Below, piece by piece: positions 1 to 64,000 of a stretch of DNA of 64,000 nt. The position numbers and the translations under genes were made by a program. A model generated the notes under the pieces. That model had not been told where the DNA came from and did no database searches. It saw only the letters and a list, made by a program, of their open reading frames with translations. This stretch comes from Ideonella livida (GTDB lineage: Bacteria > Pseudomonadota > Gammaproteobacteria > Burkholderiales > Burkholderiaceae_C), in the NCBI RefSeq assembly GCF_010499455.1, contig NZ_JAAGOH010000004.1:62001-126000 (forward strand), in the 5' to 3' direction. Within the stretch, counting starts at the first letter, position 1. Each line of letters starts with the position of its first letter.

Positions 1-435
1 CTGGTGCGGCTTACGCTTGGCGAACTTGCTCAGCTGCACCAGCTTGAGCATGGCTTCCACGCGCTCGGCCACCTGGTCTTTGGGCAGGCCGTCGCGCCGC
101 AGCCCGAAGGCGATGTTGTCCCACACCGAGAGGTGGGGAAACAGCGCGTAGGACTGGAACATCATGTTCAGCGGGCGCTCGTAGGGCGCCAGCCCGGCCA
201 GGTCCTGGCCGTTGAGCACGATGCGGCCCGAGGTGGGCGTCTCGAAGCCGGCCAGCATGCGCAGCAAGGTGGTCTTGCCGCAGCCCGACGAGCCCAGCAG
301 GGCGAAGATCTCCCCCTTGGCGATGTCGAGGCTGACGTTCTGGACGGCGCGGTAGCCGCCGAAGTCCTTCACCACGTTCTGGATCTGCAGAAAGGTGGCG
401 TCCTGGCCGGTCGGTTTCGTGGGCGTGGAAGTCAT
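1..435 (-). CDS. potA: Polyamine ABC transporter ATP-binding subunit, C-terminal part outside the window
   Basis: This is the N-terminal 145 residues of an ABC ATPase that would power putrescine/spermidine import at the inner membrane. The frame is open to the window edge. The Walker A motif GSSGCGKTT is at residues 48-56 and the Q-loop FQSYALFPH is at about 93-101. The reading frame leaves the window at KPHQ, just where the LSGGQ signature would follow. The start codon lies 21 bases downstream of the stop of the periplasmic binding protein gene, so the two are very likely co-transcribed. The substrate is inferred from the neighbours, because the ATPase domain alone cannot distinguish PotA from PotG or other MOI-type ATPases. 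Confidence 0.9.
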   Translation of the reverse strand, partial: MTSTPTKPTGQDATFLQIQNVVKDFGGYRAVQNVSLDIAKGEIFALLGSSGCGKTTLLRMLAGFETPTSGRIVLNGQDLAGLAPYERPLNMMFQSYALFPHLSVWDNIAFGLRRDGLPKDQVAERVEAMLKLVQLSKFAKRKPHQ

Positions 436-456
436 GATGCTGTCGTCAACCCCGGC

Positions 457-1569
457 TCACAGACCCGTCTTGAAGGAGGTGTAGGTGCGGGTCATGAGGC
501 GGCGCAGGTCGTTGTTGAGCGCGTCCGGCGGGACCATCTTCTTCATGTCGTCCTCGCTCAGGAAGACCGTGGGGTTGGAGGCCACTTCCTTCTTGACGAA
601 CTTCAGTGAATCCTTGTTGGGGTTGGCGTAGAAGACCTTGTTGGTCAGGCCCGCATGCACCTCCGGGCGCATGATGTAGTTGATGAACTTGTGGGCGTTG
701 CTGGGGTGGGGGGCATCGGCCGGGATCACCATGACGTCGAAGAACAGCAGGCCGCCGGTCTTGGGGATGAGGGCCTGGATGTTCTGGCCGGTCTTGCCGT
801 CCAGCGCACGTTGACGGGCGATGTTGATGTCACCCGACCAGCCCAGGGCCACGCAGACCTGGCCGTTGGCCATGTCGTTGATGTAGCCCGAGGAGCTGAA
901 CAGGGTGATGTGCGGGCGTACCGACTTCAGCAGCTGGCCGGCGGCGGCGTAATCCGAGGCGGTCTTGCTGAAGGAGGGCTTGCCCAGGTAGTGCAGCGCC
1001 GCGGGGATGACTTCAGAGGCGGAGTCCAGGAAGGACACGCCGCAGGACTTCAGCTTGGAGATGTACTCGGGTTTGAAGACCAGGTCCCAGGCGTTCTCCG
1101 GCATGGGGGTGCTGCCCAGGGCGGCCTTGACCTTGTCAACGTTGATGCCCACGGTGGTGTAGCCCCACAGCCAGTCCACCATGTACTCGTTGCCCGGGTC
1201 CAGCTTGGCCAGCTGGGCCTGGATGGCCGGGTCCATGTGGCGCAGGTTGGGCAGCTGGGCCTTGTCCAGCTTGCGCAGCAGGCCGCCTTCGGCCTGCAGC
1301 TTGGCCCAGTGCGAGGACGGGATGACCACGTCGTAGCCGGTCTTGCCGGCCACCAGCTTGGCGTGGACGATCTCGTTGTTGTCAAAGTTGTCGTAGCGCA
1401 CCCGGATGCCGGTCTCGCGCTCGAAGTTGCGCAGGGTGTCCTCGGCGATGTAGTCCGACCAGTTGTAGACGTTGAGGACCTTCTCCTCTTCCTGCGCGTG
1501 CGCCGCGCCGGCGGCCAGCAGGGCCGCGGCGGCGAGGGACAGGACCGAACGCACCAGCTTGAACTTCAT
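457..1569 (-). CDS. potF: Periplasmic putrescine/spermidine-binding protein
   Basis: A 370-residue extracytoplasmic solute-binding protein of the PotD/PotF family, close to the usual family length. Residues 1-26 form a signal peptide with a hydrophobic core and an AHA cleavage region. The mature protein opens with VLNVYNWSDYI, the typical first strand of this family, and contains VDWLWGYTTVGIN and ALGWSGDI, which sit around the ligand cleft in relatives. A GGAGG ribosome-binding site precedes the ATG. It is followed by the transporter ATPase gene and preceded by polyamine-degrading enzymes, so putrescine or spermidine is the expected ligand. Which of the two it prefers (PotF/SpuD versus SpuE) cannot be read here. 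Confidence 0.92.
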   Translation of the reverse strand: MKFKLVRSVLSLAAAALLAAGAAHAQEEEKVLNVYNWSDYIAEDTLRNFERETGIRVRYDNFDNNEIVHAKLVAGKTGYDVVIPSSHWAKLQAEGGLLRKLDKAQLPNLRHMDPAIQAQLAKLDPGNEYMVDWLWGYTTVGINVDKVKAALGSTPMPENAWDLVFKPEYISKLKSCGVSFLDSASEVIPAALHYLGKPSFSKTASDYAAAGQLLKSVRPHITLFSSSGYINDMANGQVCVALGWSGDINIARQRALDGKTGQNIQALIPKTGGLLFFDVMVIPADAPHPSNAHKFINYIMRPEVHAGLTNKVFYANPNKDSLKFVKKEVASNPTVFLSEDDMKKMVPPDALNNDLRRLMTRTYTSFKTGL

Positions 1570-1769
1570 GATGATCGAACCTCCGGTAGGGGGCTAAGGG
1601 GGGGGCTTGGGTGGGACGACGGAAATGGGGGGACGGCATCAGCGGATGGGCCAGTGCCGGCGACAGGCCGCAAGTCTAGGGCCAGCGAGGACCCTCGGCG
1701 CCACGGCGCGGCCTGCTGACAACGCCCGGCACCCTCCGCCGGCCGGTTGGGGCCGGGCGGTCTGCAGTC
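1570..1769. other. Gap between spuC-type and potF genes with a GC hairpin
   Basis: The 200 bases between the transaminase stop and the potF start contain a GC-rich inverted repeat at about 1736-1760: a CCGCCGGCC arm against GGCCGGGCGG, with a 6-base loop and one bulge. It has no T-tract and is unlikely to be a full terminator. It may stabilise the upstream transcript end or tune expression of the binding protein relative to the enzymes. No open frame here looks real. Confidence 0.35.
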
Positions 1770-3188
1770 TCAGAGCCAGCCCTTGCTGCGGGCGTCGGCC
1801 AGGGTGAGGTCGAGGCAGCGGCGGATCAGCGCCATCATCTCGTCCACCTGGGCCCGGGTCATCACCAGCGGCGGGGCGATGATCATGCGGTTGCCCACGG
1901 CGCGCATGATCAGGCCGTTGCCGAAGCAGTGGCCCCGGCACACCATCCCGATCTCCAGCTCGGCCGGGAAGGGGGTCAGGGTGGCCGGATCCTTGACCAG
2001 CAGCAGGGCGCCCATGAGACCGCAGGTTTCAGCATCTCCCACCAGCGGATGGTCCTTGAGCGTCGCAAACTGCTGAGCAAGATACGGGCCCACGTCGTCC
2101 CGCACATGCTCGACCAGCCGCAGTTTCTGGATCAGGCGGATGTTGGCCACCGCCACCGCGGCGGCCACCGGATGGCCCGAGTAGGTGAAGCCGTGCTCGA
2201 ATTCGCCGCCCTGCTCGATGAGTACCTTGGCCACGCGCTCGCTCACCATCACGCCCCCCAGCGGGATGTAGCCGGAGGTCACGCCCTTGGCGAAGGTCAT
2301 CAGGTCGGGGCGGCTGCCTTGGGTCTCGCAGCCGAACCAGGCGCCCGTGCGGCCAAAGCCGCAGATCACCTCGTCGGAGACCAGCAAGATGCCGTACTTG
2401 TCGCAGATGCGCTGGATCTCCGGCCAGTAGGTGGCCGGCGGGATGATCACGCCACCGGCGCCCTGAACCGGCTCGCCGATGAAGGCGGCCACCTTCTCCG
2501 GGCCCACCTCCAGGATCTTGGCCTCCAGCCAGCCGGCGGCCACTTTGCCGAACGTGTCTTTGTCCATGCCCTGGCCGTGCTCGACCCAGTAGGGCTGGGG
2601 GATGTGGGTGATGCCCGGAATGGGCAGGCCGCCCTGCGCATGCATGTAGCGCATGCCACCCAGCGAGGCGCCGGCCATGGTGGAGCCGTGGTAGGCGTTC
2701 TCGCGGCTGATGATCACCTGGCGCTCGGGCTGGCCCAGGCTGGCCCAGTAGTGGCGCACCATGCGTACCACGGTGTCGTTGCCTTCGGAGCCCGAGCCGG
2801 CGAAGAACACATGCTGGAACTGCGGGGGCGACACCTCGGCCAGCAGCTCGGCCAGCTCGATGGCCGGTGGCGTGGCGGTCTGGAAGAAGGCGTTGTAGAA
2901 GGGCAGTTGCTGGAGCTGCCGGGTGGCCGCCTCGACCAGGCTGGGCTGGCCGTAGCCGACGTTGACGCACCACAGGCCGCTCATGGCGTCGAGGATCTTG
3001 TGACCCTCGCTGTCCCAGAGGTAGATGTTTTCGGCCTTGGTGATGATGCGCGAACCCTTGGCAGCCAGGGCCTTGCTGTCGGTGAACGGGTGCAGGAAGT
3101 GCGCGGCGTCGGCCTGTTGCCATTCCCGGGTGCTGCGCTGCGCCTTCTGGGCAAGGGCCGGGGCCTGGATGACGATGGGGTCTTGCAT
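1770..3188 (-). CDS. spuC: Class III PLP-dependent aminotransferase, putrescine-pyruvate type
   Basis: A 472-residue omega-aminotransferase that in this setting would move the amino group of putrescine (or another terminal amine) to pyruvate. The PLP-binding lysine is K301 in FAKGVTSGY, SDEVICGFG is at 271-279, and the phosphate-binding stretch GSGSEGND is at 131-138. A strong AAGGAG site precedes the ATG. It lies 49 bases after the gamma-glutamylputrescine synthetase gene on the same strand. Both a transamination and a glutamylation route are therefore present in one cluster. Close relatives also act on beta-alanine or GABA, so the exact substrate is inferred. Confidence 0.85.
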   Translation of the reverse strand: MQDPIVIQAPALAQKAQRSTREWQQADAAHFLHPFTDSKALAAKGSRIITKAENIYLWDSEGHKILDAMSGLWCVNVGYGQPSLVEAATRQLQQLPFYNAFFQTATPPAIELAELLAEVSPPQFQHVFFAGSGSEGNDTVVRMVRHYWASLGQPERQVIISRENAYHGSTMAGASLGGMRYMHAQGGLPIPGITHIPQPYWVEHGQGMDKDTFGKVAAGWLEAKILEVGPEKVAAFIGEPVQGAGGVIIPPATYWPEIQRICDKYGILLVSDEVICGFGRTGAWFGCETQGSRPDLMTFAKGVTSGYIPLGGVMVSERVAKVLIEQGGEFEHGFTYSGHPVAAAVAVANIRLIQKLRLVEHVRDDVGPYLAQQFATLKDHPLVGDAETCGLMGALLLVKDPATLTPFPAELEIGMVCRGHCFGNGLIMRAVGNRMIIAPPLVMTRAQVDEMMALIRRCLDLTLADARSKGWL

Positions 3189-3237
3189 GGGATCTCCTTG
3201 AATTCGGGGTCAGCGGCCGGCAGGCCGCGTGGGGGCG

Positions 3238-4605
3238 TCACACATGCAGCAGCAGGTGCTCGCGCTCCCAAGGCGAGATCACTTTCATGAACTCGGCGTA
3301 CTCGATTTCCTTGACCTCGGTGTAGACGGTCACGAAGGCTTCGCCCAGCACCTGGGCCAGGTCCTTCTCGCGGCGCAGCAGCTCCAGGGCCTCGCCCAGG
3401 CTGCGGGGCAGCTGGTAGTCACCCAGGTAGGCGTCGCCCTTGCATTCCGGGCTGGGCTGGATGCGGTTCTTGATGCCCAGGTAGCCGCAGGCCAGGGTGG
3501 CGGCCAGTGCCACATAGGGGTTGGCGTCGGCGCCGATGACCCGGTTCTCGATGCGGCGCGCCTGGGGCGGCGCCACCGGGCTGCGGATGCCCACGGTGCG
3601 GTTGTCCACGCCCCACTGGATGTTGATGGGCGCTGCGGTGAAGCGCGCCAGCCGGCGGTAGCTGTTGACGTAGGGCGCGAACAGGGCCATGGCCGCCGGG
3701 ATGTACTTCTGCAGGCCGCCGATGTACCAGAAGAACTCCTGGCTGGGGGTGCCGTCCTCGTTGCTGAAGAGATTGCGGCCGGTGGCCTTGTGGACGATGC
3801 TCTGGTGGATGTGCATGGCGCTGCCCGGCTCGCCGGCGATGGGCTTGGCCATGAAGGTGGCGTACATGTCGTGGCGCATGGCCGCCTCGCGCACCGTGCG
3901 CTTGAAGAAGAAGACCTCATCGGCCAGGCCCAGCGGATGGGCGTGGAAGAAGTTGATCTCCATCTGGCCGGCACCGATCTCGTGGATCAGGGTGTCGACG
4001 TTGAGCTCCATCTTGTCGCAGTAGTCGTAGACGTCCTCGAACAGGGGGTCGAACTCGTTGACCGCGTCGATGGAGTAGGCCTGCCGGGAGGTCTCGGCCC
4101 GACCGCTGCGGCCGATGGGCGGCTTGAGCGGCATGTCCGGGTCGGTGTTGCGGGCCACGAGGTAGAACTCGAGTTCGGGGGCGACCACCGGCTCCCAGCC
4201 CTCTGCGGCGAACAGGTCGCAGACCCGCCGCAACACTGAGCGCGGGGCGAAAGGCACCAGCTGGCCATTGCGGTCGTAGCAGTCATGCACCACCTGGGCC
4301 GTGGGGTCGGTCGCCCAGGGCACGATGCGCACCGTGGTGGGATCCGGCCGCAGGTGCATGTCGTGGTCGGTGGGGCTGATGACGTCGTAGTACGGCCCTT
4401 CCTCGGGGAACTCGCCGGTCACGCCCATGGCCACGACAGCCTCGGGCAGCCGCATGCCGCGGTCCTCGGTGAATTTCTGTCGCGGCAGGATCTTGCCGCG
4501 GGCCACGCCGGTGAGGTCGGGCACCAGGCACTCGATCTCGGTGACACGGTTCTGGTTGAGCCAGCCTTCCAGCTCGGCGAAGGTCATGGGTTCTCTGTTG
4601 GCCAT
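3238..4605 (-). CDS. puuA: Gamma-glutamylputrescine synthetase (glutamine synthetase family)
   Basis: A 455-residue glutamine synthetase-fold enzyme expected to join glutamate to putrescine using ATP, the first step of the Puu pathway. It has the family sequences PELEFYLV, the catalytic-domain stretch GAGQMEINFFHA, GSAMHIHQS (ATP/metal site) and the NRTVGIRSP segment. A GS-type N-terminal domain precedes them. It lacks the adenylylation-loop features of GlnA and sits between PuuD and the transaminase. Together these favour PuuA/SpuI over a nitrogen-assimilating glutamine synthetase. An AAGGTG site precedes the ATG. Confidence 0.88.
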   Translation of the reverse strand: MANREPMTFAELEGWLNQNRVTEIECLVPDLTGVARGKILPRQKFTEDRGMRLPEAVVAMGVTGEFPEEGPYYDVISPTDHDMHLRPDPTTVRIVPWATDPTAQVVHDCYDRNGQLVPFAPRSVLRRVCDLFAAEGWEPVVAPELEFYLVARNTDPDMPLKPPIGRSGRAETSRQAYSIDAVNEFDPLFEDVYDYCDKMELNVDTLIHEIGAGQMEINFFHAHPLGLADEVFFFKRTVREAAMRHDMYATFMAKPIAGEPGSAMHIHQSIVHKATGRNLFSNEDGTPSQEFFWYIGGLQKYIPAAMALFAPYVNSYRRLARFTAAPINIQWGVDNRTVGIRSPVAPPQARRIENRVIGADANPYVALAATLACGYLGIKNRIQPSPECKGDAYLGDYQLPRSLGEALELLRREKDLAQVLGEAFVTVYTEVKEIEYAEFMKVISPWEREHLLLHV

Positions 4606-4725
4606 GAGGGCACCTTGGGGGTTCTCAGCGTCACGCGCAGTGTGGACGCCCGGTGGGGCGCGGGGCCGGGCCGCGCGGGCCCCGGCGAATCCAGGGAAAA
4701 GGGGTCTCGGGGAGCCTGCCGGCCC

Positions 4726-5502
4726 TCAGCACGGCTCAGGCCCACGGTGGCGGTCGCGCCACTGCTGGCAGGCACGGCCAAACGCGTCGAGCATGGCGCG
4801 GGACACCGGGTTGTCAGCAGCTTGCCACTCGGGATGCCACTGAAGACAGAGGCTGAACCCGGGGGAAGCGGCCACTGAAAATGCCTCGATCAGCCCGTCC
4901 GGCGCCCGGGCTTCCACCCGCAGGCCTTCGGCCAGGCGATGGACCGCCTGGCCATGCACCGAGTTGACGACGAACCGGGGCTGTCCGGGCAGCAGGCCGG
5001 CCAGCAGGCCCCCGGGCACGACTTCCACCGCGTGGGCGGGGCCGTAGGCGACCACGGCCGGCGCGCCCTCAGGGGCGCGGTGGTCGTCATGCCCGGGCAC
5101 CTCCTGTACCGCCTGGTGCAGGGAGCCACCCAGGGCCACATTGGTTTCCTGGGTGCCGCGGCAGATGGCAAAGAGCGGCATGCCCCGCGCCACCACGGCG
5201 CGGATCAGCGGCAGGGTCCAGGCATCGCGCGCCGGGTCCAGCGGCAAGGCCGGGTTGTGCACCGCCTCGCCAAAGTGACTGGGGTGCACATTGGACGGTG
5301 AGCCGGTGAGCAGGACGCCATCAGCCAGGTCCAGCAGGGCATTGATCTCTGCGGGCTCGGCCGCGGGTACCACCAGCGGGGTGCAACCGGCCAGGCGGAC
5401 CGCGTCCACATACTTCTTGCCCGCGATGTGGAAGGGGTGCTCGCCCAGCATGCGGTTGCAGGCGGGCACCAGGACGATGGGGCGGGAAGCGGGAGCGTTC
5501 AT
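4726..5502 (-). CDS. puuD: Gamma-glutamyl-gamma-aminobutyrate hydrolase (class I GATase-like, C26)
   Basis: A 258-residue cytoplasmic hydrolase expected to release GABA from gamma-glutamyl-GABA. The nucleophile is C114 in the nucleophile elbow FAICRGTQE, and the C-terminal LQWHPEWQ supplies the His and Glu of the triad. The frame is open further upstream to 5652, but that stretch lies inside the PuuB gene and has no homology to the family. The ATG at 5502 begins MNAPASRPIVLVPAC, the usual N-terminus. It lies 25 bases downstream of puuB and 120 bases upstream of puuA. Confidence 0.9.
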   Translation of the reverse strand: MNAPASRPIVLVPACNRMLGEHPFHIAGKKYVDAVRLAGCTPLVVPAAEPAEINALLDLADGVLLTGSPSNVHPSHFGEAVHNPALPLDPARDAWTLPLIRAVVARGMPLFAICRGTQETNVALGGSLHQAVQEVPGHDDHRAPEGAPAVVAYGPAHAVEVVPGGLLAGLLPGQPRFVVNSVHGQAVHRLAEGLRVEARAPDGLIEAFSVAASPGFSLCLQWHPEWQAADNPVSRAMLDAFGRACQQWRDRHRGPEPC

Positions 5503-5527
5503 GCGGTCGTCTCGTGTCGGGGCCGTC

Positions 5528-6829
5528 TCAGGCCAGCAGGTCGCGCAGCCGGTACCAGGCCATGCCCAGTACCAGGGCAGGGGTGCGCAGCAACCGTCCT
5601 CCGGGGAAGGGCCGGTGCCGCAGGCGTGCGAAGACGTCGAAGCGGCCGGCATCTCCCGTCATGGCCTCGGCCACCAGCTTGCCCGCCAGGCCGGTGAGGG
5701 CCAGGCCATGCCCGGAGAAGCCCTGCAGGTAGTACAGGTCTGGCGCCAGCCGCCCGAAGTCCGGCGCGCGGTTCATCGTGATGTCCACGAAACCGCCCCA
5801 GGCATGGGTGATGCGGGCGTGGGACAGGGCGGGCAAGGTGCCGACCATGCGCTGGCGCATGGACTCGGCCAGGCGGGGCGGGGTGAGGGTGCTGTAGCTG
5901 ACCCGGCCACCATAGAGCATGCGGTGGTCCGCGGTGAAGCGGAAATAGTCGAGCACGAAGTTGTTGTCGCACACCGCAGAGCGGCTCGGGATAAGCCGCC
6001 GGACCAGTGCCGGATCCAAGGGTTCGGAGCAGACGATGTAGGTGCCCACCGGCATGATGCGCGCCTCCAGCGCCGGGGCCACTCCCTGCAGGTAGACGTT
6101 GCCGGCCAGCAGCACCTGCCCGGCCCGCACCACGCCCTGCGGTGTCTGCAGGCGGTGGCCACCGCCCGGCAGGGCCTGCAGGGCGGTCACGGGGCTGTCC
6201 TCATGCAAGCGTGCACCGGCCTGTTGGGCGGCGCGGGCCAGGCCCAGGGCATATTTCAAGGGGTGCAGATGCCCGGACTCGGGGTCATGCAGGCCGCTGT
6301 GGTAGCGCGGGCTGTCGATCCAGCTGCGCAGGTCCGCGGGACCGATCAGGGTGTAGCGAGCACCGTAGAGGCGGTCCATGCGCTCGGCCCACGCCGCCAG
6401 CTCTGCACTCTTGCCGGGCTTGGTTGCCACACCCAGGTAGCCGGCCTGCCAGTCACAGTCGATGGCATGGGTGGTCAGGCGTTGGCGCAGCAGCGTCAGG
6501 GCCTCCAGGCTCATGCCCCAAACCTGACGCGCGGCCTCCATGCCCAGCTGGTCTTCGATGGTGGTCTGGTCGCAGGCCAGGCCGTGGATGGCCTGGCCGC
6601 CATTGCGCCCGCTGGCCCCCCAGCCGACCTGGCGGGCCTCCAGGACCACGACCGAGCGTCCGGCCTGGGCCAGTTCCAGCGCGGCGCTCAGGCCGGCCAG
6701 ACCACCGCCCACGATCGCGACGTCGGCGGTGGTCTCGCCGGCCTGCGGCGCATGATGATGGGTGCGCGGGGCCGTCGCGGCGTAGTAGGAATCGCGTGCG
6801 AGGTTCTGATCGGTGCTCAGCAGACGCAT
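5528..6829 (-). CDS. puuB: FAD-dependent gamma-glutamylputrescine oxidase
   Basis: A 433-residue FAD oxidoreductase of the DAO family, expected to oxidise gamma-glutamylputrescine to the aldehyde. The dinucleotide-binding motif VAIVGGGLAGLS is near residues 38-49. ITHAWGGFVDITMNRAPDFG and YYLQGFSGHGLALTGL form the conserved C-terminal FAD contacts. The ATG at 6829 is chosen because MRLLSTDQNLARDSYYA matches the family start; an in-frame GTG at 6871 is the alternative. No aldehyde dehydrogenase (PuuC) is in this cluster, so the aldehyde must be handled by an enzyme encoded elsewhere. It is probably the first gene of the polyamine operon. Confidence 0.87.
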   Translation of the reverse strand: MRLLSTDQNLARDSYYAATAPRTHHHAPQAGETTADVAIVGGGLAGLSAALELAQAGRSVVVLEARQVGWGASGRNGGQAIHGLACDQTTIEDQLGMEAARQVWGMSLEALTLLRQRLTTHAIDCDWQAGYLGVATKPGKSAELAAWAERMDRLYGARYTLIGPADLRSWIDSPRYHSGLHDPESGHLHPLKYALGLARAAQQAGARLHEDSPVTALQALPGGGHRLQTPQGVVRAGQVLLAGNVYLQGVAPALEARIMPVGTYIVCSEPLDPALVRRLIPSRSAVCDNNFVLDYFRFTADHRMLYGGRVSYSTLTPPRLAESMRQRMVGTLPALSHARITHAWGGFVDITMNRAPDFGRLAPDLYYLQGFSGHGLALTGLAGKLVAEAMTGDAGRFDVFARLRHRPFPGGRLLRTPALVLGMAWYRLRDLLA

Positions 6830-7076
6830 AGGCAAGGCCACAAGGGCCGGTGGGAGGGTAGGGGACGCCACCGGCCCAGCAAGCCCCGGACCACGGGTGG
6901 CGGACCGTCGGGACAGGCGGGCACAGCGGCCGGGTGTTTGGCCCGGCGCCGCGTCGGCAGCGTCATCTTGTGAGCCAGTCTAGCCAAGGCGGCGCGCAAT
7001 GTGCTTGCGCCCTGGGCACAGGCTTTCCCCTGCCGGTGCAATTCCGTGCTGTCAGATGAGGGTCTGTTCGCAGAAA
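6830..7076. promoter_or_regulatory. Divergent control region between puuB and the Lrp-type regulator
   Basis: This 247-base divergent region should hold both promoters. It contains a palindrome at 6994-7010 with arms GCGCAA and TTGCGC around a 5-base centre. That size and form suit an Lrp/AsnC-family operator. No convincing sigma-70 boxes were picked by eye. Confidence 0.45.
6994..7010. promoter_or_regulatory. 17-bp palindrome, candidate Lrp/AsnC operator
   Basis: GCGCAA-TGTGC-TTGCGC is an exact inverted repeat with 6-base arms, about 67 bases before the regulator's start codon and 165 bases before the puuB start. A small palindrome next to the gene of an AsnC-type regulator is the common layout for autoregulation and control of the divergent operon. 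Binding is inferred, not shown. Confidence 0.4.
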
Positions 7077-7556
7077 ATGCCAAACATGAGCCTTCCGCCG
7101 CAATTCGATGCGATCGACCGCCTGATCCTGGAGGAGCTGCAGGTCGATGGCAAGCTGTCCAATGTGGAACTGGCCCAGCGCATCCACCTCTCTCCCTCGG
7201 CCTGCCTGCGTCGGGTCAAGCAGCTGGAGGACAGCGGCTACATCGACCGCTACGTGGCCCTGCTCAACCCCAAGAAGGTGGGTCAGCCCGGCACCAGCTT
7301 CACCATCATCAACCTGGAGAGCATGAGCAACCAGGTGCTGGAGGCCTTCGAGCAGGCCGTGCGCGCCACGCCGCAGATCCTGGACTGCTACTACGTGGCC
7401 GGCGCCAACGACTACCTGATCCGCTTCTCCTACCGCGATGCGGAGGACCTGGAGCGCTTCCACACTGAAGTGCTGATGCGCCTGCCCGGCGTGGAGCGCT
7501 CCAACTCCATCCTGGTGCTCAGGACGGTCAAGAAGACCACCGCGCTGCCGGTCTGA
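7077..7556 (+). CDS. Lrp/AsnC family transcriptional regulator
   Basis: A 159-residue regulator with an N-terminal winged HTH (AIDRLILEELQVDGKLSNVE, then the recognition helix in LSPSACLRRVKQLEDSGYI) and a C-terminal RAM/AsnC ligand domain ending in LRTVKKTTALPV. The frame is open upstream from 6999, but that extension is low-complexity. The family begins near MPNMSLPPQFDAIDR, giving ATG 7077 or ATG 7086. It is divergent from the polyamine catabolic genes and is the obvious candidate for their control, by analogy with other amino-acid- or amine-responsive AsnC proteins. The effector is unknown. Confidence 0.88.
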   Translation: MPNMSLPPQFDAIDRLILEELQVDGKLSNVELAQRIHLSPSACLRRVKQLEDSGYIDRYVALLNPKKVGQPGTSFTIINLESMSNQVLEAFEQAVRATPQILDCYYVAGANDYLIRFSYRDAEDLERFHTEVLMRLPGVERSNSILVLRTVKKTTALPV

Positions 7557-7591
7557 GCGCCGGCGCCAGCGGTCGGCCCCGACACCGGGCT

Positions 7592-8128
7592 TCAGACCGC
7601 CATCACCAATTGCGTGCGGCGGGCGTCCGCTTCAGCGTCGGCCTGGGCCAGGCGGCGCCGCGCCTCGGGGTAGATCAGGCTCTCCTCCAGGGCGATGTGC
7701 TCCTGGTAGAGCTCGGTGAACACCTGGATGCCATGTCGCAGCGCATCCAGGTCGTACCAGCTGTAGCCCCGGGCCAGGGCATCCATCTGCGGGCCCAGCT
7801 CGATCCAGTCCTCCTCCAGCCAGCCATGGTCCTGCTGCAGGCGCTGGACATGGGCCACCAGGGTGGCGTCGGTACTCTCCAACAGGCTGGGGAATACATG
7901 CAGGTCTTCCTGGGCATGGTGGGCGCGTGCCTCCTGCTCGAAGAACTGGGCAATCTGCCGTGCCTTCGCCTGGACGGGGGGCGTCACGCCTTCCTCGGCC
8001 AGGGTGTCCACCAGGGTGGCCAGTTCGGCCAGTACCCGCATGACCTGGCGGTGGGTCTGTTCCAGGGCCTCCAGGGGCGGCAAGTCGGGCACGGCGGGAC
8101 GGGCGGGGCGGTTCTTGGCGGTTGACAT
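7592..8128 (-). CDS. Hemerythrin HHE domain protein
   Basis: A 178-residue protein with an HHE four-helix cation-binding domain. Metal-ligand candidates are in EQTHRQVMR, ARAHHAQEDLHVFP, and HIALEESLIYPEARRR, the pattern of a non-heme di-iron hemerythrin-like site. The ATG at 8128 has a good AGGAG site; the frame extends further upstream through low-complexity sequence. Relatives act in oxygen or nitric-oxide sensing and iron handling, but the specific role is unknown. It is convergent with the Lrp gene (35-base gap) and reads away from the aceA control region. Confidence 0.82.
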   Translation of the reverse strand: MSTAKNRPARPAVPDLPPLEALEQTHRQVMRVLAELATLVDTLAEEGVTPPVQAKARQIAQFFEQEARAHHAQEDLHVFPSLLESTDATLVAHVQRLQQDHGWLEEDWIELGPQMDALARGYSWYDLDALRHGIQVFTELYQEHIALEESLIYPEARRRLAQADAEADARRTQLVMAV

Positions 8129-8367
8129 TGCAGGCTCCTGGTGGGTGAGGGATGGCCGATTGTTGAAAGCCGACCCGGCGTGGCCTTGCGCGGCGTCAAG
8201 CCGGCGATGGGTGCTGGCCGGACTCCCCGGTGTGGCGCACGCACCGCACTGGCGTGGGGCGCGGCTGTGGGGGCCACGCCACGGCCGCACCAGGCTGGGA
8301 CGCGCCGCAAAGGCACTGGCCCAAGGAACGAGGCCTGTTGCAGCCGCTGAAATCGAACTCTCACATC

Positions 8368-8407
8368 ATGAAAAAATTCTGTGTTGCAGCGCAGCAGAAT
8401 TTTTCAT
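8368..8407. repeat. 40-bp imperfect inverted repeat upstream of aceA
   Basis: The left arm ATGAAAAAATTCTG is mirrored by CAGAATTTTTCAT with one extra A in the left arm and a 13-base centre that includes TTGCAGCGCAG. It lies about 55 bases upstream of the aceA -35 box. This is a suitable place for an activator or a second repressor site, or the start of a hairpin in a leftward transcript. Confidence 0.55.
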
Positions 8408-8437
8408 CGTGGAAAAACGAATTTCACATTGCGATAT

Positions 8438-8455
8438 CAATGATGCAAGTCATTG
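8438..8455. repeat. Small palindrome upstream of the aceA -35 box
   Basis: CAATGA-TGCAAG-TCATTG is an exact inverted repeat with 6-base arms and a 6-base centre, ending 7 bases before the proposed -35 box. It could be a regulator site. The possibility of chance is real in an AT-rich stretch. Confidence 0.4.
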
Positions 8456-8461
8456 TTTTTG

Positions 8462-8490
8462 TTGGATTGAAGAGTTGTGTCTTATATAAG
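8462..8490 (+). promoter_or_regulatory. Sigma-70 promoter of aceA
   Basis: The -35 box TTGGAT (8462-8467) and the -10 box TATAAG (8485-8490) are separated by 17 bases. Transcription would start near 8497. The -10 box lies inside a perfect 16-bp palindrome, so this promoter is probably repressible. Confidence 0.6.
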
Positions 8491-8493
8491 ACA
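8478..8493. promoter_or_regulatory. Perfect 16-bp palindrome over the aceA -10 box
   Basis: TGTCTTATATAAGACA reads the same on both strands with no centre gap. It fully covers the -10 hexamer, the classic position of a repressor operator. The shape resembles operators of GntR-type regulators of central carbon genes in proteobacteria, but no regulator gene for it is seen in this window, so the protein is unknown. Confidence 0.6.
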
Positions 8494-8585
8494 TAAGTGT
8501 TGTGATGCGAGGCGACGGGAGTAAGCTTTGGTCCATACCAAGCCGAGTTTTGACCGACTCACCTCTCACCCGTTAGGAGAACCTG

Positions 8586-9902
8586 ATGTCCCAACTGACC
8601 CGCGAACAACAGATTGCCGCCCTTGAGAAGGACTGGGCTGAGAACCCCCGCTGGAAGGGCGTCAAGCGCGGCTACACCGCTGCCGACGTCGTCCGCCTGC
8701 GTGGCTCCCTGCAGCCCGAGTACACCCTGGCCCAGCGCGGTGCCAAGGTGCTGTGGGACAAGGTCAACGGTGGCGCCAAGAAGGGCTACGTGAACGCCTT
8801 CGGCGCCATCACCGCCGGTCAAGCCATGCAGCAGGCCAAGGCTGGCCTGGAAGCCGTGTACCTGTCGGGCTGGCAAGTCGCCGCCGACGGCAACACCTCC
8901 GAGACCATGTACCCCGACCAGTCGCTGTATGCGTACGACTCGGTGCCGACCATGGTCCGGCGCATCAACAACACCTTCAAGCGCGCTGACGAGATTCAGT
9001 GGAGCCGCGGCATCAACCCGGGCGACGAAGGCTTCATCGACTACTTCCTGCCCATCGTGGCTGATGCGGAAGCCGGTTTCGGTGGCGTGCTGAACGCCTT
9101 CGAACTGATGAAGAACATGATCGCCGCCGGTGCCGCCGGGGTGCACTTCGAAGACCAGTTGGCCGCCGCCAAGAAGTGCGGCCACATGGGTGGCAAGGTG
9201 CTGGTGCCGACCCGCGAAGCCGTGGAGAAGCTGATCTCCGCCCGCTTCGCCGCCGACGTGATGGGCGTGCCCACCCTGATCCTGGCCCGTACCGACGCCG
9301 AAGCCGCCAACCTGATCACCTCGGACTACGACGCCAACGACAAGCCCTTCCTGACCGGTGAACGCACCCAGGAAGGCTTCTACCGCGTCAAGAACGGTCT
9401 GGAGCAGTCCATCAGCCGCGGCGTGGCCTACGCGCCCTACGCCGATCTGGTGTGGTGCGAGACGGGCGTGCCGGACATCGGCTTCGCCCGCGAATTCGCC
9501 CAAGCCGTGCTGGCCGCCTGCCCGGGCAAGCTGCTGAGCTACAACTGCTCGCCGTCGTTCAACTGGAAGAAGAACCTGAACGACAGCCAGATCGCCTCCT
9601 TCCAGGAAGAGCTGAGCGCACTGGGCTACAAGTACCAGTTCATCACCCTGGCCGGCATCCACGTCAACTGGTACAACACCTTCAAGTTCGCCCACGCCTA
9701 CGCCCGCGGCGAAGGCATGAAGCACTACGTGGAAATGGTGCAGGAGCCGGAATTCGCCGCCCGCGAACAAGGCTATACCTTCGTGTCCCACCAGCAGGAG
9801 GTCGGCACCGGCTACTTCGACGAAGTGACCACCGTGATCCAAGGCGGTTCCTCTTCGGTGAAGGCCCTGACCGGCTCGACCGAAGAAGAGCAGTTCCACT
9901 GA
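8586..9902 (+). CDS. aceA: Isocitrate lyase
   Basis: A 438-residue enzyme that cleaves isocitrate to succinate and glyoxylate in the glyoxylate shunt. The catalytic signature KKCGH is at residues 196-200 with nucleophilic C198. [12 protein letters not shown] and [11 protein letters not shown] are further family blocks. The length is normal for the shorter bacterial type. The start is preceded by TAGGAGAACCTG. Malate synthase is not adjacent. The isocitrate dehydrogenase gene, which competes for the same substrate, is 16 kb away at 25788. Regulation is suggested by the palindromes upstream. Confidence 0.97.
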
Positions 9903-10000
9903 TCCGCCACTGCCGGAACCCAGAAGCCAGGTGGGGGCCTGGCGGGTTCCGGTGGACCTGAGGTCGGCCGGCGCATGGGATCGCCGGCCCAATCAAACAG

Positions 10001-10040
10001 ACAAGGCCACGCGCTGTACAGCGCGTGGCCTTGTTTTTTG
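10001..10040. terminator. Strong bidirectional terminator after aceA
   Basis: Positions 10001-10034 are an exact 34-bp palindrome (ACAAGGCCACGCGCTG then its mirror, TA at the centre), followed by a run of T. It can end transcription of aceA from the left and of the unknown gene at 10065 from the right, because the mirror arms also supply A/T runs on the other strand. Confidence 0.9.
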
Positions 10041-10064
10041 TGGCGTGCGGTCGTGGCGCCGCGC

Positions 10065-10400
10065 TCAGCGCAGGCTGCCCACGTACCGCGGCGGCGGCGG
10101 CGCTTTGGGCGAGAGCGGGTTTTTCAGACGGCTGTCGGCGAAATCGCCGGGCAGGCGGCTGTCGGGCGCATCAGCACGTCGCTCGGGCTTGGCCAGGCTG
10201 GCCGGAAAGAGGGCGTCCTGCAGGCGGTTGGCCCAATCCAGCAGTTCCACGTGCTGGGGGTCGGAAAGCGCCACGCGGATGATCTCGCGGGCGTATTCCG
10301 GGCTGCGGATCATCCACTCGACGTCCGTCACCCGCCCGATCTTGCGCCTCATCACCACATGCAGATGGGCGGCGATGGCCAGTTTCTCGCTCTCAAGCAT
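10065..10400 (-). CDS. Small conserved hypothetical protein
   Basis: A 111-residue protein of unknown function. The N-terminal two thirds (MLESEKLAIAAHLHVVMRR onward, with WMIRSPEYAREII) look helical and globular. The last 40 residues are Pro/Arg-rich and probably disordered. The ATG at 10400 has an AGGAG site 8 bases upstream. It follows the ammonium transporter gene by 74 bases on the same strand and could be co-transcribed with it. I recognise the type as a hypothetical protein common in Burkholderiales but cannot name a family. Confidence 0.7.
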   Translation of the reverse strand: MLESEKLAIAAHLHVVMRRKIGRVTDVEWMIRSPEYAREIIRVALSDPQHVELLDWANRLQDALFPASLAKPERRADAPDSRLPGDFADSRLKNPLSPKAPPPPRYVGSLR

Positions 10401-10474
10401 GGTCAGCTCCTCGATTGACGGTGAACCCCATCCGGCAGCCGGCACCGTGGCCGGCTGCGGACCCCTGTCTCCTC

Positions 10475-11923
10475 TCACTCCACCCGCTCACCGTGCTGGC
10501 TCAGGTCCAGGCCGTCCTGTTCCTGGCGTTCGGTGACGCGCAGCCCAATCAGCATCTTGACCACCCACAGGATCAGGGCGGTCATCAGGCCGCTGTAGAC
10601 CAGGGTGGCGCCGGCGGCGATGGCCTGGGTCAGCACCGAGCCTTCCACGCCGCCGATCTTGGGGTCGGCCAGCAGGCCGGTGAGCAAGGCGCCGATCAGG
10701 CCGCCCACACCGTGCACGCCGAACACATCCAGCGAGTCGTCCTTGCCCAGCCGGCGTTTGAGGCCGGTGGCGCCCCAGTAGCAGCCGGCGCCGGCCACCA
10801 GGCCGATCAGCAGCGCCGCCTTGGGACCGACAAAGCCGGAGGCCGGTGTGATGGCCACCAGGCCGGCCACCGCACCGCTGCACAGGCCCAGCAGGGTGGG
10901 CGTGCGCCGCACCAGCCACTCCACCAGCATCCAGGACAGGGCAGCCGCTGCGGCTGCGATGTGGGTGACCAGCATGGCCATGCCGGCCCGGCCATCGGCC
11001 GCCGCGGCCGAGCCGCCGTTAAAGCCGATCCAGCCGACCCACAGCAGCGCCGCGCCGATCAGGGTGTAGCCCAGGTTGGCCGGCATCAGCGCCACGCGGC
11101 CAAAGCCCTGGCGCGGCCCCACCATCCAGGCGGCCACCAAGCCGGCGATGCCCGCGTTGATGTGCACCACGGTGCCGCCAGCAAAATCCAGCGCGCCCAT
11201 GCTGGCCAGCCAGCCTTCCGGCGACCAGACCCAGTGGGCCACCGGCGCATACACCAGCACCACCCACAGGGTGATGAACCAGAAGAGCGCGGAGAATCGG
11301 AACCGTTCGGCAAAGGCGCCGACGATCAGCGCCGGCGTGATGATCGCGAAAGTCAGCTGGAACATCACGAACACCGATTCCGGGATGGTGGCGGCCAGCG
11401 GATGCACCGACACCAGTCCGGCCGCCTTGTCAAAGCGCACCGTGTCCAGCCAGGCGGCGTGCAGGCTGCCGATCCAGGCGTTGCCCGGCATGAAGGCCAG
11501 GCTGTAGCCGCACACCAGCCACAGCACCGAGACCAGGCTGCAGATGGCGATCACCTGGGCCATGGTGCCCAGGATGTTCTTCTTGCGCACCATGCCCGCG
11601 TAGAACAGCGCCAGGCCCGGCAGGGTCATCAGCAGCACCAAGGCCGAGGCCGCAATCATCCACGCCGTGTCGCCGGCGCTGAGCTGGGCCACGGGCACGT
11701 TGGACGGAAACGGGGAGGGCGCTGTGGCCGGTGCGTTCAGGGGCGCTGCACTGGCGGCTGGGGATGCCGGCGGACTCACCTGCGCCTCTGGCGCCACCAC
11801 CGCCGTGCTGGCGGCTGTCGACGCTGGCGCGGCGGGTTCGGAGGCGGCCTGGGACAGCGCAGGCAAGGGGGCCGACACCAGCATGAACAGCGAGGCGGCT
11901 GCAATGACAGAACGCAAAATCAT
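10475..11923 (-). CDS. amt: Ammonium transporter (Amt family)
   Basis: A 482-residue inner-membrane ammonium channel. A signal peptide (about residues 1-26, ending ALSQA) is followed by about 50 residues rich in Ala and Pro, then the membrane core starting AGDTAWMIAASALVLLMTLP. The core contains GLALFYAGMVRKKN, AHWVWSPEGWL, DFAGGTVVHINAGIAGL and DVFGVHGVGGLIGALLTG. The pore histidines fall in the VHINAG and GVHGVGG blocks. The ATG at 11923 is preferred to 11977 because the upstream ATG would lie inside the sigma-54 promoter. No glnK lies next to it, which is unusual for amt. Expression under nitrogen limitation is expected from the promoter. Confidence 0.93.
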   Translation of the reverse strand: MILRSVIAAASLFMLVSAPLPALSQAASEPAAPASTAASTAVVAPEAQVSPPASPAASAAPLNAPATAPSPFPSNVPVAQLSAGDTAWMIAASALVLLMTLPGLALFYAGMVRKKNILGTMAQVIAICSLVSVLWLVCGYSLAFMPGNAWIGSLHAAWLDTVRFDKAAGLVSVHPLAATIPESVFVMFQLTFAIITPALIVGAFAERFRFSALFWFITLWVVLVYAPVAHWVWSPEGWLASMGALDFAGGTVVHINAGIAGLVAAWMVGPRQGFGRVALMPANLGYTLIGAALLWVGWIGFNGGSAAAADGRAGMAMLVTHIAAAAAALSWMLVEWLVRRTPTLLGLCSGAVAGLVAITPASGFVGPKAALLIGLVAGAGCYWGATGLKRRLGKDDSLDVFGVHGVGGLIGALLTGLLADPKIGGVEGSVLTQAIAAGATLVYSGLMTALILWVVKMLIGLRVTERQEQDGLDLSQHGERVE

Positions 11924-11960
11924 TGGAATTGCCCATGAAACTTTTTCACGGGAAGTCCAA

Positions 11961-11976
11961 TGCAAAAGGCGGACCA
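11961..11976 (-). promoter_or_regulatory. Sigma-54 promoter of the ammonium transporter gene
   Basis: On the minus strand, TGGTCCGCCTTTTGCA matches the TGGCACG-N4-TTGCA consensus at 5 of 7 and 5 of 5 positions with exact -24/-12 spacing. Transcription would start about 25 bases before the ATG at 11923. An NtrC-like half-site GCACCA is at 12016-12021 on the minus strand, 40-60 bases further upstream. This fits nitrogen control through RpoN and NtrC. Confidence 0.7.
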
Positions 11977-11990
11977 TCGCTTTTCCGTCC

Positions 11991-12009
11991 GGAAAGGCGG
12001 TTTTCCGCC
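11991..12009 (-). terminator. Weak hairpin between the alcohol dehydrogenase and amt genes
   Basis: GGCGG-AAAA-CCGCC followed by TTT on the minus strand, 54 bases past the dehydrogenase stop. It may end that transcript, though the T-run is short. Confidence 0.3.
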
Positions 12010-12062
12010 CCCCGCTGGTGCGACGTGGGGCGTCTTTCCGCCTGTCGGGCGGGGGCGACCTC

Positions 12063-13241
12063 TCAGTCTGACCAGAGGCGCATGGAATGCACCATCATGG
12101 TGCGATAGTCCTCAGACGTGGCCAAGCGCGGGTTGGTGGCATGGCAATGGTCTTTCAAGGCGCCAGCAATGACCGGGTCGACATCCTCCGGGGTGACCCC
12201 CAAGGCCGCCAGGCCGTTGGGCAGGCCCAGGCGGCGGGTCAGGTCGGCCACCGCCTGGGCCACCGCCTGCGCCGCAGCGTCCGGGCCGTCGACCGCCGGC
12301 AGCCCCATGGCAGCGGCCATACGCTCCAGGCGGCGTTGTTCCCGCACCGCGGCGGCACCGGCATTGAAGCGCACCACGGCCGGCAGGAACATGGCGTTGA
12401 GTGTGCCGTGGTGCAGCCTGGGCAGCCGTCCGCCCAGGCTGTGGCTGAGCGAGTGCACACAACCCAAGCCTTTCTGGAAAGCCATCGCGCCTTGCATGCT
12501 GGCGCTCATCATCTGCAGGCGGGCCTCGCGGTCTTGGCCGTTGCGCGTGGCGCGCTCCAAGTGTTGCCAGCCCCGGGCCAGGCCGTCCAGCGCAATGCCA
12601 TCGGCCGGCGGATTGAACGCCACCGACATGAAGGTCTCCATGCAGTGGGCCAGCGCGTCCATGCCGGTGGCCGCCGTCAGCCCGGACGGCAGGCCCAGGG
12701 TGAGCAGGGGATCCAGCAGCGCGGCCTTGGGCAGCAGGTGCCAATGGTGGAAGCCGAGTTTGCGGCCGTCATCGACGATGAGGATGGCGCCGCGGGCCAC
12801 CTCGCTGCCGGTGCCGGCGGTGGTGGGCAGGGCGATCAGCGGGGCCACCCGGTCGGTGATGCGCGCGCTGCCCCCTTCGATGGTGGCGTAGTGCGCCAGC
12901 GGACCGGGGTGGGTGGCCGCCAGGGCAACGCCTTTGGCCAGGTCGATGCTGGAGCCGCCGCCCACCGCCACCAAACCGTCGCAGCCGGCGCGCTGGTAGA
13001 GCGCCACCGCCTGCCGCACCGCCGCTTCGGTGGGGTTGGCCGGTGTGGCATCGAAGATGTCCAGTCGTTCGAGGCCTCCGGACCACGCCGCCAGGGCCTG
13101 GGCCAGCACGCCGGCCGCCCGCACGCCGGCGTCGGTGACGATCAAGGGGCGGCGTATGCCCACACGTTCGCATTCGGCCGGCAGGCATTGCGCGGCGCCT
13201 TCGCCGATCTCGATCTGGGTAAGGTAGAACAGTCGGGCCAT
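12063..13241 (-). CDS. Iron-containing alcohol dehydrogenase
   Basis: A 392-residue group III (iron-dependent) alcohol dehydrogenase. GGGSSIDLAKGVA is the NAD(P) loop, GTGSEVARGA follows, and metal ligands are expected in GMDALAHCME and HSLSHSLGGRLPRLHHG. The ATG at 13241 begins MARLFYLTQIEIGEGA, typical of the family; an open frame continues upstream through the divergent intergenic region and is not used. It is divergent from an esterase gene, which suggests alcohol or ester metabolism, but the substrate cannot be told from sequence. Confidence 0.9.
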   Translation of the reverse strand: MARLFYLTQIEIGEGAAQCLPAECERVGIRRPLIVTDAGVRAAGVLAQALAAWSGGLERLDIFDATPANPTEAAVRQAVALYQRAGCDGLVAVGGGSSIDLAKGVALAATHPGPLAHYATIEGGSARITDRVAPLIALPTTAGTGSEVARGAILIVDDGRKLGFHHWHLLPKAALLDPLLTLGLPSGLTAATGMDALAHCMETFMSVAFNPPADGIALDGLARGWQHLERATRNGQDREARLQMMSASMQGAMAFQKGLGCVHSLSHSLGGRLPRLHHGTLNAMFLPAVVRFNAGAAAVREQRRLERMAAAMGLPAVDGPDAAAQAVAQAVADLTRRLGLPNGLAALGVTPEDVDPVIAGALKDHCHATNPRLATSEDYRTMMVHSMRLWSD

Positions 13242-13358
13242 GGGTGCGGATGCAAACCGGGGGAGGAAGTCAGGCGCCCGACGCCGAAACACACGGCGCG
13301 TGGCCTGGGCTGGAGCCAGTATCCTCAGGTCCTGCCGCCCACACACCCCGAGCAAACC

Positions 13359-14300
13359 TTGAGCACCCAGTTGTTGACGCCCCAGATGCGGGGCGTGCTT
13401 GACCGCATCGCCCGCGCCCGTCGCCCGGCCTTTCACACCCTGCCGGTCGCGCAGGCCCGTGCCGCCTACACCGCCGCCGCCGAGATCCTGGACCTGCCGC
13501 GGGCCCCACTGCCGACCGTGCAGACCCTGGCGCTGGCCCTGCCCCACGGGCAGACCCGGCCGGCACGTCTGTACCGCCCGCGTGCCGAAGGGGAGCTGCC
13601 GGTCCTGCTGTACCTGCACGGCGGGGGCTTTGTCATCGGCAACCTCGAAACGCACGACAGCCTGTGCCGGCAATTGGCGCAACGCAGCGGCGCCGCCGTG
13701 CTGGCCCTGGACTATCGGCTGGCGCCGGAGCACCGTTTTCCCGCCGCGGTGGAGGACGCCTGGGCGGCCCTGCGCTGGCTCCAGGAGGGCGGCGCTGAGA
13801 CGCTGGACCTGGACCCTCAGCGGATGGCGGTGGGCGGCGACAGTGCCGGGGGCACACTGGCGGCGGCCAGCGCGCTGTGGTGCCGTGACCAGGGCCTTCC
13901 CCTGGCGCTGCAGCTGCTGATCACCCCCGGCACCATCGCCCATGCCGACACCCCCTCACACCACCTGTTCGCCCATGGCTTCTTGCTGGACCGGGAGTCC
14001 ATCTCCTGGTTCTTTGACCAGTACATCGACCGCTCGGCGCGGGCGGACTGGCGGTTTGCGCCGGCACTGGCGGATGTCGACGGGGTGGCGCCGGCCTGTG
14101 TGGTGCTGGCCGAGTGCGATCCCCTGGTGGACGAGGGTCTGGCCTATGCCGACCAGCTGCGGGCGGCCGGCGTGCCGGTGAGTCTGGAGCTCTACCGCGG
14201 CGTGACCCATGATTTCATCAAGATGGGCCGCGCGCTGCGGGAGGCGTCCACGGCGATGGACGCCATTGCACAGCAACTGCGGGAGGCGCTGTGTCCCTGA
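13359..14300 (+). CDS. HSL-type alpha/beta hydrolase (esterase/lipase)
   Basis: A 313-residue carboxylesterase of the hormone-sensitive lipase family. HGGGFVIG forms the oxyanion hole, GDSAGGTLA carries the nucleophile, the acid is in AECDPLVDEG, and the base is in GVTHDF. The TTG start at 13359 gives MSTQLLTPQMRGVLDRIA, matching the usual family N-terminus. The first ATG, at 13386, would lose nine of those residues, so it is the alternative. The 3' end overlaps the start of the thioesterase-GNAT gene by 10 bases, so translation is probably coupled. Confidence 0.87.
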   Translation: MSTQLLTPQMRGVLDRIARARRPAFHTLPVAQARAAYTAAAEILDLPRAPLPTVQTLALALPHGQTRPARLYRPRAEGELPVLLYLHGGGFVIGNLETHDSLCRQLAQRSGAAVLALDYRLAPEHRFPAAVEDAWAALRWLQEGGAETLDLDPQRMAVGGDSAGGTLAAASALWCRDQGLPLALQLLITPGTIAHADTPSHHLFAHGFLLDRESISWFFDQYIDRSARADWRFAPALADVDGVAPACVVLAECDPLVDEGLAYADQLRAAGVPVSLELYRGVTHDFIKMGRALREASTAMDAIAQQLREALCP

Positions 14301-15205
14301 ACCCGCTGCCCACCCCGCAGGACTATGCCCACCGCGAAGCCCTGCGCGTGCGCTGGGCAGAGGTCGACGCCCAGCACATCGTCTTCAATGGCCACTACCT
14401 GATGTACGCCGACACCGCCGTGGGCGGATGGTGGCGCGCGATGGCCGTGCCCTATGCACAAGCCATGGAGGCGTTGCAGGGCGATCTGTTTGTGCGGCAC
14501 AGCCAGCTGGACTACCACCAGGCGGCAGAGCTGGATGACCTGTTGGAATTGGGCGTGCGATGTCTGCGGCTGGGGCGCAGCGCGATGACGGTGGAAGTCG
14601 GCATCTTCCGCGACGGCGTGCTGCTGGTGCGGGTGGAGCTGGTCTATGTGTTTGCCCATGCCACCGAGCGCCGGCCGCTGCCACTGCCGGGGGCGCTCAG
14701 GGCCCTGCTGGAAGGGCCCTCCACGGCACCCCCGTGGGTGGCCTGCCCGCAGACCTGGGAGCAGGTGGCTGCGCCGGTGCGTGCCCTGCGGCGGGCGGCC
14801 TTTGTGCAGGAGCAGGGGCTGCCGCAGGCCTTGGAGGAAGATTCGCTGGACCCCTCGGCCTACCATGTGGTGCTGCGCAACCGCCTGGACCAGGTGGTGG
14901 CCGCCGGTCGTCTCTGCCCGGGCGAGGCTTCGGGTCTGGGCGTGCTGGCCCGGCTGGTGGTGGTGCGTCCCCTGCGGCGCACCGGGCTGGGTGCGGCCTT
15001 GCTGACGGCCCTGTTGCAGCAGGCGCGGCAACTGGGCCTGTCCCGTGTGGAGTTGGTGGCCAGCCCGGCCGCCGCGCCGCTTTACGCCCGTCAGGGTTTC
15101 AGGCACGCAGGTCCGGTGTTTGATGCCTTGGGCCGGCCGCATCAGCCCATGGTGCTAGAGCTGGTTCCGGCGGGGCTCACGGCGGCGGCTTCAGGGCAAA
15201 GCTGA
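14291..15205 (+). CDS. Thioesterase-GNAT acetyltransferase fusion protein
   Basis: A 304-residue two-domain protein. Residues 15-135 are a hotdog-fold acyl-CoA thioesterase of the 4-hydroxybenzoyl-CoA/YbgC type, with the active-site block RWAEVDAQHIVFNGHYLMY. Residues 155-290 are a GNAT N-acyltransferase of the ElaA-like kind, with the acetyl-CoA loop VVVRPLRRTGLGAALL. It starts at GTG 14291, overlapping the end of the hydrolase gene. Its end overlaps the convergent NRDE gene by 29 bases. Both domains handle acyl-CoA thioesters, so a joint role in acyl transfer or detoxification is possible but unproven. Confidence 0.85.
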   Translation: MSLNPLPTPQDYAHREALRVRWAEVDAQHIVFNGHYLMYADTAVGGWWRAMAVPYAQAMEALQGDLFVRHSQLDYHQAAELDDLLELGVRCLRLGRSAMTVEVGIFRDGVLLVRVELVYVFAHATERRPLPLPGALRALLEGPSTAPPWVACPQTWEQVAAPVRALRRAAFVQEQGLPQALEEDSLDPSAYHVVLRNRLDQVVAAGRLCPGEASGLGVLARLVVVRPLRRTGLGAALLTALLQQARQLGLSRVELVASPAAAPLYARQGFRHAGPVFDALGRPHQPMVLELVPAGLTAAASGQS

Positions 15206-16016
15206 ACCGGCCTTGGCCTGCAGCCTGGCCCTGCGCATCGAAGCGGACTTCGTCCACCTCGGCCTGCCAGGTGCCGGGAGCGCCCCACACGATGACCACC
15301 GTGGAACAGCGGGTGCCGTAGCGGGCTCGCCCGGGGTCTTCAATGAAGATGCTGGAGAGCTGTCGCTCCCGCTCCAGGCCCATGCCCGTGTCGGGCAGGT
15401 CGGCATCGGCCGCCCGCTCGCGCCGGGCCAGGGCCGCAAGCAGCGCCTGCCGCAGTGCGGCCGTCGAGCCTGCTGCGGCCGCTTCACCGTGCCCACTCAC
15501 CGCCGACCGCAACGCCTGCGTCAGGGCGACCGTCTTGGGCCAGGGCGTGTCAAGCGCGGCATTGCTCAAGCCGTGCAGGCCCGACTCGCCGCTTTGCGCC
15601 AGCGCCTGCCAAGCCGGGGGCTGGTTGCTGCCCCAGAAACCGCGACCGGCCTGCACGTCCAGCCCCAGCAAGTTGAAGCCGGCATAGCGCTGCGGCCTCA
15701 GGTCGCGCCAGAAGTCGATCATCCGGCCCGAATGGGCCAGCCATGCCGGCACCAGATCGCCACGTGAGGGGCCATCGTGCGCGGCGGGCAGGCCCTGGCG
15801 CACATTGGTCAGCAGGCCCAGACGCCCGCATCCGTCCACGCCCAGCCAGGTGCCGCCGGCCAGCAGGTCGAGGCCGGACAGGACAGGTTGTCCGCCGGCC
15901 GGATCCTCCCGCCAATCCATGGGCAGGCTGGGGCGGTCATGGAACTCGTCGCGGTTGGCCGCCAGCACCAGGGCCAGGCCCGGCCGCGGCTGTAGCGCCC
16001 AAGCGGTCAGGCACAT
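15177..16016 (-). CDS. NRDE family protein (TANGO2-like)
   Basis: A 279-residue member of the NRDE/TANGO2 family. It starts MCLTAW with Cys2, as family members do, and carries the naming motif AANRDEFHDRPS at about 19-30. YGTRCSTVVIVW near the C-terminus is the second conserved block. The fold is thought to resemble N-terminal nucleophile hydrolases. The biochemical role is not established; eukaryotic homologues are linked to lipid and heme handling. It lies 9 bases upstream of the convergently arranged ygfZ stop and reads the same direction. Confidence 0.85.
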   Translation of the reverse strand: MCLTAWALQPRPGLALVLAANRDEFHDRPSLPMDWREDPAGGQPVLSGLDLLAGGTWLGVDGCGRLGLLTNVRQGLPAAHDGPSRGDLVPAWLAHSGRMIDFWRDLRPQRYAGFNLLGLDVQAGRGFWGSNQPPAWQALAQSGESGLHGLSNAALDTPWPKTVALTQALRSAVSGHGEAAAAGSTAALRQALLAALARRERAADADLPDTGMGLERERQLSSIFIEDPGRARYGTRCSTVVIVWGAPGTWQAEVDEVRFDAQGQAAGQGRFSFALKPPP

Positions 16017-16025
16017 GCCTAGGGG

Positions 16026-16967
16026 TCAGGCCTCTTCGGCGGGCAAGGCGTAGGGCAGGGCCTGCCGCACCAGTGCCGGCCCGTCGGCCTGACCCGCGCG
16101 CAGGTCGCCATCGTCCTCGGCGGCTGCGCGCTTGAGCTCCACCAGCGCCAGCGCGCCCAGGCCTGGCCAGCTGGCGGCCAGGACCACGGTGCCGGCCGGC
16201 TGGCCGGGGTCGGCGGCGTGGAAGACCTCCTGCCCGGCACCCATGGGGGCCTCAGACTGCAGCAAATAGGCGCGGCGCTTGAGCGTGCCGCGGTACTGGC
16301 TGCGGGCCACCACCTCCTGGCCGGGGTAGCAGCCCTTCTTGAAGCTGACGCCACCGACCAGCTCCAGATTGATCATCTGCGGCACGAAGGCTTCCACCGT
16401 GGACTGGTTCACGCGGGCCACACCGCTGGCCACTTCCAACCAACGCCACAGATCCTCCTCCAGTGCCGGGGCATCGGGCGCCACGCTCCCAGCCGGCGCG
16501 ATACGCAAGGCGCGGGCCTGGCCGGCCACATCCGGCAGGCGCACCAGGGTAACATCGTCCTGCGTCCCCCATTGCCAGGCGGCGCCGGGCAACGCGGGCG
16601 ACAAGCCCTCGGGCGCGCCGACCTGGCCCCACACCGTCCAGTGGCCGGAGGCATCGCTGAGCCGGCACTTGGCGCGCAGCACGAACATGGACAGGCGCTT
16701 GAGTGTGGTCGGCAGCAGATCGGCGCTGCAGGCCAGCAGGAAGACGTCCGGTGCCGGCCGCCAGACCACAAAAGTGGCCAGCAGTCGGCCCTTGGCCGAG
16801 CAGTAGCCTGCCAGGCGGGCCTCGCCCTCTCGCAGGCTCTGCACGTCCTGTGTCAGCTGGCCTTGCAGGAAAGTGGCAGCGTCCTCGCCTTCGGCACGGA
16901 TCAGGCCCCAGTCGGCCAGACGCGCCACGCCGGGGCGCACTTCGGGGAAGGAGGGGGTCTTGAACAT
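16026..16967 (-). CDS. ygfZ: Folate-binding protein YgfZ
   Basis: A 313-residue tetrahydrofolate-binding protein of the YgfZ/IBA57 type, which supports assembly or repair of certain iron-sulfur enzymes. The hallmark KGCYPGQEVVARSQYRG is present, with its conserved cysteine. The N-terminus LADWGLIRAEGEDAATFLQG is the GcvT-like first block. The ATG at 16967 (MFKTPSFPEV) is chosen; an in-frame ATG at 16982 adds five residues. It is divergent from mltG with 58 bases between the starts, a conserved arrangement in proteobacteria. Confidence 0.92.
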   Translation of the reverse strand: MFKTPSFPEVRPGVARLADWGLIRAEGEDAATFLQGQLTQDVQSLREGEARLAGYCSAKGRLLATFVVWRPAPDVFLLACSADLLPTTLKRLSMFVLRAKCRLSDASGHWTVWGQVGAPEGLSPALPGAAWQWGTQDDVTLVRLPDVAGQARALRIAPAGSVAPDAPALEEDLWRWLEVASGVARVNQSTVEAFVPQMINLELVGGVSFKKGCYPGQEVVARSQYRGTLKRRAYLLQSEAPMGAGQEVFHAADPGQPAGTVVLAASWPGLGALALVELKRAAAEDDGDLRAGQADGPALVRQALPYALPAEEA

Positions 16968-17025
16968 GCGGACGATTATCATCGCGCCCCATGGCTGAGC
17001 TGGGTACGGGGTCTCGCGGGGCACG

Positions 17026-18021
17026 ATGAAGGTAGTCAAACGACTGGTGTGGACCCTGCTGGGTCTGGCCCTGGGCCTGGGCGCGCTGCTGGCCGCCTGG
17101 GTGCACAGCCCGCTGCCCCTGCGGCAGGCGCAGGTGGAGGTGTCGATCGAGCCGGGCACTTCGCCGCGGGACGTGGCGCGGCTGTGGGTGGGGGCCGGCG
17201 TCGAAGTGCCAGAGGTGGTTCTCTACCAATGGTTCAGGCTCTCGGGACAGGCCCGGCGCATCCGCGCGGGCAGCTACGAGGTCGAGACCGGCGTGACCCC
17301 GCGCACCCTGCTGGAGCGCATGGTGCGTGGTGACGAGTCGCTGGAGACCGTGCGCTTCATCGAGGGGTGGAGCTTTCGGCAGGTGCGCGAAGCCCTGGCC
17401 CGCGCGCCGCATCTGCGGCCGACACTGGCGGCGCTGAGCGATGCCGAGGTGGCCCGGCTGCTGGAGCTGCCGCTGGCCCGCCCGGAAGGGTGGGTCTTTC
17501 CTGACACCTACGCCTACAGCCGCGGCGTGAGCGACGTGACCGTGTTGCGCCGGGCCCGGGACGCCATGCGCCGGCGGCTGGAGGGCGTGTGGGCTGAGCG
17601 CGCCCAGGGGGTGCCGCTGCGCAGCCCCCAGGAGCTGCTGGTGCTGGCCTCAATCGTCGAGAAGGAGACGGGGGCGGCGGCCGACCGCGGACGCATTGCT
17701 GGCGTCTTTGCCAACCGGCTGCGGCTGGGCATGCCCTTGCAGTCCGACCCCACGGTCATCTACGGCATGGGCGAGCGTTTCGATGGCAACCTGCGCCGCA
17801 CCGACCTGCAGACCGACACCCCCTGGAACACCTACACCCGCACGGGCCTGCCGCCTACCCCGATCGCCATGCCCGGCCTGCAGGCACTCCAGGCGGCGGC
17901 GCGACCCGAAGCGACCGATGCCCTGTATTTCGTCGCCATGGGCGATGGCCGCAGCGCCTTCTCCGCCAACCTGGACGACCACAACCGTGCGGTCAACCGT
18001 TACCAGCGCGGGGGGCGCTGA
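17026..18021 (+). CDS. mltG: Endolytic murein transglycosylase MltG
   Basis: A 331-residue inner-membrane lytic transglycosylase that cuts nascent glycan strands and limits their length. One membrane segment lies near residues 8-26, followed by a LysM-like domain and the YceG catalytic domain. The catalytic glutamate is E212 in [36 protein letters not shown] and [13 protein letters not shown] are all typical. It is followed 7 bases later by tmk, as in many proteobacteria. Confidence 0.95.
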
Positions 18022-18028
18022 CCTCGAG

Positions 18029-18685
18029 ATGGACCCGATCCCAAACATTCGCCGGCCAAGGCCGCTGTTCATCACCGTCGAAGGCATCGACGGTGCAGGC
18101 AAGTCCAGCCAACTCGCCGCGCTTCGCCAGGCGCTGGAGGCCGCCGGCCACACCGTGGTGGCCACCCGCGAGCCCGGCGGCACCCCGCTGGCCGAATCGC
18201 TGCGCGCCCTGTTCCTGCACCAACCCATGGATGCCCTCACCGAGGCTTTGCTGGTCTTTGCGGCACGGCGCGACCACCTGGCCACGGTCATCGAGCCGGC
18301 GTTGGCCCAGGGCCACACCGTGCTGTGCGACCGCTTCACCGATGCCACCTTCGCCTACCAGGGCGGTGGGCGCCGTTTCGACCTCGCCGTCCTGCAGACC
18401 CTGGAGGCCTGGGTACAGAACGGGCGCCAACCGGACCTGACACTGTGGTTCGACCTGGATCCGGCCCTGGCCGCGCGCCGGCGGCAGGCGGCGCGCGAGG
18501 CCGACCGCCTGGAGCAGGAGACGCTGGACTTCTTTGACCGGGTGCGCGCGGGCTACCTGGCCCGCGCACAGGCCGCGCCCGGGCGCATCGTGCGGGTGGA
18601 GGCTGGGCAGGCCCTGGCCGACGTCCAGCGCGACGCGCTGGCGGCCCTGCAGCACTACCTGCAGGCCCGGGGAGCGCTTGCATGA
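18029..18685 (+). CDS. tmk: Thymidylate kinase
   Basis: A 218-residue dTMP kinase making dTDP. The P-loop [12 protein letters not shown] is at about 16-27, followed by [11 protein letters not shown] and the DRF/TxxY block [17 protein letters not shown]. The ATG at 18029 begins [10 protein letters not shown]. Its stop overlaps the start of holB in an ATGA, so the two are translationally coupled. Confidence 0.95.
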
Positions 18686-19746
18686 GCACCTTCACCGAGC
18701 AGGACCTGCCCTGGCTGGCCCCCGCACTGCACCAGCTGCTGCAGCCCCAGCGCAGCCATGCCCTGATCCTGCACGGTGCGGCCGGATCCGGCCTGTTCGA
18801 GCTGGCCTTGCGGGCGGCCCAGGCCTGGCTGTGCGAGGCCCCCGGCCCGGGCGGCCTGCCCTGCGACCAGTGCGCCGCCTGCCACCTGGCCCTGGCCCAC
18901 AGCCATGCCGACCTGCGCGTGGTCATGCCCGAGGCCGAGCAACTGGCTCGTCAATGGCAAGCCAGCGCCGATGCAGAAGGCGAGGGCGACAGCGAATCCC
19001 GCAGCAAGCGCAAGCCCAGTCGGGAGATCAAGGTCGAGGCCATCCGCCAGGCCATCGACTGGGCGCACACCAGCTCCGGCCGCGGCCGCGGCAAGGTGCT
19101 GGTGTTCCATCCGGCGGATGCCATGAACCTGGTGTCGGCCAACGCCTTGCTCAAGACGCTGGAGGAGCCCGCCCCCGGGGTTCGCCTGCTGCTGTGCGTG
19201 GACAACCCGGAGCGGCTGCTTCCCACCATCCGCAGCCGTTGCCAGCGGCTGCGCCTGGACCCGCCCCCGGTGGAGCAGGCGCTGGCCTGGTTGCGCCGGG
19301 GGCCCTTGCCGGAGCCTGAGGTCATGCTGCATGCTGCGGGCGGCGAACCCTTGGCCGCCCTGGCCCTGGCCCAGGCGGGCATGACCGCCGAGCTCTGGAC
19401 CCAACTGCCTGCACAGGTGGCCGCCGGCGAAGTGCGTGGCCTGGCGGTGCTGCCGCTGCCGCAGGCGCTGCGGGCCCTGCAGTGCCTGTGCCACGACCTC
19501 CTGGCCGTGCATGTGCAGGGCCATGCCCGCTATTTTCCGGGCACCAGCCTGCCGCAAGGCCTGGCGCTGCCCGCACTCACCGCCTGGGGCGACCAGTTGC
19601 GCCGTGCCGCGCGCCACGACGAACACCCCTGGCATGCGCCACTCCTGCTGGAGTCGCTGGTGGCCGAGGGCCAGTCGGTCATGTTGCCGCACCGCGCGGC
19701 CCGCCGGCCACCAGGGGCGGGCGTTCGTCGGCCTGCACCCCGATAA
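18682..19746 (+). CDS. holB: DNA polymerase III delta-prime subunit
   Basis: A 354-residue clamp-loader subunit. The zinc-binding cysteines are in [19 protein letters not shown], and [12 protein letters not shown] is the conserved AAA+ sensor-region block. The P-loop position reads [10 protein letters not shown] and lacks the lysine, as in E. coli delta-prime, which does not hydrolyse ATP. It overlaps tmk by four bases and precedes pilZ by 9 bases. Confidence 0.93.
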
Positions 19747-19755
19747 ACTCGGTTC

Positions 19756-20139
19756 ATGAGCGAACCAGAACTGACCGGATCGGCCGCCGCCACGGCCGGG
19801 CACCGTCCCAGCGTGATCCAGCTGAACTTCCGGGAGCGGGGCGCGCTCTACGCGGCCTACATCCCGATGTTCACCGAGGGCGGTCTGTTTGTGCCCACGC
19901 CGCGCGACTACCGACTGGGCGACGACATCTACCTGCTGCTTTCCCTGCCCAACGATCCCCAGCGTTTCCCGGTGGCCGGCAAGGTGGCCTGGATCACGCC
20001 GCCCAACACCTCGGGGGGTCGCACCCAAGGCGTGGGCGTGCGTTTTCCCGCGGACGAAAAGACCCGGTTGCTGCGCATGCGCATCGAGGAGATCCTGGGC
20101 ACCGCCATCTCCTCCTCCAAGCCCACCCAAACCATTTGA
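19756..20139 (+). CDS. pilZ: PilZ domain type IV pilus protein
   Basis: A 127-residue single PilZ-domain protein. FTEGGLFVPTPRDYRLGDDI and GKVAWITPPN are the family blocks. The c-di-GMP-binding RxxxR motif is not evident, as is usual for the true PilZ of type IV pilus assembly, which works without the nucleotide. The holB-pilZ-tatD order is conserved in beta- and gammaproteobacteria. It probably acts in the cytoplasm on pilus extension. Confidence 0.88.
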   Translation: MSEPELTGSAAATAGHRPSVIQLNFRERGALYAAYIPMFTEGGLFVPTPRDYRLGDDIYLLLSLPNDPQRFPVAGKVAWITPPNTSGGRTQGVGVRFPADEKTRLLRMRIEEILGTAISSSKPTQTI

Positions 20140-20178
20140 GGTGCCGCCCGGCGGCGCTCACCCCTGTTGCCTTTGCCC

Positions 20179-21009
20179 ATGCAGTTTGTCGATTCCCATT
20201 GCCACCTGAGCTTTCCGGAGCTTCGAGAGCGCCTGCCCGAGATCCTGCAGACCATGGCGCAGGCCCGGGTGGCGGCCGCCCTGTGCATCAGCACCCGCAC
20301 CGAGGAGATCGCTGAGGTGGTGGCTTTGGCGGAGGAGGATCCCCGGCTGTGGGCCAGTGCCGGCGTGCACCCTGACACCGAGGACAGCCCCGAGCCCGAC
20401 CTGGCGCTGCTGTGCGAATGGGCCCGGCATCCCCGGGTGGTCGCCCTGGGCGAGACGGGGCTGGACTACTACCGCCTCAACGGCCGCAGCGTGGCCGACA
20501 TGCAATGGCAGCGCGACCGCTTTCAGGTGCATCTGGAGGCAGCCAGGCTCACCACCCTGCCTTTGGTGATCCACACCCGCAATGCCAGCCAAGACACGCT
20601 GAGTCAACTGCGCGCCCTTCAAGGCGGGGTCGGCGGTGTCTTCCACTGCTTCACGGAAACCGCCGAGGTGGCTCGGGCCGCCCTGGACCTGGGTTTCATG
20701 ATCTCGTTTTCCGGGATCGTGAGCTTCCGCAATGCCGCCGACCTGCGTGAGGTCGCTCGTTTCGTGCCGCTGGACCGTTGCCTCATCGAGACGGACAGCC
20801 CCTACCTGGCGCCGGTGCCGCACCGTGGCAAGGTCAATCAGCCAGGCTGGGTGCCTCACGTGGCGGAAGTGCTGGCACGGGAAAAGGGCCTGGACCTGGA
20901 GGCGGTGGCGCAGGCCACCACGGCCAACTTTGAGCAGCTGTTTGGTGTGGACGTGCAGCGCCAGTGCCGCACCCGGCCGGCCCGCTTGCCCACACCACCG
21001 GCAGCCTGA
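20179..21009 (+). CDS. TatD family metal-dependent hydrolase
   Basis: A 276-residue TIM-barrel hydrolase with metal ligands in DSHCHLSF, GETGLDYY, HTRNA, VFHCFTET and LIETDSPYLAP, all in the family order. E. coli members are 3'-5' DNA/RNA exonucleases; YcfH lies in the same tmk-holB neighbourhood. The ATG at 20179 directly precedes the first metal motif. An in-frame TTG at 20167 adds four residues. Confidence 0.93.
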   Translation: MQFVDSHCHLSFPELRERLPEILQTMAQARVAAALCISTRTEEIAEVVALAEEDPRLWASAGVHPDTEDSPEPDLALLCEWARHPRVVALGETGLDYYRLNGRSVADMQWQRDRFQVHLEAARLTTLPLVIHTRNASQDTLSQLRALQGGVGGVFHCFTETAEVARAALDLGFMISFSGIVSFRNAADLREVARFVPLDRCLIETDSPYLAPVPHRGKVNQPGWVPHVAEVLAREKGLDLEAVAQATTANFEQLFGVDVQRQCRTRPARLPTPPAA

Positions 21010-21192
21010 GCGCCAGGCCGGCCCCGAGCGGCCCGCGGGGGCGGGGCTGACGGGCCTGTCAGACAGATTCCGACACGCGGCTTGTCCCTAGGCCGACTGT
21101 GCCGAACAGGCCGCGCTGCCTACAGTGAACTCCATCGACACCGATTGAACCTGCGCCGGGGCCACGTACCGGCGCGCCGATGGAGAGACACC

Positions 21193-21408
21193 ATGCGCCA
21201 CCAAGCCCTGACCGCCGCCAACCCGTTCATGATGATCACCGACCCGGAGGCCATCCTGCAGGCTGTGGAGCGTTCCGAACGCCTGAGCGGGCTGCGTCGC
21301 CGCGTATGCCGCCCCTTGGATAAGCCGCTGATCCCTAAGGTGGCCAACCCGGAACTGAGCGCCTACGACGCCGAGATTGAAGGCGCCGAGGACGAAGCCG
21401 AGCTCTGA
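21193..21408 (+). CDS. Small conserved hypothetical protein (71 aa)
   Basis: A 71-residue protein with a good GGAGAG ribosome-binding site 7 bases before the ATG. It opens MRHQALTAANPFMMITDPEA, has a basic middle (SGLRRRVCRPLDKPLIPK) and ends acidic (EIEGAEDEAEL). I recall similar short proteins in Burkholderiales but know no function. It stands alone between tatD and the tRNA gene. Confidence 0.65.
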   Translation: MRHQALTAANPFMMITDPEAILQAVERSERLSGLRRRVCRPLDKPLIPKVANPELSAYDAEIEGAEDEAEL

Positions 21409-21495
21409 GTGTCGTGTTCAGGCGCCGCCCACCGTGCCTGGGGCTCAGCGGCCGTGAGCCGATCGGACGCGGCAAGCGAACCGGAAACCGCATGC

Positions 21496-21572
21496 TGGCC
21501 TGCCCGGAGGGACTCGAACCCCCGACCTGCTGCTTAGAAGGCAGCTGCTCTATCCAGTTGAGCTACGGGCAG
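21496..21572 (-). tRNA. tRNA-Arg (anticodon TCT)
   Basis: On the minus strand a full 77-base cloverleaf can be drawn: acceptor CTGCCCG/CGGGCAG, D-stem GCTC/GAGC, anticodon stem GCTGC/GCAGC with loop CTTCTAA, T-loop TTCGAGT, discriminator G, and an encoded CCA. The anticodon TCT reads AGA codons, which are rare in this GC-rich genome. No integrated element is seen at its 3' end. Confidence 0.97.
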
Positions 21573-21626
21573 CGCGCTTTGGCAAGCCTTTGATTCTAGG
21601 CCCTCAAGCCAGCGCCGACGTGGCCG

Positions 21627-22430
21627 ATGTCACAGCTCATGGACGAGCTCGAACGGCGCACACTTTGGGAGCAGCTGCGGCAGCGCTTGCAGGCGCGGCT
21701 GCCAGAGGCGGCCGACTGGCCCTGGGGCCGCATCGGGGGATGGGCCGCACAGGGCGGACAGGCGCTGGGTGCGGCCGCCACCGTACTGGGCTGGCAGGTC
21801 TCGCCCTCACCACAAGGGCCATCGCTGCAGTTGCATGCGCAGGGCGTACCCGATGGCCACGACATCCGTTGGGGGGCGAGCGACCGCAACTACCTGAGCA
21901 GTCCGGTGCTGATCTGGCGCTGCCCGGCCCCCTTGCCGGACGAGGAGCTGCTGGCCGCCCTGTGGCCGGCGGACCTGCTGGAAGAGCAGTCCCTGGCGCT
22001 TTACCAACGCCTGGTGGACAGCACCCAGACCAGCGCCGATCCTTCCTTGCCGGCCGAACTGCGGTGGATCGCCGTGTTGCCGGCGGTGGGGCCGCTGCGC
22101 CGACGCTTCCCGGCCCTGTCCGGGTCGGCCAGCGATCCCGGTTGGCTGGAGCGGTGGTGGCAGGCCTTGCAGCCCCCGCTGGCCGTGCGCCAGACGCCCC
22201 GTTTTGAACTGGGCGGGGACATGGTCGCCGACCCCCTGGGATGGCCCGAGGAGCGCTTCAGCCTGGTGTTGCGTCAAGGACAGATGGCCTTGCGCATCCA
22301 CATGCCCCAACCCGATGAGCACCGCCTCTTGGCAACCCGTCAGCTGGTGCTGCGGGTGCTGCGCGCCATGGCCCAGGTGGCGGTCGTCCCGGCGGCGGGT
22401 GGCACCGGCCTGCTGTCGGCCACCGATTGA
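21627..22430 (+). CDS. Hypothetical protein (267 aa)
   Basis: A 267-residue soluble protein that I do not recognise. It has no signal peptide, clear membrane segment or cysteine-rich motif. It is rich in Trp and Leu, with WAAQGGQALGAAATVLGW near the N-terminus and a C-terminal segment ALRIHMPQPDEHRLLATRQL. Codon choice matches the genome, with strong third-position GC, so it looks like a native gene. It is convergent with the acyl-CoA dehydrogenase gene and begins 55 bases beyond the tRNA. Confidence 0.65.
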   Translation: MSQLMDELERRTLWEQLRQRLQARLPEAADWPWGRIGGWAAQGGQALGAAATVLGWQVSPSPQGPSLQLHAQGVPDGHDIRWGASDRNYLSSPVLIWRCPAPLPDEELLAALWPADLLEEQSLALYQRLVDSTQTSADPSLPAELRWIAVLPAVGPLRRRFPALSGSASDPGWLERWWQALQPPLAVRQTPRFELGGDMVADPLGWPEERFSLVLRQGQMALRIHMPQPDEHRLLATRQLVLRVLRAMAQVAVVPAAGGTGLLSATD

Positions 22431-22446
22431 GCGCTGCAGGCGCCGC

Positions 22447-23667
22447 TCAGCGCGGGGCGTGCTTGCCCAATTCGAGCTTGGCGATGGCGTTGCGGTGCAC
22501 CTCGTCCGGACCGTCGGCAAACCGCAGGGTGCGGGCCTGGGCGTAGTAGTAGGCCAGGGGGAAGTCCTGGCACAGGCCGGCGCCGCCGTGCACCTGCATG
22601 GCCCAGTCGATCACCTGGCAGGCCATTTGCGGGGCCACCACCTTGATCATCGCGATCTCGGCCTTGGCGGTCTTGTTGCCGGCCACGTCCATCATCCACG
22701 CGGCCTTGAGGGTGAGCAGCCGCGCCTGCTCGATCATGCAGCGGGCCTCGGCAATGCGTTCCTGCGTGACGGTCTGCTGGGCGATGGTGCGGCCGAAGGC
22801 GGTGCGGCTCAGGGCGCGCTGGCACATCAGGCCCAGAGCGCGTTCGGCCAGGCCGATCAGGCGCATGCAGTGGTGGATGCGGCCCGGGCCCAAGCGGCCC
22901 TGGGCGATCTCGAAGCCACGGCCTTCGCCCAGCAGCAGGTTGGCCGCCGGCACACGCACCTGGTCGAACTCGATCTCCATGTGTCCATGCGGCGCGTCGT
23001 CGTAGCCCATCACCGTCAGCGGACGCACGATGCGGATGCCCGGGGTGTCCATGGGCACCAGGATCATGGACTGCTGGCTGTGGCGCGGAGCGTCCGGGTC
23101 GGTCTTGCCCATGAAAATCAGCACTTTGCAGCGGGGATCGCCGGCACCGCTGGTCCACCACTTGCGGCCATTGAGCACGTAGTCCTCACCGTCACGGGTG
23201 ATGCTCGCCTCGATGTTGGTGGCATCGCTGCTGGCCACGGCCGGTTCCGTCATGGCAAAGCCGGAGCGGATCTCACCGGCCAGCAGGGGCTTGAGCCAGC
23301 GCTCTTGCTGCTCGGGCGTGCCGTAGCGCACCAGCACCTCCATGTTGCCGGTGTCCGGCGCAGAGCAGTTGAACACCTCGCTGGACCACAGCACCCGTCC
23401 CATCAGCTCGGCCAGCGGGGCGTATTCCTGGTTGGTCAGGCCGGCGCCCAGGCTGGAGTCGGGCAGGAACAGGTTCCACAAGCCGGCGGCCCGGGCCTTG
23501 GGCTTGAGCTCTTCAATGACGGGCAGCGGCGTCCAGCGCTTGCCCGCCTGGGTGTTGGCCTCGAGCTCGGCCCAGTAGCGGGCCTCGTTGGGAAAGACAT
23601 GTTCGTCCATGAAGGCCATGACGGCTTCACGCAAGGCCTGGGTGCGGGCTGAGTAGCCGAAATCCAT
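22447..23667 (-). CDS. Acyl-CoA dehydrogenase
   Basis: A 406-residue flavoprotein of the ACAD10/11-like subgroup, oxidising an acyl-CoA at the alpha-beta bond. The FAD/substrate blocks [16 protein letters not shown] and [19 protein letters not shown], and the C-terminal [19 protein letters not shown], are typical. An AGGAGAG site precedes the ATG. It is paired with an aminoglycoside-phosphotransferase-like gene, the bacterial counterpart of the two-domain eukaryotic ACAD10/11 proteins, in which the kinase acts on 4-hydroxyacyl-CoAs. A similar role here is an inference. Confidence 0.92.
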
Positions 23668-23742
23668 GGGGTCTCTCCTCTGGGGGCGGCTCGCGGGGCG
23701 CGGGCCTGGGGTTTTGTGGGGGGGGCGGCGGGAGGGGGAGGC

Positions 23743-24840
23743 TCAGGCGGCGCCTGCCCGCAAGGCGAAGCCCCAGGCCAGTTCGGCCAGGGCAGGAGCG
23801 GCAGCGCCCGTGGCCTGCGCTTGGGCACTGGAGGCGGTGCCGTCCTCCACCCGCTTGGCGATGCCCTGGGCGATGGCGGCGATGCGGAACAGGTTGTAGG
23901 CTAGGTAGAAGTTCCAGTCCTCCATCACCGCCTCCAGGTCGGTGCGGCCGATGCGTTCGCAATAGCGGGCCACGTAGTCGCGCTCGGCAGGAATGCCCAG
24001 GGCCGCGTGGTCCAGCCCGCCGATGCCGCGGAAGGTGCCTGGCGGGATGTGCCAGGCCATGCAGTGGTAGCTGAAGTCGGCCAGCGGATGACCCAGCGTC
24101 GACAGTTCCCAATCCAGCACGGCGATGACCCGGGCCTGGGCCGGATCGAAGATCAGGTTATCCAGCCGGAAGTCCCCGTGGACGATGGACACCTCGGTCT
24201 CGTCGCGGGCGCCGGGCGGGATGTGCCGCGGCAACCAGTCCAGCAGGCGGTCCATGGCCGGGTTGGGGCCGGTGACCGACGCCAAGAACTGCTTGCTCCA
24301 GCGGCCGATTTGGCGCTCGAAGTAGTTGCCGGGCTTGCCGTAGTCGCCCAGGCCCAGGGCACGGAAGTCCACCCGGTGCAGGGCGGCGATGACCCGGTTC
24401 ATCTCGTCGTAGTGCGCCGCGCGCCCGGAGGTGTCCAGCTCTGGCAGGGAGGGGTCCCACAGCACCCGGCCGCTGACATGCTCCATGACGTAGAACGCCC
24501 GGCCGATCACCGATTCGTCCTCGCACAGCAGCTGCATGCGCGCCACCGGCACTTCACTGCCCTGCAGGGCCTGCATCACCCGGAACTCGCGCTCGATGGC
24601 ATGCGCCGAAGGCAGCAGCCGGGCCACCGGGCCGGGTTTGGCCCGCATCACGTAGACCGTATCCGGCGTGGTCAACCGGTAGGTGGGGTTGGACTGGCCA
24701 CCCTTGAACTGCTCCACCTGCAGGGGGCCCGCAAAGCCGGGCAGGTGGGCATGCAGGTAGGCGGCCAGCGCCCGTTCGTCAAAGCGGTGTTGGGGGGCCA
24801 CCGGGCGGGTGCCGGTGTTGCCCTGGGCGATGGTGTCCAT
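23743..24840 (-). CDS. Aminoglycoside phosphotransferase-fold kinase, ACAD10/11-kinase-like
   Basis: A 365-residue kinase-fold protein. The substrate-contact block FKGGQSNPTYRLTT is near residues 44-57. The catalytic loop is SIVHGDFRLDNLIFDP and the metal-binding motif is VLDWELSTLGHPLADFSYH. An AGGAGAC site precedes the ATG. It lies 75 bases upstream of the acyl-CoA dehydrogenase gene on the same strand. By analogy with ACAD11 it could phosphorylate 4-hydroxyacyl-CoAs so that the dehydrogenase route can use them. It is not an antibiotic-resistance gene. Confidence 0.87.
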   Translation of the reverse strand: MDTIAQGNTGTRPVAPQHRFDERALAAYLHAHLPGFAGPLQVEQFKGGQSNPTYRLTTPDTVYVMRAKPGPVARLLPSAHAIEREFRVMQALQGSEVPVARMQLLCEDESVIGRAFYVMEHVSGRVLWDPSLPELDTSGRAAHYDEMNRVIAALHRVDFRALGLGDYGKPGNYFERQIGRWSKQFLASVTGPNPAMDRLLDWLPRHIPPGARDETEVSIVHGDFRLDNLIFDPAQARVIAVLDWELSTLGHPLADFSYHCMAWHIPPGTFRGIGGLDHAALGIPAERDYVARYCERIGRTDLEAVMEDWNFYLAYNLFRIAAIAQGIAKRVEDGTASSAQAQATGAAAPALAELAWGFALRAGAA

Positions 24841-24885
24841 GGGTCTCCTCAGCCTGTCATCGCCGGGCTGAGGGCCGGGTGGCGC

Positions 24886-25590
24886 TCAGCGTTCGGCGGC
24901 TTGCAGCAATTTGTCGCGGGACAGCACCACCAGTCGGGTGGGCTCCACGCGCAGCGCGCCTTCGCGTTCGAGTTCCTTGAGTTCCTGGTTGACGCGCTGG
25001 CGCGACGCGCCCAGCAGCTGGGCCAGATCCTCCTGCGCCAGTTGCAGGCCGATGCGGATCTCCTCGCCCTGGTGGATGCCATGGCTGCGCACCAGTATCA
25101 GCAGCTGCTTGGCCAGGCGCGCGGCCAGCGGCCGGGTGCTCAGGTCCTCGATGAGGTTGAACATCAGCCGCAGGCGACGGCAGTTCAGCCGCAGCAGGGC
25201 CTCGTAGAGCTCCACATGCTGGCTGAGCAGGTACTTGAAGTCGGGCTTGCGCACGATCAGCAGCGTGGTGGGCCCATGCGCGTTGGCATCGTGGGTGCGG
25301 GGCAGACCGTCGAACAGCGCGATGTCGCCGAACCAGGCGCCCGGCTCCACATAGGTGAGCGAAACCTGCTTGCCCGCCAGCGAGACCGAGCTCACCCGCA
25401 CCGCGCCTTTGGCCACCCCGACCCATTCCTCGGCCGGAGCTCCACGCGCCGCCAGTGGCGCCCCATCCTCCAGCCGCCGCACCACGGCGCGCGCCAGGAT
25501 GGCCTGTCGCAGGGCGTGGGAGAGGGTGGAGAACCATGGGCCGGCATCGATGTTGTGTCGCTCATCGAGTGTAAGAAGCGAGGAATGCAC
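24886..25590 (-). CDS. Crp/Fnr family transcriptional regulator
   Basis: A 234-residue regulator with an N-terminal cyclic-nucleotide-like sensor domain (about 35-150, including [18 protein letters not shown]) and a C-terminal winged HTH ([20 protein letters not shown] as recognition region). No four-cysteine Fnr cluster is seen. The start is GTG. It is divergent from icd and ends 45 bases before the kinase/dehydrogenase pair, so it may regulate either side. The effector is unknown. Confidence 0.87.
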
Positions 25591-25787
25591 CTTTTGTCCC
25601 TGACGTGACAGTGAAAAGCCCGGTGGCGGCGGCCCCTGACGCGGACCTGCGCGGCTCGGCGCGAACCAGTGTAGCCAGGGGCGTACATCCGCCCTGTCAG
25701 CCGGCGGACATCAGCGGTGGCAGACGCACGGCGCTCCTAGAATCGGCGGCAGTTCATCCTTTTCCAAACTGCCTTGCCACTTTGACC

Positions 25788-27050
<1,263 letters not shown>

Positions 27051-27104
27051 GGCCACTGCCCGGGCTCGGGGTCAGCCGGGATGGCCGGCCCCGGCCCCAG
27101 CAAC

Positions 27105-30100
27105 TCAGCCCCCGGCCCGTCCCTGCGGCTGCCCCAGCGAACGCAGGATGTCCCGCACGTACTGCGCCCGCTCGCGGGCGTCAGCGATTTCGCGGTCGAT
27201 GCGCAGGCGGTCATTGCCGGCCAGCTTGACCTGGCGGTTTTTCTGCACCAGCTCAATGATGCGCATCGGGTCCACCGGCGGGTTGGGCTTGAAGCCGATG
27301 TTCATTACCTTGGGGCCGGCGTCGATCTTGATGACGCCGTAGGGTTTGGCCTGGATGCGCAGGCGGTGGGTGTCGAACAAGGCCTGGGCTTGGGGCGGCA
27401 GCTTGCCGAACCGGTCGGTCACTTCCTCCAGCAAGCGGTCGAGCTGGTCCAGCGTGGTGGCGCTGGACAGGCGCTTGTAGAGGTTCAGTCGCACGTGCAC
27501 GTCGCCGCAGTAGGCATCGGGCAGCAGGGCGGGCATGTGCAGGTTGATCTCGGTGGTGGTGCCAAAGACCACGGAGTTGGGGCTCAGCAGGTCGGGCTCC
27601 TCCCCGTTCTTCAAGGCCCGCACGGCTTCGGCCAGCATCTCGTTGTAGAGCTGGAAGCCCACTTCCATCATGTTGCCGCTCTGGTGGTCGCCCAACACCT
27701 CGCCGGCGCCGCGGATCTCCAGGTCGTGCATGGCCAGGTAGAAGCCGGAGCCCAGCTCCTCCATCTCCTGAATGGCTTCCAGGCGCTGGGCGGCCTGTTT
27801 GGTCAGGCCCTCCACATCGGGCACCAGCAGGTAGGCATAGGCCTGGTGGTGACTGCGGCCCACGCGGCCGCGCAGCTGGTGCAGCTGGGCCAGGCCGAAC
27901 TTGTCGGCCCGCGCCATGACGATGGTGTTGGCACTGGGCACGTCAATGCCGGTTTCGATGATGGTGGAGCACAGCAGTACGTTGAAGCGCTGGGCGGTGA
28001 ATTCACGCATCACGCGTTCCAGCTCGCGCTCAGGCATCTGGCCATGGGCCACGGCGATACGGGCCTCGGGGATCAATTCCTCCAGCGCTTGCCGGCGGTT
28101 CTCAATGGTCTCCACCTCGTTGTGCAGGAAGTAGACCTGGCCGCCGCGCTTCAACTCGCGCAGGATGGCCTCGCGGATCACGCTCTTGCTTTCGTTGCGC
28201 ACAAAGGTCTTGATGGCCAGGCGGCGCTGCGGCGCGGTGGCGATGACGCTCAGGTCGCGCAGGCCTTCCAGCGCCATGCCCAGGGTGCGGGGAATGGGGG
28301 TGGCGGTCAGGGTGAGCACATCCACCTCGGCGCGCATGGCCTTGATGGCCTCTTTGTGGCGCACGCCAAAACGGTGTTCCTCGTCAATGATGAGCAGACC
28401 CAGGCGCTTGAAGCGCACGTCCTTGCTGAGCAGCTTGTGCGTGCCCACCACGATGTCGATGGTGCCGTTCTCAATGCCGTCCAGCGCGGCCTTGATTTCC
28501 TTGGCGGTGCGGAATCGACTCAGCTCGGCCACCTTGACCGGCCACTTGCCAAAGCGGTCGACGATGGTCTGGTAGTGCTGCTCGGCCAGCAGCGTGGTGG
28601 GCGCCAGCAGCGCCACTTGCTTGCCGCCGATCACCGAAACAAAGGCGGCACGCAGCGCGACCTCGGTCTTGCCAAAGCCCACGTCGCCGCACACCAGGCG
28701 GTCCATGGGCTTGGGGCTGACCATGTCCTGGATCACGGCATGGATGGCGGCGCGCTGGTCGGCCGTCTCCTCAAAGCCGAAGCTGGCGGCGAAGGCCTCG
28801 TAGTCGTGGGGCGAGTAGCGGTGGCTCATACCCTCGCGCGAGGCGCGCAAGGCGTAGAGGTTGAGCAGCTCGGCGGCGGCGTCGCGCACCTGCTCGGCGG
28901 CCTTGCGGCGCGCTTTGTCCCACTGGCCCGAGCCCAGCTTGTGCAGCGGCGCTTCTTCGGCGCTGACGCCGGTGTAGCGGCTGATGAGGTGCAACTGGCT
29001 CACGGGCACATAGAGCGTGGCTTTGTCGGCGTATTCCAGGTGCAGGAATTCGCTGGCCCCGTCTGTGCCTCCGTTCGCGCCGCCCTGGCCCCCCGACAGG
29101 TCGATGTGGATCAGCCCCTTGTAGCGGCCAATGCCATGGGCCGAATGCACCACCGGGTCACCCACCTTCAGCTCCGACAGGTCCTTGATGAGTGAATCGA
29201 CGTTGCTGGTCTGCTCTTGCTTGCGGCGCCGGCGCGTGGTGGGGGCACTGGCAAAGAGTTCGGTCTCGGTCAGGAACTGCAGGGCGATGCCCTGCGCCGG
29301 CTCGTGCCAGAAGAAGCCCGCTGACAGTGGAGCGGCGGTGATGGCCACCTTCTCCGTGCCCGCCAGGAACTCGTCCAGGGAGGCCACGGCAGGCACGTCA
29401 ATCTTGTGGTCGCGCAGCAGCTCCAGCAGGCTCTCACGCCGGCCGTCGCTCTCTGCCACCAGCAGCACGCGGTGGGGCGTGTCGTCCAAGTGCCTCTGCA
29501 GGGCCCCCAAGGGCTCGGTGCTGCCCCGGTCGGCGCTCACATCGGGCAGAGGGCGGGCCCAGTCCAGCGCCTCCTGGCCACGCAGCGCCAGCGTGGCGTG
29601 CCGGCCGGCCAGCGCGAAGAACTCGTCGGTGCGCAGGAAGATCTCGTCCGGCGGCAGGATGGGCCGGTCCGGGTCATGCTGCAGGAAGCGGTGGCGCTCG
29701 CGGGTGTCGGAGGAAAAGCGCTGCAGCGCGGTATCCACCTCGCCATGCAGCACGAGCGCAGCACCGTCGCCCAGGTAGTCAAAGAAGCTGGCCGCCTGCT
29801 CAAAGAACAGCGGCAGGTAGTACTCAATGCCCGCTGTGGCGATGCCCTGCGCCATATCTTTGTAGAGACGGTGCTTGGTGGGGTCACCTTCCATCTTTTC
29901 GCGCCAGCGCTGGCGGAAGGTGGTGCGCGCCGCATCGTCCATCGGGAACTCGCGGCCGGGCAGCAGTTGCACCTCGGGCACCGGGTACAGGCTGCGCTGG
30001 GTGTCGGGGTCGAAGGTGCGGATGGAGTCGATCTCGTCGTCGAACAGGTCCACCCGGTATGGCTGCACCGAACCCATCGGGAACAGGTCGATCAGGCTGC

Positions 30101-30593
30101 CGCGCACCGCGTATTCGCCTGGCGACACCACCTGACTCACATGGGTGTAGCCCGCCAGCGTGAGTTGACGTTTGAGTGCGGCCTCGTCCAGCCGGGTCTT
30201 GGCCTTGAAGTCAAAGGTGGTGCCTGCCAGAAAGCTGGGCGGGGCCAACCGCGTGAGCGCGGTGGTGGCCGGCAGCAGCACCACATCCAGCGCCTGCTGG
30301 TGGATCTTCCACAGCGTGGCCAGGCGCTCGGAGATCAGGTCTTGGTGCGGGCTGAAGGTGTCATAAGGCAGGGTTTCCCAGTCGGGGAACAGCGCCACAC
30401 GCAGGCCCGGGGCGAAGAAGGGCAGCTCGTCGGCCAGGCGCTGGGCGTCCGAAGGCTCGGCGGTGACGATGCACAGCAACTGCTTTTGCGCCGCCCGGCT
30501 CTGCGCATGCCGCGCCAGCAGCAGGGCATCGGCCGAGCCGATGGGGCGGGGCAGGGTGAAGCGTTTGCCAGGGGCGATGGAAGGCAGTTGCAT
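27105..30593 (-). CDS. mfd: Transcription-repair coupling factor
   Basis: A 1162-residue ATPase that removes stalled RNA polymerase from DNA lesions and recruits UvrA. The order is a UvrB-like N-terminal part, a CarD-like RNA polymerase interaction domain near 485-590 (VGDPVVHSAHGIGRYKGL), a RecG-type translocase with Walker A GDVGFGKTE around K642 and DEEH at 737-740, and a C-terminal UvrA-binding domain. The length is normal. It is convergent with icd. Confidence 0.97.
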   Translation of the reverse strand: MQLPSIAPGKRFTLPRPIGSADALLLARHAQSRAAQKQLLCIVTAEPSDAQRLADELPFFAPGLRVALFPDWETLPYDTFSPHQDLISERLATLWKIHQQALDVVLLPATTALTRLAPPSFLAGTTFDFKAKTRLDEAALKRQLTLAGYTHVSQVVSPGEYAVRGSLIDLFPMGSVQPYRVDLFDDEIDSIRTFDPDTQRSLYPVPEVQLLPGREFPMDDAARTTFRQRWREKMEGDPTKHRLYKDMAQGIATAGIEYYLPLFFEQAASFFDYLGDGAALVLHGEVDTALQRFSSDTRERHRFLQHDPDRPILPPDEIFLRTDEFFALAGRHATLALRGQEALDWARPLPDVSADRGSTEPLGALQRHLDDTPHRVLLVAESDGRRESLLELLRDHKIDVPAVASLDEFLAGTEKVAITAAPLSAGFFWHEPAQGIALQFLTETELFASAPTTRRRRKQEQTSNVDSLIKDLSELKVGDPVVHSAHGIGRYKGLIHIDLSGGQGGANGGTDGASEFLHLEYADKATLYVPVSQLHLISRYTGVSAEEAPLHKLGSGQWDKARRKAAEQVRDAAAELLNLYALRASREGMSHRYSPHDYEAFAASFGFEETADQRAAIHAVIQDMVSPKPMDRLVCGDVGFGKTEVALRAAFVSVIGGKQVALLAPTTLLAEQHYQTIVDRFGKWPVKVAELSRFRTAKEIKAALDGIENGTIDIVVGTHKLLSKDVRFKRLGLLIIDEEHRFGVRHKEAIKAMRAEVDVLTLTATPIPRTLGMALEGLRDLSVIATAPQRRLAIKTFVRNESKSVIREAILRELKRGGQVYFLHNEVETIENRRQALEELIPEARIAVAHGQMPERELERVMREFTAQRFNVLLCSTIIETGIDVPSANTIVMARADKFGLAQLHQLRGRVGRSHHQAYAYLLVPDVEGLTKQAAQRLEAIQEMEELGSGFYLAMHDLEIRGAGEVLGDHQSGNMMEVGFQLYNEMLAEAVRALKNGEEPDLLSPNSVVFGTTTEINLHMPALLPDAYCGDVHVRLNLYKRLSSATTLDQLDRLLEEVTDRFGKLPPQAQALFDTHRLRIQAKPYGVIKIDAGPKVMNIGFKPNPPVDPMRIIELVQKNRQVKLAGNDRLRIDREIADARERAQYVRDILRSLGQPQGRAGG

Positions 30594-31004
30594 GGACGGT
30601 GCGCGGGCTGGGGGCGCGCCGGGAGGGCAGCGCCAATGGCAAACGCGTCATGGACGCCGGATCGCGGGGACCGGGCCGAATGACGCGCGAACCGCCAGAT
30701 TCTAAAGAGCCACCCGGCGCCTGGCTCAGGCCGGACGACGCCGGCGCAGCCGCGGCAGCCCGGCCAGGCACCGGGTCCAGGCGGCTGGCCGCGGTACGGT
30801 GCTGGTGATCACCTCCACCTGCACGCGGCGGCCAAAGTCAAGACTGTCACCGGGCACAACACCGGCAGCGGCCGGGATCTGATCGGCGAGCCGGGGCTCC
30901 AGTACAGCGCAGAGGCCGACTGAGGGGTGAGCGGATGAGCGGATAGAGGTTGACCTTGCCGCCCCCGGGCCGCCGGTAGGCTTGCCTGCGGAGACAATCC
31001 GCCC
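30594..31004. other. 411-bp divergent gap between mfd and ispD
   Basis: No gene is supported. On the minus strand between about 30726 and 30950 there is an open stretch with ordinary-looking composition (for example PGDSLDFGRRVQVEV), but it has no start or ribosome-binding site and continues through ispD as a shadow frame. It may be a decayed coding remnant. Promoters for both flanking genes should lie here, but none is clear by eye. Confidence 0.5.
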
Positions 31005-32090
31005 ATGACCAATCCGTCCATGTTCGCGGTGGGGGTGGAACCCCGCTTCTTCGCTCTGGTGCCCTGCGCGGGCACCGGCAGCCGCTCCGGCAGCTTCAAT
31101 CCCAAGCAGTACGAGCCGGTGGCCGGCCAGCCCTTGGTCTCGCACACGCTGGAGGCCCTGGCGCGGGTACCCGGATTGACCGCGACCCTGGTGGTGGTGG
31201 CCCCCGACGACACCCAGTTCGAGGAGGACCTGCCCGGTCGCGTGGGCGATGCACTCTGGCTGGCCAAGGTCGGCGGTGCCACCCGGGCCGAGACAGTGGC
31301 CAATGGCTTGAACGAACTGCGGGCCCGCGGCGCCCAGCCCCACGATTGGGTGCTGGTGCACGACGCTGCGCGTTGCCTGCTCAAGCCTGAGTGGGTGCTG
31401 CGGCTGATGGCCGAATGCCGCGATGACGAGGTGGGTGGCCTGCTGGCCTTGCCGCTGGCCGACACGCTCAAGAGCGAAGCCGCCGGTCGGGCCACCGCCA
31501 CCATCGACCGCAACGCCAAATGGACCGCCCAGACGCCGCAGATGTTCCGCCTGGGCCTGCTGGCGCCGGCATTGGCCTTTGCCGGTGACAAGGTCACTGA
31601 CGAAGCCAGCGCCGTGGAGGCGCTGGGGCACCAGCCACGACTGGTGCGGGGGGATTGGGAGAACCTCAAGGTCACGTTCCCTGGCGACTTTCTGCTGGCC
31701 GAGCGTCTGCTGGCCACCCAACGCCGGGGTGCTGAGATCCGCGCCGTCGTCCCTGCGCGTGACTTCGCGACCACGCTGCAGTTCTACCTGGACATCGGCT
31801 TTGAGCGCGAGTTCGTCCACACCCAGATGGCCGGCTTGAAACTGGGCTCCGCGGCCTTCCTGCTGCAGCAGGCCGAGGACACCACCCGAACGCAGCACAC
31901 GGTGATGCACCTCACAGTCGACAACCTGGAAGCGTTCTGGGGCCGCTTGCAACAGGCGGGCATCGACGCGCGCTACGGGGTCAGCGTGGCTCCGCCACAG
32001 CAGCGCCCCTGGGGCTTGGTGGACATGAGCCTGACCGACCCCAGCGGGGTGCTGTGGCGCATCGCACAGCGCATGGAGGCGGTGGAATGA
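31005..32090 (+). CDS. ispD: IspD cytidylyltransferase with C-terminal VOC domain
   Basis: A 361-residue protein. Residues 15-240 are 2-C-methyl-D-erythritol 4-phosphate cytidylyltransferase, the third MEP-pathway step: [11 protein letters not shown] and [10 protein letters not shown] form the CTP loop, [11 protein letters not shown] follows, and [22 protein letters not shown] and GDWENLKVT complete the family set. Residues 244-358 are an extra VOC/glyoxalase-bleomycin-resistance-like domain ([19 protein letters not shown] to DPSGVLWRI). The usual IspD length is about 230-240, so the fusion adds roughly 115 residues with no stop between. It overlaps ispF in an ATGA. Confidence 0.92.
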
Positions 32091-32611
32091 GCACGCCCCT
32101 GCCGCCGGACGGGACCGCGCCCATGGCCTGGCCGGCATTGCGTGTGGGCGAGGGCTGGGACACCCACGCCCTGGTGACCGGCCGGCCCTTGGTGCTGGGC
32201 GGAGTGACCATTCCGCACGCCATGGGGCTGCTGGGGCATTCCGACGCTGACGCGCTGCTGCATGCCATCACCGATGCCTTGCTGGGCGCCGCCGCCCTGG
32301 GCGACATTGGCCGCCACTTTCCCGACACAGCCGCCGAGTTCAAGGGTGCCGACTCCGCGGTGCTGCTGGACCACGCCCACCGCCTTGTGCAGGCGGAGGG
32401 CTGGCAGGTGGTGAATGTGGACAGCACCGTCGTGGCCCAGGCGCCCAAGCTGGCGCCGCACATCCCGGCCATGGTGGCGCGCATCGCCCAGGTGCTGGGC
32501 CTGGATACCCGGCGGGTCAACGTCAAAGCCAAGACGGCCGAGAAGATGGGACCGGTGGGTGAAGGCCGGGCCATCGAGACCCGCGCTGTGGTGCTGCTGA
32601 TGGGGCGCTGA
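32087..32611 (+). CDS. ispF: 2-C-methyl-D-erythritol 2,4-cyclodiphosphate synthase
   Basis: A 174-residue MEP-pathway enzyme. The metal ligands are in [10 protein letters not shown] and [20 protein letters not shown], followed by GDIGRHFPD and [18 protein letters not shown]. The family is about 160 residues; this copy has a 14-residue N-terminal extension before the core. The ATG at 32087 overlaps the ispD stop (ATGA), so the two enzymes are made together. Confidence 0.95.
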
Positions 32612-32659
32612 ACCGGACGCGCCGGGCTGCAGGAGCTGCCGGCCCCTGCGCCCCGCGTC

Positions 32660-34096
32660 TCAGGCCTTCTTCAGGCGGATGTGGGCCACCAGGCCGGTCT
32701 TCTCGGTAGCGTTGTTGAGTTCCAGGGCGCCGCCGATGCGTTGCAACGCCTTCTTGACCACCGCCAGACCCAGGCCGGCGCCGGTGGCCGCCGTGCGGGC
32801 CGCATCGCCGCGGAAGAAGGGCGTGGTCAGGTGGGCCAACTTCTCTGGCGCCACGCCCTGCCCGTAGTCCCGCACGGTGATGATGATGGCGTCACCCGTC
32901 TGCACATGCGACACCTTCACCCGCGCCACCCCGGTGTCGATGGACCGCCCATAGCGGCGCGCGTTCTCGAACAGGTTGGAGAACACGCGGCCCAGCTCGG
33001 TGTCGTCGCCCTGGACCATCAGGTTGGGCGGCAGGCGGGGATGGATGCGGATCTGGTTCTTGTCCCGGAACAGGCTGGCCTCGCGCTCCACCACCTGGGT
33101 GATGTTCACCGGCACGATGCGCGTGCCCTCGGGGCGCGCGTAGTCCATGAATTTGTCAATGATGGCGTCGAGCTGGTCAATGTCGTTGGCCATGTTGCGC
33201 CGCGCCTCTTCGTCCGAGACGCTGATCTCGGCTTCCAGGCGCAGACGGGCCAGCGGGGTGCGCAGGTCGTGCGAGATGCCGGCCAGCATCACCGCGCGTT
33301 CCTCCTCCACCTTGGCCAGTTCGCGGGCCATGCGGTTGAAGCCCTTGTTGACCATGCGCACCTCGGCGGTGATGTTTGACTCGTCGAGGTTGGAGTCGAA
33401 CTCACCCTCGGACAGGCGGCTGGCGGCAAACGAGAGCTGCTTGAGCGGGCCGTTGATCAGCCGCACAAAGATGGCCGTGATCACAAAGCACAGCATCGCC
33501 AGGAGCGCCATCCACCACCAGTCGGGCAGGGTGCTGCCCGGTTGCCAGCGTGCAGCGTCAGCCTTGAGCCAATACAGGTTGCCATCGAGCTCAAAGCCGA
33601 CCCAGACGCCTTCGGCGTCGTTGACGCTGCGGGCCAGCAGCGTGCCCGGGCCCAGGCGCTCGCGGACGGCCTGGCTGAAGGCACTGTGGAAGGTGTCCGT
33701 CTCCAACGTCCGCCAGTTGTCGCCGGGCTCCCGGCGCAGCAGCTGCAGCCCTTCCTTGCTGGCGGCCTGCTGGAGCAGGGCGTTGCGGCGCTGGCCTTCG
33801 CTTTGCTGCACCCCCAGCACGGTGACGGACACCACGCCCGCCATCTGGCGCCCGGCATGGGCACCCAGGACCAGCTCCTGCCGGTGGTCCAGCAAGAGGG
33901 ACCAAGCCAATACCGCCGCCACCATCAGGCCCGACACCAGCATGAAACTGCGCCAGAAGAGGTTGACCGACAGCACCGGCCCGCGCTGGCGACGCTTGCG
34001 CTTCTCGTCCTCGACGACCAGGGCGGACCAGTCGGTGTTGTCGTTGTGCCCCGGTGTGCCCGCGGTGGGCGCAGGGCGGGCGGTGGGGGCGGTCAC
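32660..34096 (-). CDS. envZ: Two-component sensor histidine kinase, EnvZ type
   Basis: A 478-residue inner-membrane kinase. The cytoplasmic N-terminus (1-47) is followed by TM1 (about 48-70), a periplasmic sensor region to about 193, TM2 (194-214), HAMP, the dimerisation helix with phospho-acceptor H276 in GISHDLRTPLARLRLE, and a HATPase domain with ELGRVFSNLFENA and GAGLGLAVV. Its start overlaps the ompR stop by four bases. The periplasmic domain is longer than in E. coli EnvZ, so the stimulus may differ from osmolarity. Confidence 0.9.
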   Translation of the reverse strand: MTAPTARPAPTAGTPGHNDNTDWSALVVEDEKRKRRQRGPVLSVNLFWRSFMLVSGLMVAAVLAWSLLLDHRQELVLGAHAGRQMAGVVSVTVLGVQQSEGQRRNALLQQAASKEGLQLLRREPGDNWRTLETDTFHSAFSQAVRERLGPGTLLARSVNDAEGVWVGFELDGNLYWLKADAARWQPGSTLPDWWWMALLAMLCFVITAIFVRLINGPLKQLSFAASRLSEGEFDSNLDESNITAEVRMVNKGFNRMARELAKVEEERAVMLAGISHDLRTPLARLRLEAEISVSDEEARRNMANDIDQLDAIIDKFMDYARPEGTRIVPVNITQVVEREASLFRDKNQIRIHPRLPPNLMVQGDDTELGRVFSNLFENARRYGRSIDTGVARVKVSHVQTGDAIIITVRDYGQGVAPEKLAHLTTPFFRGDAARTAATGAGLGLAVVKKALQRIGGALELNNATEKTGLVAHIRLKKA

Positions 34097-34827
34097 GCGG
34101 TTTCCTCAGGCACGAAAACGTAGCCCACACCCCATACGGTCTGGATGTAGCGCGGGTTCGAAGGATCCGGCTCGATCATCTTGCGCAGACGCGAGATCTG
34201 CACATCCAGGCTGCGGTCGAAGGGTTCGAACTCGCGGCCCCGGGCGAGCTGGGCCAGCTTGTCGCGGCTCAACGGCTGGCGCGGATGGCGCACCAGGGCC
34301 TTGAGCATCGAGAACTCGCCCGTGGTCAGGGTGATCTGCTCACCCTCCTTGGTCAGGCGGCGCAGCGAGAGGTCGAACTCGAAGGGACCGAACTGGATCA
34401 CCTGCGGCTCCTTGGCCGGCGCGCCCGGCGCCTCCTGGGGCGGACGCCGGCGCAGCACGGCATGGATGCGCGCCAGCAGCTCGCGGGGGTTGAAGGGCTT
34501 GGGCAGGTAATCGTCGGCCCCCACCTCCAGGCCCACGATCCGGTCCACATCCTCCACCTTAGCGGTGAGCATGATGATGGGGGTGTTGTCACCCGCGGCG
34601 CGCAGTCGACGGCAGATCGACAGGCCGTCCTCGCCCGGCATCATCAGGTCGAGCACGATCATGTCGATCGTCTCGCGGGTCTGCAGGCGGCTCAGCGCCT
34701 TGCCGTCCTCGGCCAGCAGCACCTCGAAGCCCTCCTGGGTGAGGTAGCGGCGGAGCAGGTCACGGATGCGGGCGTCGTCGTCAACCACCACCACGCGGTC
34801 CTTGCGGGTGGGCGTGCTTGTTGTCAT
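34093..34827 (-). CDS. ompR: Response regulator, OmpR family
   Basis: A 244-residue OmpR-type regulator. The receiver has VVVVDDDARIRD and the phospho-acceptor D60 in IVLDLMMPGEDG; K112 or so follows in LPKPFNPREL. The winged HTH ends in QTVWGVGYVFVPE. The ATG at 34827 (MTTSTPTRKD) is used; an in-frame ATG at 34905 lies within the upstream inverted repeat and would add a non-homologous leader. It is the first gene of the ompR-envZ operon. Confidence 0.93.
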   Translation of the reverse strand: MTTSTPTRKDRVVVVDDDARIRDLLRRYLTQEGFEVLLAEDGKALSRLQTRETIDMIVLDLMMPGEDGLSICRRLRAAGDNTPIIMLTAKVEDVDRIVGLEVGADDYLPKPFNPRELLARIHAVLRRRPPQEAPGAPAKEPQVIQFGPFEFDLSLRRLTKEGEQITLTTGEFSMLKALVRHPRQPLSRDKLAQLARGREFEPFDRSLDVQISRLRKMIEPDPSNPRYIQTVWGVGYVFVPEETA

Positions 34828-34839
34828 GGGTCTGGCACA

Positions 34840-34920
34840 GATGAATTTGTAACAGCGGTGATTGTGCGTCTTGACAAGCGCATCAAAACACGCTTGGAGA
34901 CGCATTGTTACAATTTCATC
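34840..34920. promoter_or_regulatory. Inverted GTTACA-type repeats upstream of ompR
   Basis: Two 15-base arms, GATGAATTTGTAACA (34840-34854) and TGTTACAATTTCATC (34906-34920), are reverse complements at 14 of 15 positions and lie 51 bases apart, just before the ompR start. GTTACA is the core of the OmpR/RstA-type half-site, so autoregulation by this OmpR is likely. Confidence 0.5.
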
Positions 34921-34930
34921 CGCCTAGCCT

Positions 34931-34979
34931 GTCCGGTCCAGGTGACCGGACGGGCCGCGGCGCCCACCGGCGCCGCGGC
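34931..34979. terminator. Two tandem GC hairpins after bdhA
   Basis: GTCCGGTC/GACCGGAC (34931-34951, 5-base loop) and GCCGCGGCGCC/GGCGCCGCGGC (34954-34979, 4-base loop) follow the bdhA stop at 34984 on the minus strand. Neither has a T-run, so they are more likely to protect the 3' end or act with Rho than to terminate alone. Confidence 0.45.
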
Positions 34980-34983
34980 AGGT

Positions 34984-35754
34984 TCACTGGGCGACCCAGC
35001 CCCCATCCATGTTGATGGCGGTGCCGCGCAGATTGGCCGCCGCCGGGGAACACATGAAGACCGCCATGGCCCCCAGTTCCTCAGGGGTGGTGAACTGCTG
35101 GGAAGGCTCCTTCTCCGACAGCAGGCGCTTCTTGGCCTCCTCGACACTCACCCCTTCAGCCACGGCCCGGGCGTCCACCTGCTTTTGCACCAGCGGGGTC
35201 AGCACCCAGCCCGGGCAGATGGCGTTGCAGGTCACCGGCGTGGTGGCGGTCTCCAGGGCCACCACCTTGGTCAGGCCGACCACGCCGTGCTTGGCGGCCA
35301 CATAGGCAGACTTCTGCGCCGATGCCACCAAGCCGTGGACCGAGGCCACGTTGATGATGCGGCCCCAGCCGCGGGCCTTCATGCCTGGCAGGGCGGCGCG
35401 TGTGGCGTGGAAGACCGAGCTCAGGTTGATGGCGATGATGGCGTCCCACCGGTCCACCGGAAAGCTCTCGACGGGCGCCACATGTTGGATGCCGGCGTTG
35501 TTGACCAGCACATCCACCGCGCCGAACTCCGCTTCACAAGCCTGCACCATGGCCTCAATCTGGCCGGGCTGGCTCATGTCCGCCCCGTGGTAGCCCACCC
35601 GGACGCCGAACGCGGCGACCTCGGCCTTGGCGGCCTCGACATCGCCAAACCCGTTGAGCATCACGTTGGCCCCCTGGGCGGCCAGGGCCTTGGCAATGCC
35701 CAGTCCGATGCCGCTGGTGGATCCGGTCACGAGTGCAGTCTTGCCTTTCAACAT
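34984..35754 (-). CDS. bdhA: 3-hydroxybutyrate dehydrogenase
   Basis: A 256-residue SDR enzyme interconverting 3-hydroxybutyrate and acetoacetate with NAD, a late step of polyhydroxybutyrate breakdown. VTGSTSGIGLGIAKAL is the cofactor motif, VNNAGIQHVAPVE follows, the catalytic pair is in AYVAAKHG, and CNAICPGWVLTPLV is typical of this subfamily. An AGGAGA site precedes the ATG. It is divergent from an alpha/beta hydrolase gene with 76 bases between the starts. Confidence 0.92.
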   Translation of the reverse strand: MLKGKTALVTGSTSGIGLGIAKALAAQGANVMLNGFGDVEAAKAEVAAFGVRVGYHGADMSQPGQIEAMVQACEAEFGAVDVLVNNAGIQHVAPVESFPVDRWDAIIAINLSSVFHATRAALPGMKARGWGRIINVASVHGLVASAQKSAYVAAKHGVVGLTKVVALETATTPVTCNAICPGWVLTPLVQKQVDARAVAEGVSVEEAKKRLLSEKEPSQQFTTPEELGAMAVFMCSPAAANLRGTAINMDGGWVAQ

Positions 35755-35788
35755 GCGTCAGTCTCCTGTGGGGGGTTGTTAAAGTCGA

Positions 35789-35819
35789 TTATCTGGCCCC
35801 CTACCTTGCAAACAGATAA
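35789..35819. promoter_or_regulatory. Inverted repeat in the bdhA/hydrolase divergent promoter
   Basis: TTATCTG (35789-35795) and CAGATAA (35813-35819) mirror each other across 17 bases in the short gap between the two divergent genes. It could be a shared operator; 7-base arms are too short to be sure. Confidence 0.3.
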
Positions 35820-35830
35820 CAAGCCTCGCC

Positions 35831-36712
35831 ATGTCCGCCCTCCACGCCGAGTCGCCCCGCTTCCACCATGTCGTCTGCGCGGACCGGTCCGACCAACCCC
35901 GCATGGCCTGGACGGAGTGGGGGGATCCCACCAACCCCCGCGTACTCGTCTGTGTGCACGGTCTGTCCCGGCAGGGCCGGGACTTCGACACCCTGGCCCA
36001 GGACTTGGCCGGTGCCTACCGGGTGGTCTGCCCCGACGTGGTCGGCCGTGGCCGTTCCGATTGGCTGCGCGACCCCATGGGATACGCCATACCGGCCTAC
36101 GCCGCCGACATGATGCGGCTGGTCGCCGCCTTGGGCGTGGCCGAGGTGGACTGGGTGGGCACCTCCATGGGCGGACTGATCGGCCTGGCGCTGAGCAGTC
36201 TGCCGGGCTCTCCCGTGCGGCGCCTGGTGCTCAACGATGTCGGCCCGCGCCTGGAGCTCGATGCGCTGCAGCGCATCGGCCAGTACCTGGGCGCGCCGGT
36301 TCGCTGGGACACCCTGGAGCAGGCGGCTGAGGCCTTGTGGGCGGTATCCGCCAGCTTCGGTCCCCACACCCCGGCGCAGTGGATGGCGCTGACACGGCCA
36401 CAGCTTGTGGCCGACGGCACCGGTTTCAAGCCGCACTATGACCCGGCAATCGCGCTGCCCTTCAAGGCAGCGACCGCGGAGTTGGTGCAGGCGGGCGAAG
36501 CCGCCCTCTGGCAGATTTGGGACCACCTGCGCCTGCCGGCGCTGGTGTTGCGCGGTCAGGAGAGCGACCTGCTCACCGAGGTGACGCTCCAGGAGATGCT
36601 GCGCCGTCAACCGTTGGCACGCGCTGTGGAGTTTGCGGGCGTGGGCCACGCGCCCATGCTGCAGCAGCCCGACCAGCGTGAAGCTGTGCGGGCGTTTCTG
36701 GAGCAGGCATGA
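35831..36712 (+). CDS. Alpha/beta hydrolase
   Basis: A 293-residue hydrolase. VCVHGLSRQGRDF forms the oxyanion-hole region, WVGTSMGGLIGLAL carries the nucleophile serine, the acid is expected in VLRGQESDLLT, and the base histidine is in FAGVGHAPML. Substrate unknown. Its position next to bdhA could suggest a hydroxyalkanoate ester, but PHB depolymerases have different signatures. The last four bases overlap the relA start (ATGA), so it is translationally coupled to relA. Confidence 0.85.
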   Translation: MSALHAESPRFHHVVCADRSDQPRMAWTEWGDPTNPRVLVCVHGLSRQGRDFDTLAQDLAGAYRVVCPDVVGRGRSDWLRDPMGYAIPAYAADMMRLVAALGVAEVDWVGTSMGGLIGLALSSLPGSPVRRLVLNDVGPRLELDALQRIGQYLGAPVRWDTLEQAAEALWAVSASFGPHTPAQWMALTRPQLVADGTGFKPHYDPAIALPFKAATAELVQAGEAALWQIWDHLRLPALVLRGQESDLLTEVTLQEMLRRQPLARAVEFAGVGHAPMLQQPDQREAVRAFLEQA

Positions 36713-38979
36713 AGAGCCAACCGCCGCGTGACGGGCCCGCGCCCATCGTCGAGCTGGCCGCCCAGGACCAACGGCCAGCCGAGACCCGTGGCGACGCCGG
36801 TACCGGCACGGCCACACCAGCCTTGCCTGAGGAGTTGATCCGTGCCCGCGCGTTTGCGGAGCCCCTGCTCACGGGGCGTCGCCTGGACACGGGTGAGGAC
36901 GCCTGGTCGCACGCCGAGGGCGTGGCCAGGATCCTGTCTGACATCGGGGGCGCTCCTTCCCTGCAGATTGCCGCCTACCTCGTCTACGCGGGCGATTTCC
37001 TGCAGCGACCCGAGGAGGTGATCAGCAAGGCCTTCGGTCCGTCCTATGCCAGCCTCGTCATGCTTACCCGCAAGCTGGTCCAGATCCAGCGTGCGGCGCG
37101 GGAGGCGCAGGTGGAGCAGGAGCGCCTGGCCGAGCAGACGGAGCGGGTGCGCAAGATGCTCCTGGCCTTCGCGCGCGACTTGAGGGTGGTGCTGCTGCGC
37201 CTGGCCTCCCGCCTGCAGAGCCTGCGCTGGCACGCAGCCCAGCGCGTGCCGTGCCCGGCGCCGCTGGCGGCCGAGACCGCCCAAGTCTTTGCCCCGCTGG
37301 CCAACCGCCTGGGCATCTGGCAGATCAAGTGGGAGATGGAAGACTTGGTCTTCCGCTTCCAGCATCCCCAGGCATACCGTGACATCGCCGGGCTGCTGGC
37401 CGAGAAGCGGGTGGAGCGGGAGGCGAGGGTGGAGGCCACGCGCGCAGGCGTGGCGGCTCACCTGGCGAGCCACGGCATCGCTGCGCGGGTCTACGGTCGG
37501 CCCAAACACATCTACAGCATCTGGAAGAAGATGCAGGGCAAGCACCTGGACTTCTCCCAGGTGATGGACGTGCAGGCCCTGCGCGTGGTGGTCGAGGACG
37601 TCCCCACCTGCTACGCCGCCCTGAGCCAGGTGCACGAGCGCTATCCCGCCGTGCCCGGGGAGTACGACGACTACATCGCCCGACCCAAGGGCAATGGCTA
37701 CCGGTCCCTGCACACGGTGGTGCAGGGGGATGATGGCCGCCCCATCGAGGTCCAGATCCGCACCCAGGCCATGCACGAGCATGCCGAGTACGGTGTGGCC
37801 GCCCACTGGGCCTACAAGGAGGCTGGCGCCAAGGGTTACGGTGGGGTGGCCGCCGCCGGCGATTTCGAAGCCCGTGTGGCGGAGGCCCGCAAGACCGTGC
37901 TGCGCCAGTTGCTGGCCTGGGAGCGGGACTTCTCCCAGGCAGGGCAGGCGGAGGACAAGGCTGAGGGCCGGTTCGATGACCGCATCTACGTCTTTACCCC
38001 CCAGGCTGCGGTGATCGAGCTGACCGCCGGCGCCACCCCGGTGGATTTCGCCTACGCGCTGCACACCGATGTGGGCCATCGCTGCCGTGGCGCAAAGGTG
38101 GACGGGCAGATGGTGCCCCTGTCCACACCGCTGTCCAACGGACAAACTGTCGAGGTCATCACCCTCAAGGAGGGAGGACCCTCCCTGGACTGGCTCAATG
38201 CGGAGCTGGGTTTTTTGCGCAGCGCACGGGCCAAGGCCAAGGTCCGGGCCTGGTTCAACGCCCAGGCCCAGGCCGTCACGGTGGCCAGGGGGCGCGACCT
38301 GGTCGAGCGCCTGCTGCAGCGCGAAGGGCGCACGGCCCTGCGGCTGGAAGACTTGGCTGAGCGCCTCGGTTTCCGCAGCGCCGAGGCGCTGTTCGAGGTG
38401 GTGGGCAAGGATGAGTATTCGCTGCGCAACATCGAGCAGATCCTGCGGCCTGCCGAGCCCGAACCGCCGGAGGACGCGGTGCCGGCGCTGCGCCGGCCGC
38501 GGCACGCCGACGGCCAGGCCGGCGGGGTGTTGGTCGTGGGCGTGGAAAGCCTGCTGACCGGCTTGGCCAAATGCTGCCGCCCGGCCCCGCCTGACGGCAT
38601 CGGTGGCTTTGTCACCCGTGGCCGCGGGGTGGCCGTTCACCGCCTGGACTGCCGCAATTTCCGGGAGATGAGCCTGACCCATCCTGAGCGGGTGATTCCG
38701 GTGACTTGGGGTCGACCGCAAGGGGCCGACGGCGCCGCCTATCCGGTGGACATCAACGTCGTGGCCCATGACAGGCAGGGCCTGCTGCGGGACATCTCCG
38801 AAGTCTTCGCCAAGGCCAAAGTGAACGTGACCGGCGTCCACAGCCAGTCAGCCCGCGATGTGATGGGGGACATCGCGCGCATGACGTTCACGGTGGAGCT
38901 GCCGGAGGTCTCGCGTCTTCCCGGTCTGCTCACGCTCGTGGGCACCGTCGCGGGGGTGCGACAGGTGCGACGCCGCTGA
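36709..38979 (+). CDS. relA: RelA-type (p)ppGpp synthetase
   Basis: A 756-residue RelA/SpoT homologue. The N-terminal hydrolase-like domain reads LVYAGDFL where active enzymes have an HD pair, so it should not degrade ppGpp. The synthetase domain holds RPKHIYSIWKKMQGK and RPKGNGYRSLHT. TGS follows (DRIYVFTPQAAVIELTAG), then a zinc-finger/helical region with KCCRPAPPDGIGGFVTRG, and a C-terminal ACT domain (DINVVAHDRQGLLRDISEVF). This makes it the synthetase-only RelA; the bifunctional SpoT must lie elsewhere. The first 40 residues are low-complexity. Confidence 0.93.
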   Translation: MKSQPPRDGPAPIVELAAQDQRPAETRGDAGTGTATPALPEELIRARAFAEPLLTGRRLDTGEDAWSHAEGVARILSDIGGAPSLQIAAYLVYAGDFLQRPEEVISKAFGPSYASLVMLTRKLVQIQRAAREAQVEQERLAEQTERVRKMLLAFARDLRVVLLRLASRLQSLRWHAAQRVPCPAPLAAETAQVFAPLANRLGIWQIKWEMEDLVFRFQHPQAYRDIAGLLAEKRVEREARVEATRAGVAAHLASHGIAARVYGRPKHIYSIWKKMQGKHLDFSQVMDVQALRVVVEDVPTCYAALSQVHERYPAVPGEYDDYIARPKGNGYRSLHTVVQGDDGRPIEVQIRTQAMHEHAEYGVAAHWAYKEAGAKGYGGVAAAGDFEARVAEARKTVLRQLLAWERDFSQAGQAEDKAEGRFDDRIYVFTPQAAVIELTAGATPVDFAYALHTDVGHRCRGAKVDGQMVPLSTPLSNGQTVEVITLKEGGPSLDWLNAELGFLRSARAKAKVRAWFNAQAQAVTVARGRDLVERLLQREGRTALRLEDLAERLGFRSAEALFEVVGKDEYSLRNIEQILRPAEPEPPEDAVPALRRPRHADGQAGGVLVVGVESLLTGLAKCCRPAPPDGIGGFVTRGRGVAVHRLDCRNFREMSLTHPERVIPVTWGRPQGADGAAYPVDINVVAHDRQGLLRDISEVFAKAKVNVTGVHSQSARDVMGDIARMTFTVELPEVSRLPGLLTLVGTVAGVRQVRRR

Positions 38980-39098
38980 ACCGTGCAGCCCACCACCGCG
39001 GTTGCCGGCTCACGCTCGTGCTGGGGACAATCGCCGTGGCGCCTGCTGGCTGAGGTCAGCCGGATGCCGTCGACCCCCTTCTTTCGTGGATTTCCCTC

Positions 39099-40055
39099 AT
39101 GCAGGCCGAGCAGCCCATCACCCAAGAACTCAAGCGCTGGATCGTGGCCCAGGCCCAGGCGGGCTGCCGGCCAGAGGATGTCCTGGAAGCCATGAAGTCC
39201 AGCGGATGGCGCGACGAGGTGGCAATCCGGGCGATGGAGGAGGCGCTGCAGTCGCATCTGCAGTCGCAGGGCCCCTTGCCCGGTTCTGGCATGGCCGCCT
39301 TTGACCCGCGGACCACTGCCCCGTCGCCCGCTCAGGCCGCGGGGCTCACCCCGCGCGAAGGTCCGGCCCGTGCTGCACCGGCCGGACTCCTGGCCGCAGC
39401 CGGTCAACCGGGGCCAGACCTGGCCAGTGGCCGAAGCACGCTGATCGCAGGGGACCGAGAAGTCACGGTGCTGATGCAGAGCCAGCGTCCCAGGGCTGTG
39501 CTGTTCGGTAACTTCCTCTCCTCAGGGGAGTGCGAAGCGCTGGTGGCGATGGCCCGTGGCCGGCTCGCCCGCTCGGAAACCGTGGTCAACGAGACCGGCG
39601 GCAGCGAAGTCAACAGCGCCCGCACCAGCGACGGTATGTTCTTCAACCGCGGAGAAAACGAGCTCTGCGCCCGCATCGAGAAACGCATCGCTGACCTGCT
39701 GCGATGGCCCATCCAGAACGGCGAAGGTCTGCAGGTGCTGCGCTATCTGCCCGGGGCACGGTACTTGGCCCACCAAGACTATTTCGACCCCGAACAGCCG
39801 GGGGCCGGCACCATCCTGGCCCGGGGAGGGCAGCGGGTAGGCACGCTGGTCATGTACCTGAACACCCCGCTGCGTGGCGGTGCCACCACTTTTCCTGACG
39901 CAGGGCTGGAGGTGTCGCCCGTGCGAGGCAACGCCTTGTTCTTTGCCTACGACCGACCCGACCCTGCCTGCCTGGCCTTGCACAGCGGCGCGCCCGTGGA
40001 GGAGGGAGAGAAGTGGGTGGCGACCAAATGGCTGCGCCAGGGGGTCTTCAGCTGA
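39099..40055 (+). CDS. 2OG-Fe(II) dioxygenase, prolyl 4-hydroxylase type
   Basis: A 318-residue protein. The iron ligands are the His and Asp of LAHQDYFDPEQ and a distal His in LALHSGAPV, with 2-oxoglutarate held near EKWVATKWL. Upstream, FGNFLSSGECEALVAMARG is the family entry. The first ~125 residues hold a helical segment and a Pro/Ala-rich linker not needed for catalysis. The protein substrate is unknown; some bacterial relatives modify elongation factor Tu. It follows relA by 119 bases. Confidence 0.88.
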   Translation: MQAEQPITQELKRWIVAQAQAGCRPEDVLEAMKSSGWRDEVAIRAMEEALQSHLQSQGPLPGSGMAAFDPRTTAPSPAQAAGLTPREGPARAAPAGLLAAAGQPGPDLASGRSTLIAGDREVTVLMQSQRPRAVLFGNFLSSGECEALVAMARGRLARSETVVNETGGSEVNSARTSDGMFFNRGENELCARIEKRIADLLRWPIQNGEGLQVLRYLPGARYLAHQDYFDPEQPGAGTILARGGQRVGTLVMYLNTPLRGGATTFPDAGLEVSPVRGNALFFAYDRPDPACLALHSGAPVEEGEKWVATKWLRQGVFS

Positions 40056-40082
40056 ACCCTCTGCCCCCGGTCGTGGGGTCGC

Positions 40083-40907
40083 TCAGTAGATCAACCGGTC
40101 GGGGCGGATGTCGCGCAGGATGGTCGTCGCGATCTCCTCGATCGACTTGTGGGTCGAGCTGAGCCAGGAAATGCCCGCGCGTTTCATCATCGTCTCGGCT
40201 TCGCGCACTTCGTATCGGCAGTTCTCGATGGCCGCATAGCGGCTGCCGGGCCGCCGCTCGTTGCGGATCTGGCACAGCCGGTCGGGGTCGATGGTCAGGC
40301 CGAAGCACTTGCGCCGATGCGGGGCCAAAGCACCAGGCAATTGACCCCGCTCGAAGTCTTCGGGAATGAGCGGGTAATTGGCCGCCTTGATCCCGTGCTG
40401 CATCGCCAGGTAGAGCGAGGTTGGCGTCTTGCCGCAGCGGCTCACACCCACCAAGATCACATCGGCGGCCTCGAGGTTCTTGGCCGATTGCCCGTCATCG
40501 TGGGCCAGCGAGAAATTGATCGCCTCGATCCGCTCGTTGTACTCCTGGCTCTTGGCCGCATCCGAGAAACGGCCCACCCGATGGTTGGACTTCATGCCCA
40601 ACTCATGCTCGAGCGGCTCGACGAAGGCGGCGAACATGTCCATCACCATGCCCTTGCAGCGGCCATCTTTCAGGATCTCCCGCACCTCATCCTTGGCCAA
40701 GGTGATGAACACGATGGGCCGCAGGCCCTCGGCCTCGGCGGTCTGGTTGATCTCGGAGACCACCTTGTCGGCTTTGTCCACCGTGTCGATGAATGGACGG
40801 CGGACATGCCGAGGACGCAGCGCGAACTGCGCCAGGATGGAATTGCCGAAAGTCTCGGCGGTGATGCCGGTGCCGTCAGAGACGTAGAAGACAGTGCGAT
40901 TGGTCAT
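40083..40907 (-). CDS. ppsR: PEP synthetase regulatory protein (kinase/pyrophosphorylase)
   Basis: A 274-residue DUF299 enzyme that turns PEP synthase off by ADP-dependent phosphorylation and on by phosphate-dependent reversal. The N-terminus VFYVSDGTGITAETFGNSI and the P-loop VGVSRCGKTPTSLYLA are diagnostic. It is divergent from ppsA with 255 bases between, the usual proteobacterial arrangement. In E. coli the target is a threonine next to the catalytic histidine; here the equivalent segment is GGRTCHAAI of PpsA. Confidence 0.95.
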   Translation of the reverse strand: MTNRTVFYVSDGTGITAETFGNSILAQFALRPRHVRRPFIDTVDKADKVVSEINQTAEAEGLRPIVFITLAKDEVREILKDGRCKGMVMDMFAAFVEPLEHELGMKSNHRVGRFSDAAKSQEYNERIEAINFSLAHDDGQSAKNLEAADVILVGVSRCGKTPTSLYLAMQHGIKAANYPLIPEDFERGQLPGALAPHRRKCFGLTIDPDRLCQIRNERRPGSRYAAIENCRYEVREAETMMKRAGISWLSSTHKSIEEIATTILRDIRPDRLIY

Positions 40908-40965
40908 GGGAGAAGGCGCAAAAGTTTCAGCCGCGTTTCAGCCATGATAGGCACGCTGTCCGTAG

Positions 40966-40978
40966 AATTCACTGAATT
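40966..40978. repeat. Small palindrome in the ppsR/ppsA divergent region
   Basis: AATTCA-C-TGAATT is an exact inverted repeat in a short AT-rich patch, about 60 bases before the ppsR start. It may mark a promoter or regulator site for ppsR. Confidence 0.3.
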
Positions 40979-41162
40979 TGGTCAGACAGACTGCGGGGTG
41001 TGGCGCCAAGCGCCCCACCAAGCCTCCCTCCCTCTCCAGCATGTGCCCCCGTTGCTCAGAACCTGAACAACACCCCGCAACGCCGCGGGCTGGCTGGATG
41101 ACGCGCGTCCGTCGAGGCGCTGGACTGACCGCACCGGATTTTTGTCATCAAGGAGCTTTGTC

Positions 41163-43562
<2,400 letters not shown>

Positions 43563-43571
43563 CAACCCTCG

Positions 43572-43591
43572 GAGCCGGAATGAGCCGGCTC
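43572..43591 (+). terminator. Hairpin after ppsA
   Basis: GAGCCGG-AATGAG-CCGGCTC begins 10 bases past the ppsA stop and is followed by TGATTT. The stem is good but the T-run is weak, so termination may be partial. Confidence 0.4.
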
Positions 43592-43628
43592 TGATTTACC
43601 GAAAGCCCCTCGTTGTGCGCACTTGATG

Positions 43629-43637
43629 TGCCATAAT
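43629..43637 (+). promoter_or_regulatory. Possible extended -10 promoter of rpsF
   Basis: TGCCATAAT is an extended -10 element about 75 bases before the rpsF start, in a short AT-richer patch. No -35 box at proper spacing is clear, which an extended -10 can do without. Confidence 0.35.
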
Positions 43638-43710
43638 GATGGGCTTTCCCTTGCTGTACCCGCATCTGACGCGCGGGGCAGCTTCCATCTGGAACCCAAG
43701 AGGAGTCCTC

Positions 43711-44079
43711 ATGCGTCACTATGAGATCGTTCTGCTGATCCATCCGGATCAAAGCGAACAGGTTCCGGCCATGCTGGAGCGCTACAAGTCCCTGGTCACC
43801 AACGGTGGTGGCAAGGTGCACCGCGTGGAAGATTGGGGCCGCCGCCAACTGGCCTACCTGATCCAGAAGCTCGCCAAGGCGCACTACCTGTGCCTGAACA
43901 TCGAGTGCTCCAAGGAAGTGCTGGCCGAGCTGGAAACCGGTTTCCGCTTCAACGACGCCGTGCTGCGTCATCTGACCGTCAAGCTCGAGAAGGCCGAAAC
44001 CGCGCCTTCCGTCATGATGAAGTCGGTGGAGAAGGAAGAGGCCCGCAAGGCCGCCGCCGCCCAGGAATCTGCCGCCTGA
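43711..44079 (+). CDS. rpsF: 30S ribosomal protein S6
   Basis: A 122-residue S6. [19 protein letters not shown] and [20 protein letters not shown] are the family blocks, followed by an acidic Ala-rich tail. The ATG at 43711 has an AGAGGAG site. It heads the rpsF-priB-rpsR-rplI operon. Confidence 0.97.
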
Positions 44080-44124
44080 GTTCGACGTGCTCCGCTCGCG
44101 GATGTCTGATCGGCGCCCCCAGCC

Positions 44125-44412
44125 ATGAACCGGCTGGTGCTTGCCGCGCAGGTGCAGGAACAAGGCACTACCCGCTACACCCCCGCAGGACTGCCTGCCG
44201 TGGACCTGACCTTGTTGTCGGAGTCCGAGGTGGTTCAGGATGGGCACCCCCGAATGGTCCGACTGGACATCAGGGCGGTGGCCATTGGTCAGCAGGTTTG
44301 CGCCCAGGTCAGATCGCTGTCGCTGGAAGCCCGTAAAACCTTCACCGGTTTTCTGGCGCCTTCTCGCAATGGCAAAGGCCTGGTGTTCCACATCACCGAC
44401 ATCCACGACTGA
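44125..44412 (+). CDS. priB: Primosomal replication protein N
   Basis: A 95-residue OB-fold protein that helps restart stalled replication forks with PriA and DnaT. The sequence MNRLVLAAQVQEQGTTRYTP and the C-terminal FHITDIHD are typical. Placement between rpsF and rpsR is conserved in beta- and gammaproteobacteria and supports the call despite low sequence conservation. Confidence 0.92.
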   Translation: MNRLVLAAQVQEQGTTRYTPAGLPAVDLTLLSESEVVQDGHPRMVRLDIRAVAIGQQVCAQVRSLSLEARKTFTGFLAPSRNGKGLVFHITDIHD

Positions 44413-44456
44413 GCCCGTCCCGTCAAACACCGGATTGATCATCGAGAGAGGTCAAC

Positions 44457-44741
44457 ATGCCCCCGCCCAAGTCTCGTTTTTCCAAGGACCGTCGTCCCAA
44501 GCGCAACCAGCAGTCTCTGCTGTTCCGTCGCAAGAAGTTCTGCCGTTTCACCGTCGCTGGCGTCGAGTCGATCGACTACAAGGACGTGGACCTGCTGCGT
44601 GACTTCGTGGGTGAGAACGGCAAGATCACGCCCGCCCGCCTGACCGGCACCCGTGCGTTCTTCCAGCGTCAGCTGACCACGGCCATCAAGCGCTCGCGCT
44701 TCCTGGCCATGCTGCCGTACTCTGATCAACACAAGGCCTGA
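44457..44741 (+). CDS. rpsR: 30S ribosomal protein S18
   Basis: A 94-residue S18, with [20 protein letters not shown] and [17 protein letters not shown]. The N-terminal 20 residues are a basic extension longer than in E. coli, common in betaproteobacteria. It is 44 bases after priB and 14 bases before rplI. Confidence 0.97.
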
Positions 44742-44755
44742 CAGGAGCACCCGCC

Positions 44756-45205
44756 ATGCAAATCATCCTGCTGGAAAAGGTGGCCAACCTGGGTAACCTG
44801 GGTGACATCGTCAAGGTCAAGGACGGCTACGCCCGCAACTTCCTGATCCCGACCAAGAAGGCCCGTCGTGCCACCGAGGTCGCGCTCAAGGAATTTGAAG
44901 CCCGCCGCGCCGAGCTCGAGAAGGCTGCTGCCGAGAAGCTGGCCGCCGCCCAGGCACTGGGCGAGAAGCTGACCGGCATGCTCGTGCACGTGGCTCAGAA
45001 GGCTGGCGTGGACGGTCGTCTGTTCGGCTCCGTGACCAACCACGACGTGGCTGATGCCCTGGTGAAGCTGGGTCACAGTGTCGTCAAGGCCCAAGTGCGC
45101 ATGCCGCACGGCCCGCTGAAGCACGTGGGTGAGTTCCCCGTGCAAGTGGCGCCGCACACCGACGTGGTCGTCGAGATCACCGTCAAGGTGGTGCCCGAGG
45201 AATGA
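44756..45205 (+). CDS. rplI: 50S ribosomal protein L9
   Basis: A 149-residue L9. It opens [19 protein letters not shown], has the long helical linker ([20 protein letters not shown]) and a C-terminal domain ending TVKVVPEE. Length and layout are normal. A terminator follows. Confidence 0.98.
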
Positions 45206-45251
45206 TGAGGCTGCGGGCCTGATGCCCGCGCTTGTCTTTCCCCGCACCTGA

Positions 45252-45279
45252 GGGCCGGCCACGCCGGCCCTTTTCTTTT
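45252..45279 (+). terminator. Terminator after rplI
   Basis: GGGCCGGC-CAC-GCCGGCCC followed by TTTTCTTTT, 46 bases past the rplI stop. A textbook intrinsic terminator closing the ribosomal protein operon before dnaB. Confidence 0.9.
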
Positions 45280-45316
45280 GGTATGCGCGCTTTGTGTGCG
45301 CCCTATCATTCCCGCA

Positions 45317-46735
45317 ATGTCCACCATCTTCGACGCCTATGATCCCCGCAGCGGCCAGCGTGACGACGAGGTCGCGCGGCTGCGTGTGCCGCCCCACTCG
45401 ATCGAAGCCGAGCAGAGCGTGCTGGGCGGTCTGCTGCTGGACAACGGCGCCTGGGACCGCGCGGCCGATGTCCTGAGCGAAGAGGATTTCTATCGGCATG
45501 AGCACCGCCTGATCTTCTCCGCCATCAGCCTGCTGATTGCCGCCAGCAAGCCCGCGGACGTGATCACGGTGTTCGAGCGGCTCCAGTCGATGGGCAAGGA
45601 TGGCGACTGCGGCGGCCTGACTTATCTGAACGCCCTGGCACAAAGCGTACCCAGCGCGGCCAATCTGCGGCGTTATGCGGAAATCGTTCGCGAACGCTCG
45701 ATCCTGCGCAAGTTGATTGCGGCCAGCGACGAAATCGCCACCCACGCCTTCAACCCCCAGGGCAAGGCGGTGTCCCAGATCCTGGACGAGGCCGAGGGGA
45801 AGATTTTCAAGATCGGCGAGGAAGGTCAGCGCAACAAGCAGGGATTTCAGAGCATGGACCAGCTGGTCATGCAACTGATCGACCGGGTGACCGAGCTGGC
45901 GGAGAACGGTGCCGATGACGTCACAGGCGTGCGCACCGGGTTCTATGACCTGGACCGGATGACGGCCGGTCTGCAGGGGGGGGATCTGATCATCCTGGCT
46001 GCCCGTCCGTCGATGGGCAAGACCGCCTTCGCACTCAACATCGCCGAGAACGTGGCGGTCCAAGAGGGGCGTCCGGTGGTGGTGTTCTCCATGGAAATGG
46101 GGGCGGCGCAGCTGGCCCTGCGTCTGGTTGGTTCGTTGGGGCGCATCGATCAGTCGGGGCTGCGCACCGGCAAGCTGCGCGACGAAGACTGGGGCCGACT
46201 CACCGAAGCGGTGGACAAACTCTCCAAAGCGCACATCTATATTGACGAGACCCCGGCCCTCAATCCGGCGGAGCTGCGGGCACGGGCAAGGCGCCAAGCC
46301 CGGCAGTCCGGCCAGTTGGGTCTGATCGTGATCGACTACCTTCAGCTGATGAGCGGCAGCGCCGCCAGCAGCGGCGAGAACCGGGCCACGGAGCTCTCGG
46401 AGATCTCGCGCGGGCTCAAGGCCTTGGCTAAGGAGTTGAATTGTCCGGTGATCGCGCTCTCTCAGCTCAACCGCTCGGTGGAGACACGGCCGGACAAGCG
46501 TCCGATGATGTCAGACCTCCGCGAATCCGGTGCCATCGAGCAGGATGCCGACGTGATCATGTTCATCTACCGCGACGACTACTACAACCGGGAGGACTCC
46601 AAGACCCCCGGGCAGGCGGAAATCATCATCGCCAAGCAGCGGAACGGACCGGTGGGTGCCGTGCACCTGGCGTTCCTCAAGCAGAACACCCGCTTTGACA
46701 ATCTGGCGCCTGAAGCCCGGTACGACGACTACTGA
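45317..46735 (+). CDS. dnaB: Replicative DNA helicase
   Basis: A 472-residue hexameric helicase. The N-terminal domain opens with VPPHSIEAEQSVLGGLLLDN. The RecA-like motor has Walker A AARPSMGKTAFALN with K235, LIVIDYLQLM as the Walker B, and ALSQLNRSVETR. The ATG at 45317 is chosen; the frame runs upstream to 45278 inside the terminator region. No intein is present. Confidence 0.97.
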   Translation: MSTIFDAYDPRSGQRDDEVARLRVPPHSIEAEQSVLGGLLLDNGAWDRAADVLSEEDFYRHEHRLIFSAISLLIAASKPADVITVFERLQSMGKDGDCGGLTYLNALAQSVPSAANLRRYAEIVRERSILRKLIAASDEIATHAFNPQGKAVSQILDEAEGKIFKIGEEGQRNKQGFQSMDQLVMQLIDRVTELAENGADDVTGVRTGFYDLDRMTAGLQGGDLIILAARPSMGKTAFALNIAENVAVQEGRPVVVFSMEMGAAQLALRLVGSLGRIDQSGLRTGKLRDEDWGRLTEAVDKLSKAHIYIDETPALNPAELRARARRQARQSGQLGLIVIDYLQLMSGSAASSGENRATELSEISRGLKALAKELNCPVIALSQLNRSVETRPDKRPMMSDLRESGAIEQDADVIMFIYRDDYYNREDSKTPGQAEIIIAKQRNGPVGAVHLAFLKQNTRFDNLAPEARYDDY

Positions 46736-46784
46736 CTTTTGGCCCCTGGGACGCCCCGGGACGACATATGCGGCACCTTCACTG

Positions 46785-46813
46785 GTGACGGGCCAGGCTG
46801 AATACTGTATAAA
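46785..46813 (+). promoter_or_regulatory. Promoter of the radical SAM gene
   Basis: The -35 box GTGACG (46785-46790) and the -10 box TATAAA (46808-46813) are 17 bases apart. The -10 box sits inside the LexA-type palindrome, so the promoter should be shut by LexA binding. The leader before the ATG at 46840 would be only about 20 bases and holds a GGAG site. Confidence 0.55.
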
Positions 46814-46825
46814 GATACAGTATTC
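46800..46825. promoter_or_regulatory. LexA (SOS) box
   Basis: The 16-bp core CTGTATAAAGATACAG (46805-46820) fits CTGT-N8-ACAG. The 20-bp form TACTGTATAAAGATACAGTA matches the E. coli consensus at 18 of 20 positions. The inverted repeat extends to 11-base arms (GAATACTGTAT and its mirror) around a 4-base centre. This is far beyond chance for a region of this composition. Confidence 0.85.
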
Positions 46826-46839
46826 ACTGGAGTCCAGTC

Positions 46840-48066
46840 ATGCCGTTCCGCGACTCGTCCACCCCGATCCCTGTCTCTCCCAGTGTCAAGGGGCGAGGTA
46901 CGGTGTGGCTCATGCCCCACCGGTTCAGCCAAGATCAGCGTGAGCCAGTGGACGATGGCTGGTGCCCACAGCGACCAAGGGACGCCCGGTCAGAGCTTTC
47001 TGCGGTCAGCCTGCCGACCCGTGTGGAACCGGTGGAGGTGCGCAGCATCTTGACCGGCAACGATTCGCCGGACATCAAGTTCGACCTGTCCCTCAATCCC
47101 TATCGGGGCTGCGAGCACGGGTGCATCTATTGCTATGCACGGCCCACACACAGCTACCTCAACCTCTCGCCGGGCCTTGAGTTTGAGACCCGCATCCTCG
47201 CCAAGACCAATGCCGCACAGCGGCTCAGAGAGGCACTGGCCAGCCCAGGCTATGAGCCTTTGGCACTCAATCTGGGATCAGCGACCGACGCCTACCAGCC
47301 CGCAGAGCGACGACTGGGCATCACGCGAGCACTCATCGAAGTGCTCGCCGAACATCGGCATCCGTTCTCTGTCATCACCAAATCAGCAAGCATCGAGCGT
47401 GATCTGGACTTGCTGGCCCCCATGGCGGCGCAGGGCCTGGTGGGCGCCTATGTTTCCATCACCACCCTCGATCCAGCCTTGGCCGCCATCATGGAGCCCC
47501 GCGCTGCAGCGCCCCAACGGCGACTGCAAACCATAGAGCGGCTCGCCAATGCCGGCATCCCCGTGGGGGTCAGCGTCTCTCCCGTGATTCCCTTCCTCAA
47601 CGAACCAGAGCTCGAACGCATCCTGGAGTCCGCTGCGGCCGCAGGCGCACGCCATGCTTTTTCCATTCCCTTGCGGCTGCCCTGGGAGGTGAACCCGCTG
47701 TTTCAGGACTGGCTTGCCCGACATTTTCCGCAGCGTGCCGCACGTGTCATGGCTCGGCTGCGGGATATGCGAGGCGGCAAAGACAACGATGCCCAATTTG
47801 GCAGCCGCATGACCGGCCACGGCCTGTGGGCGGATCTGCTGCGGCAGCGCTTCGAGAAGGCTCGGCGGCGGCTGGGGCTGTCGGCTGACCGCATCGTGTT
47901 GGACGACAGCCTCTTCCGCCGCCCCGAGCCCGCCGCGGGGCAGAAGCCTGAAAGCGGCCCGCTGCCGCTGAGCCGTCGGCGCAGTGCGTCAGGTGCTGGT
48001 GTGCCTAGTCAAACGGCAAGAATGCCGCATCCGACCCGGATGCCGCTGCAGAGGCCTCTGTTCTGA
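46840..48066 (+). CDS. Radical SAM protein, PA0069/SPL-related family, SOS-controlled
   Basis: A 408-residue radical SAM enzyme of the PA0069-like group, related to spore photoproduct lyase. The cluster cysteines are in NPYRGCEHGCIYCYARPTH (CX3CX2C, about residues 91-98). FETRILAKTNAAQRLREAL, LGSATDAYQPAERR and SVITKSASIERDLDLL follow in family order, and RDMRGGKDNDAQFGSRM is near the end. KGRG near residue 17 is also shared with relatives. A LexA box overlaps its promoter, which suggests a DNA-damage role. The substrate is unknown. The last ~45 residues are low-complexity. Confidence 0.9.
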   Translation: MPFRDSSTPIPVSPSVKGRGTVWLMPHRFSQDQREPVDDGWCPQRPRDARSELSAVSLPTRVEPVEVRSILTGNDSPDIKFDLSLNPYRGCEHGCIYCYARPTHSYLNLSPGLEFETRILAKTNAAQRLREALASPGYEPLALNLGSATDAYQPAERRLGITRALIEVLAEHRHPFSVITKSASIERDLDLLAPMAAQGLVGAYVSITTLDPALAAIMEPRAAAPQRRLQTIERLANAGIPVGVSVSPVIPFLNEPELERILESAAAAGARHAFSIPLRLPWEVNPLFQDWLARHFPQRAARVMARLRDMRGGKDNDAQFGSRMTGHGLWADLLRQRFEKARRRLGLSADRIVLDDSLFRRPEPAAGQKPESGPLPLSRRRSASGAGVPSQTARMPHPTRMPLQRPLF

Positions 48067-48072
48067 GGACAT

Positions 48073-48090
48073 GCCTGGTCACGGCCAGGC
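48073..48090. terminator. Small hairpin between convergent radical SAM and dnaJ genes
   Basis: GCCTGG-TCACGG-CCAGGC lies in the 35-base gap between the two stop codons. It has no T-run on either side; a weak two-way stop or chance. Confidence 0.25.
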
Positions 48091-48101
48091 AGGCCCGCGC
48101 C

Positions 48102-49244
48102 TTACTTGAACAGATCCTTCACGCGGTCTGTCCAGCTCTTGGCATTGGGCGAGTGCTTGTCGCCGCCCTTGCGGAAGCTCTCATCGAGTTCCTTCATCAG
48201 CTTTCGCTGATGTTCAGTCATTTTCACCGGGGTCTCGACGGTGACGTGACAGTACAGATCGCCAGGGTAAGCGGAGCGCAGCCCCTTGATGCCCTTGCCG
48301 CGCAGACGGAAGGTCTTGCCGTGCTGCGTGCCTTCGGGGATCTCGATCTCGACCTTGGCGGTCAAGGTCGGCACTTCGATGGCGCCACCGAGAGCGGCGG
48401 TCGTCATGGGCACTGGCACGGTGCAGTGCAGGTCATCACCGTCGCGCTCGAAGATGTCATGCTGCCGGATGCGGATCTCGATGTAGAGGTCCCCGGCCGG
48501 TCCGCCGTTGGTCCCCGGTTCGCCATTGCCTGCGGAGCGGATCCGCATGCCTTCGTTGATGCCCGCCGGGATTTTGACTTCTAGGGTCTTCTGGCGCTTG
48601 AGGCGACCGGCACCGTTGCAGCTCGGGCAGGGCTCAGGAATGATCTTGCCGGTGCCGTGACAGTGCGGGCAGGTCTGCTGGACGCTGAAGAAGCCCTGGC
48701 GCATGTGCACCGTGCCCGCACCGTTGCAGGTGCCGCAGGTCTTGGCCTTAGTGCCGGGTTTGGCCCCAGTGCCGCCACAAGTATCGCAGTTGTCCCAACT
48801 GGGAATGCGGATCTGCGTGTCCTTGCCGGCGGCGGCCTCTTCCAGGCTGATCTCGACGGCGTAGCTCAGGTCGTTGCCACGGTAGACCTGCTGCCCGCCA
48901 CCCCGTCGACCATTGCCACCGCCTTGGCCACCAAAGATGTCCCCGAAGATGTCGCCAAAGGCTTCCGCAAAGCCGCCAAAACCCTCACCGCCCCGACCCA
49001 TGCCGGCGTTGGGGTCGACACCCGCATGGCCGTACTGGTCGTAGGCGGCCCGTTTTTGGGCATCGGAGAGCATCTCGTAGGCCTCCTTGGCCTCCTTGAA
49101 CTTCTCCTCAGCCTCCTTGGCGCCGTCACCCTGGTTGCGATCAGGGTGGAACTTCATGGCCAACTTGCGATAGGCCTTCTTGATCTCGTCGTCCGAGGCG
49201 TTCTTGGCTACGCCCAGGACCTCGTAGTAGTCACGCTTTGCCAT
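48102..49244 (-). CDS. dnaJ: Chaperone protein DnaJ
   Basis: A 380-residue class A J-protein. The J-domain has [10 protein letters not shown] with the HPD motif. A Gly/Phe-rich stretch (about 78-115) is followed by four CXXCXGXG zinc repeats ([32 protein letters not shown]) and the C-terminal substrate domains. It stimulates the DnaK ATPase. It ends the grpE-dnaK-dnaJ operon. Confidence 0.98.
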
Positions 49245-49283
49245 CTCGGGATCTCGCGCTTAAAACAGAATCGCCGCGTGCAA

Positions 49284-49300
49284 GGAGCCCTGCGGGCTCC
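49284..49300 (-). other. Hairpin between dnaK and dnaJ
   Basis: GGAGCCC-GCA-GGGCTCC on the minus strand, 55 bases past the dnaK stop and 39 bases before the dnaJ start. It lacks a T-run and may lower dnaJ output relative to dnaK, a common feature of this operon. Confidence 0.4.
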
Positions 49301-49355
49301 CCGGACGCGGCGGGCACTCACGGCCGGCCACAGACCGGGCCGGGGGGCCGGAAGA

Positions 49356-51299
49356 TCACTTCTTCACTTCCTTGAACTCAGCGTCCACGACGTTGTCGTC
49401 TGCCGGCTTGCCGCCTGCAGCAGCAGCGGCCTCGGCGCCGGCACCTGCCGCAGCCTGTGCGGCACCTGCTGCAGCCTGCTGGTCCGCATACATCTTCTCG
49501 CCCAGCTTCTGGCTGGCGGTCATCAGGGCTTCGGTGCGGGCCTCGATGGCTTCCTTGTCATCGCCCTTGAGGGCTTCTTCGGCTTCCTTGAGGGCTGCCT
49601 CGATGGCTTCCTTCTCGGCCGCTTCGAGTTTGTCACCGTACTCGCCCAGGCTCTTCTTGACCGAGTGGATCATGCCGTCCGCATTGTTTCGCGCCTGCAC
49701 CAGCTCCAGCTTCTTCTTGTCCTCGGCGGCATTGGCTTCGGCATCCTTGACCATCTTCTCGATCTCCGCCTCGGACAGTCCGGAGTTCGCCTTGATGGTG
49801 ATCTTGTTTTCCTTGCCCGTGCCCTTGTCCTTGGCGGAGACATGGAGGATGCCGTTGGCATCGATGTCGAAGGTCACTTCGATCTGCGGCACGCCACGCG
49901 GCGCGGGCGGAATGCCCTCCAGGTTGAATTCACCCAGGCTCTTGTTGCCCGAGGCCATCTCCCGCTCACCCTGGAACACCTTGATGGTCACGGCCGGCTG
50001 GTTGTCGTCCGCGGTGGAAAAGGTCTGGGCAAACTTGGTCGGGATGGTCGTGTTCTTCTTGATCATCTTGGTCATCACGCCGCCCAGGGTCTCAATGCCC
50101 AGGGACAGGGGGGTGACGTCCAGCAGCAGCACGTCCTTGCGATCGCCTGACAGCACCTGACCCTGGATGGCGGCACCTACTGCCACGGCCTCGTCAGGGT
50201 TCACGTCCTTGCGCGGATCCTTGCCGAAGAATTCCTTGACCTTGTCCTGCACCTTGGGCATGCGGGACATGCCGCCCACGAGGATCACGTCATCGATCTC
50301 GCTGGTCTTGACACCCGCGTCCTTGATCGCGGTGCGGCAGGGTTCGATGGTGCGGTCGATCAGCTCCTCCACCAGGGCTTCGAGCTTGGCGCGGGACAGC
50401 TTGAGGTTGAGGTGCTTCGGGCCGGTGGCATCAGCCGTGATGTAGGGCAGGTTGATGTCGGTGGCGGCCGAGGAGGACAGCTCGATCTTGGCCTTTTCGG
50501 CGGCCTCCTTCAGGCGCTGCAGTGCCAGCACATCCTTGGTCAGGTCAACGCCTTGCTCTTTCTTGAACTCGGCAATGATGTAGTCGATGATGCGCTGGTC
50601 GAAGTCTTCACCGCCCAGGAAGGTGTCACCGTTGGTCGACAGCACTTCGAACTGCATTTCGCCGTCCACGTCGGCGATTTCGATGATCGAGATGTCGAAG
50701 GTGCCACCACCCAGGTCATACACCGCGATCTTGCGGTCACCCTTGCCGCCCTTGTCCAGGCCGAAAGCCAGCGCTGCAGCGGTGGGCTCATTGATGATGC
50801 GCTTGACTTCCAGACCGGCAATGCGGCCGGCGTCCTTGGTCGCCTGGCGCTGTGCATCGTTGAAATAGGCCGGCACCGTGATGACGGCCTCGGTCACTTC
50901 TTCGCCCAGGTAGTCCTCGGCGGTCTTCTTCATCTTGCGCAGGACTTCGGCACTGACCTGCGGCGGGGCCATCTTCTTGCCGCGCACTTCCACCCAGGCG
51001 TCACCGTTGTCGGCGGCGGCGATGGTGTAGGGCATCAGGTCGATGTCCTTCTGCACTTCCTTCTCGGTGAACTTGCGGCCGATCAGGCGCTTGACCGCGT
51101 ACAAGGTGTTGCGCGGGTTGGTGACGGCCTGGCGCTTGGCCGAGGCACCCACAAGGATCTCGCCATCTTCTTGGTAGGCAATGATGGAAGGCGTGGTGCG
51201 TGCACCCTCGCTGTTCTCGATCACCTTGGTGGTGTTGCCTTCCATGATGGCCACGCACGAGTTCGTGGTGCCCAGGTCGATGCCAATGATCTTGCCCAT
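49356..51299 (-). CDS. dnaK: Chaperone protein DnaK (Hsp70)
   Basis: A 647-residue Hsp70. [16 protein letters not shown] is the first phosphate loop, followed by [15 protein letters not shown] and [11 protein letters not shown]. The substrate domain and the helical lid end in an Ala/Gly-rich stretch and the DAEFKEVKK tail. Length and order are normal. It is flanked by grpE and dnaJ. Confidence 0.99.
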
Positions 51300-51397
51300 G
51301 TTCTGTTGCTCCTGTAGTCAGTCAGCCTTGAAGCGCATGTAGGGATAACCGCTGCGCTTTCAAGGGCTTGGATGTGTGGTGTGGGGGCCAGCCCGAT

Positions 51398-51934
51398 TTA
51401 CTTGGGGGCAGCCACGGTGACCAGCGCCGGACGCAGCACACGGTCGGCGATGAGGTAGCCCTTTTGCAGCACGGCCACCACCGTGTTGGGATCCTGCTCC
51501 GCAGGCACCATGCTGATGGCCTGATGCTGGTGGGGATCGAACTTGGTGCCCGCCGGCGGGTTGACTTCCAGGACCTTGTTGCGCTCCAGGGCGGCAGCAA
51601 GCTGGCGCAGGGTGGCGTGCACGCCTTCAAGCACCTTGTCCACCGGTGCGCCCGGCATGGCGATGGCCGCCTCCAAGCTGTCCTTGACCGGCAGAAGCGA
51701 TTCGGCAAAAGCCTCCACCGCAAACTTGCGGGCCTTGGAGACTTCTTCCTCGGCACGACGACGAATGTTCTCGGTCTCTGCCTTGGCACGCAGGTAGGCG
51801 TCAGACACTTCAGTGTGGCGCGCCTCGAGCTCCGCGAGCTTGGCCGACAGGTCGACGGCGGGCGCATCACCCCCCACCGCTGCGGCATCGGCATTGACGT
51901 TGGGGACGTCCGGGTTCTGATCTTGTGGGTTCAT
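51398..51934 (-). CDS. grpE: Nucleotide exchange factor GrpE
   Basis: A 178-residue DnaK exchange factor. A long N-terminal helix ([20 protein letters not shown], then NIRRRAEEE) is followed by the beta domain with [14 protein letters not shown] and [19 protein letters not shown]. The ATG at 51934 ([10 protein letters not shown]) is used; the frame runs upstream to 52051 without homology. Confidence 0.97.
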
Positions 51935-52045
51935 GGTCGGGAGAGAGGAAAGGTGGTGCCCGAGGGACGATGGCTCGGCGGCCTCTGGCCGCCGCACCGC
52001 CGTACCAACCCGGCATGCTCCCGGACCTGTGGCCATTTCCCCTGC

Positions 52046-52052
52046 TTTCAAG
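52046..52052 (-). promoter_or_regulatory. Possible sigma-32 -35 element upstream of grpE
   Basis: CTTGAAA on the minus strand, 112 bases before the grpE start, equals the heat-shock sigma factor -35 core. A matching CCCCAT-type -10 was not found at the proper distance, so this is only half a promoter. No CIRCE element (HrcA operator) was seen. Confidence 0.35.
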
Positions 52053-52097
52053 AGGGGCGGGTCAAAAAATTTGCGAAACCTCGCGCGCGGTCAGCGG

Positions 52098-52553
52098 TCA
52101 GGACGGATCGATGGAGACGCTCCAGCGGTCCCACTGGGCCAGCTCGCGCCGGTCCTTCTTGGTGGGGCGGCCATGGGTGAGTGTGGCCGCCGGCTCCACC
52201 CCCTGGCGACGCTGCTCTTTTGCCGCCTCACGCGCCTGCAGGCTGGCGGCTGTCTCCCGGTAGAGCTGCTGAGCTACCGGCGCAGGCCCCCGGATATCAC
52301 TCAGGCCGAGCACTTCCAGTTCTCGTGCTGGCATCCCAGGATCTCTCCACGTGATCCGGTCGCCGGGTTTCAGGTCGCGCGAGGCCTTGGCCGCCTGGCC
52401 ATTGACCTCCAGACGGCCTTTGTCGATGGCCTGCACTGCCAGGCTCCGGGTCTTGAAGAACCGGGCTGCCCACAACCACTTGTCCAGGCGAACCGGATGG
52501 TCGACCCAACGCGGGGCCGGCGGCAGGCTCTGCTCGGCAGGTTGGCGGCTCAT
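52098..52553 (-). CDS. hslR: S4-domain RNA-binding heat shock protein 15
   Basis: A 151-residue Hsp15-like protein that binds stalled 50S subunits carrying peptidyl-tRNA. The S4 domain reads VRLDKWLWAARFFKTRSLAV and EVNGQAAKASRDLKPGD. A basic C-terminal tail (GRPTKKDRRELAQW) follows. The ATG at 52553 overlaps the hemH stop (ATGA). It lies upstream of grpE on the same strand, 163 bases apart. Confidence 0.9.
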   Translation of the reverse strand: MSRQPAEQSLPPAPRWVDHPVRLDKWLWAARFFKTRSLAVQAIDKGRLEVNGQAAKASRDLKPGDRITWRDPGMPARELEVLGLSDIRGPAPVAQQLYRETAASLQAREAAKEQRRQGVEPAATLTHGRPTKKDRRELAQWDRWSVSIDPS

Positions 52554-53644
52554 CGGGTCGCCCCGGCGTCCAAGGCGCGGAGTCGGCTGGCTTCTCGCGC
52601 GCCGGGATCGTCCGTCAATGTCCAGCCTGAGAGATGGCGCTGCACCAGTCCGGTCAAGGCGCGCATACCTTGAGGATCGTCGTTCAGGCAAGGTACGTAG
52701 TGGAAGTCTTTGCCACCTGCCGCCAGAAATGCAGCCCGCCCTTCCTGTTCGATCTCTTCCAGGGTCTCCAGGCAGTCGGCCGCGAAACCGGGGCAGATCA
52801 CGTCCACCCGCTCCCGCCCTTGACGCGCCAGCGCCTCCAAGGTGGGTTCGGTGGCAGGTTCAAGCCAACGTGCCTTGCCAAATCGGCTCTGGAAACTCAC
52901 GCCGAACTGGTCGCGTTGCAACTGCAAAGCCTCCGCCAGCAGCCGCGCAGTCTTGTGGCAGTGGCAATGGTAGGGGTCCCCGAGGTGCAGGGTGCGCTCC
53001 GGCATGCCATGGAAACTCATCAGCAAATATCCCGGTCCGCCCTGTCGCTGCCAGTGGCGACGCACCGAGGCGGCCAGCGCCTCGATATAGCCGGGATCGT
53101 CGTGGTACTGGTGCACAAAGCGCAACTCGGGTACCCAGCGGGTCTCGCGCCCCCAGCGGGTGACCGCATCAAAGACGCTGCCGGTGGTCGCACCCGAATA
53201 CTGCGGATAGGCCGGCAGGATCAGGATGCGTTGTGCGCCCGCGCGGCGCAAGGCGTCCAGTCCCGAGGCTACTGACGGCTGACCGTAGCGCATGGCGGGC
53301 TCCACCAGCACCGGACAACCCGACTCGCCCAAGTACCCCTGGAGCAAAGCAGCCTGCCGCTGGGTCCACACCCACAGTGGCGAACCCTCCGCCGTCCAGA
53401 CACTGGCGTACTTGCGGGCCGATTTGGCAGGGCGGGTCCGCAGGATGATGCCATGGAGGATGGGCTTCCAGAGCAGCGCCGGCAACTCGACCACCCGCGG
53501 ATCGCTCAGGAACTCTGCCAGGTAGCGCCGCAACGCCTGTGGCGTCGGCGCGTCAGGAGTGCCCAGGTTGACCAACAGCACACCCACGCGGGACGGGCTG
53601 CCATGGGGGAGGGGAGGTGCAGCTTGGAAGCTCATCGTGTTCAA
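52550..53644 (-). CDS. hemH: Ferrochelatase
   Basis: A 364-residue enzyme inserting iron into protoporphyrin IX, the last step of protoheme synthesis. VLLVNLGTPDAP is the N-terminal block, the active-site histidine is in LMSFHGMPERTLHLGDPY, and PGFAADCLETLEEI carries the conserved acid. GDPYHCHCHKTA follows the histidine. The length is normal. An in-frame ATG three codons later (53635) is an alternative start. It is coupled to hslR by a four-base overlap. Confidence 0.96.
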   Translation of the reverse strand: MNTMSFQAAPPLPHGSPSRVGVLLVNLGTPDAPTPQALRRYLAEFLSDPRVVELPALLWKPILHGIILRTRPAKSARKYASVWTAEGSPLWVWTQRQAALLQGYLGESGCPVLVEPAMRYGQPSVASGLDALRRAGAQRILILPAYPQYSGATTGSVFDAVTRWGRETRWVPELRFVHQYHDDPGYIEALAASVRRHWQRQGGPGYLLMSFHGMPERTLHLGDPYHCHCHKTARLLAEALQLQRDQFGVSFQSRFGKARWLEPATEPTLEALARQGRERVDVICPGFAADCLETLEEIEQEGRAAFLAAGGKDFHYVPCLNDDPQGMRALTGLVQRHLSGWTLTDDPGAREASRLRALDAGATR

Positions 53645-53683
53645 GAGGTACGCCGTTCCGAGACGAGCGTCCGGCTTATCGGC

Positions 53684-54601
53684 TCAAAGGTGGTCCAGCT
53701 CGTGGGGTTGCGTGATGGTGGCGAAGGTGATGGTGGGCGTTCGCCCGTCAGACGGCGGGGCGCCCAACCCGATGGCACCATGGCCATGCAGGGTGCAGCT
53801 GCCGCGCCGCAGGCTCAATACCTCGTCGTCATCGCCAAAACGTACAAAGGTGCCATTGATGCTCAGGTCTAACAGCTCCAGTCCTGCGCCTGCGGCGTCG
53901 ATGCGCGCATGGCTGCGCGACACGCGACCGTCATCGATCACCACCCCGCAATCCGGGTTGCGGCCAATCTGCAGCGGCAATTGCCCGCGGGCACGGCAGA
54001 GCGTCTTTCCCCGCCAGCTCAGCATGATGCCCAGTGCGGGCAGGGCGGTCTCGCCGGTGCGGGTGCCTTGGTGGGTCAGCAGGGAGTCCGAGGGGCTTGC
54101 GCAGTGCACCAGCACTTCCACCGGTTCCTGCCGACCTCGCAGCTGCATGGGCGGCAGGCTGCGGAACTGGAGCTGCAGGGGCTCGGAGAGCTCACGCCAG
54201 AAGTCGCGGGTCACCAGCGTCTCGCCCGTGTCCGCATGGTCCAGGAGACGGGCGGCCACGTTGACGGCGTCGCCGAAGCAGTCGCCGTCCACCTCCACCA
54301 CGTCGCCCACACCCAGCCCCAATTGGAGATGCAGCTGAGGTGCGCCGGGCGCGACAACGCCCAGGCGTTGCTGGGCCTCAAGGGCGGCATTCAGGGCGCC
54401 TCCCGGACGGGCGAACACAGCCAAAAGTCCGTCACCGAGGGTCTTGACCACTACACCACGGTGCCGTTCGACCGCGTGGGCCACCTCGTGCACGGCACGC
54501 GTGACATGCTCGGCGGCGACGGTGTTGCCCAGGGATTCGTAAAGGCCGGTGCTGCCGCGCAGGTCAGCAAACAGCACGGTGCGACGACTCACGTTTCCCA
54601 T
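53684..54601 (-). CDS. Class III nucleotidyl cyclase fused to an FHA domain
   Basis: A 305-residue two-domain protein. Residues 5-165 are a class III adenylate/guanylate cyclase domain: LFADLRGSTGLYESLG carries the first metal aspartate, VVVKTLGDGLLAVF the second aspartate and a lysine, and DAVNVAARLLDHA the transition-state Asn and Arg. Residues 205-290 are an FHA domain, with IGRNPDCGVVIDDGRVSRSH and SINGTFVRFG, which binds phosphothreonine peptides. The residues needed for catalysis look intact. No kinase or phosphatase gene is next to it. Whether it makes cAMP or cGMP is unclear. Confidence 0.88.
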   Translation of the reverse strand: MGNVSRRTVLFADLRGSTGLYESLGNTVAAEHVTRAVHEVAHAVERHRGVVVKTLGDGLLAVFARPGGALNAALEAQQRLGVVAPGAPQLHLQLGLGVGDVVEVDGDCFGDAVNVAARLLDHADTGETLVTRDFWRELSEPLQLQFRSLPPMQLRGRQEPVEVLVHCASPSDSLLTHQGTRTGETALPALGIMLSWRGKTLCRARGQLPLQIGRNPDCGVVIDDGRVSRSHARIDAAGAGLELLDLSINGTFVRFGDDDEVLSLRRGSCTLHGHGAIGLGAPPSDGRTPTITFATITQPHELDHL

Positions 54602-54678
54602 AGGGAAGACAGTGTAGCCCGCCCCGCAAGGGCTCAGGCCGGGCAGGCCTCCCGGGAGGGGAGACCTTCCGTCTGGAC

Positions 54679-56877
<2,199 letters not shown>

Positions 56878-57240
56878 GCAAATCCTTGTCGAGTCTCGAA
56901 CTGCCGGTGGGGTAGGGCGCGAGCGTGAGGGCCATACCCGCTGAGTCGCCCTGCGTGGGGCGAGAACCGCGGCCACGAGGGCCGGCGTGGCCGTCAGCCT
57001 GGCGGCCAACCCTTGTACGGCGGCCGCACCGGCGGGCATATTGCTATGGCCCGCCTAGAAACATTTCAGGAGGGCAGGCGCGCAATTTGCCGCAAAAAGC
57101 GGATTATACCGTTGTCCTCAACTTGATTCCAATTCCCAAGGACACCAAAGCCCCTGCGAGCAGGCCGAAAGCGTGTCTGGCGGAGGGCAAGAAGGGGAAC
57201 CCTTGCCCCCGCGATCCACCGCATAGAGGCCTCCTCGCAC
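56878..57240. other. 363-bp gap between dnaG and rpoD
   Basis: This gap holds the rpoD promoter at 57103-57132 and a roughly 225-base leader. A frame stays open through the leader in line with rpoD, but it lacks a ribosome-binding site and homology. No rpsU is present. Confidence 0.6.
57103..57132 (-). promoter_or_regulatory. Sigma-70 promoter of rpoD
   Basis: On the minus strand the -35 box TTGGAA (57127-57132) and the consensus -10 box TATAAT (57103-57108) are 18 bases apart, in a locally AT-rich patch. This lets rpoD be transcribed apart from dnaG. Confidence 0.7.
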
Positions 57241-59154
57241 TCAGCCGGCCACAGGCGTACTCAGTCGCGACTTCACGTCACGCCAGCGCAGGTCCAGCTC
57301 GCGGTAGCGCTGCAGCGCCTGCGGGTCCGATGCGGCCTCCGCCAGGCAGGCAGCCATCTGGGTTTGCAGGGCGCGCTCCATCAGCCAGTCCAGGGCGCGA
57401 CGCAGATCCTGCAAGGTGTCCTCCTGCGCCGGATCGGGCATGGGTAGCGCCCGCCAGTGCTCGGCGATTCCCTCGTCCGCCGCAGCGCTATGCTGCCAGG
57501 CCGCCAGCGGCTGCACACCCGCCTCGGTGATCTGGCGCTCCAGCCACGCCACCACCGGGCCATGCGGCTCAGGCAGATCGTGCAACAAGGCCTGCTCCTC
57601 CGCCGTGAGTTGCTCCCACCACTGGCCATGGGCCAGCAGCATATGCACCACCCGGTCCTGCGGCGATGCGGGCGCCGGCCTACCACCGCGACGCGGCGCG
57701 AGCCGACTTGAAAAGTCGGCACCGCGGGCGAATTGGGCGCCACCACCACTACCGCCACCACTGCGTGAGCCACGGGGGGCGGCAGCCGACGCCTGCACGT
57801 CGCCCATCTCGGTCGGCGCGACAGCCCCACCGGATCGACGCACGGGACCCGCAGGCGATGACCAGAGCTGACTCAGCTCCGCTGCGGGCAGCCCGCCTTG
57901 TTGGGCCAGGTCCAGGAAGAGCTGCCGCTTGAGTGCTCCTTCCGGCAAGGTCTCCCACAAGGGTCGGGCACGCGACAGCATGCGCGCGCGCCCCTCCACG
58001 TCCGACAGGCGGCAGCCTTGGCCCACATGTTCCAGCAGTTGCCGCGACAAGGGCACGGCCTGTTCGATCTGCTCGGCAAATTTCTCATGCCCGTGTTCGC
58101 GGATGAAGCTGTCCGGGTCGTGCTCCGCAGGCAGAAAGAGGAAGGAGAAGCTGCGAACGTCCGTGGCATGCGGCAGCGCTGCCTCCAGCGCCCGGCCCGC
58201 CGCGCGACGCCCCGCCTCATCACCGTCAAAACTGAAAACAATGCGGTCGGTGTACTTGACCAGCTTATGGACGTGGTCCGCAGTGCAGGCCGTCCCCAGG
58301 GTAGCCACCGCATTGGGCTGCCCCCACTGGGCCAGCGCCACCACGTCCATGTAGCCTTCGGTGACGATCACAAAGCCCTTTTCACGCATGGCTTGCCGCG
58401 CCTCGAAGAGCCCATAAAGCTCCCGCCCCTTGACGAAGAGCGGTGTCTCCGGCGAATTGAGGTACTTGGGCTCACCTTGGTCCAGCACCCGCCCTCCAAA
58501 TCCGATGACATCCCCCTTCACATCTCGGATAGGAAACATGATGCGGTCGCGGAAACGGTCATAGCGCCGCCCGTTGTCCTGGTCATCCTCAGCCCGGATG
58601 ACCAGCCCCGCCTCCACCAGCAGAGGGTCGTCGTAGCTGGGAAAGGCGCTGGCCAGGCTGCGCCAGCCCGCTGGTGCATAGCCCAGTCCGAAAGTTTGGG
58701 CGATCTCGCCGGTCAGGCCCCGACGCTTGAGATAGGCCACAGCGCCAGCGGCGCCGCGCAATTGTTTGCGGTAATGGTCGGCCGCCCGGGCCAGCACATC
58801 CTTCAGCGAGGTGCGCTGCTGCCGCTGCGCGTCCTCCTGCGCCTTCTGCGCGGGGGACTGGACCTCGCGGGGCACCACCAGACCCGCCTGCTGCGCCAGA
58901 TCCTCCACGGCCTCCGTGAAGCTCACCCCCAGGTGTTCGGAGAGGAAGCGGATCGCATCACCGTGCACACCGCACCCGAAACAGTGATAAGTCTGCCGGG
59001 AGGGGCTGACGATGAAGCTGGGGCTCTTCTCGCCGTGAAAAGGGCAGAGGCCCTTGTGGTTGATGCCGGCCTTTTTGAGCTCGACATGCCGCCCGACCAC
59101 ATTGACGATGTCCGTGCGGGCGAGCAGATCTTGGATGAAGCTATGGGGGATCAC
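57241..59154 (-). CDS. dnaG: DNA primase
   Basis: A 637-residue primase. The zinc-binding domain is CPFHGEKSPSFIVSPS with HCFGC (CX2H...CX2C, about 37-61). The TOPRIM core holds VTEGYMDVVALAQWG and SFDGDEAGRRAAGR. A Gly/Ser/Arg-rich linker near 440-490 leads to the C-terminal DnaB-binding helices. The start is GTG at 59154. It lies upstream of rpoD on the same strand. Confidence 0.97.
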   Translation of the reverse strand: MIPHSFIQDLLARTDIVNVVGRHVELKKAGINHKGLCPFHGEKSPSFIVSPSRQTYHCFGCGVHGDAIRFLSEHLGVSFTEAVEDLAQQAGLVVPREVQSPAQKAQEDAQRQQRTSLKDVLARAADHYRKQLRGAAGAVAYLKRRGLTGEIAQTFGLGYAPAGWRSLASAFPSYDDPLLVEAGLVIRAEDDQDNGRRYDRFRDRIMFPIRDVKGDVIGFGGRVLDQGEPKYLNSPETPLFVKGRELYGLFEARQAMREKGFVIVTEGYMDVVALAQWGQPNAVATLGTACTADHVHKLVKYTDRIVFSFDGDEAGRRAAGRALEAALPHATDVRSFSFLFLPAEHDPDSFIREHGHEKFAEQIEQAVPLSRQLLEHVGQGCRLSDVEGRARMLSRARPLWETLPEGALKRQLFLDLAQQGGLPAAELSQLWSSPAGPVRRSGGAVAPTEMGDVQASAAAPRGSRSGGGSGGGAQFARGADFSSRLAPRRGGRPAPASPQDRVVHMLLAHGQWWEQLTAEEQALLHDLPEPHGPVVAWLERQITEAGVQPLAAWQHSAAADEGIAEHWRALPMPDPAQEDTLQDLRRALDWLMERALQTQMAACLAEAASDPQALQRYRELDLRWRDVKSRLSTPVAG

Positions 59155-59238
59155 GCGGCCGGAGTCTAAGGCATGGGCAGACAGCGGAGGATGCCAGGAC
59201 AGCTCGAGCGCCAGGCAGATCGAAACGCCAGAAAATGC

Positions 59239-59272
59239 AAAAAGGGAGCCAAAGCTCCCTTTTCAATTTTTT
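59239..59272. terminator. Bidirectional terminator between the H-NS-like gene and dnaG
   Basis: AAAAGGGAGC-CAAA-GCTCCCTTTT (59240-59263) is flanked by A-rich and T-rich runs on both sides. On the minus strand it ends the H-NS-like transcript 65 bases past its stop, insulating dnaG. Confidence 0.9.
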
Positions 59273-59327
59273 CTGCGCCAAGCCGGCTTGCGGCCTTCTG
59301 CAGGCGGACTGGGACTCCCCAGCGGGC

Positions 59328-59633
59328 TCAAATGGCGAAGTCTTCCAGCGCCTTGCCCTCGGCCAGGGCGGCAGCCAGCCACTTCGGCTTCAGGCCACGC
59401 CCCGTCCAAGTTTCTCCGGAAGCCGGATTGCGATACTTGGCCGCCACTTTCTTGGCGCCTTCCGGCTTTTGCGGGATGGTGGCTTTGCCAACCAGGTCAG
59501 CGGCAGTCAGGCCATATTCACCCATCAGGGCTTTCACCTTGGCGATGGCATCCGCACGTGCGGCGCGCTGTGCTTCGGCAATCTGCTTCTCGAGAGCCGC
59601 TTTTTGGGCGAGCAGTTCTTGAATGTTGGTCAT
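59328..59633 (-). CDS. H-NS family nucleoid-associated protein
   Basis: A 101-residue H-NS/BpH3-type protein. The N-terminal half is a coiled coil for oligomers (LLAQKAALEKQIAEAQRAAR). The C-terminal DNA-binding domain reads YRNPASGETWTGRGLKPKWL, with the AT-hook-like GRG core used to silence AT-rich DNA. A GGAG site precedes the ATG. It has its own promoter and terminator, so it is a single-gene unit. Confidence 0.93.
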   Translation of the reverse strand: MTNIQELLAQKAALEKQIAEAQRAARADAIAKVKALMGEYGLTAADLVGKATIPQKPEGAKKVAAKYRNPASGETWTGRGLKPKWLAAALAEGKALEDFAI

Positions 59634-59668
59634 CAGTTACTCCGGTCTGATCGGGAAAACGTGGCGCG

Positions 59669-59696
59669 ATGATACGCGAAAATCAACGTGCGCCAA
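59669..59696 (-). promoter_or_regulatory. Promoter of the H-NS-like gene
   Basis: On the minus strand the -35 box TTGGCG (59691-59696) and the -10 box TATCAT (59669-59674) are 16 bases apart. The start point would lie about 30 bases before the ATG. Confidence 0.5.
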
Positions 59697-59736
59697 GTAC
59701 ATTCAAATGCAAGGCCGGAGTAAACACGTCCCGGCT

Positions 59737-60009
59737 TCAGGCCGAGGGCGGCACAAAGCCGGTCGGCTGATCGGCTTGACCACCAAAGAGGAATTGCTCC
59801 ATCTGGCGGGCCAGGTACTGACGGGCGCGCGCATCGGCCAAATTCAGGCGGTTTTCATTGACGAGCATGGTCTGGTGCCGCTTCCACACCTCGAAGGCTT
59901 CTTGGCTGATGTGGTCGTAGATGCGCTTGCCCAACTCGCCGGGGTAAGGCGCAAAAGTCAGGCCTTCGGCATCCTTTTTCAGATAGGTGCAATAGATCGT
60001 GCGCGCCAT
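59737..60009 (-). CDS. Probable Fe(2+)-trafficking protein (YggX family)
   Basis: A 90-residue member of the YggX family. It opens [17 protein letters not shown] with the conserved Cys7 and contains [20 protein letters not shown] and [20 protein letters not shown]. The family protects iron-sulfur clusters from oxidation and may help iron delivery. An AAGGAG site precedes the ATG. It follows argA by 56 bases on the same strand. Confidence 0.95.
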
Positions 60010-60065
60010 GGTGGTGCTCCTTGAAAAGGGGATCGGCAGGAATGGGGCCGGGCCGTCCGGCTCGC

Positions 60066-61412
60066 TCAGCCCAGGCGCTTGACCAGCACCTGGGAGCGTC
60101 TGTCCCAGTTGTATTTGCGCTTACGCGCCTCGGGCAACCAATCGGGCTCGACCTGCACGAAACCGCGCTTGATGAACCAGTGCATGGTGCGGGTGGTGAG
60201 CACGAACACACTGCTCAAACCCATGGCGCGTGCGCGCTGCTCCACGTGCTTGAGTATGCGGTCACCGTCCCCTTGGCCCTGCACACTCGCCGAGACGGTC
60301 AAGGCGGCCATTTCGCCGGTGCGCGCCTCAGGGTAGGGATGCAGGGCCGCGCAGCCGAAGATCACGCCGTCGTGCTCGATCACCGTGTAGTGGTGAATCT
60401 CGCGCTCAATTTCATTGCGGTCACGCTTGACCAGCGTACCGTCGCGCTCGAAAGGCTCAATCAACTGCAAGATGCCGCCAACGTCGTCGGCGTCGGCCTC
60501 CCGCAGGCTTTCCAGTTTCTCGTCAACCACCATGGTGCCGATGCCATCATGGGTGAAGACCTCCATGAGCAGTGCCCCATCGACTGCGAACGGCAGTATG
60601 TGGGAACGCTCCACGCCACCCGCACAGGCCCGCACGCAATAGCGGAGATAAAAACCCGTGTCCGCCGGAGAAGAGGCTTCAGGAAGTTGGGCCAGCAGAC
60701 GCTCAGCATCAGCCAAGGCAAGTTCCGTGTCGATGGGGCTCTCGGGATCTTCGAGGCTTTCGCGTATGCCAGCGACCTCGGTCAGGAACAGGAGCTTGTC
60801 GGCCTGCAAGGCAATGGCGGTGGAGGTGGCCACGTCCTCCATGGACAGGTTGAAGGCCTCGCCCGTGGGAGAAAAGCCGAACGGCGACAACAGCACCAGA
60901 GCGCCCCCGTCCATCGCCATCCGAATACCTGCCGCGTCCACCTTGCGCACCACACCCGAGTGCATCATGTCGACACCCTCGACGATACCCACCGGGCGCG
61001 CCGTGAGGAAGTTGCCTGACACGACGCGGACGGTGGCATTGGCCATCGGGGTGTTGGGCAGCCCCTGGGAAAACGCCGCCTCAATCTCGAAGCGCAACTG
61101 GCCTGCCGCCTCCTGGGCGCAATCGAGCGCCACCGAGTCGGTAATGCGCATGCCCTTGTGAAAGCGGGAGACGTGGCCTTTGGCCCGCAATTGCTCGGTG
61201 ACCTGGGGACGGAAACCATGTACCAAGGCGATGCGCACGCCCATGGCCTGCAGGATCGCCAAGTCTTGAACAAAGGCATTGAGTTTGCCTGCCTCGATCA
61301 TTTCCCCTGTGATACCCACCACGAAGGTCTTGCCGCGATAGGCGTGAATGTGGGGTGCCACGGCGCGGAACCAGGGCACAAAGGTATGGGGGAAAACGAC
61401 ATCCATGGACAT
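60066..61412 (-). CDS. argA: N-acetylglutamate synthase
   Basis: A 448-residue enzyme for the first step of arginine synthesis. An amino-acid-kinase-like regulatory domain (about 25-280, with [14 protein letters not shown] and [10 protein letters not shown]) is followed by a GNAT domain with [20 protein letters not shown] as the acetyl-CoA region. ATG 61412 (MSMDVVFPH) is used; ATG 61406 and ATG 61424 are close alternatives. It is divergent from a TIGR03790-type gene. Confidence 0.94.
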
Positions 61413-61491
61413 GACGGGGCGCATTGTGCCCCAGGCCCGCGCCGCGGGTACACAGGCAGGAAATGCCGCAGGTCGTATGCTGGCACCCGTC

Positions 61492-62718
61492 ATGTCCATA
61501 TGCTTGCCTCCACATGCATCCGGCCGCCGGCCCGGCCCTCTGGCGCTGTGTCGCCTTGCCGTGGCGCTGGCACTTCTGGGGTCAACCGCCTGGGCGCAAA
61601 CGCCGCAGGCTGGGACTGCGGATCAGGCACCTGCTGGCCTGACTTGGCGCCCGGGCTCGCCTTCGGCGGGCCACCTGACGGCCGCGCAGTTAGGCGTGGT
61701 GATCAACCAGTCGGACCCGGTGTCGGTCGCGGTGGGGGAGGCATATGTCAGGCGCCGGGGCATTCCCGCTGGACAGGTGCTGCGTGTCGAGTTGCCGGAT
61801 CAACCCGAGTTATCCCCGGCCGACCTCGGGTCCCTGCAAGCGGGCATAGCCGCACAGATGGGACCGCAGGTACAGGCACTGCTGCTGGTGTGGCGACGGC
61901 CCTATGCGGTGGCCTGCCACAGCATCACCAGCGCAATCACCCTGGGCTCCGATCCCGCGCTGTGCGCCCCCAAGGGGGAAATCTGCCGCCCTGGGCGACC
62001 GCACGCTTACTACAACAGCCACACCGCCATGCCCTTCAGCTTGCTGGGAATCCGGCCGTCCATGCTCCTGCCGGCACGCAGCATTGCGCAAGGGCTGGCC
62101 CTGGTGGAGAGGGGCGTCTTGGCCGACGGGCAGCTCCCCACGGAGGCAAGGCCGACCCCCACCCCGGTGGCCTGGTTTGAGCCGACGACGGATGCCGCCC
62201 GCAATGTACGCGCCGTGAGGTTTCCTCCCCCCGGCATGGCAGGAGAGGTGGAGGTTCGTGTGCAGCCAGCGGCGCAAGGTCGCCCAGGGCCTTTGTTGCT
62301 CTACCAGACAGGCACGGTGAGGGTGCAGGATCCAGGCGGACTGGACTTTCTGCCAGGCGCGGTTGCGGACCACCTCACTTCATTTGGCGGACACCTGGAC
62401 GGCGCGGGTCAGATGACGGCACTGGAGTGGCTGGAGGCGGGGGCCACCGCTTCAGCGGGAACGGTAAGCGAGCCCTGCAACTATCCGCAGAAATTTCCTG
62501 ACCCGCAGGTCGTCCTGCAGCGTCTGCTGCTGGGAGAAACGGTGCTGGAAGCCTACTGGAAAAGTGTCATGTGGCCCGCCCAGACGCTGCTGGTGGGCGA
62601 CCCGCTCGCCCGTCCGCTGGCCGCTGCGCCCAGGCGCTGGGCGGCCGCGGCAACGACCAAGCCCCAGGGGCCGGCGCTCCATGCGCCAGAGGACGGCCCG
62701 AAGGCCGGCGATAATTGA
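61492..62718 (+). CDS. TIGR03790 family exported protein
   Basis: A 408-residue protein with a signal peptide (hydrophobic core LCRLAVALALLG, cleavage near STAWAQ). The mature part has VVINQSDPVSVAVGEAYVRR, RRGIPAGQVLRVELP, YYNSHTAMPFS and CNYPQKFPDPQV, and ends with VLEAYWKSVMWPAQTLLVGD. This is the pattern I recall for TIGR03790, a family of unknown function found in many bacteria. Start codons at 61477 and 61492 are both possible. It is divergent from argA and not linked to any known pathway. Confidence 0.78.
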   Translation: MSICLPPHASGRRPGPLALCRLAVALALLGSTAWAQTPQAGTADQAPAGLTWRPGSPSAGHLTAAQLGVVINQSDPVSVAVGEAYVRRRGIPAGQVLRVELPDQPELSPADLGSLQAGIAAQMGPQVQALLLVWRRPYAVACHSITSAITLGSDPALCAPKGEICRPGRPHAYYNSHTAMPFSLLGIRPSMLLPARSIAQGLALVERGVLADGQLPTEARPTPTPVAWFEPTTDAARNVRAVRFPPPGMAGEVEVRVQPAAQGRPGPLLLYQTGTVRVQDPGGLDFLPGAVADHLTSFGGHLDGAGQMTALEWLEAGATASAGTVSEPCNYPQKFPDPQVVLQRLLLGETVLEAYWKSVMWPAQTLLVGDPLARPLAAAPRRWAAAATTKPQGPALHAPEDGPKAGDN

Positions 62719-62868
62719 GGGTCTCGCCGTGACGCACCCCCTCTAACGCGCGTTTGCGGCCGTCTCCGCCTGGTCGGCGCCCCATCCGGGCCGTCGAGCG
62801 GCGACCGGAACCTTCCTCGGGTGGCGCCCTGCGGGCACATCCGATCACACCAACACAGGACCCCCTTC

Positions 62869-64000
62869 ATGGCGCAATACGTCTTCACCATGAACCGCGT
62901 CGGCAAGACCGTGCCGCCGAAGCGTCAGATCCTCAAGGACATCTCTTTGTCCTTCTTCCCCGGCGCCAAGATCGGCGTGCTGGGCCTCAACGGTTCGGGC
63001 AAGTCCACGCTGCTCAAGATCATGGCCGGTCTGGACAAGGACATCGAGGGCGAGGCCACGCCCATGCCCGGCCTGAAGATCGGCTACCTGCCCCAGGAGC
63101 CCCAGCTCGATGCCAGCCAGACGGTGCGTCAGGCGGTGGAGGAAGGCTTGGGCGGCGCCATGGCTGCTCAGAAGCGGCTGGAAGAGGTTTATGCCGCTTA
63201 CGCCGAGCCGGATGCGGACTTTGACGCCCTGGCCGCCGAGCAGGCCGAACTGGAAGCGATCATCGCCACAGCTGGCGGCGAAAACACCGATCACCTGCTG
63301 GAGATCGCGGCCGATGCGCTGCGCCTGCCGCCCTGGGAGGCCAAGATCGGCCCGCTCTCCGGCGGGGAAAAGCGCCGCGTGGCCCTGTGCCGACTGCTGC
63401 TGTCCAAGCCTGACATGCTGCTGCTCGACGAACCCACCAACCACTTGGACGCCGAGTCGGTGGAATGGCTCGAGCAGTTCCTCAAGCGCTTCTCCGGCAC
63501 CGTGGTGGCCATCACCCACGACCGCTACTTCCTGGACAACGCCGCCGAGTGGATCCTGGAACTGGACCGCGGCTACGGGCACCCCTACAAGGGCAACTAC
63601 ACCGACTGGCTGGACGCCAAGGAACGTCGCCTGGAAGCCGAGCAGAAGTCGGAAGACGCTCGCGCCAAGGCCCTGAAGCAGGAGCTGGAGTGGGTGCGCA
63701 AGAACGCCAAGGGCCGCCAGGCCAAGAGCAAGGCGCGTCTGGCCCGCTTCGAGGAACTGAGCGACGTCGAGTACCAGAAGCGCAACGAGACCAACGAGAT
63801 CTTCATTCCCGTGGCAGAGCGCCTGGGCAACGAAGTCATCGAGTTCAAGAACGTCTCCAAGAGCTTCGGCGACCGTGTGCTGATCGACGACCTGTCGTTC
63901 AAGGTGCCGGCCGGCGCCATCGTGGGCATCATCGGCCCCAACGGCGCGGGCAAGTCCACCCTGTTCCGCATGATCCAGGGCGTAGAGCAGCCCGATTCGG
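62869..64000 (+). CDS. ettA: Energy-dependent translational throttle protein EttA, 3' end outside the window
   Basis: The first 377 residues of a soluble ABC-F ATPase that gates the first elongation step on the ribosome according to ATP/ADP level. The first Walker A is GLNGSGKSTLL (about 40-50), then GPLSGGEKRRVALCRLLLS and LLDEPTNHLDAES. The linker arm RAKALKQELEWVRKNAKGRQ is the P-site-tRNA-interaction region. The second Walker A, GPNGAGKSTLF, comes just before the window edge. An AGGA site precedes the ATG. Confidence 0.95.
   Translation, partial: MAQYVFTMNRVGKTVPPKRQILKDISLSFFPGAKIGVLGLNGSGKSTLLKIMAGLDKDIEGEATPMPGLKIGYLPQEPQLDASQTVRQAVEEGLGGAMAAQKRLEEVYAAYAEPDADFDALAAEQAELEAIIATAGGENTDHLLEIAADALRLPPWEAKIGPLSGGEKRRVALCRLLLSKPDMLLLDEPTNHLDAESVEWLEQFLKRFSGTVVAITHDRYFLDNAAEWILELDRGYGHPYKGNYTDWLDAKERRLEAEQKSEDARAKALKQELEWVRKNAKGRQAKSKARLARFEELSDVEYQKRNETNEIFIPVAERLGNEVIEFKNVSKSFGDRVLIDDLSFKVPAGAIVGIIGPNGAGKSTLFRMIQGVEQPDS

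Follow-up and report, generated by a model that had tools for sequence, protein, structure and literature searches.

A LexA box upstream of a PA0069-family radical SAM gene: conservation of the box and comparison with spore photoproduct lyase

SplB-like radical SAM genes and the SOS response

A LexA-regulated 'splB' was predicted in alpha- and beta-Proteobacteria in 2012 and was presented, in the available part of that paper, as the earliest evidence for a photoreactivation enzyme under SOS regulation (PMC3323433). That SplB-like radical SAM genes are under SOS control has likewise been published, to judge from the descriptions in excerpts of two further papers (PMC8565304, PMC7739468), the second of which places a radical SAM protein in the SOS core of Gram-positive bacteria and in the Balneolaeota. 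By description in the accessible sections of the respective sources, a radical SAM protein is included in the LexA table of S. venezuelae (PMC9380542), a RecA-dependent 'DNA repair photolyase' occurs in M. tuberculosis (PMC8151990), and SplB-like radical SAM proteins are tied to SOS operons (PMC3765255); another partial text urges caution over naming an Rv2578c-family gene SplB (PMC12924846). Two Caulobacter SOS papers (PMC12700426, PMC13384398) make no mention of photolyase, radical SAM, splB or lyase, nor does a P. aeruginosa SOS review (PMC13114513) mention photolyase, radical SAM or lyase. No paper treating PA0069 together with LexA was found in the open-licence literature, and a search limited to open-licence papers returned no substrate test of the PA0069 family. 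PA0069 reportedly belongs to the published LexA regulon of P. aeruginosa.

The enzyme taken for comparison is spore photoproduct lyase (SPL), in which Cys141 donates a hydrogen atom, Tyr99 relays and Tyr97 assists, whereas the SPL of C. acetobutylicum uses a cysteine at a different place (both from the available part of PMC5368176); Cys141 is therefore not the sole possible donor, and another donor is possible. Its substrate, the spore photoproduct, is the photoproduct of endospores, as given in an excerpt of PMC3742179.

The PA0069-family gene and its LexA box

We analysed a 64-kb stretch of DNA, here called the window, which contains a radical SAM gene preceded by a LexA box (Table 1). Assignment of the encoded protein to the PA0069 family, as made in the original prediction, was borne out, because it matched NF033668 (rSAM_PA0069) with 441.3 bits and passed the curated NCBI family cut-off of 360; the Pfam Radical_SAM match reached 61.7 bits. 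The next relative after PA0069 was the Rv2578c family (NF038135), followed by the 'mobile pair protein B' model (E 2.6e-20). Since the window protein stays below the NF038135 cut-off (210.2 bits, the family's own cut-off being 430), we regard Rv2578c as a sister family of PA0069. An alignment of 268 rows, comprising 267 members and the window protein after 19 of 287 sequences had been dropped (stops or less than 280 aa), showed the cluster cysteines C91, C95 and C98 in all rows (268/268), and E92, H93, Y97, R101, T149, D150, Q153, P154, E219 and R221 were invariant as well. Of 100 genomes sampled from the window's family, 72 had a gene over the NF033668 cut-off, compared with a single genome (1/100) for TIGR03886 SPL-family genes. 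Searches of PDB sequences with the window protein found no close relative. A phage origin was not supported: 8 of 50,697 phage records matched, none of them over 80% of the query.

Table 1. Features of the radical SAM locus (window coordinates)
Feature	Position	Strand	Basis
Putative promoter: GTGACG 46785-46790, 17-bp spacer, TATAAA 46808-46813	46785..46813	+	sequence read; inferred
Perfect inverted repeat TGAATACTGTAT/ATACAGTATTCA, 12-nt arms, 4-nt centre, enclosing the LexA box	46799..46826	.	repeat search
LexA (SOS) box TACTGTATAAAGATACAGTA	46803..46822	+	sequence read; pattern search; kept upstream of orthologues
GGAG, probable ribosome-binding site	46829..46832	+	sequence read; inferred
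PA0069-family radical SAM protein, 408 aa	46840..48066	+	ORF; NF033668 profile match; Pfam Radical_SAM
CEHGCIYCY, codons 91-99: Cx3Cx2C cluster motif (C91, C95, C98) with Y97 and Y99	47110..47136	+	alignment
GSATDAYQPAE family motif, codons 146-156 (S147 inside)	47275..47307	+	profile alignments; column counts

The box ends 17 bp before the ATG of the gene and is identical at 18 of 20 positions to TACTGTATATATATACAGTA, which we take to be the E. coli LexA box consensus. The near-perfect SOS box of the original prediction was thus confirmed, and the full pattern CTGTATATATATACAG, with up to three mismatches allowed, had one match in the window and none in any of 100 shuffles; by comparison, the bare CTGT-N8-ACAG, expected 0.62 times per window and found at least once in 45 of 100 shuffles, is not significant alone. 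The predicted inverted arms are indeed perfect but measure 12 nt instead of 11 bases. An overlap of the box with the -10 element had also been claimed, and a -10-like TATAAA does fall within the box; the promoter to which it would belong is a plausible, putative one, read from the sequence, and a consensus promoter scan of the locus listed none on the plus strand, because its rule needs a T at the sixth position, which TATAAA does not have.

Across the whole genome (G000, 5.26 Mb, 104 contigs) the mismatch-free 16-position box was found only at the PA0069 gene and at an imuA-like gene, the latter heading an imuA-imuB-dnaE2-like cassette (names read from translations). With up to three mismatches, eight places were recovered vs one for a reversed control pattern. 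The genome encodes LexA (profile match, 225.2 bits), and the box of lexA itself, GTCTGGATAAAAATACAGTA, agrees at 13 of 16 positions (three mismatches) and ends 22 bp before the lexA ATG; a weaker box at this place fits autoregulation. Good LexA-like boxes also precede two genes whose products resemble a glyoxalase-type (VOC) protein (C50:4458, L019) and a molybdate-type regulator (C11:139591, L020); both are possible unlisted SOS genes. Another LexA-like box, GACTGGATGTTCATACAGTA, lies at G000:C36:1412-1431 (L021) near an integrase-like open frame which, by eye, resembles an integron integrase.

Conservation of the box and gene neighbourhood

Upstream regions of PA0069-type genes were sampled at four levels: the window's family (Burkholderiaceae in the GTDB sense, to judge from the named relatives), the class joining beta- and gamma-Proteobacteria, the phylum Pseudomonadota, and named relatives including Rubrivivax, Variovorax and Paraburkholderia. 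A box was counted as present when at least 12 of 16 positions agreed. The scan of relatives suggested in the original prediction gave a clear answer in the window's family, with a box in 63 of 70 loci and in none of the 70 coding-region controls; this sample held 72 loci (71 genomes besides the window's own and a partial second copy, L099), two of which (L050, L095) had too little upstream DNA. The seven box-less loci score 7 to 11 of 16, four of them 10 or 11. All 11 loci of family f160 carry the box. LexA was over its cut-off in all 30 genomes of the window's family chosen for this search. When 40 genomes of the window's family were scanned for the 16-position pattern, at most two mismatches being allowed, each had between 0 and 5 sites (81 summed, vs 2 for the reversed control), and in at least 15 of the 40 one of these few sites lay directly before the PA0069 gene.

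In the phylum sample (104 of 111 loci over the cut-off, the other seven being the window's own genome and six loci counted in other samples), 24 loci had the window-type box, 66 had GTTC-N7-GTTC or its reverse complement and 14 had neither, with coding controls at 0/104 for each of the two motifs. Divided by kinship, the 24 loci with the window-type box all belong to the 31 from the window's class, and the 66 with GTTC-N7-GTTC to the 73 from other classes. Among the named relatives (best 80 of at least 596 loci), the window-type box was found in 52 and GTTC-N7-GTTC in 5 (coding controls 0/80 and 1/80, respectively), and the latter five loci (L225, L226, L227, L230, L237) carry alphaproteobacterial labels as read. 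The PA0069-type genes of S. meliloti and P. denitrificans stand behind GTTC-N7-GTTC. The class sample (best 30 of 60 genomes over the cut-off) gave a box at the 12-of-16 level in no more than 3 of its 30 loci, and the match at one of the three, L118, is poor. Within the named sample, the box is missing from all seven loci that bear the names Stenotrophomonas, Dyella, Rhodanobacter or Lysobacteraceae (L205, L214, L222, L224, L231, L232, L236). SOS control of PA0069 genes is therefore not universal. Loss of LexA was rejected as the cause of box absence, 25 of the 30 class genomes having a LexA match, 22 of them over the cut-off.

Conservation across genera and in two LexA motif types strongly supports LexA control of the PA0069-family gene, as far as it can be read from sequence. 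Since the box recurs at such frequencies in the family sample and, as one or the other motif, in the phylum sample, we consider SOS control of a PA0069-type gene near certain, but not new, as it is known in kind. A gene under DNA-damage control in groups with differing LexA motifs is probably useful after DNA damage.

Several single loci deserve mention. At L118 (genome G264) an exact TTAGTAATAATACTAA (14/14), presumably the Xanthomonas-type LexA motif, lies upstream of a PA0069 gene that elsewhere has other LexA motifs, and the same genome shows extra partial matches to the PA0069 family. At several loci of the window's family, among them L029, L031 and L042, the LexA box overlaps an in-frame ATG by one base, its final A being also the first base of that codon (distance -1), which would give either a very short leader or a start further in. 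L168, on a contig labelled Myxococcales, encodes a protein 66% identical to the window protein behind a beta-type box, and the bin label may be wrong. On a Tsukamurella plasmid (L321), TCGAAC-N5-GTTCGAA stands just before an Rv2578c-family gene, a spacing which we take to be one base off the actinobacterial SOS spacing.

A neighbour search over up to 152 loci (80 from the named and 72 from the family sample) revealed no dominant same-strand partner, the largest cluster comprising 27 loci. Many of the clusters were antisense open frames in GC-rich DNA; the one cluster recognised by eye was dnaJ, which in 17 loci lies downstream on the opposite strand. Most probably the PA0069 gene of the window forms an SOS unit by itself. 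One operon-like row was found in genome G181 (L353, G181:C1:190000-206000, positions 6749-9689), where GAAC-N7-GAAC precedes a lexA-like gene (Peptidase_S24 and LexA_DNA_bind), followed on one strand by a Y-family polymerase gene (IMS) and a PA0069 gene, the matched parts of the last two being 11 bp apart; this PA0069 gene (L106) is without a box of its own, and the lexA-like gene is the second one in that genome. The box-less genes did not turn out to lie in an imuA-imuB-dnaE2 cassette: among 19 larger regions (L353-L371, some ended by contig ends), 18 were without lexA, imuA, imuB or dnaE2 nearby, the remaining one being the G181 row. At L206 an imuA-like match (33% identity) lies about 2 kb upstream of the PA0069 gene on the opposite strand.

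Comparison with spore photoproduct lyase and a possible function

A structure model of residues 17-371 (pLDDT 93.1, pTM 0.90), which replaced an earlier one with a pLDDT of 67.8, had SPL structures as its five best PDB matches, with TM scores of 0.50-0.61 and 14-16% identity; these matches are partial, and other radical SAM folds follow. The best E value was 3.3e-8 (4fhg) and the highest TM score 0.61 (4k9r). SPL occupied ranks 1-5 and 7 and SkfB rank 6, with the others lower, and the structural neighbours include RlmN, viperin, TYW1, SkfB and MgmA. A profile comparison with four SPL-type sequences (a fifth row, L314, was empty) gave an E value of 3.4e-7 and a probability of 93, whereas comparisons with a single SPL sequence were weak (probability 37.6 and 28.3). 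The SPL family models TIGR04070 and TIGR03886 did not reach their cut-offs, with 12.4 of 400 and 10.5 of 437.55 bits (E 0.054 and 0.25). Because these models respond only marginally, the original description of the enzyme as related to SPL holds for fold and remote profile but not for family membership.

The residues of the SPL hydrogen relay were located in the family alignment. In two of three profile alignments covering the site, S147 aligns with Cys141 of B. subtilis SPL and D150 falls on a shared Asp, whereas the third puts Cys141 on P140 instead; the S147 column is preferred, since S147 directly follows a predicted strand (143-145) and the Asp is kept in register. Cys is found in none of the 268 members in column 147 (Ser in the window protein) and in 67 of 268 in column 140 (Pro in the window protein). 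Column 99, corresponding to SPL Tyr99, has Tyr in 110 and Phe in 158 of 268, and Tyr97 is invariant (268/268), the window protein having both Y97 and Y99. No cysteine outside the cluster is universal in the alignment, and 29 of the 268 aligned stretches have the three cluster cysteines and no other. These counts in columns 147, 140 and 99, together with the lack of a universal non-cluster cysteine, argue that the SPL relay is not the common mechanism of the PA0069 family. Judged from alignment and model, the fold and the start of the radical reaction would be common to SPL and the PA0069 family, the hydrogen relay not.

Taking together what the sequence offers (the box, its conservation, the cluster motif, the predicted fold and the missing relay), we propose that LexA on the -10 region would repress the PA0069 gene and that DNA damage, through RecA-stimulated cleavage of LexA, would release it. 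The product would bind a [4Fe-4S] cluster and SAM through CEHGCIYC and would form the 5'-deoxyadenosyl radical in an SPL-like barrel, and the radical would most likely attack a nucleotide, damaged or modified, within a nucleic acid. Since the Cys141-Tyr99 path is not available to the family at large, the hydrogen atom would more likely be returned from 5'-deoxyadenosine or another residue, or SAM would be consumed. The reading towards which we lean as reasonably probable is that of a radical SAM enzyme, induced in the SOS response, which treats a lesion in nucleic acid by a route other than the SPL relay. Of the original proposal of a LexA-controlled repair of a lesion or modified nucleotide, SOS control is strongly supported by conservation, and SPL-type photoproduct chemistry is weakened.

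That the protein is a true UV-photoproduct lyase, reversing the spore photoproduct or another dipyrimidine dimer without light, as the splB of the SOS literature implies and as PMC3323433, in its available part, takes its own splB, would agree with SPL being the closest solved fold, with the invariant Y97 and the Y99 kept in the window protein, with the one alignment that puts Cys141 on column 140, where some members have Cys, and with the displaced cysteine of C. acetobutylicum SPL, which makes another donor possible. However, the column of S147 never holds Cys, that of Tyr99 more often holds Phe, no non-cluster cysteine is universal and some members have just the three cluster cysteines, the SPL-model scores lie far under their cut-offs, and the spore photoproduct belongs to endospores; we therefore consider this explanation, which the original prediction had raised as light-independent repair of a UV photoproduct, unlikely, the SPL relay not being conserved in the family.

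The gene could instead encode an SOS-induced modifier of RNA, nucleotide or protein, not involved in DNA repair, with LexA giving the timing alone. An SOS box does tell timing and not substrate, the neighbours RlmN, viperin, TYW1, SkfB and MgmA act on RNA, nucleotides, peptides or proteins, and the substrates of similarly folded radical SAM enzymes include RNA, peptides and small molecules; but SPL ranks above nearly all of these among the PDB matches, with only SkfB interposed, the shared SOS core consists of DNA repair and translesion synthesis (PMC3323433, available part), and in the G181 row a PA0069 gene stands together with genes for a LexA-like protein and a Y-family polymerase, so that we regard such a modifier as unlikely. 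That the box is a chance palindrome or the site of another regulator is extremely improbable: the loose CTGT-N8-ACAG alone is indeed expected 0.62 times per window, but the full pattern is absent from all 100 shuffles, the box is kept in 63 of 70 family loci and GTTC-N7-GTTC occurs in 66 of 104 phylum loci. On shuffles and conservation the chance box was rejected.

Beyond the favoured reading, a wider proposal may be put forward tentatively, although we hold it to be rather doubtful: PA0069, with its sister Rv2578c, might be a second radical SAM nucleic-acid repair family, distinct from SPL, which the SOS response deploys during vegetative life in a large part of the phylum (i.e., in most sampled loci of the window's family and of the classes with GTTC-N7-GTTC boxes) and which reverses a lesion for which direct reversal has not been proposed, with no conserved protein thiol to donate the hydrogen atom. 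If this were true, the SOS label 'splB photolyase' would be a long-standing misassignment. The usual label (SplB, photolyase) is in any case at odds with the active-site residues of the PA0069 family. The locus had been put forward as a hint of undescribed biology, which is half right, SOS control of SplB-like genes being already in print; the question it raises is that of the lesion treated by the PA0069 enzyme and of the route by which the hydrogen atom returns.

Compared with known systems, the window protein has in common with B. subtilis SplB (PDB 4fhc, 4k9r) the fold, the Cx3Cx2C motif, Tyr97 and a remote profile similarity, whereas the PA0069 family is without a conserved equivalent of Cys141, often has Phe for Tyr99, and the identity is 14-16%. 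With NF033668, a hypothetical equivalog, it shares the motifs CEHGCxYC and TDxYQPxE, and no difference was seen in its core; the C-terminal tail, from roughly residue 368 onwards, lies outside the model. The Rv2578c family matches it with an E value of 3.8e-62, and a Tsukamurella member of that family shares the TDxYQ motif and 38% identity over 181 residues. The active-site residues of the PA0069 family give no support to the photoreactivation-enzyme reading in the available text of PMC3323433. The 'splB' of that paper very probably is the PA0069 family: it was predicted in the same classes and with two types of LexA motif, the species list of the paper (as far as the available part goes) contains S. 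meliloti and P. denitrificans, the PA0069-type genes of both species stand behind GTTC-N7-GTTC, and TIGR03886 genes are so rare in the window's family (1/100).
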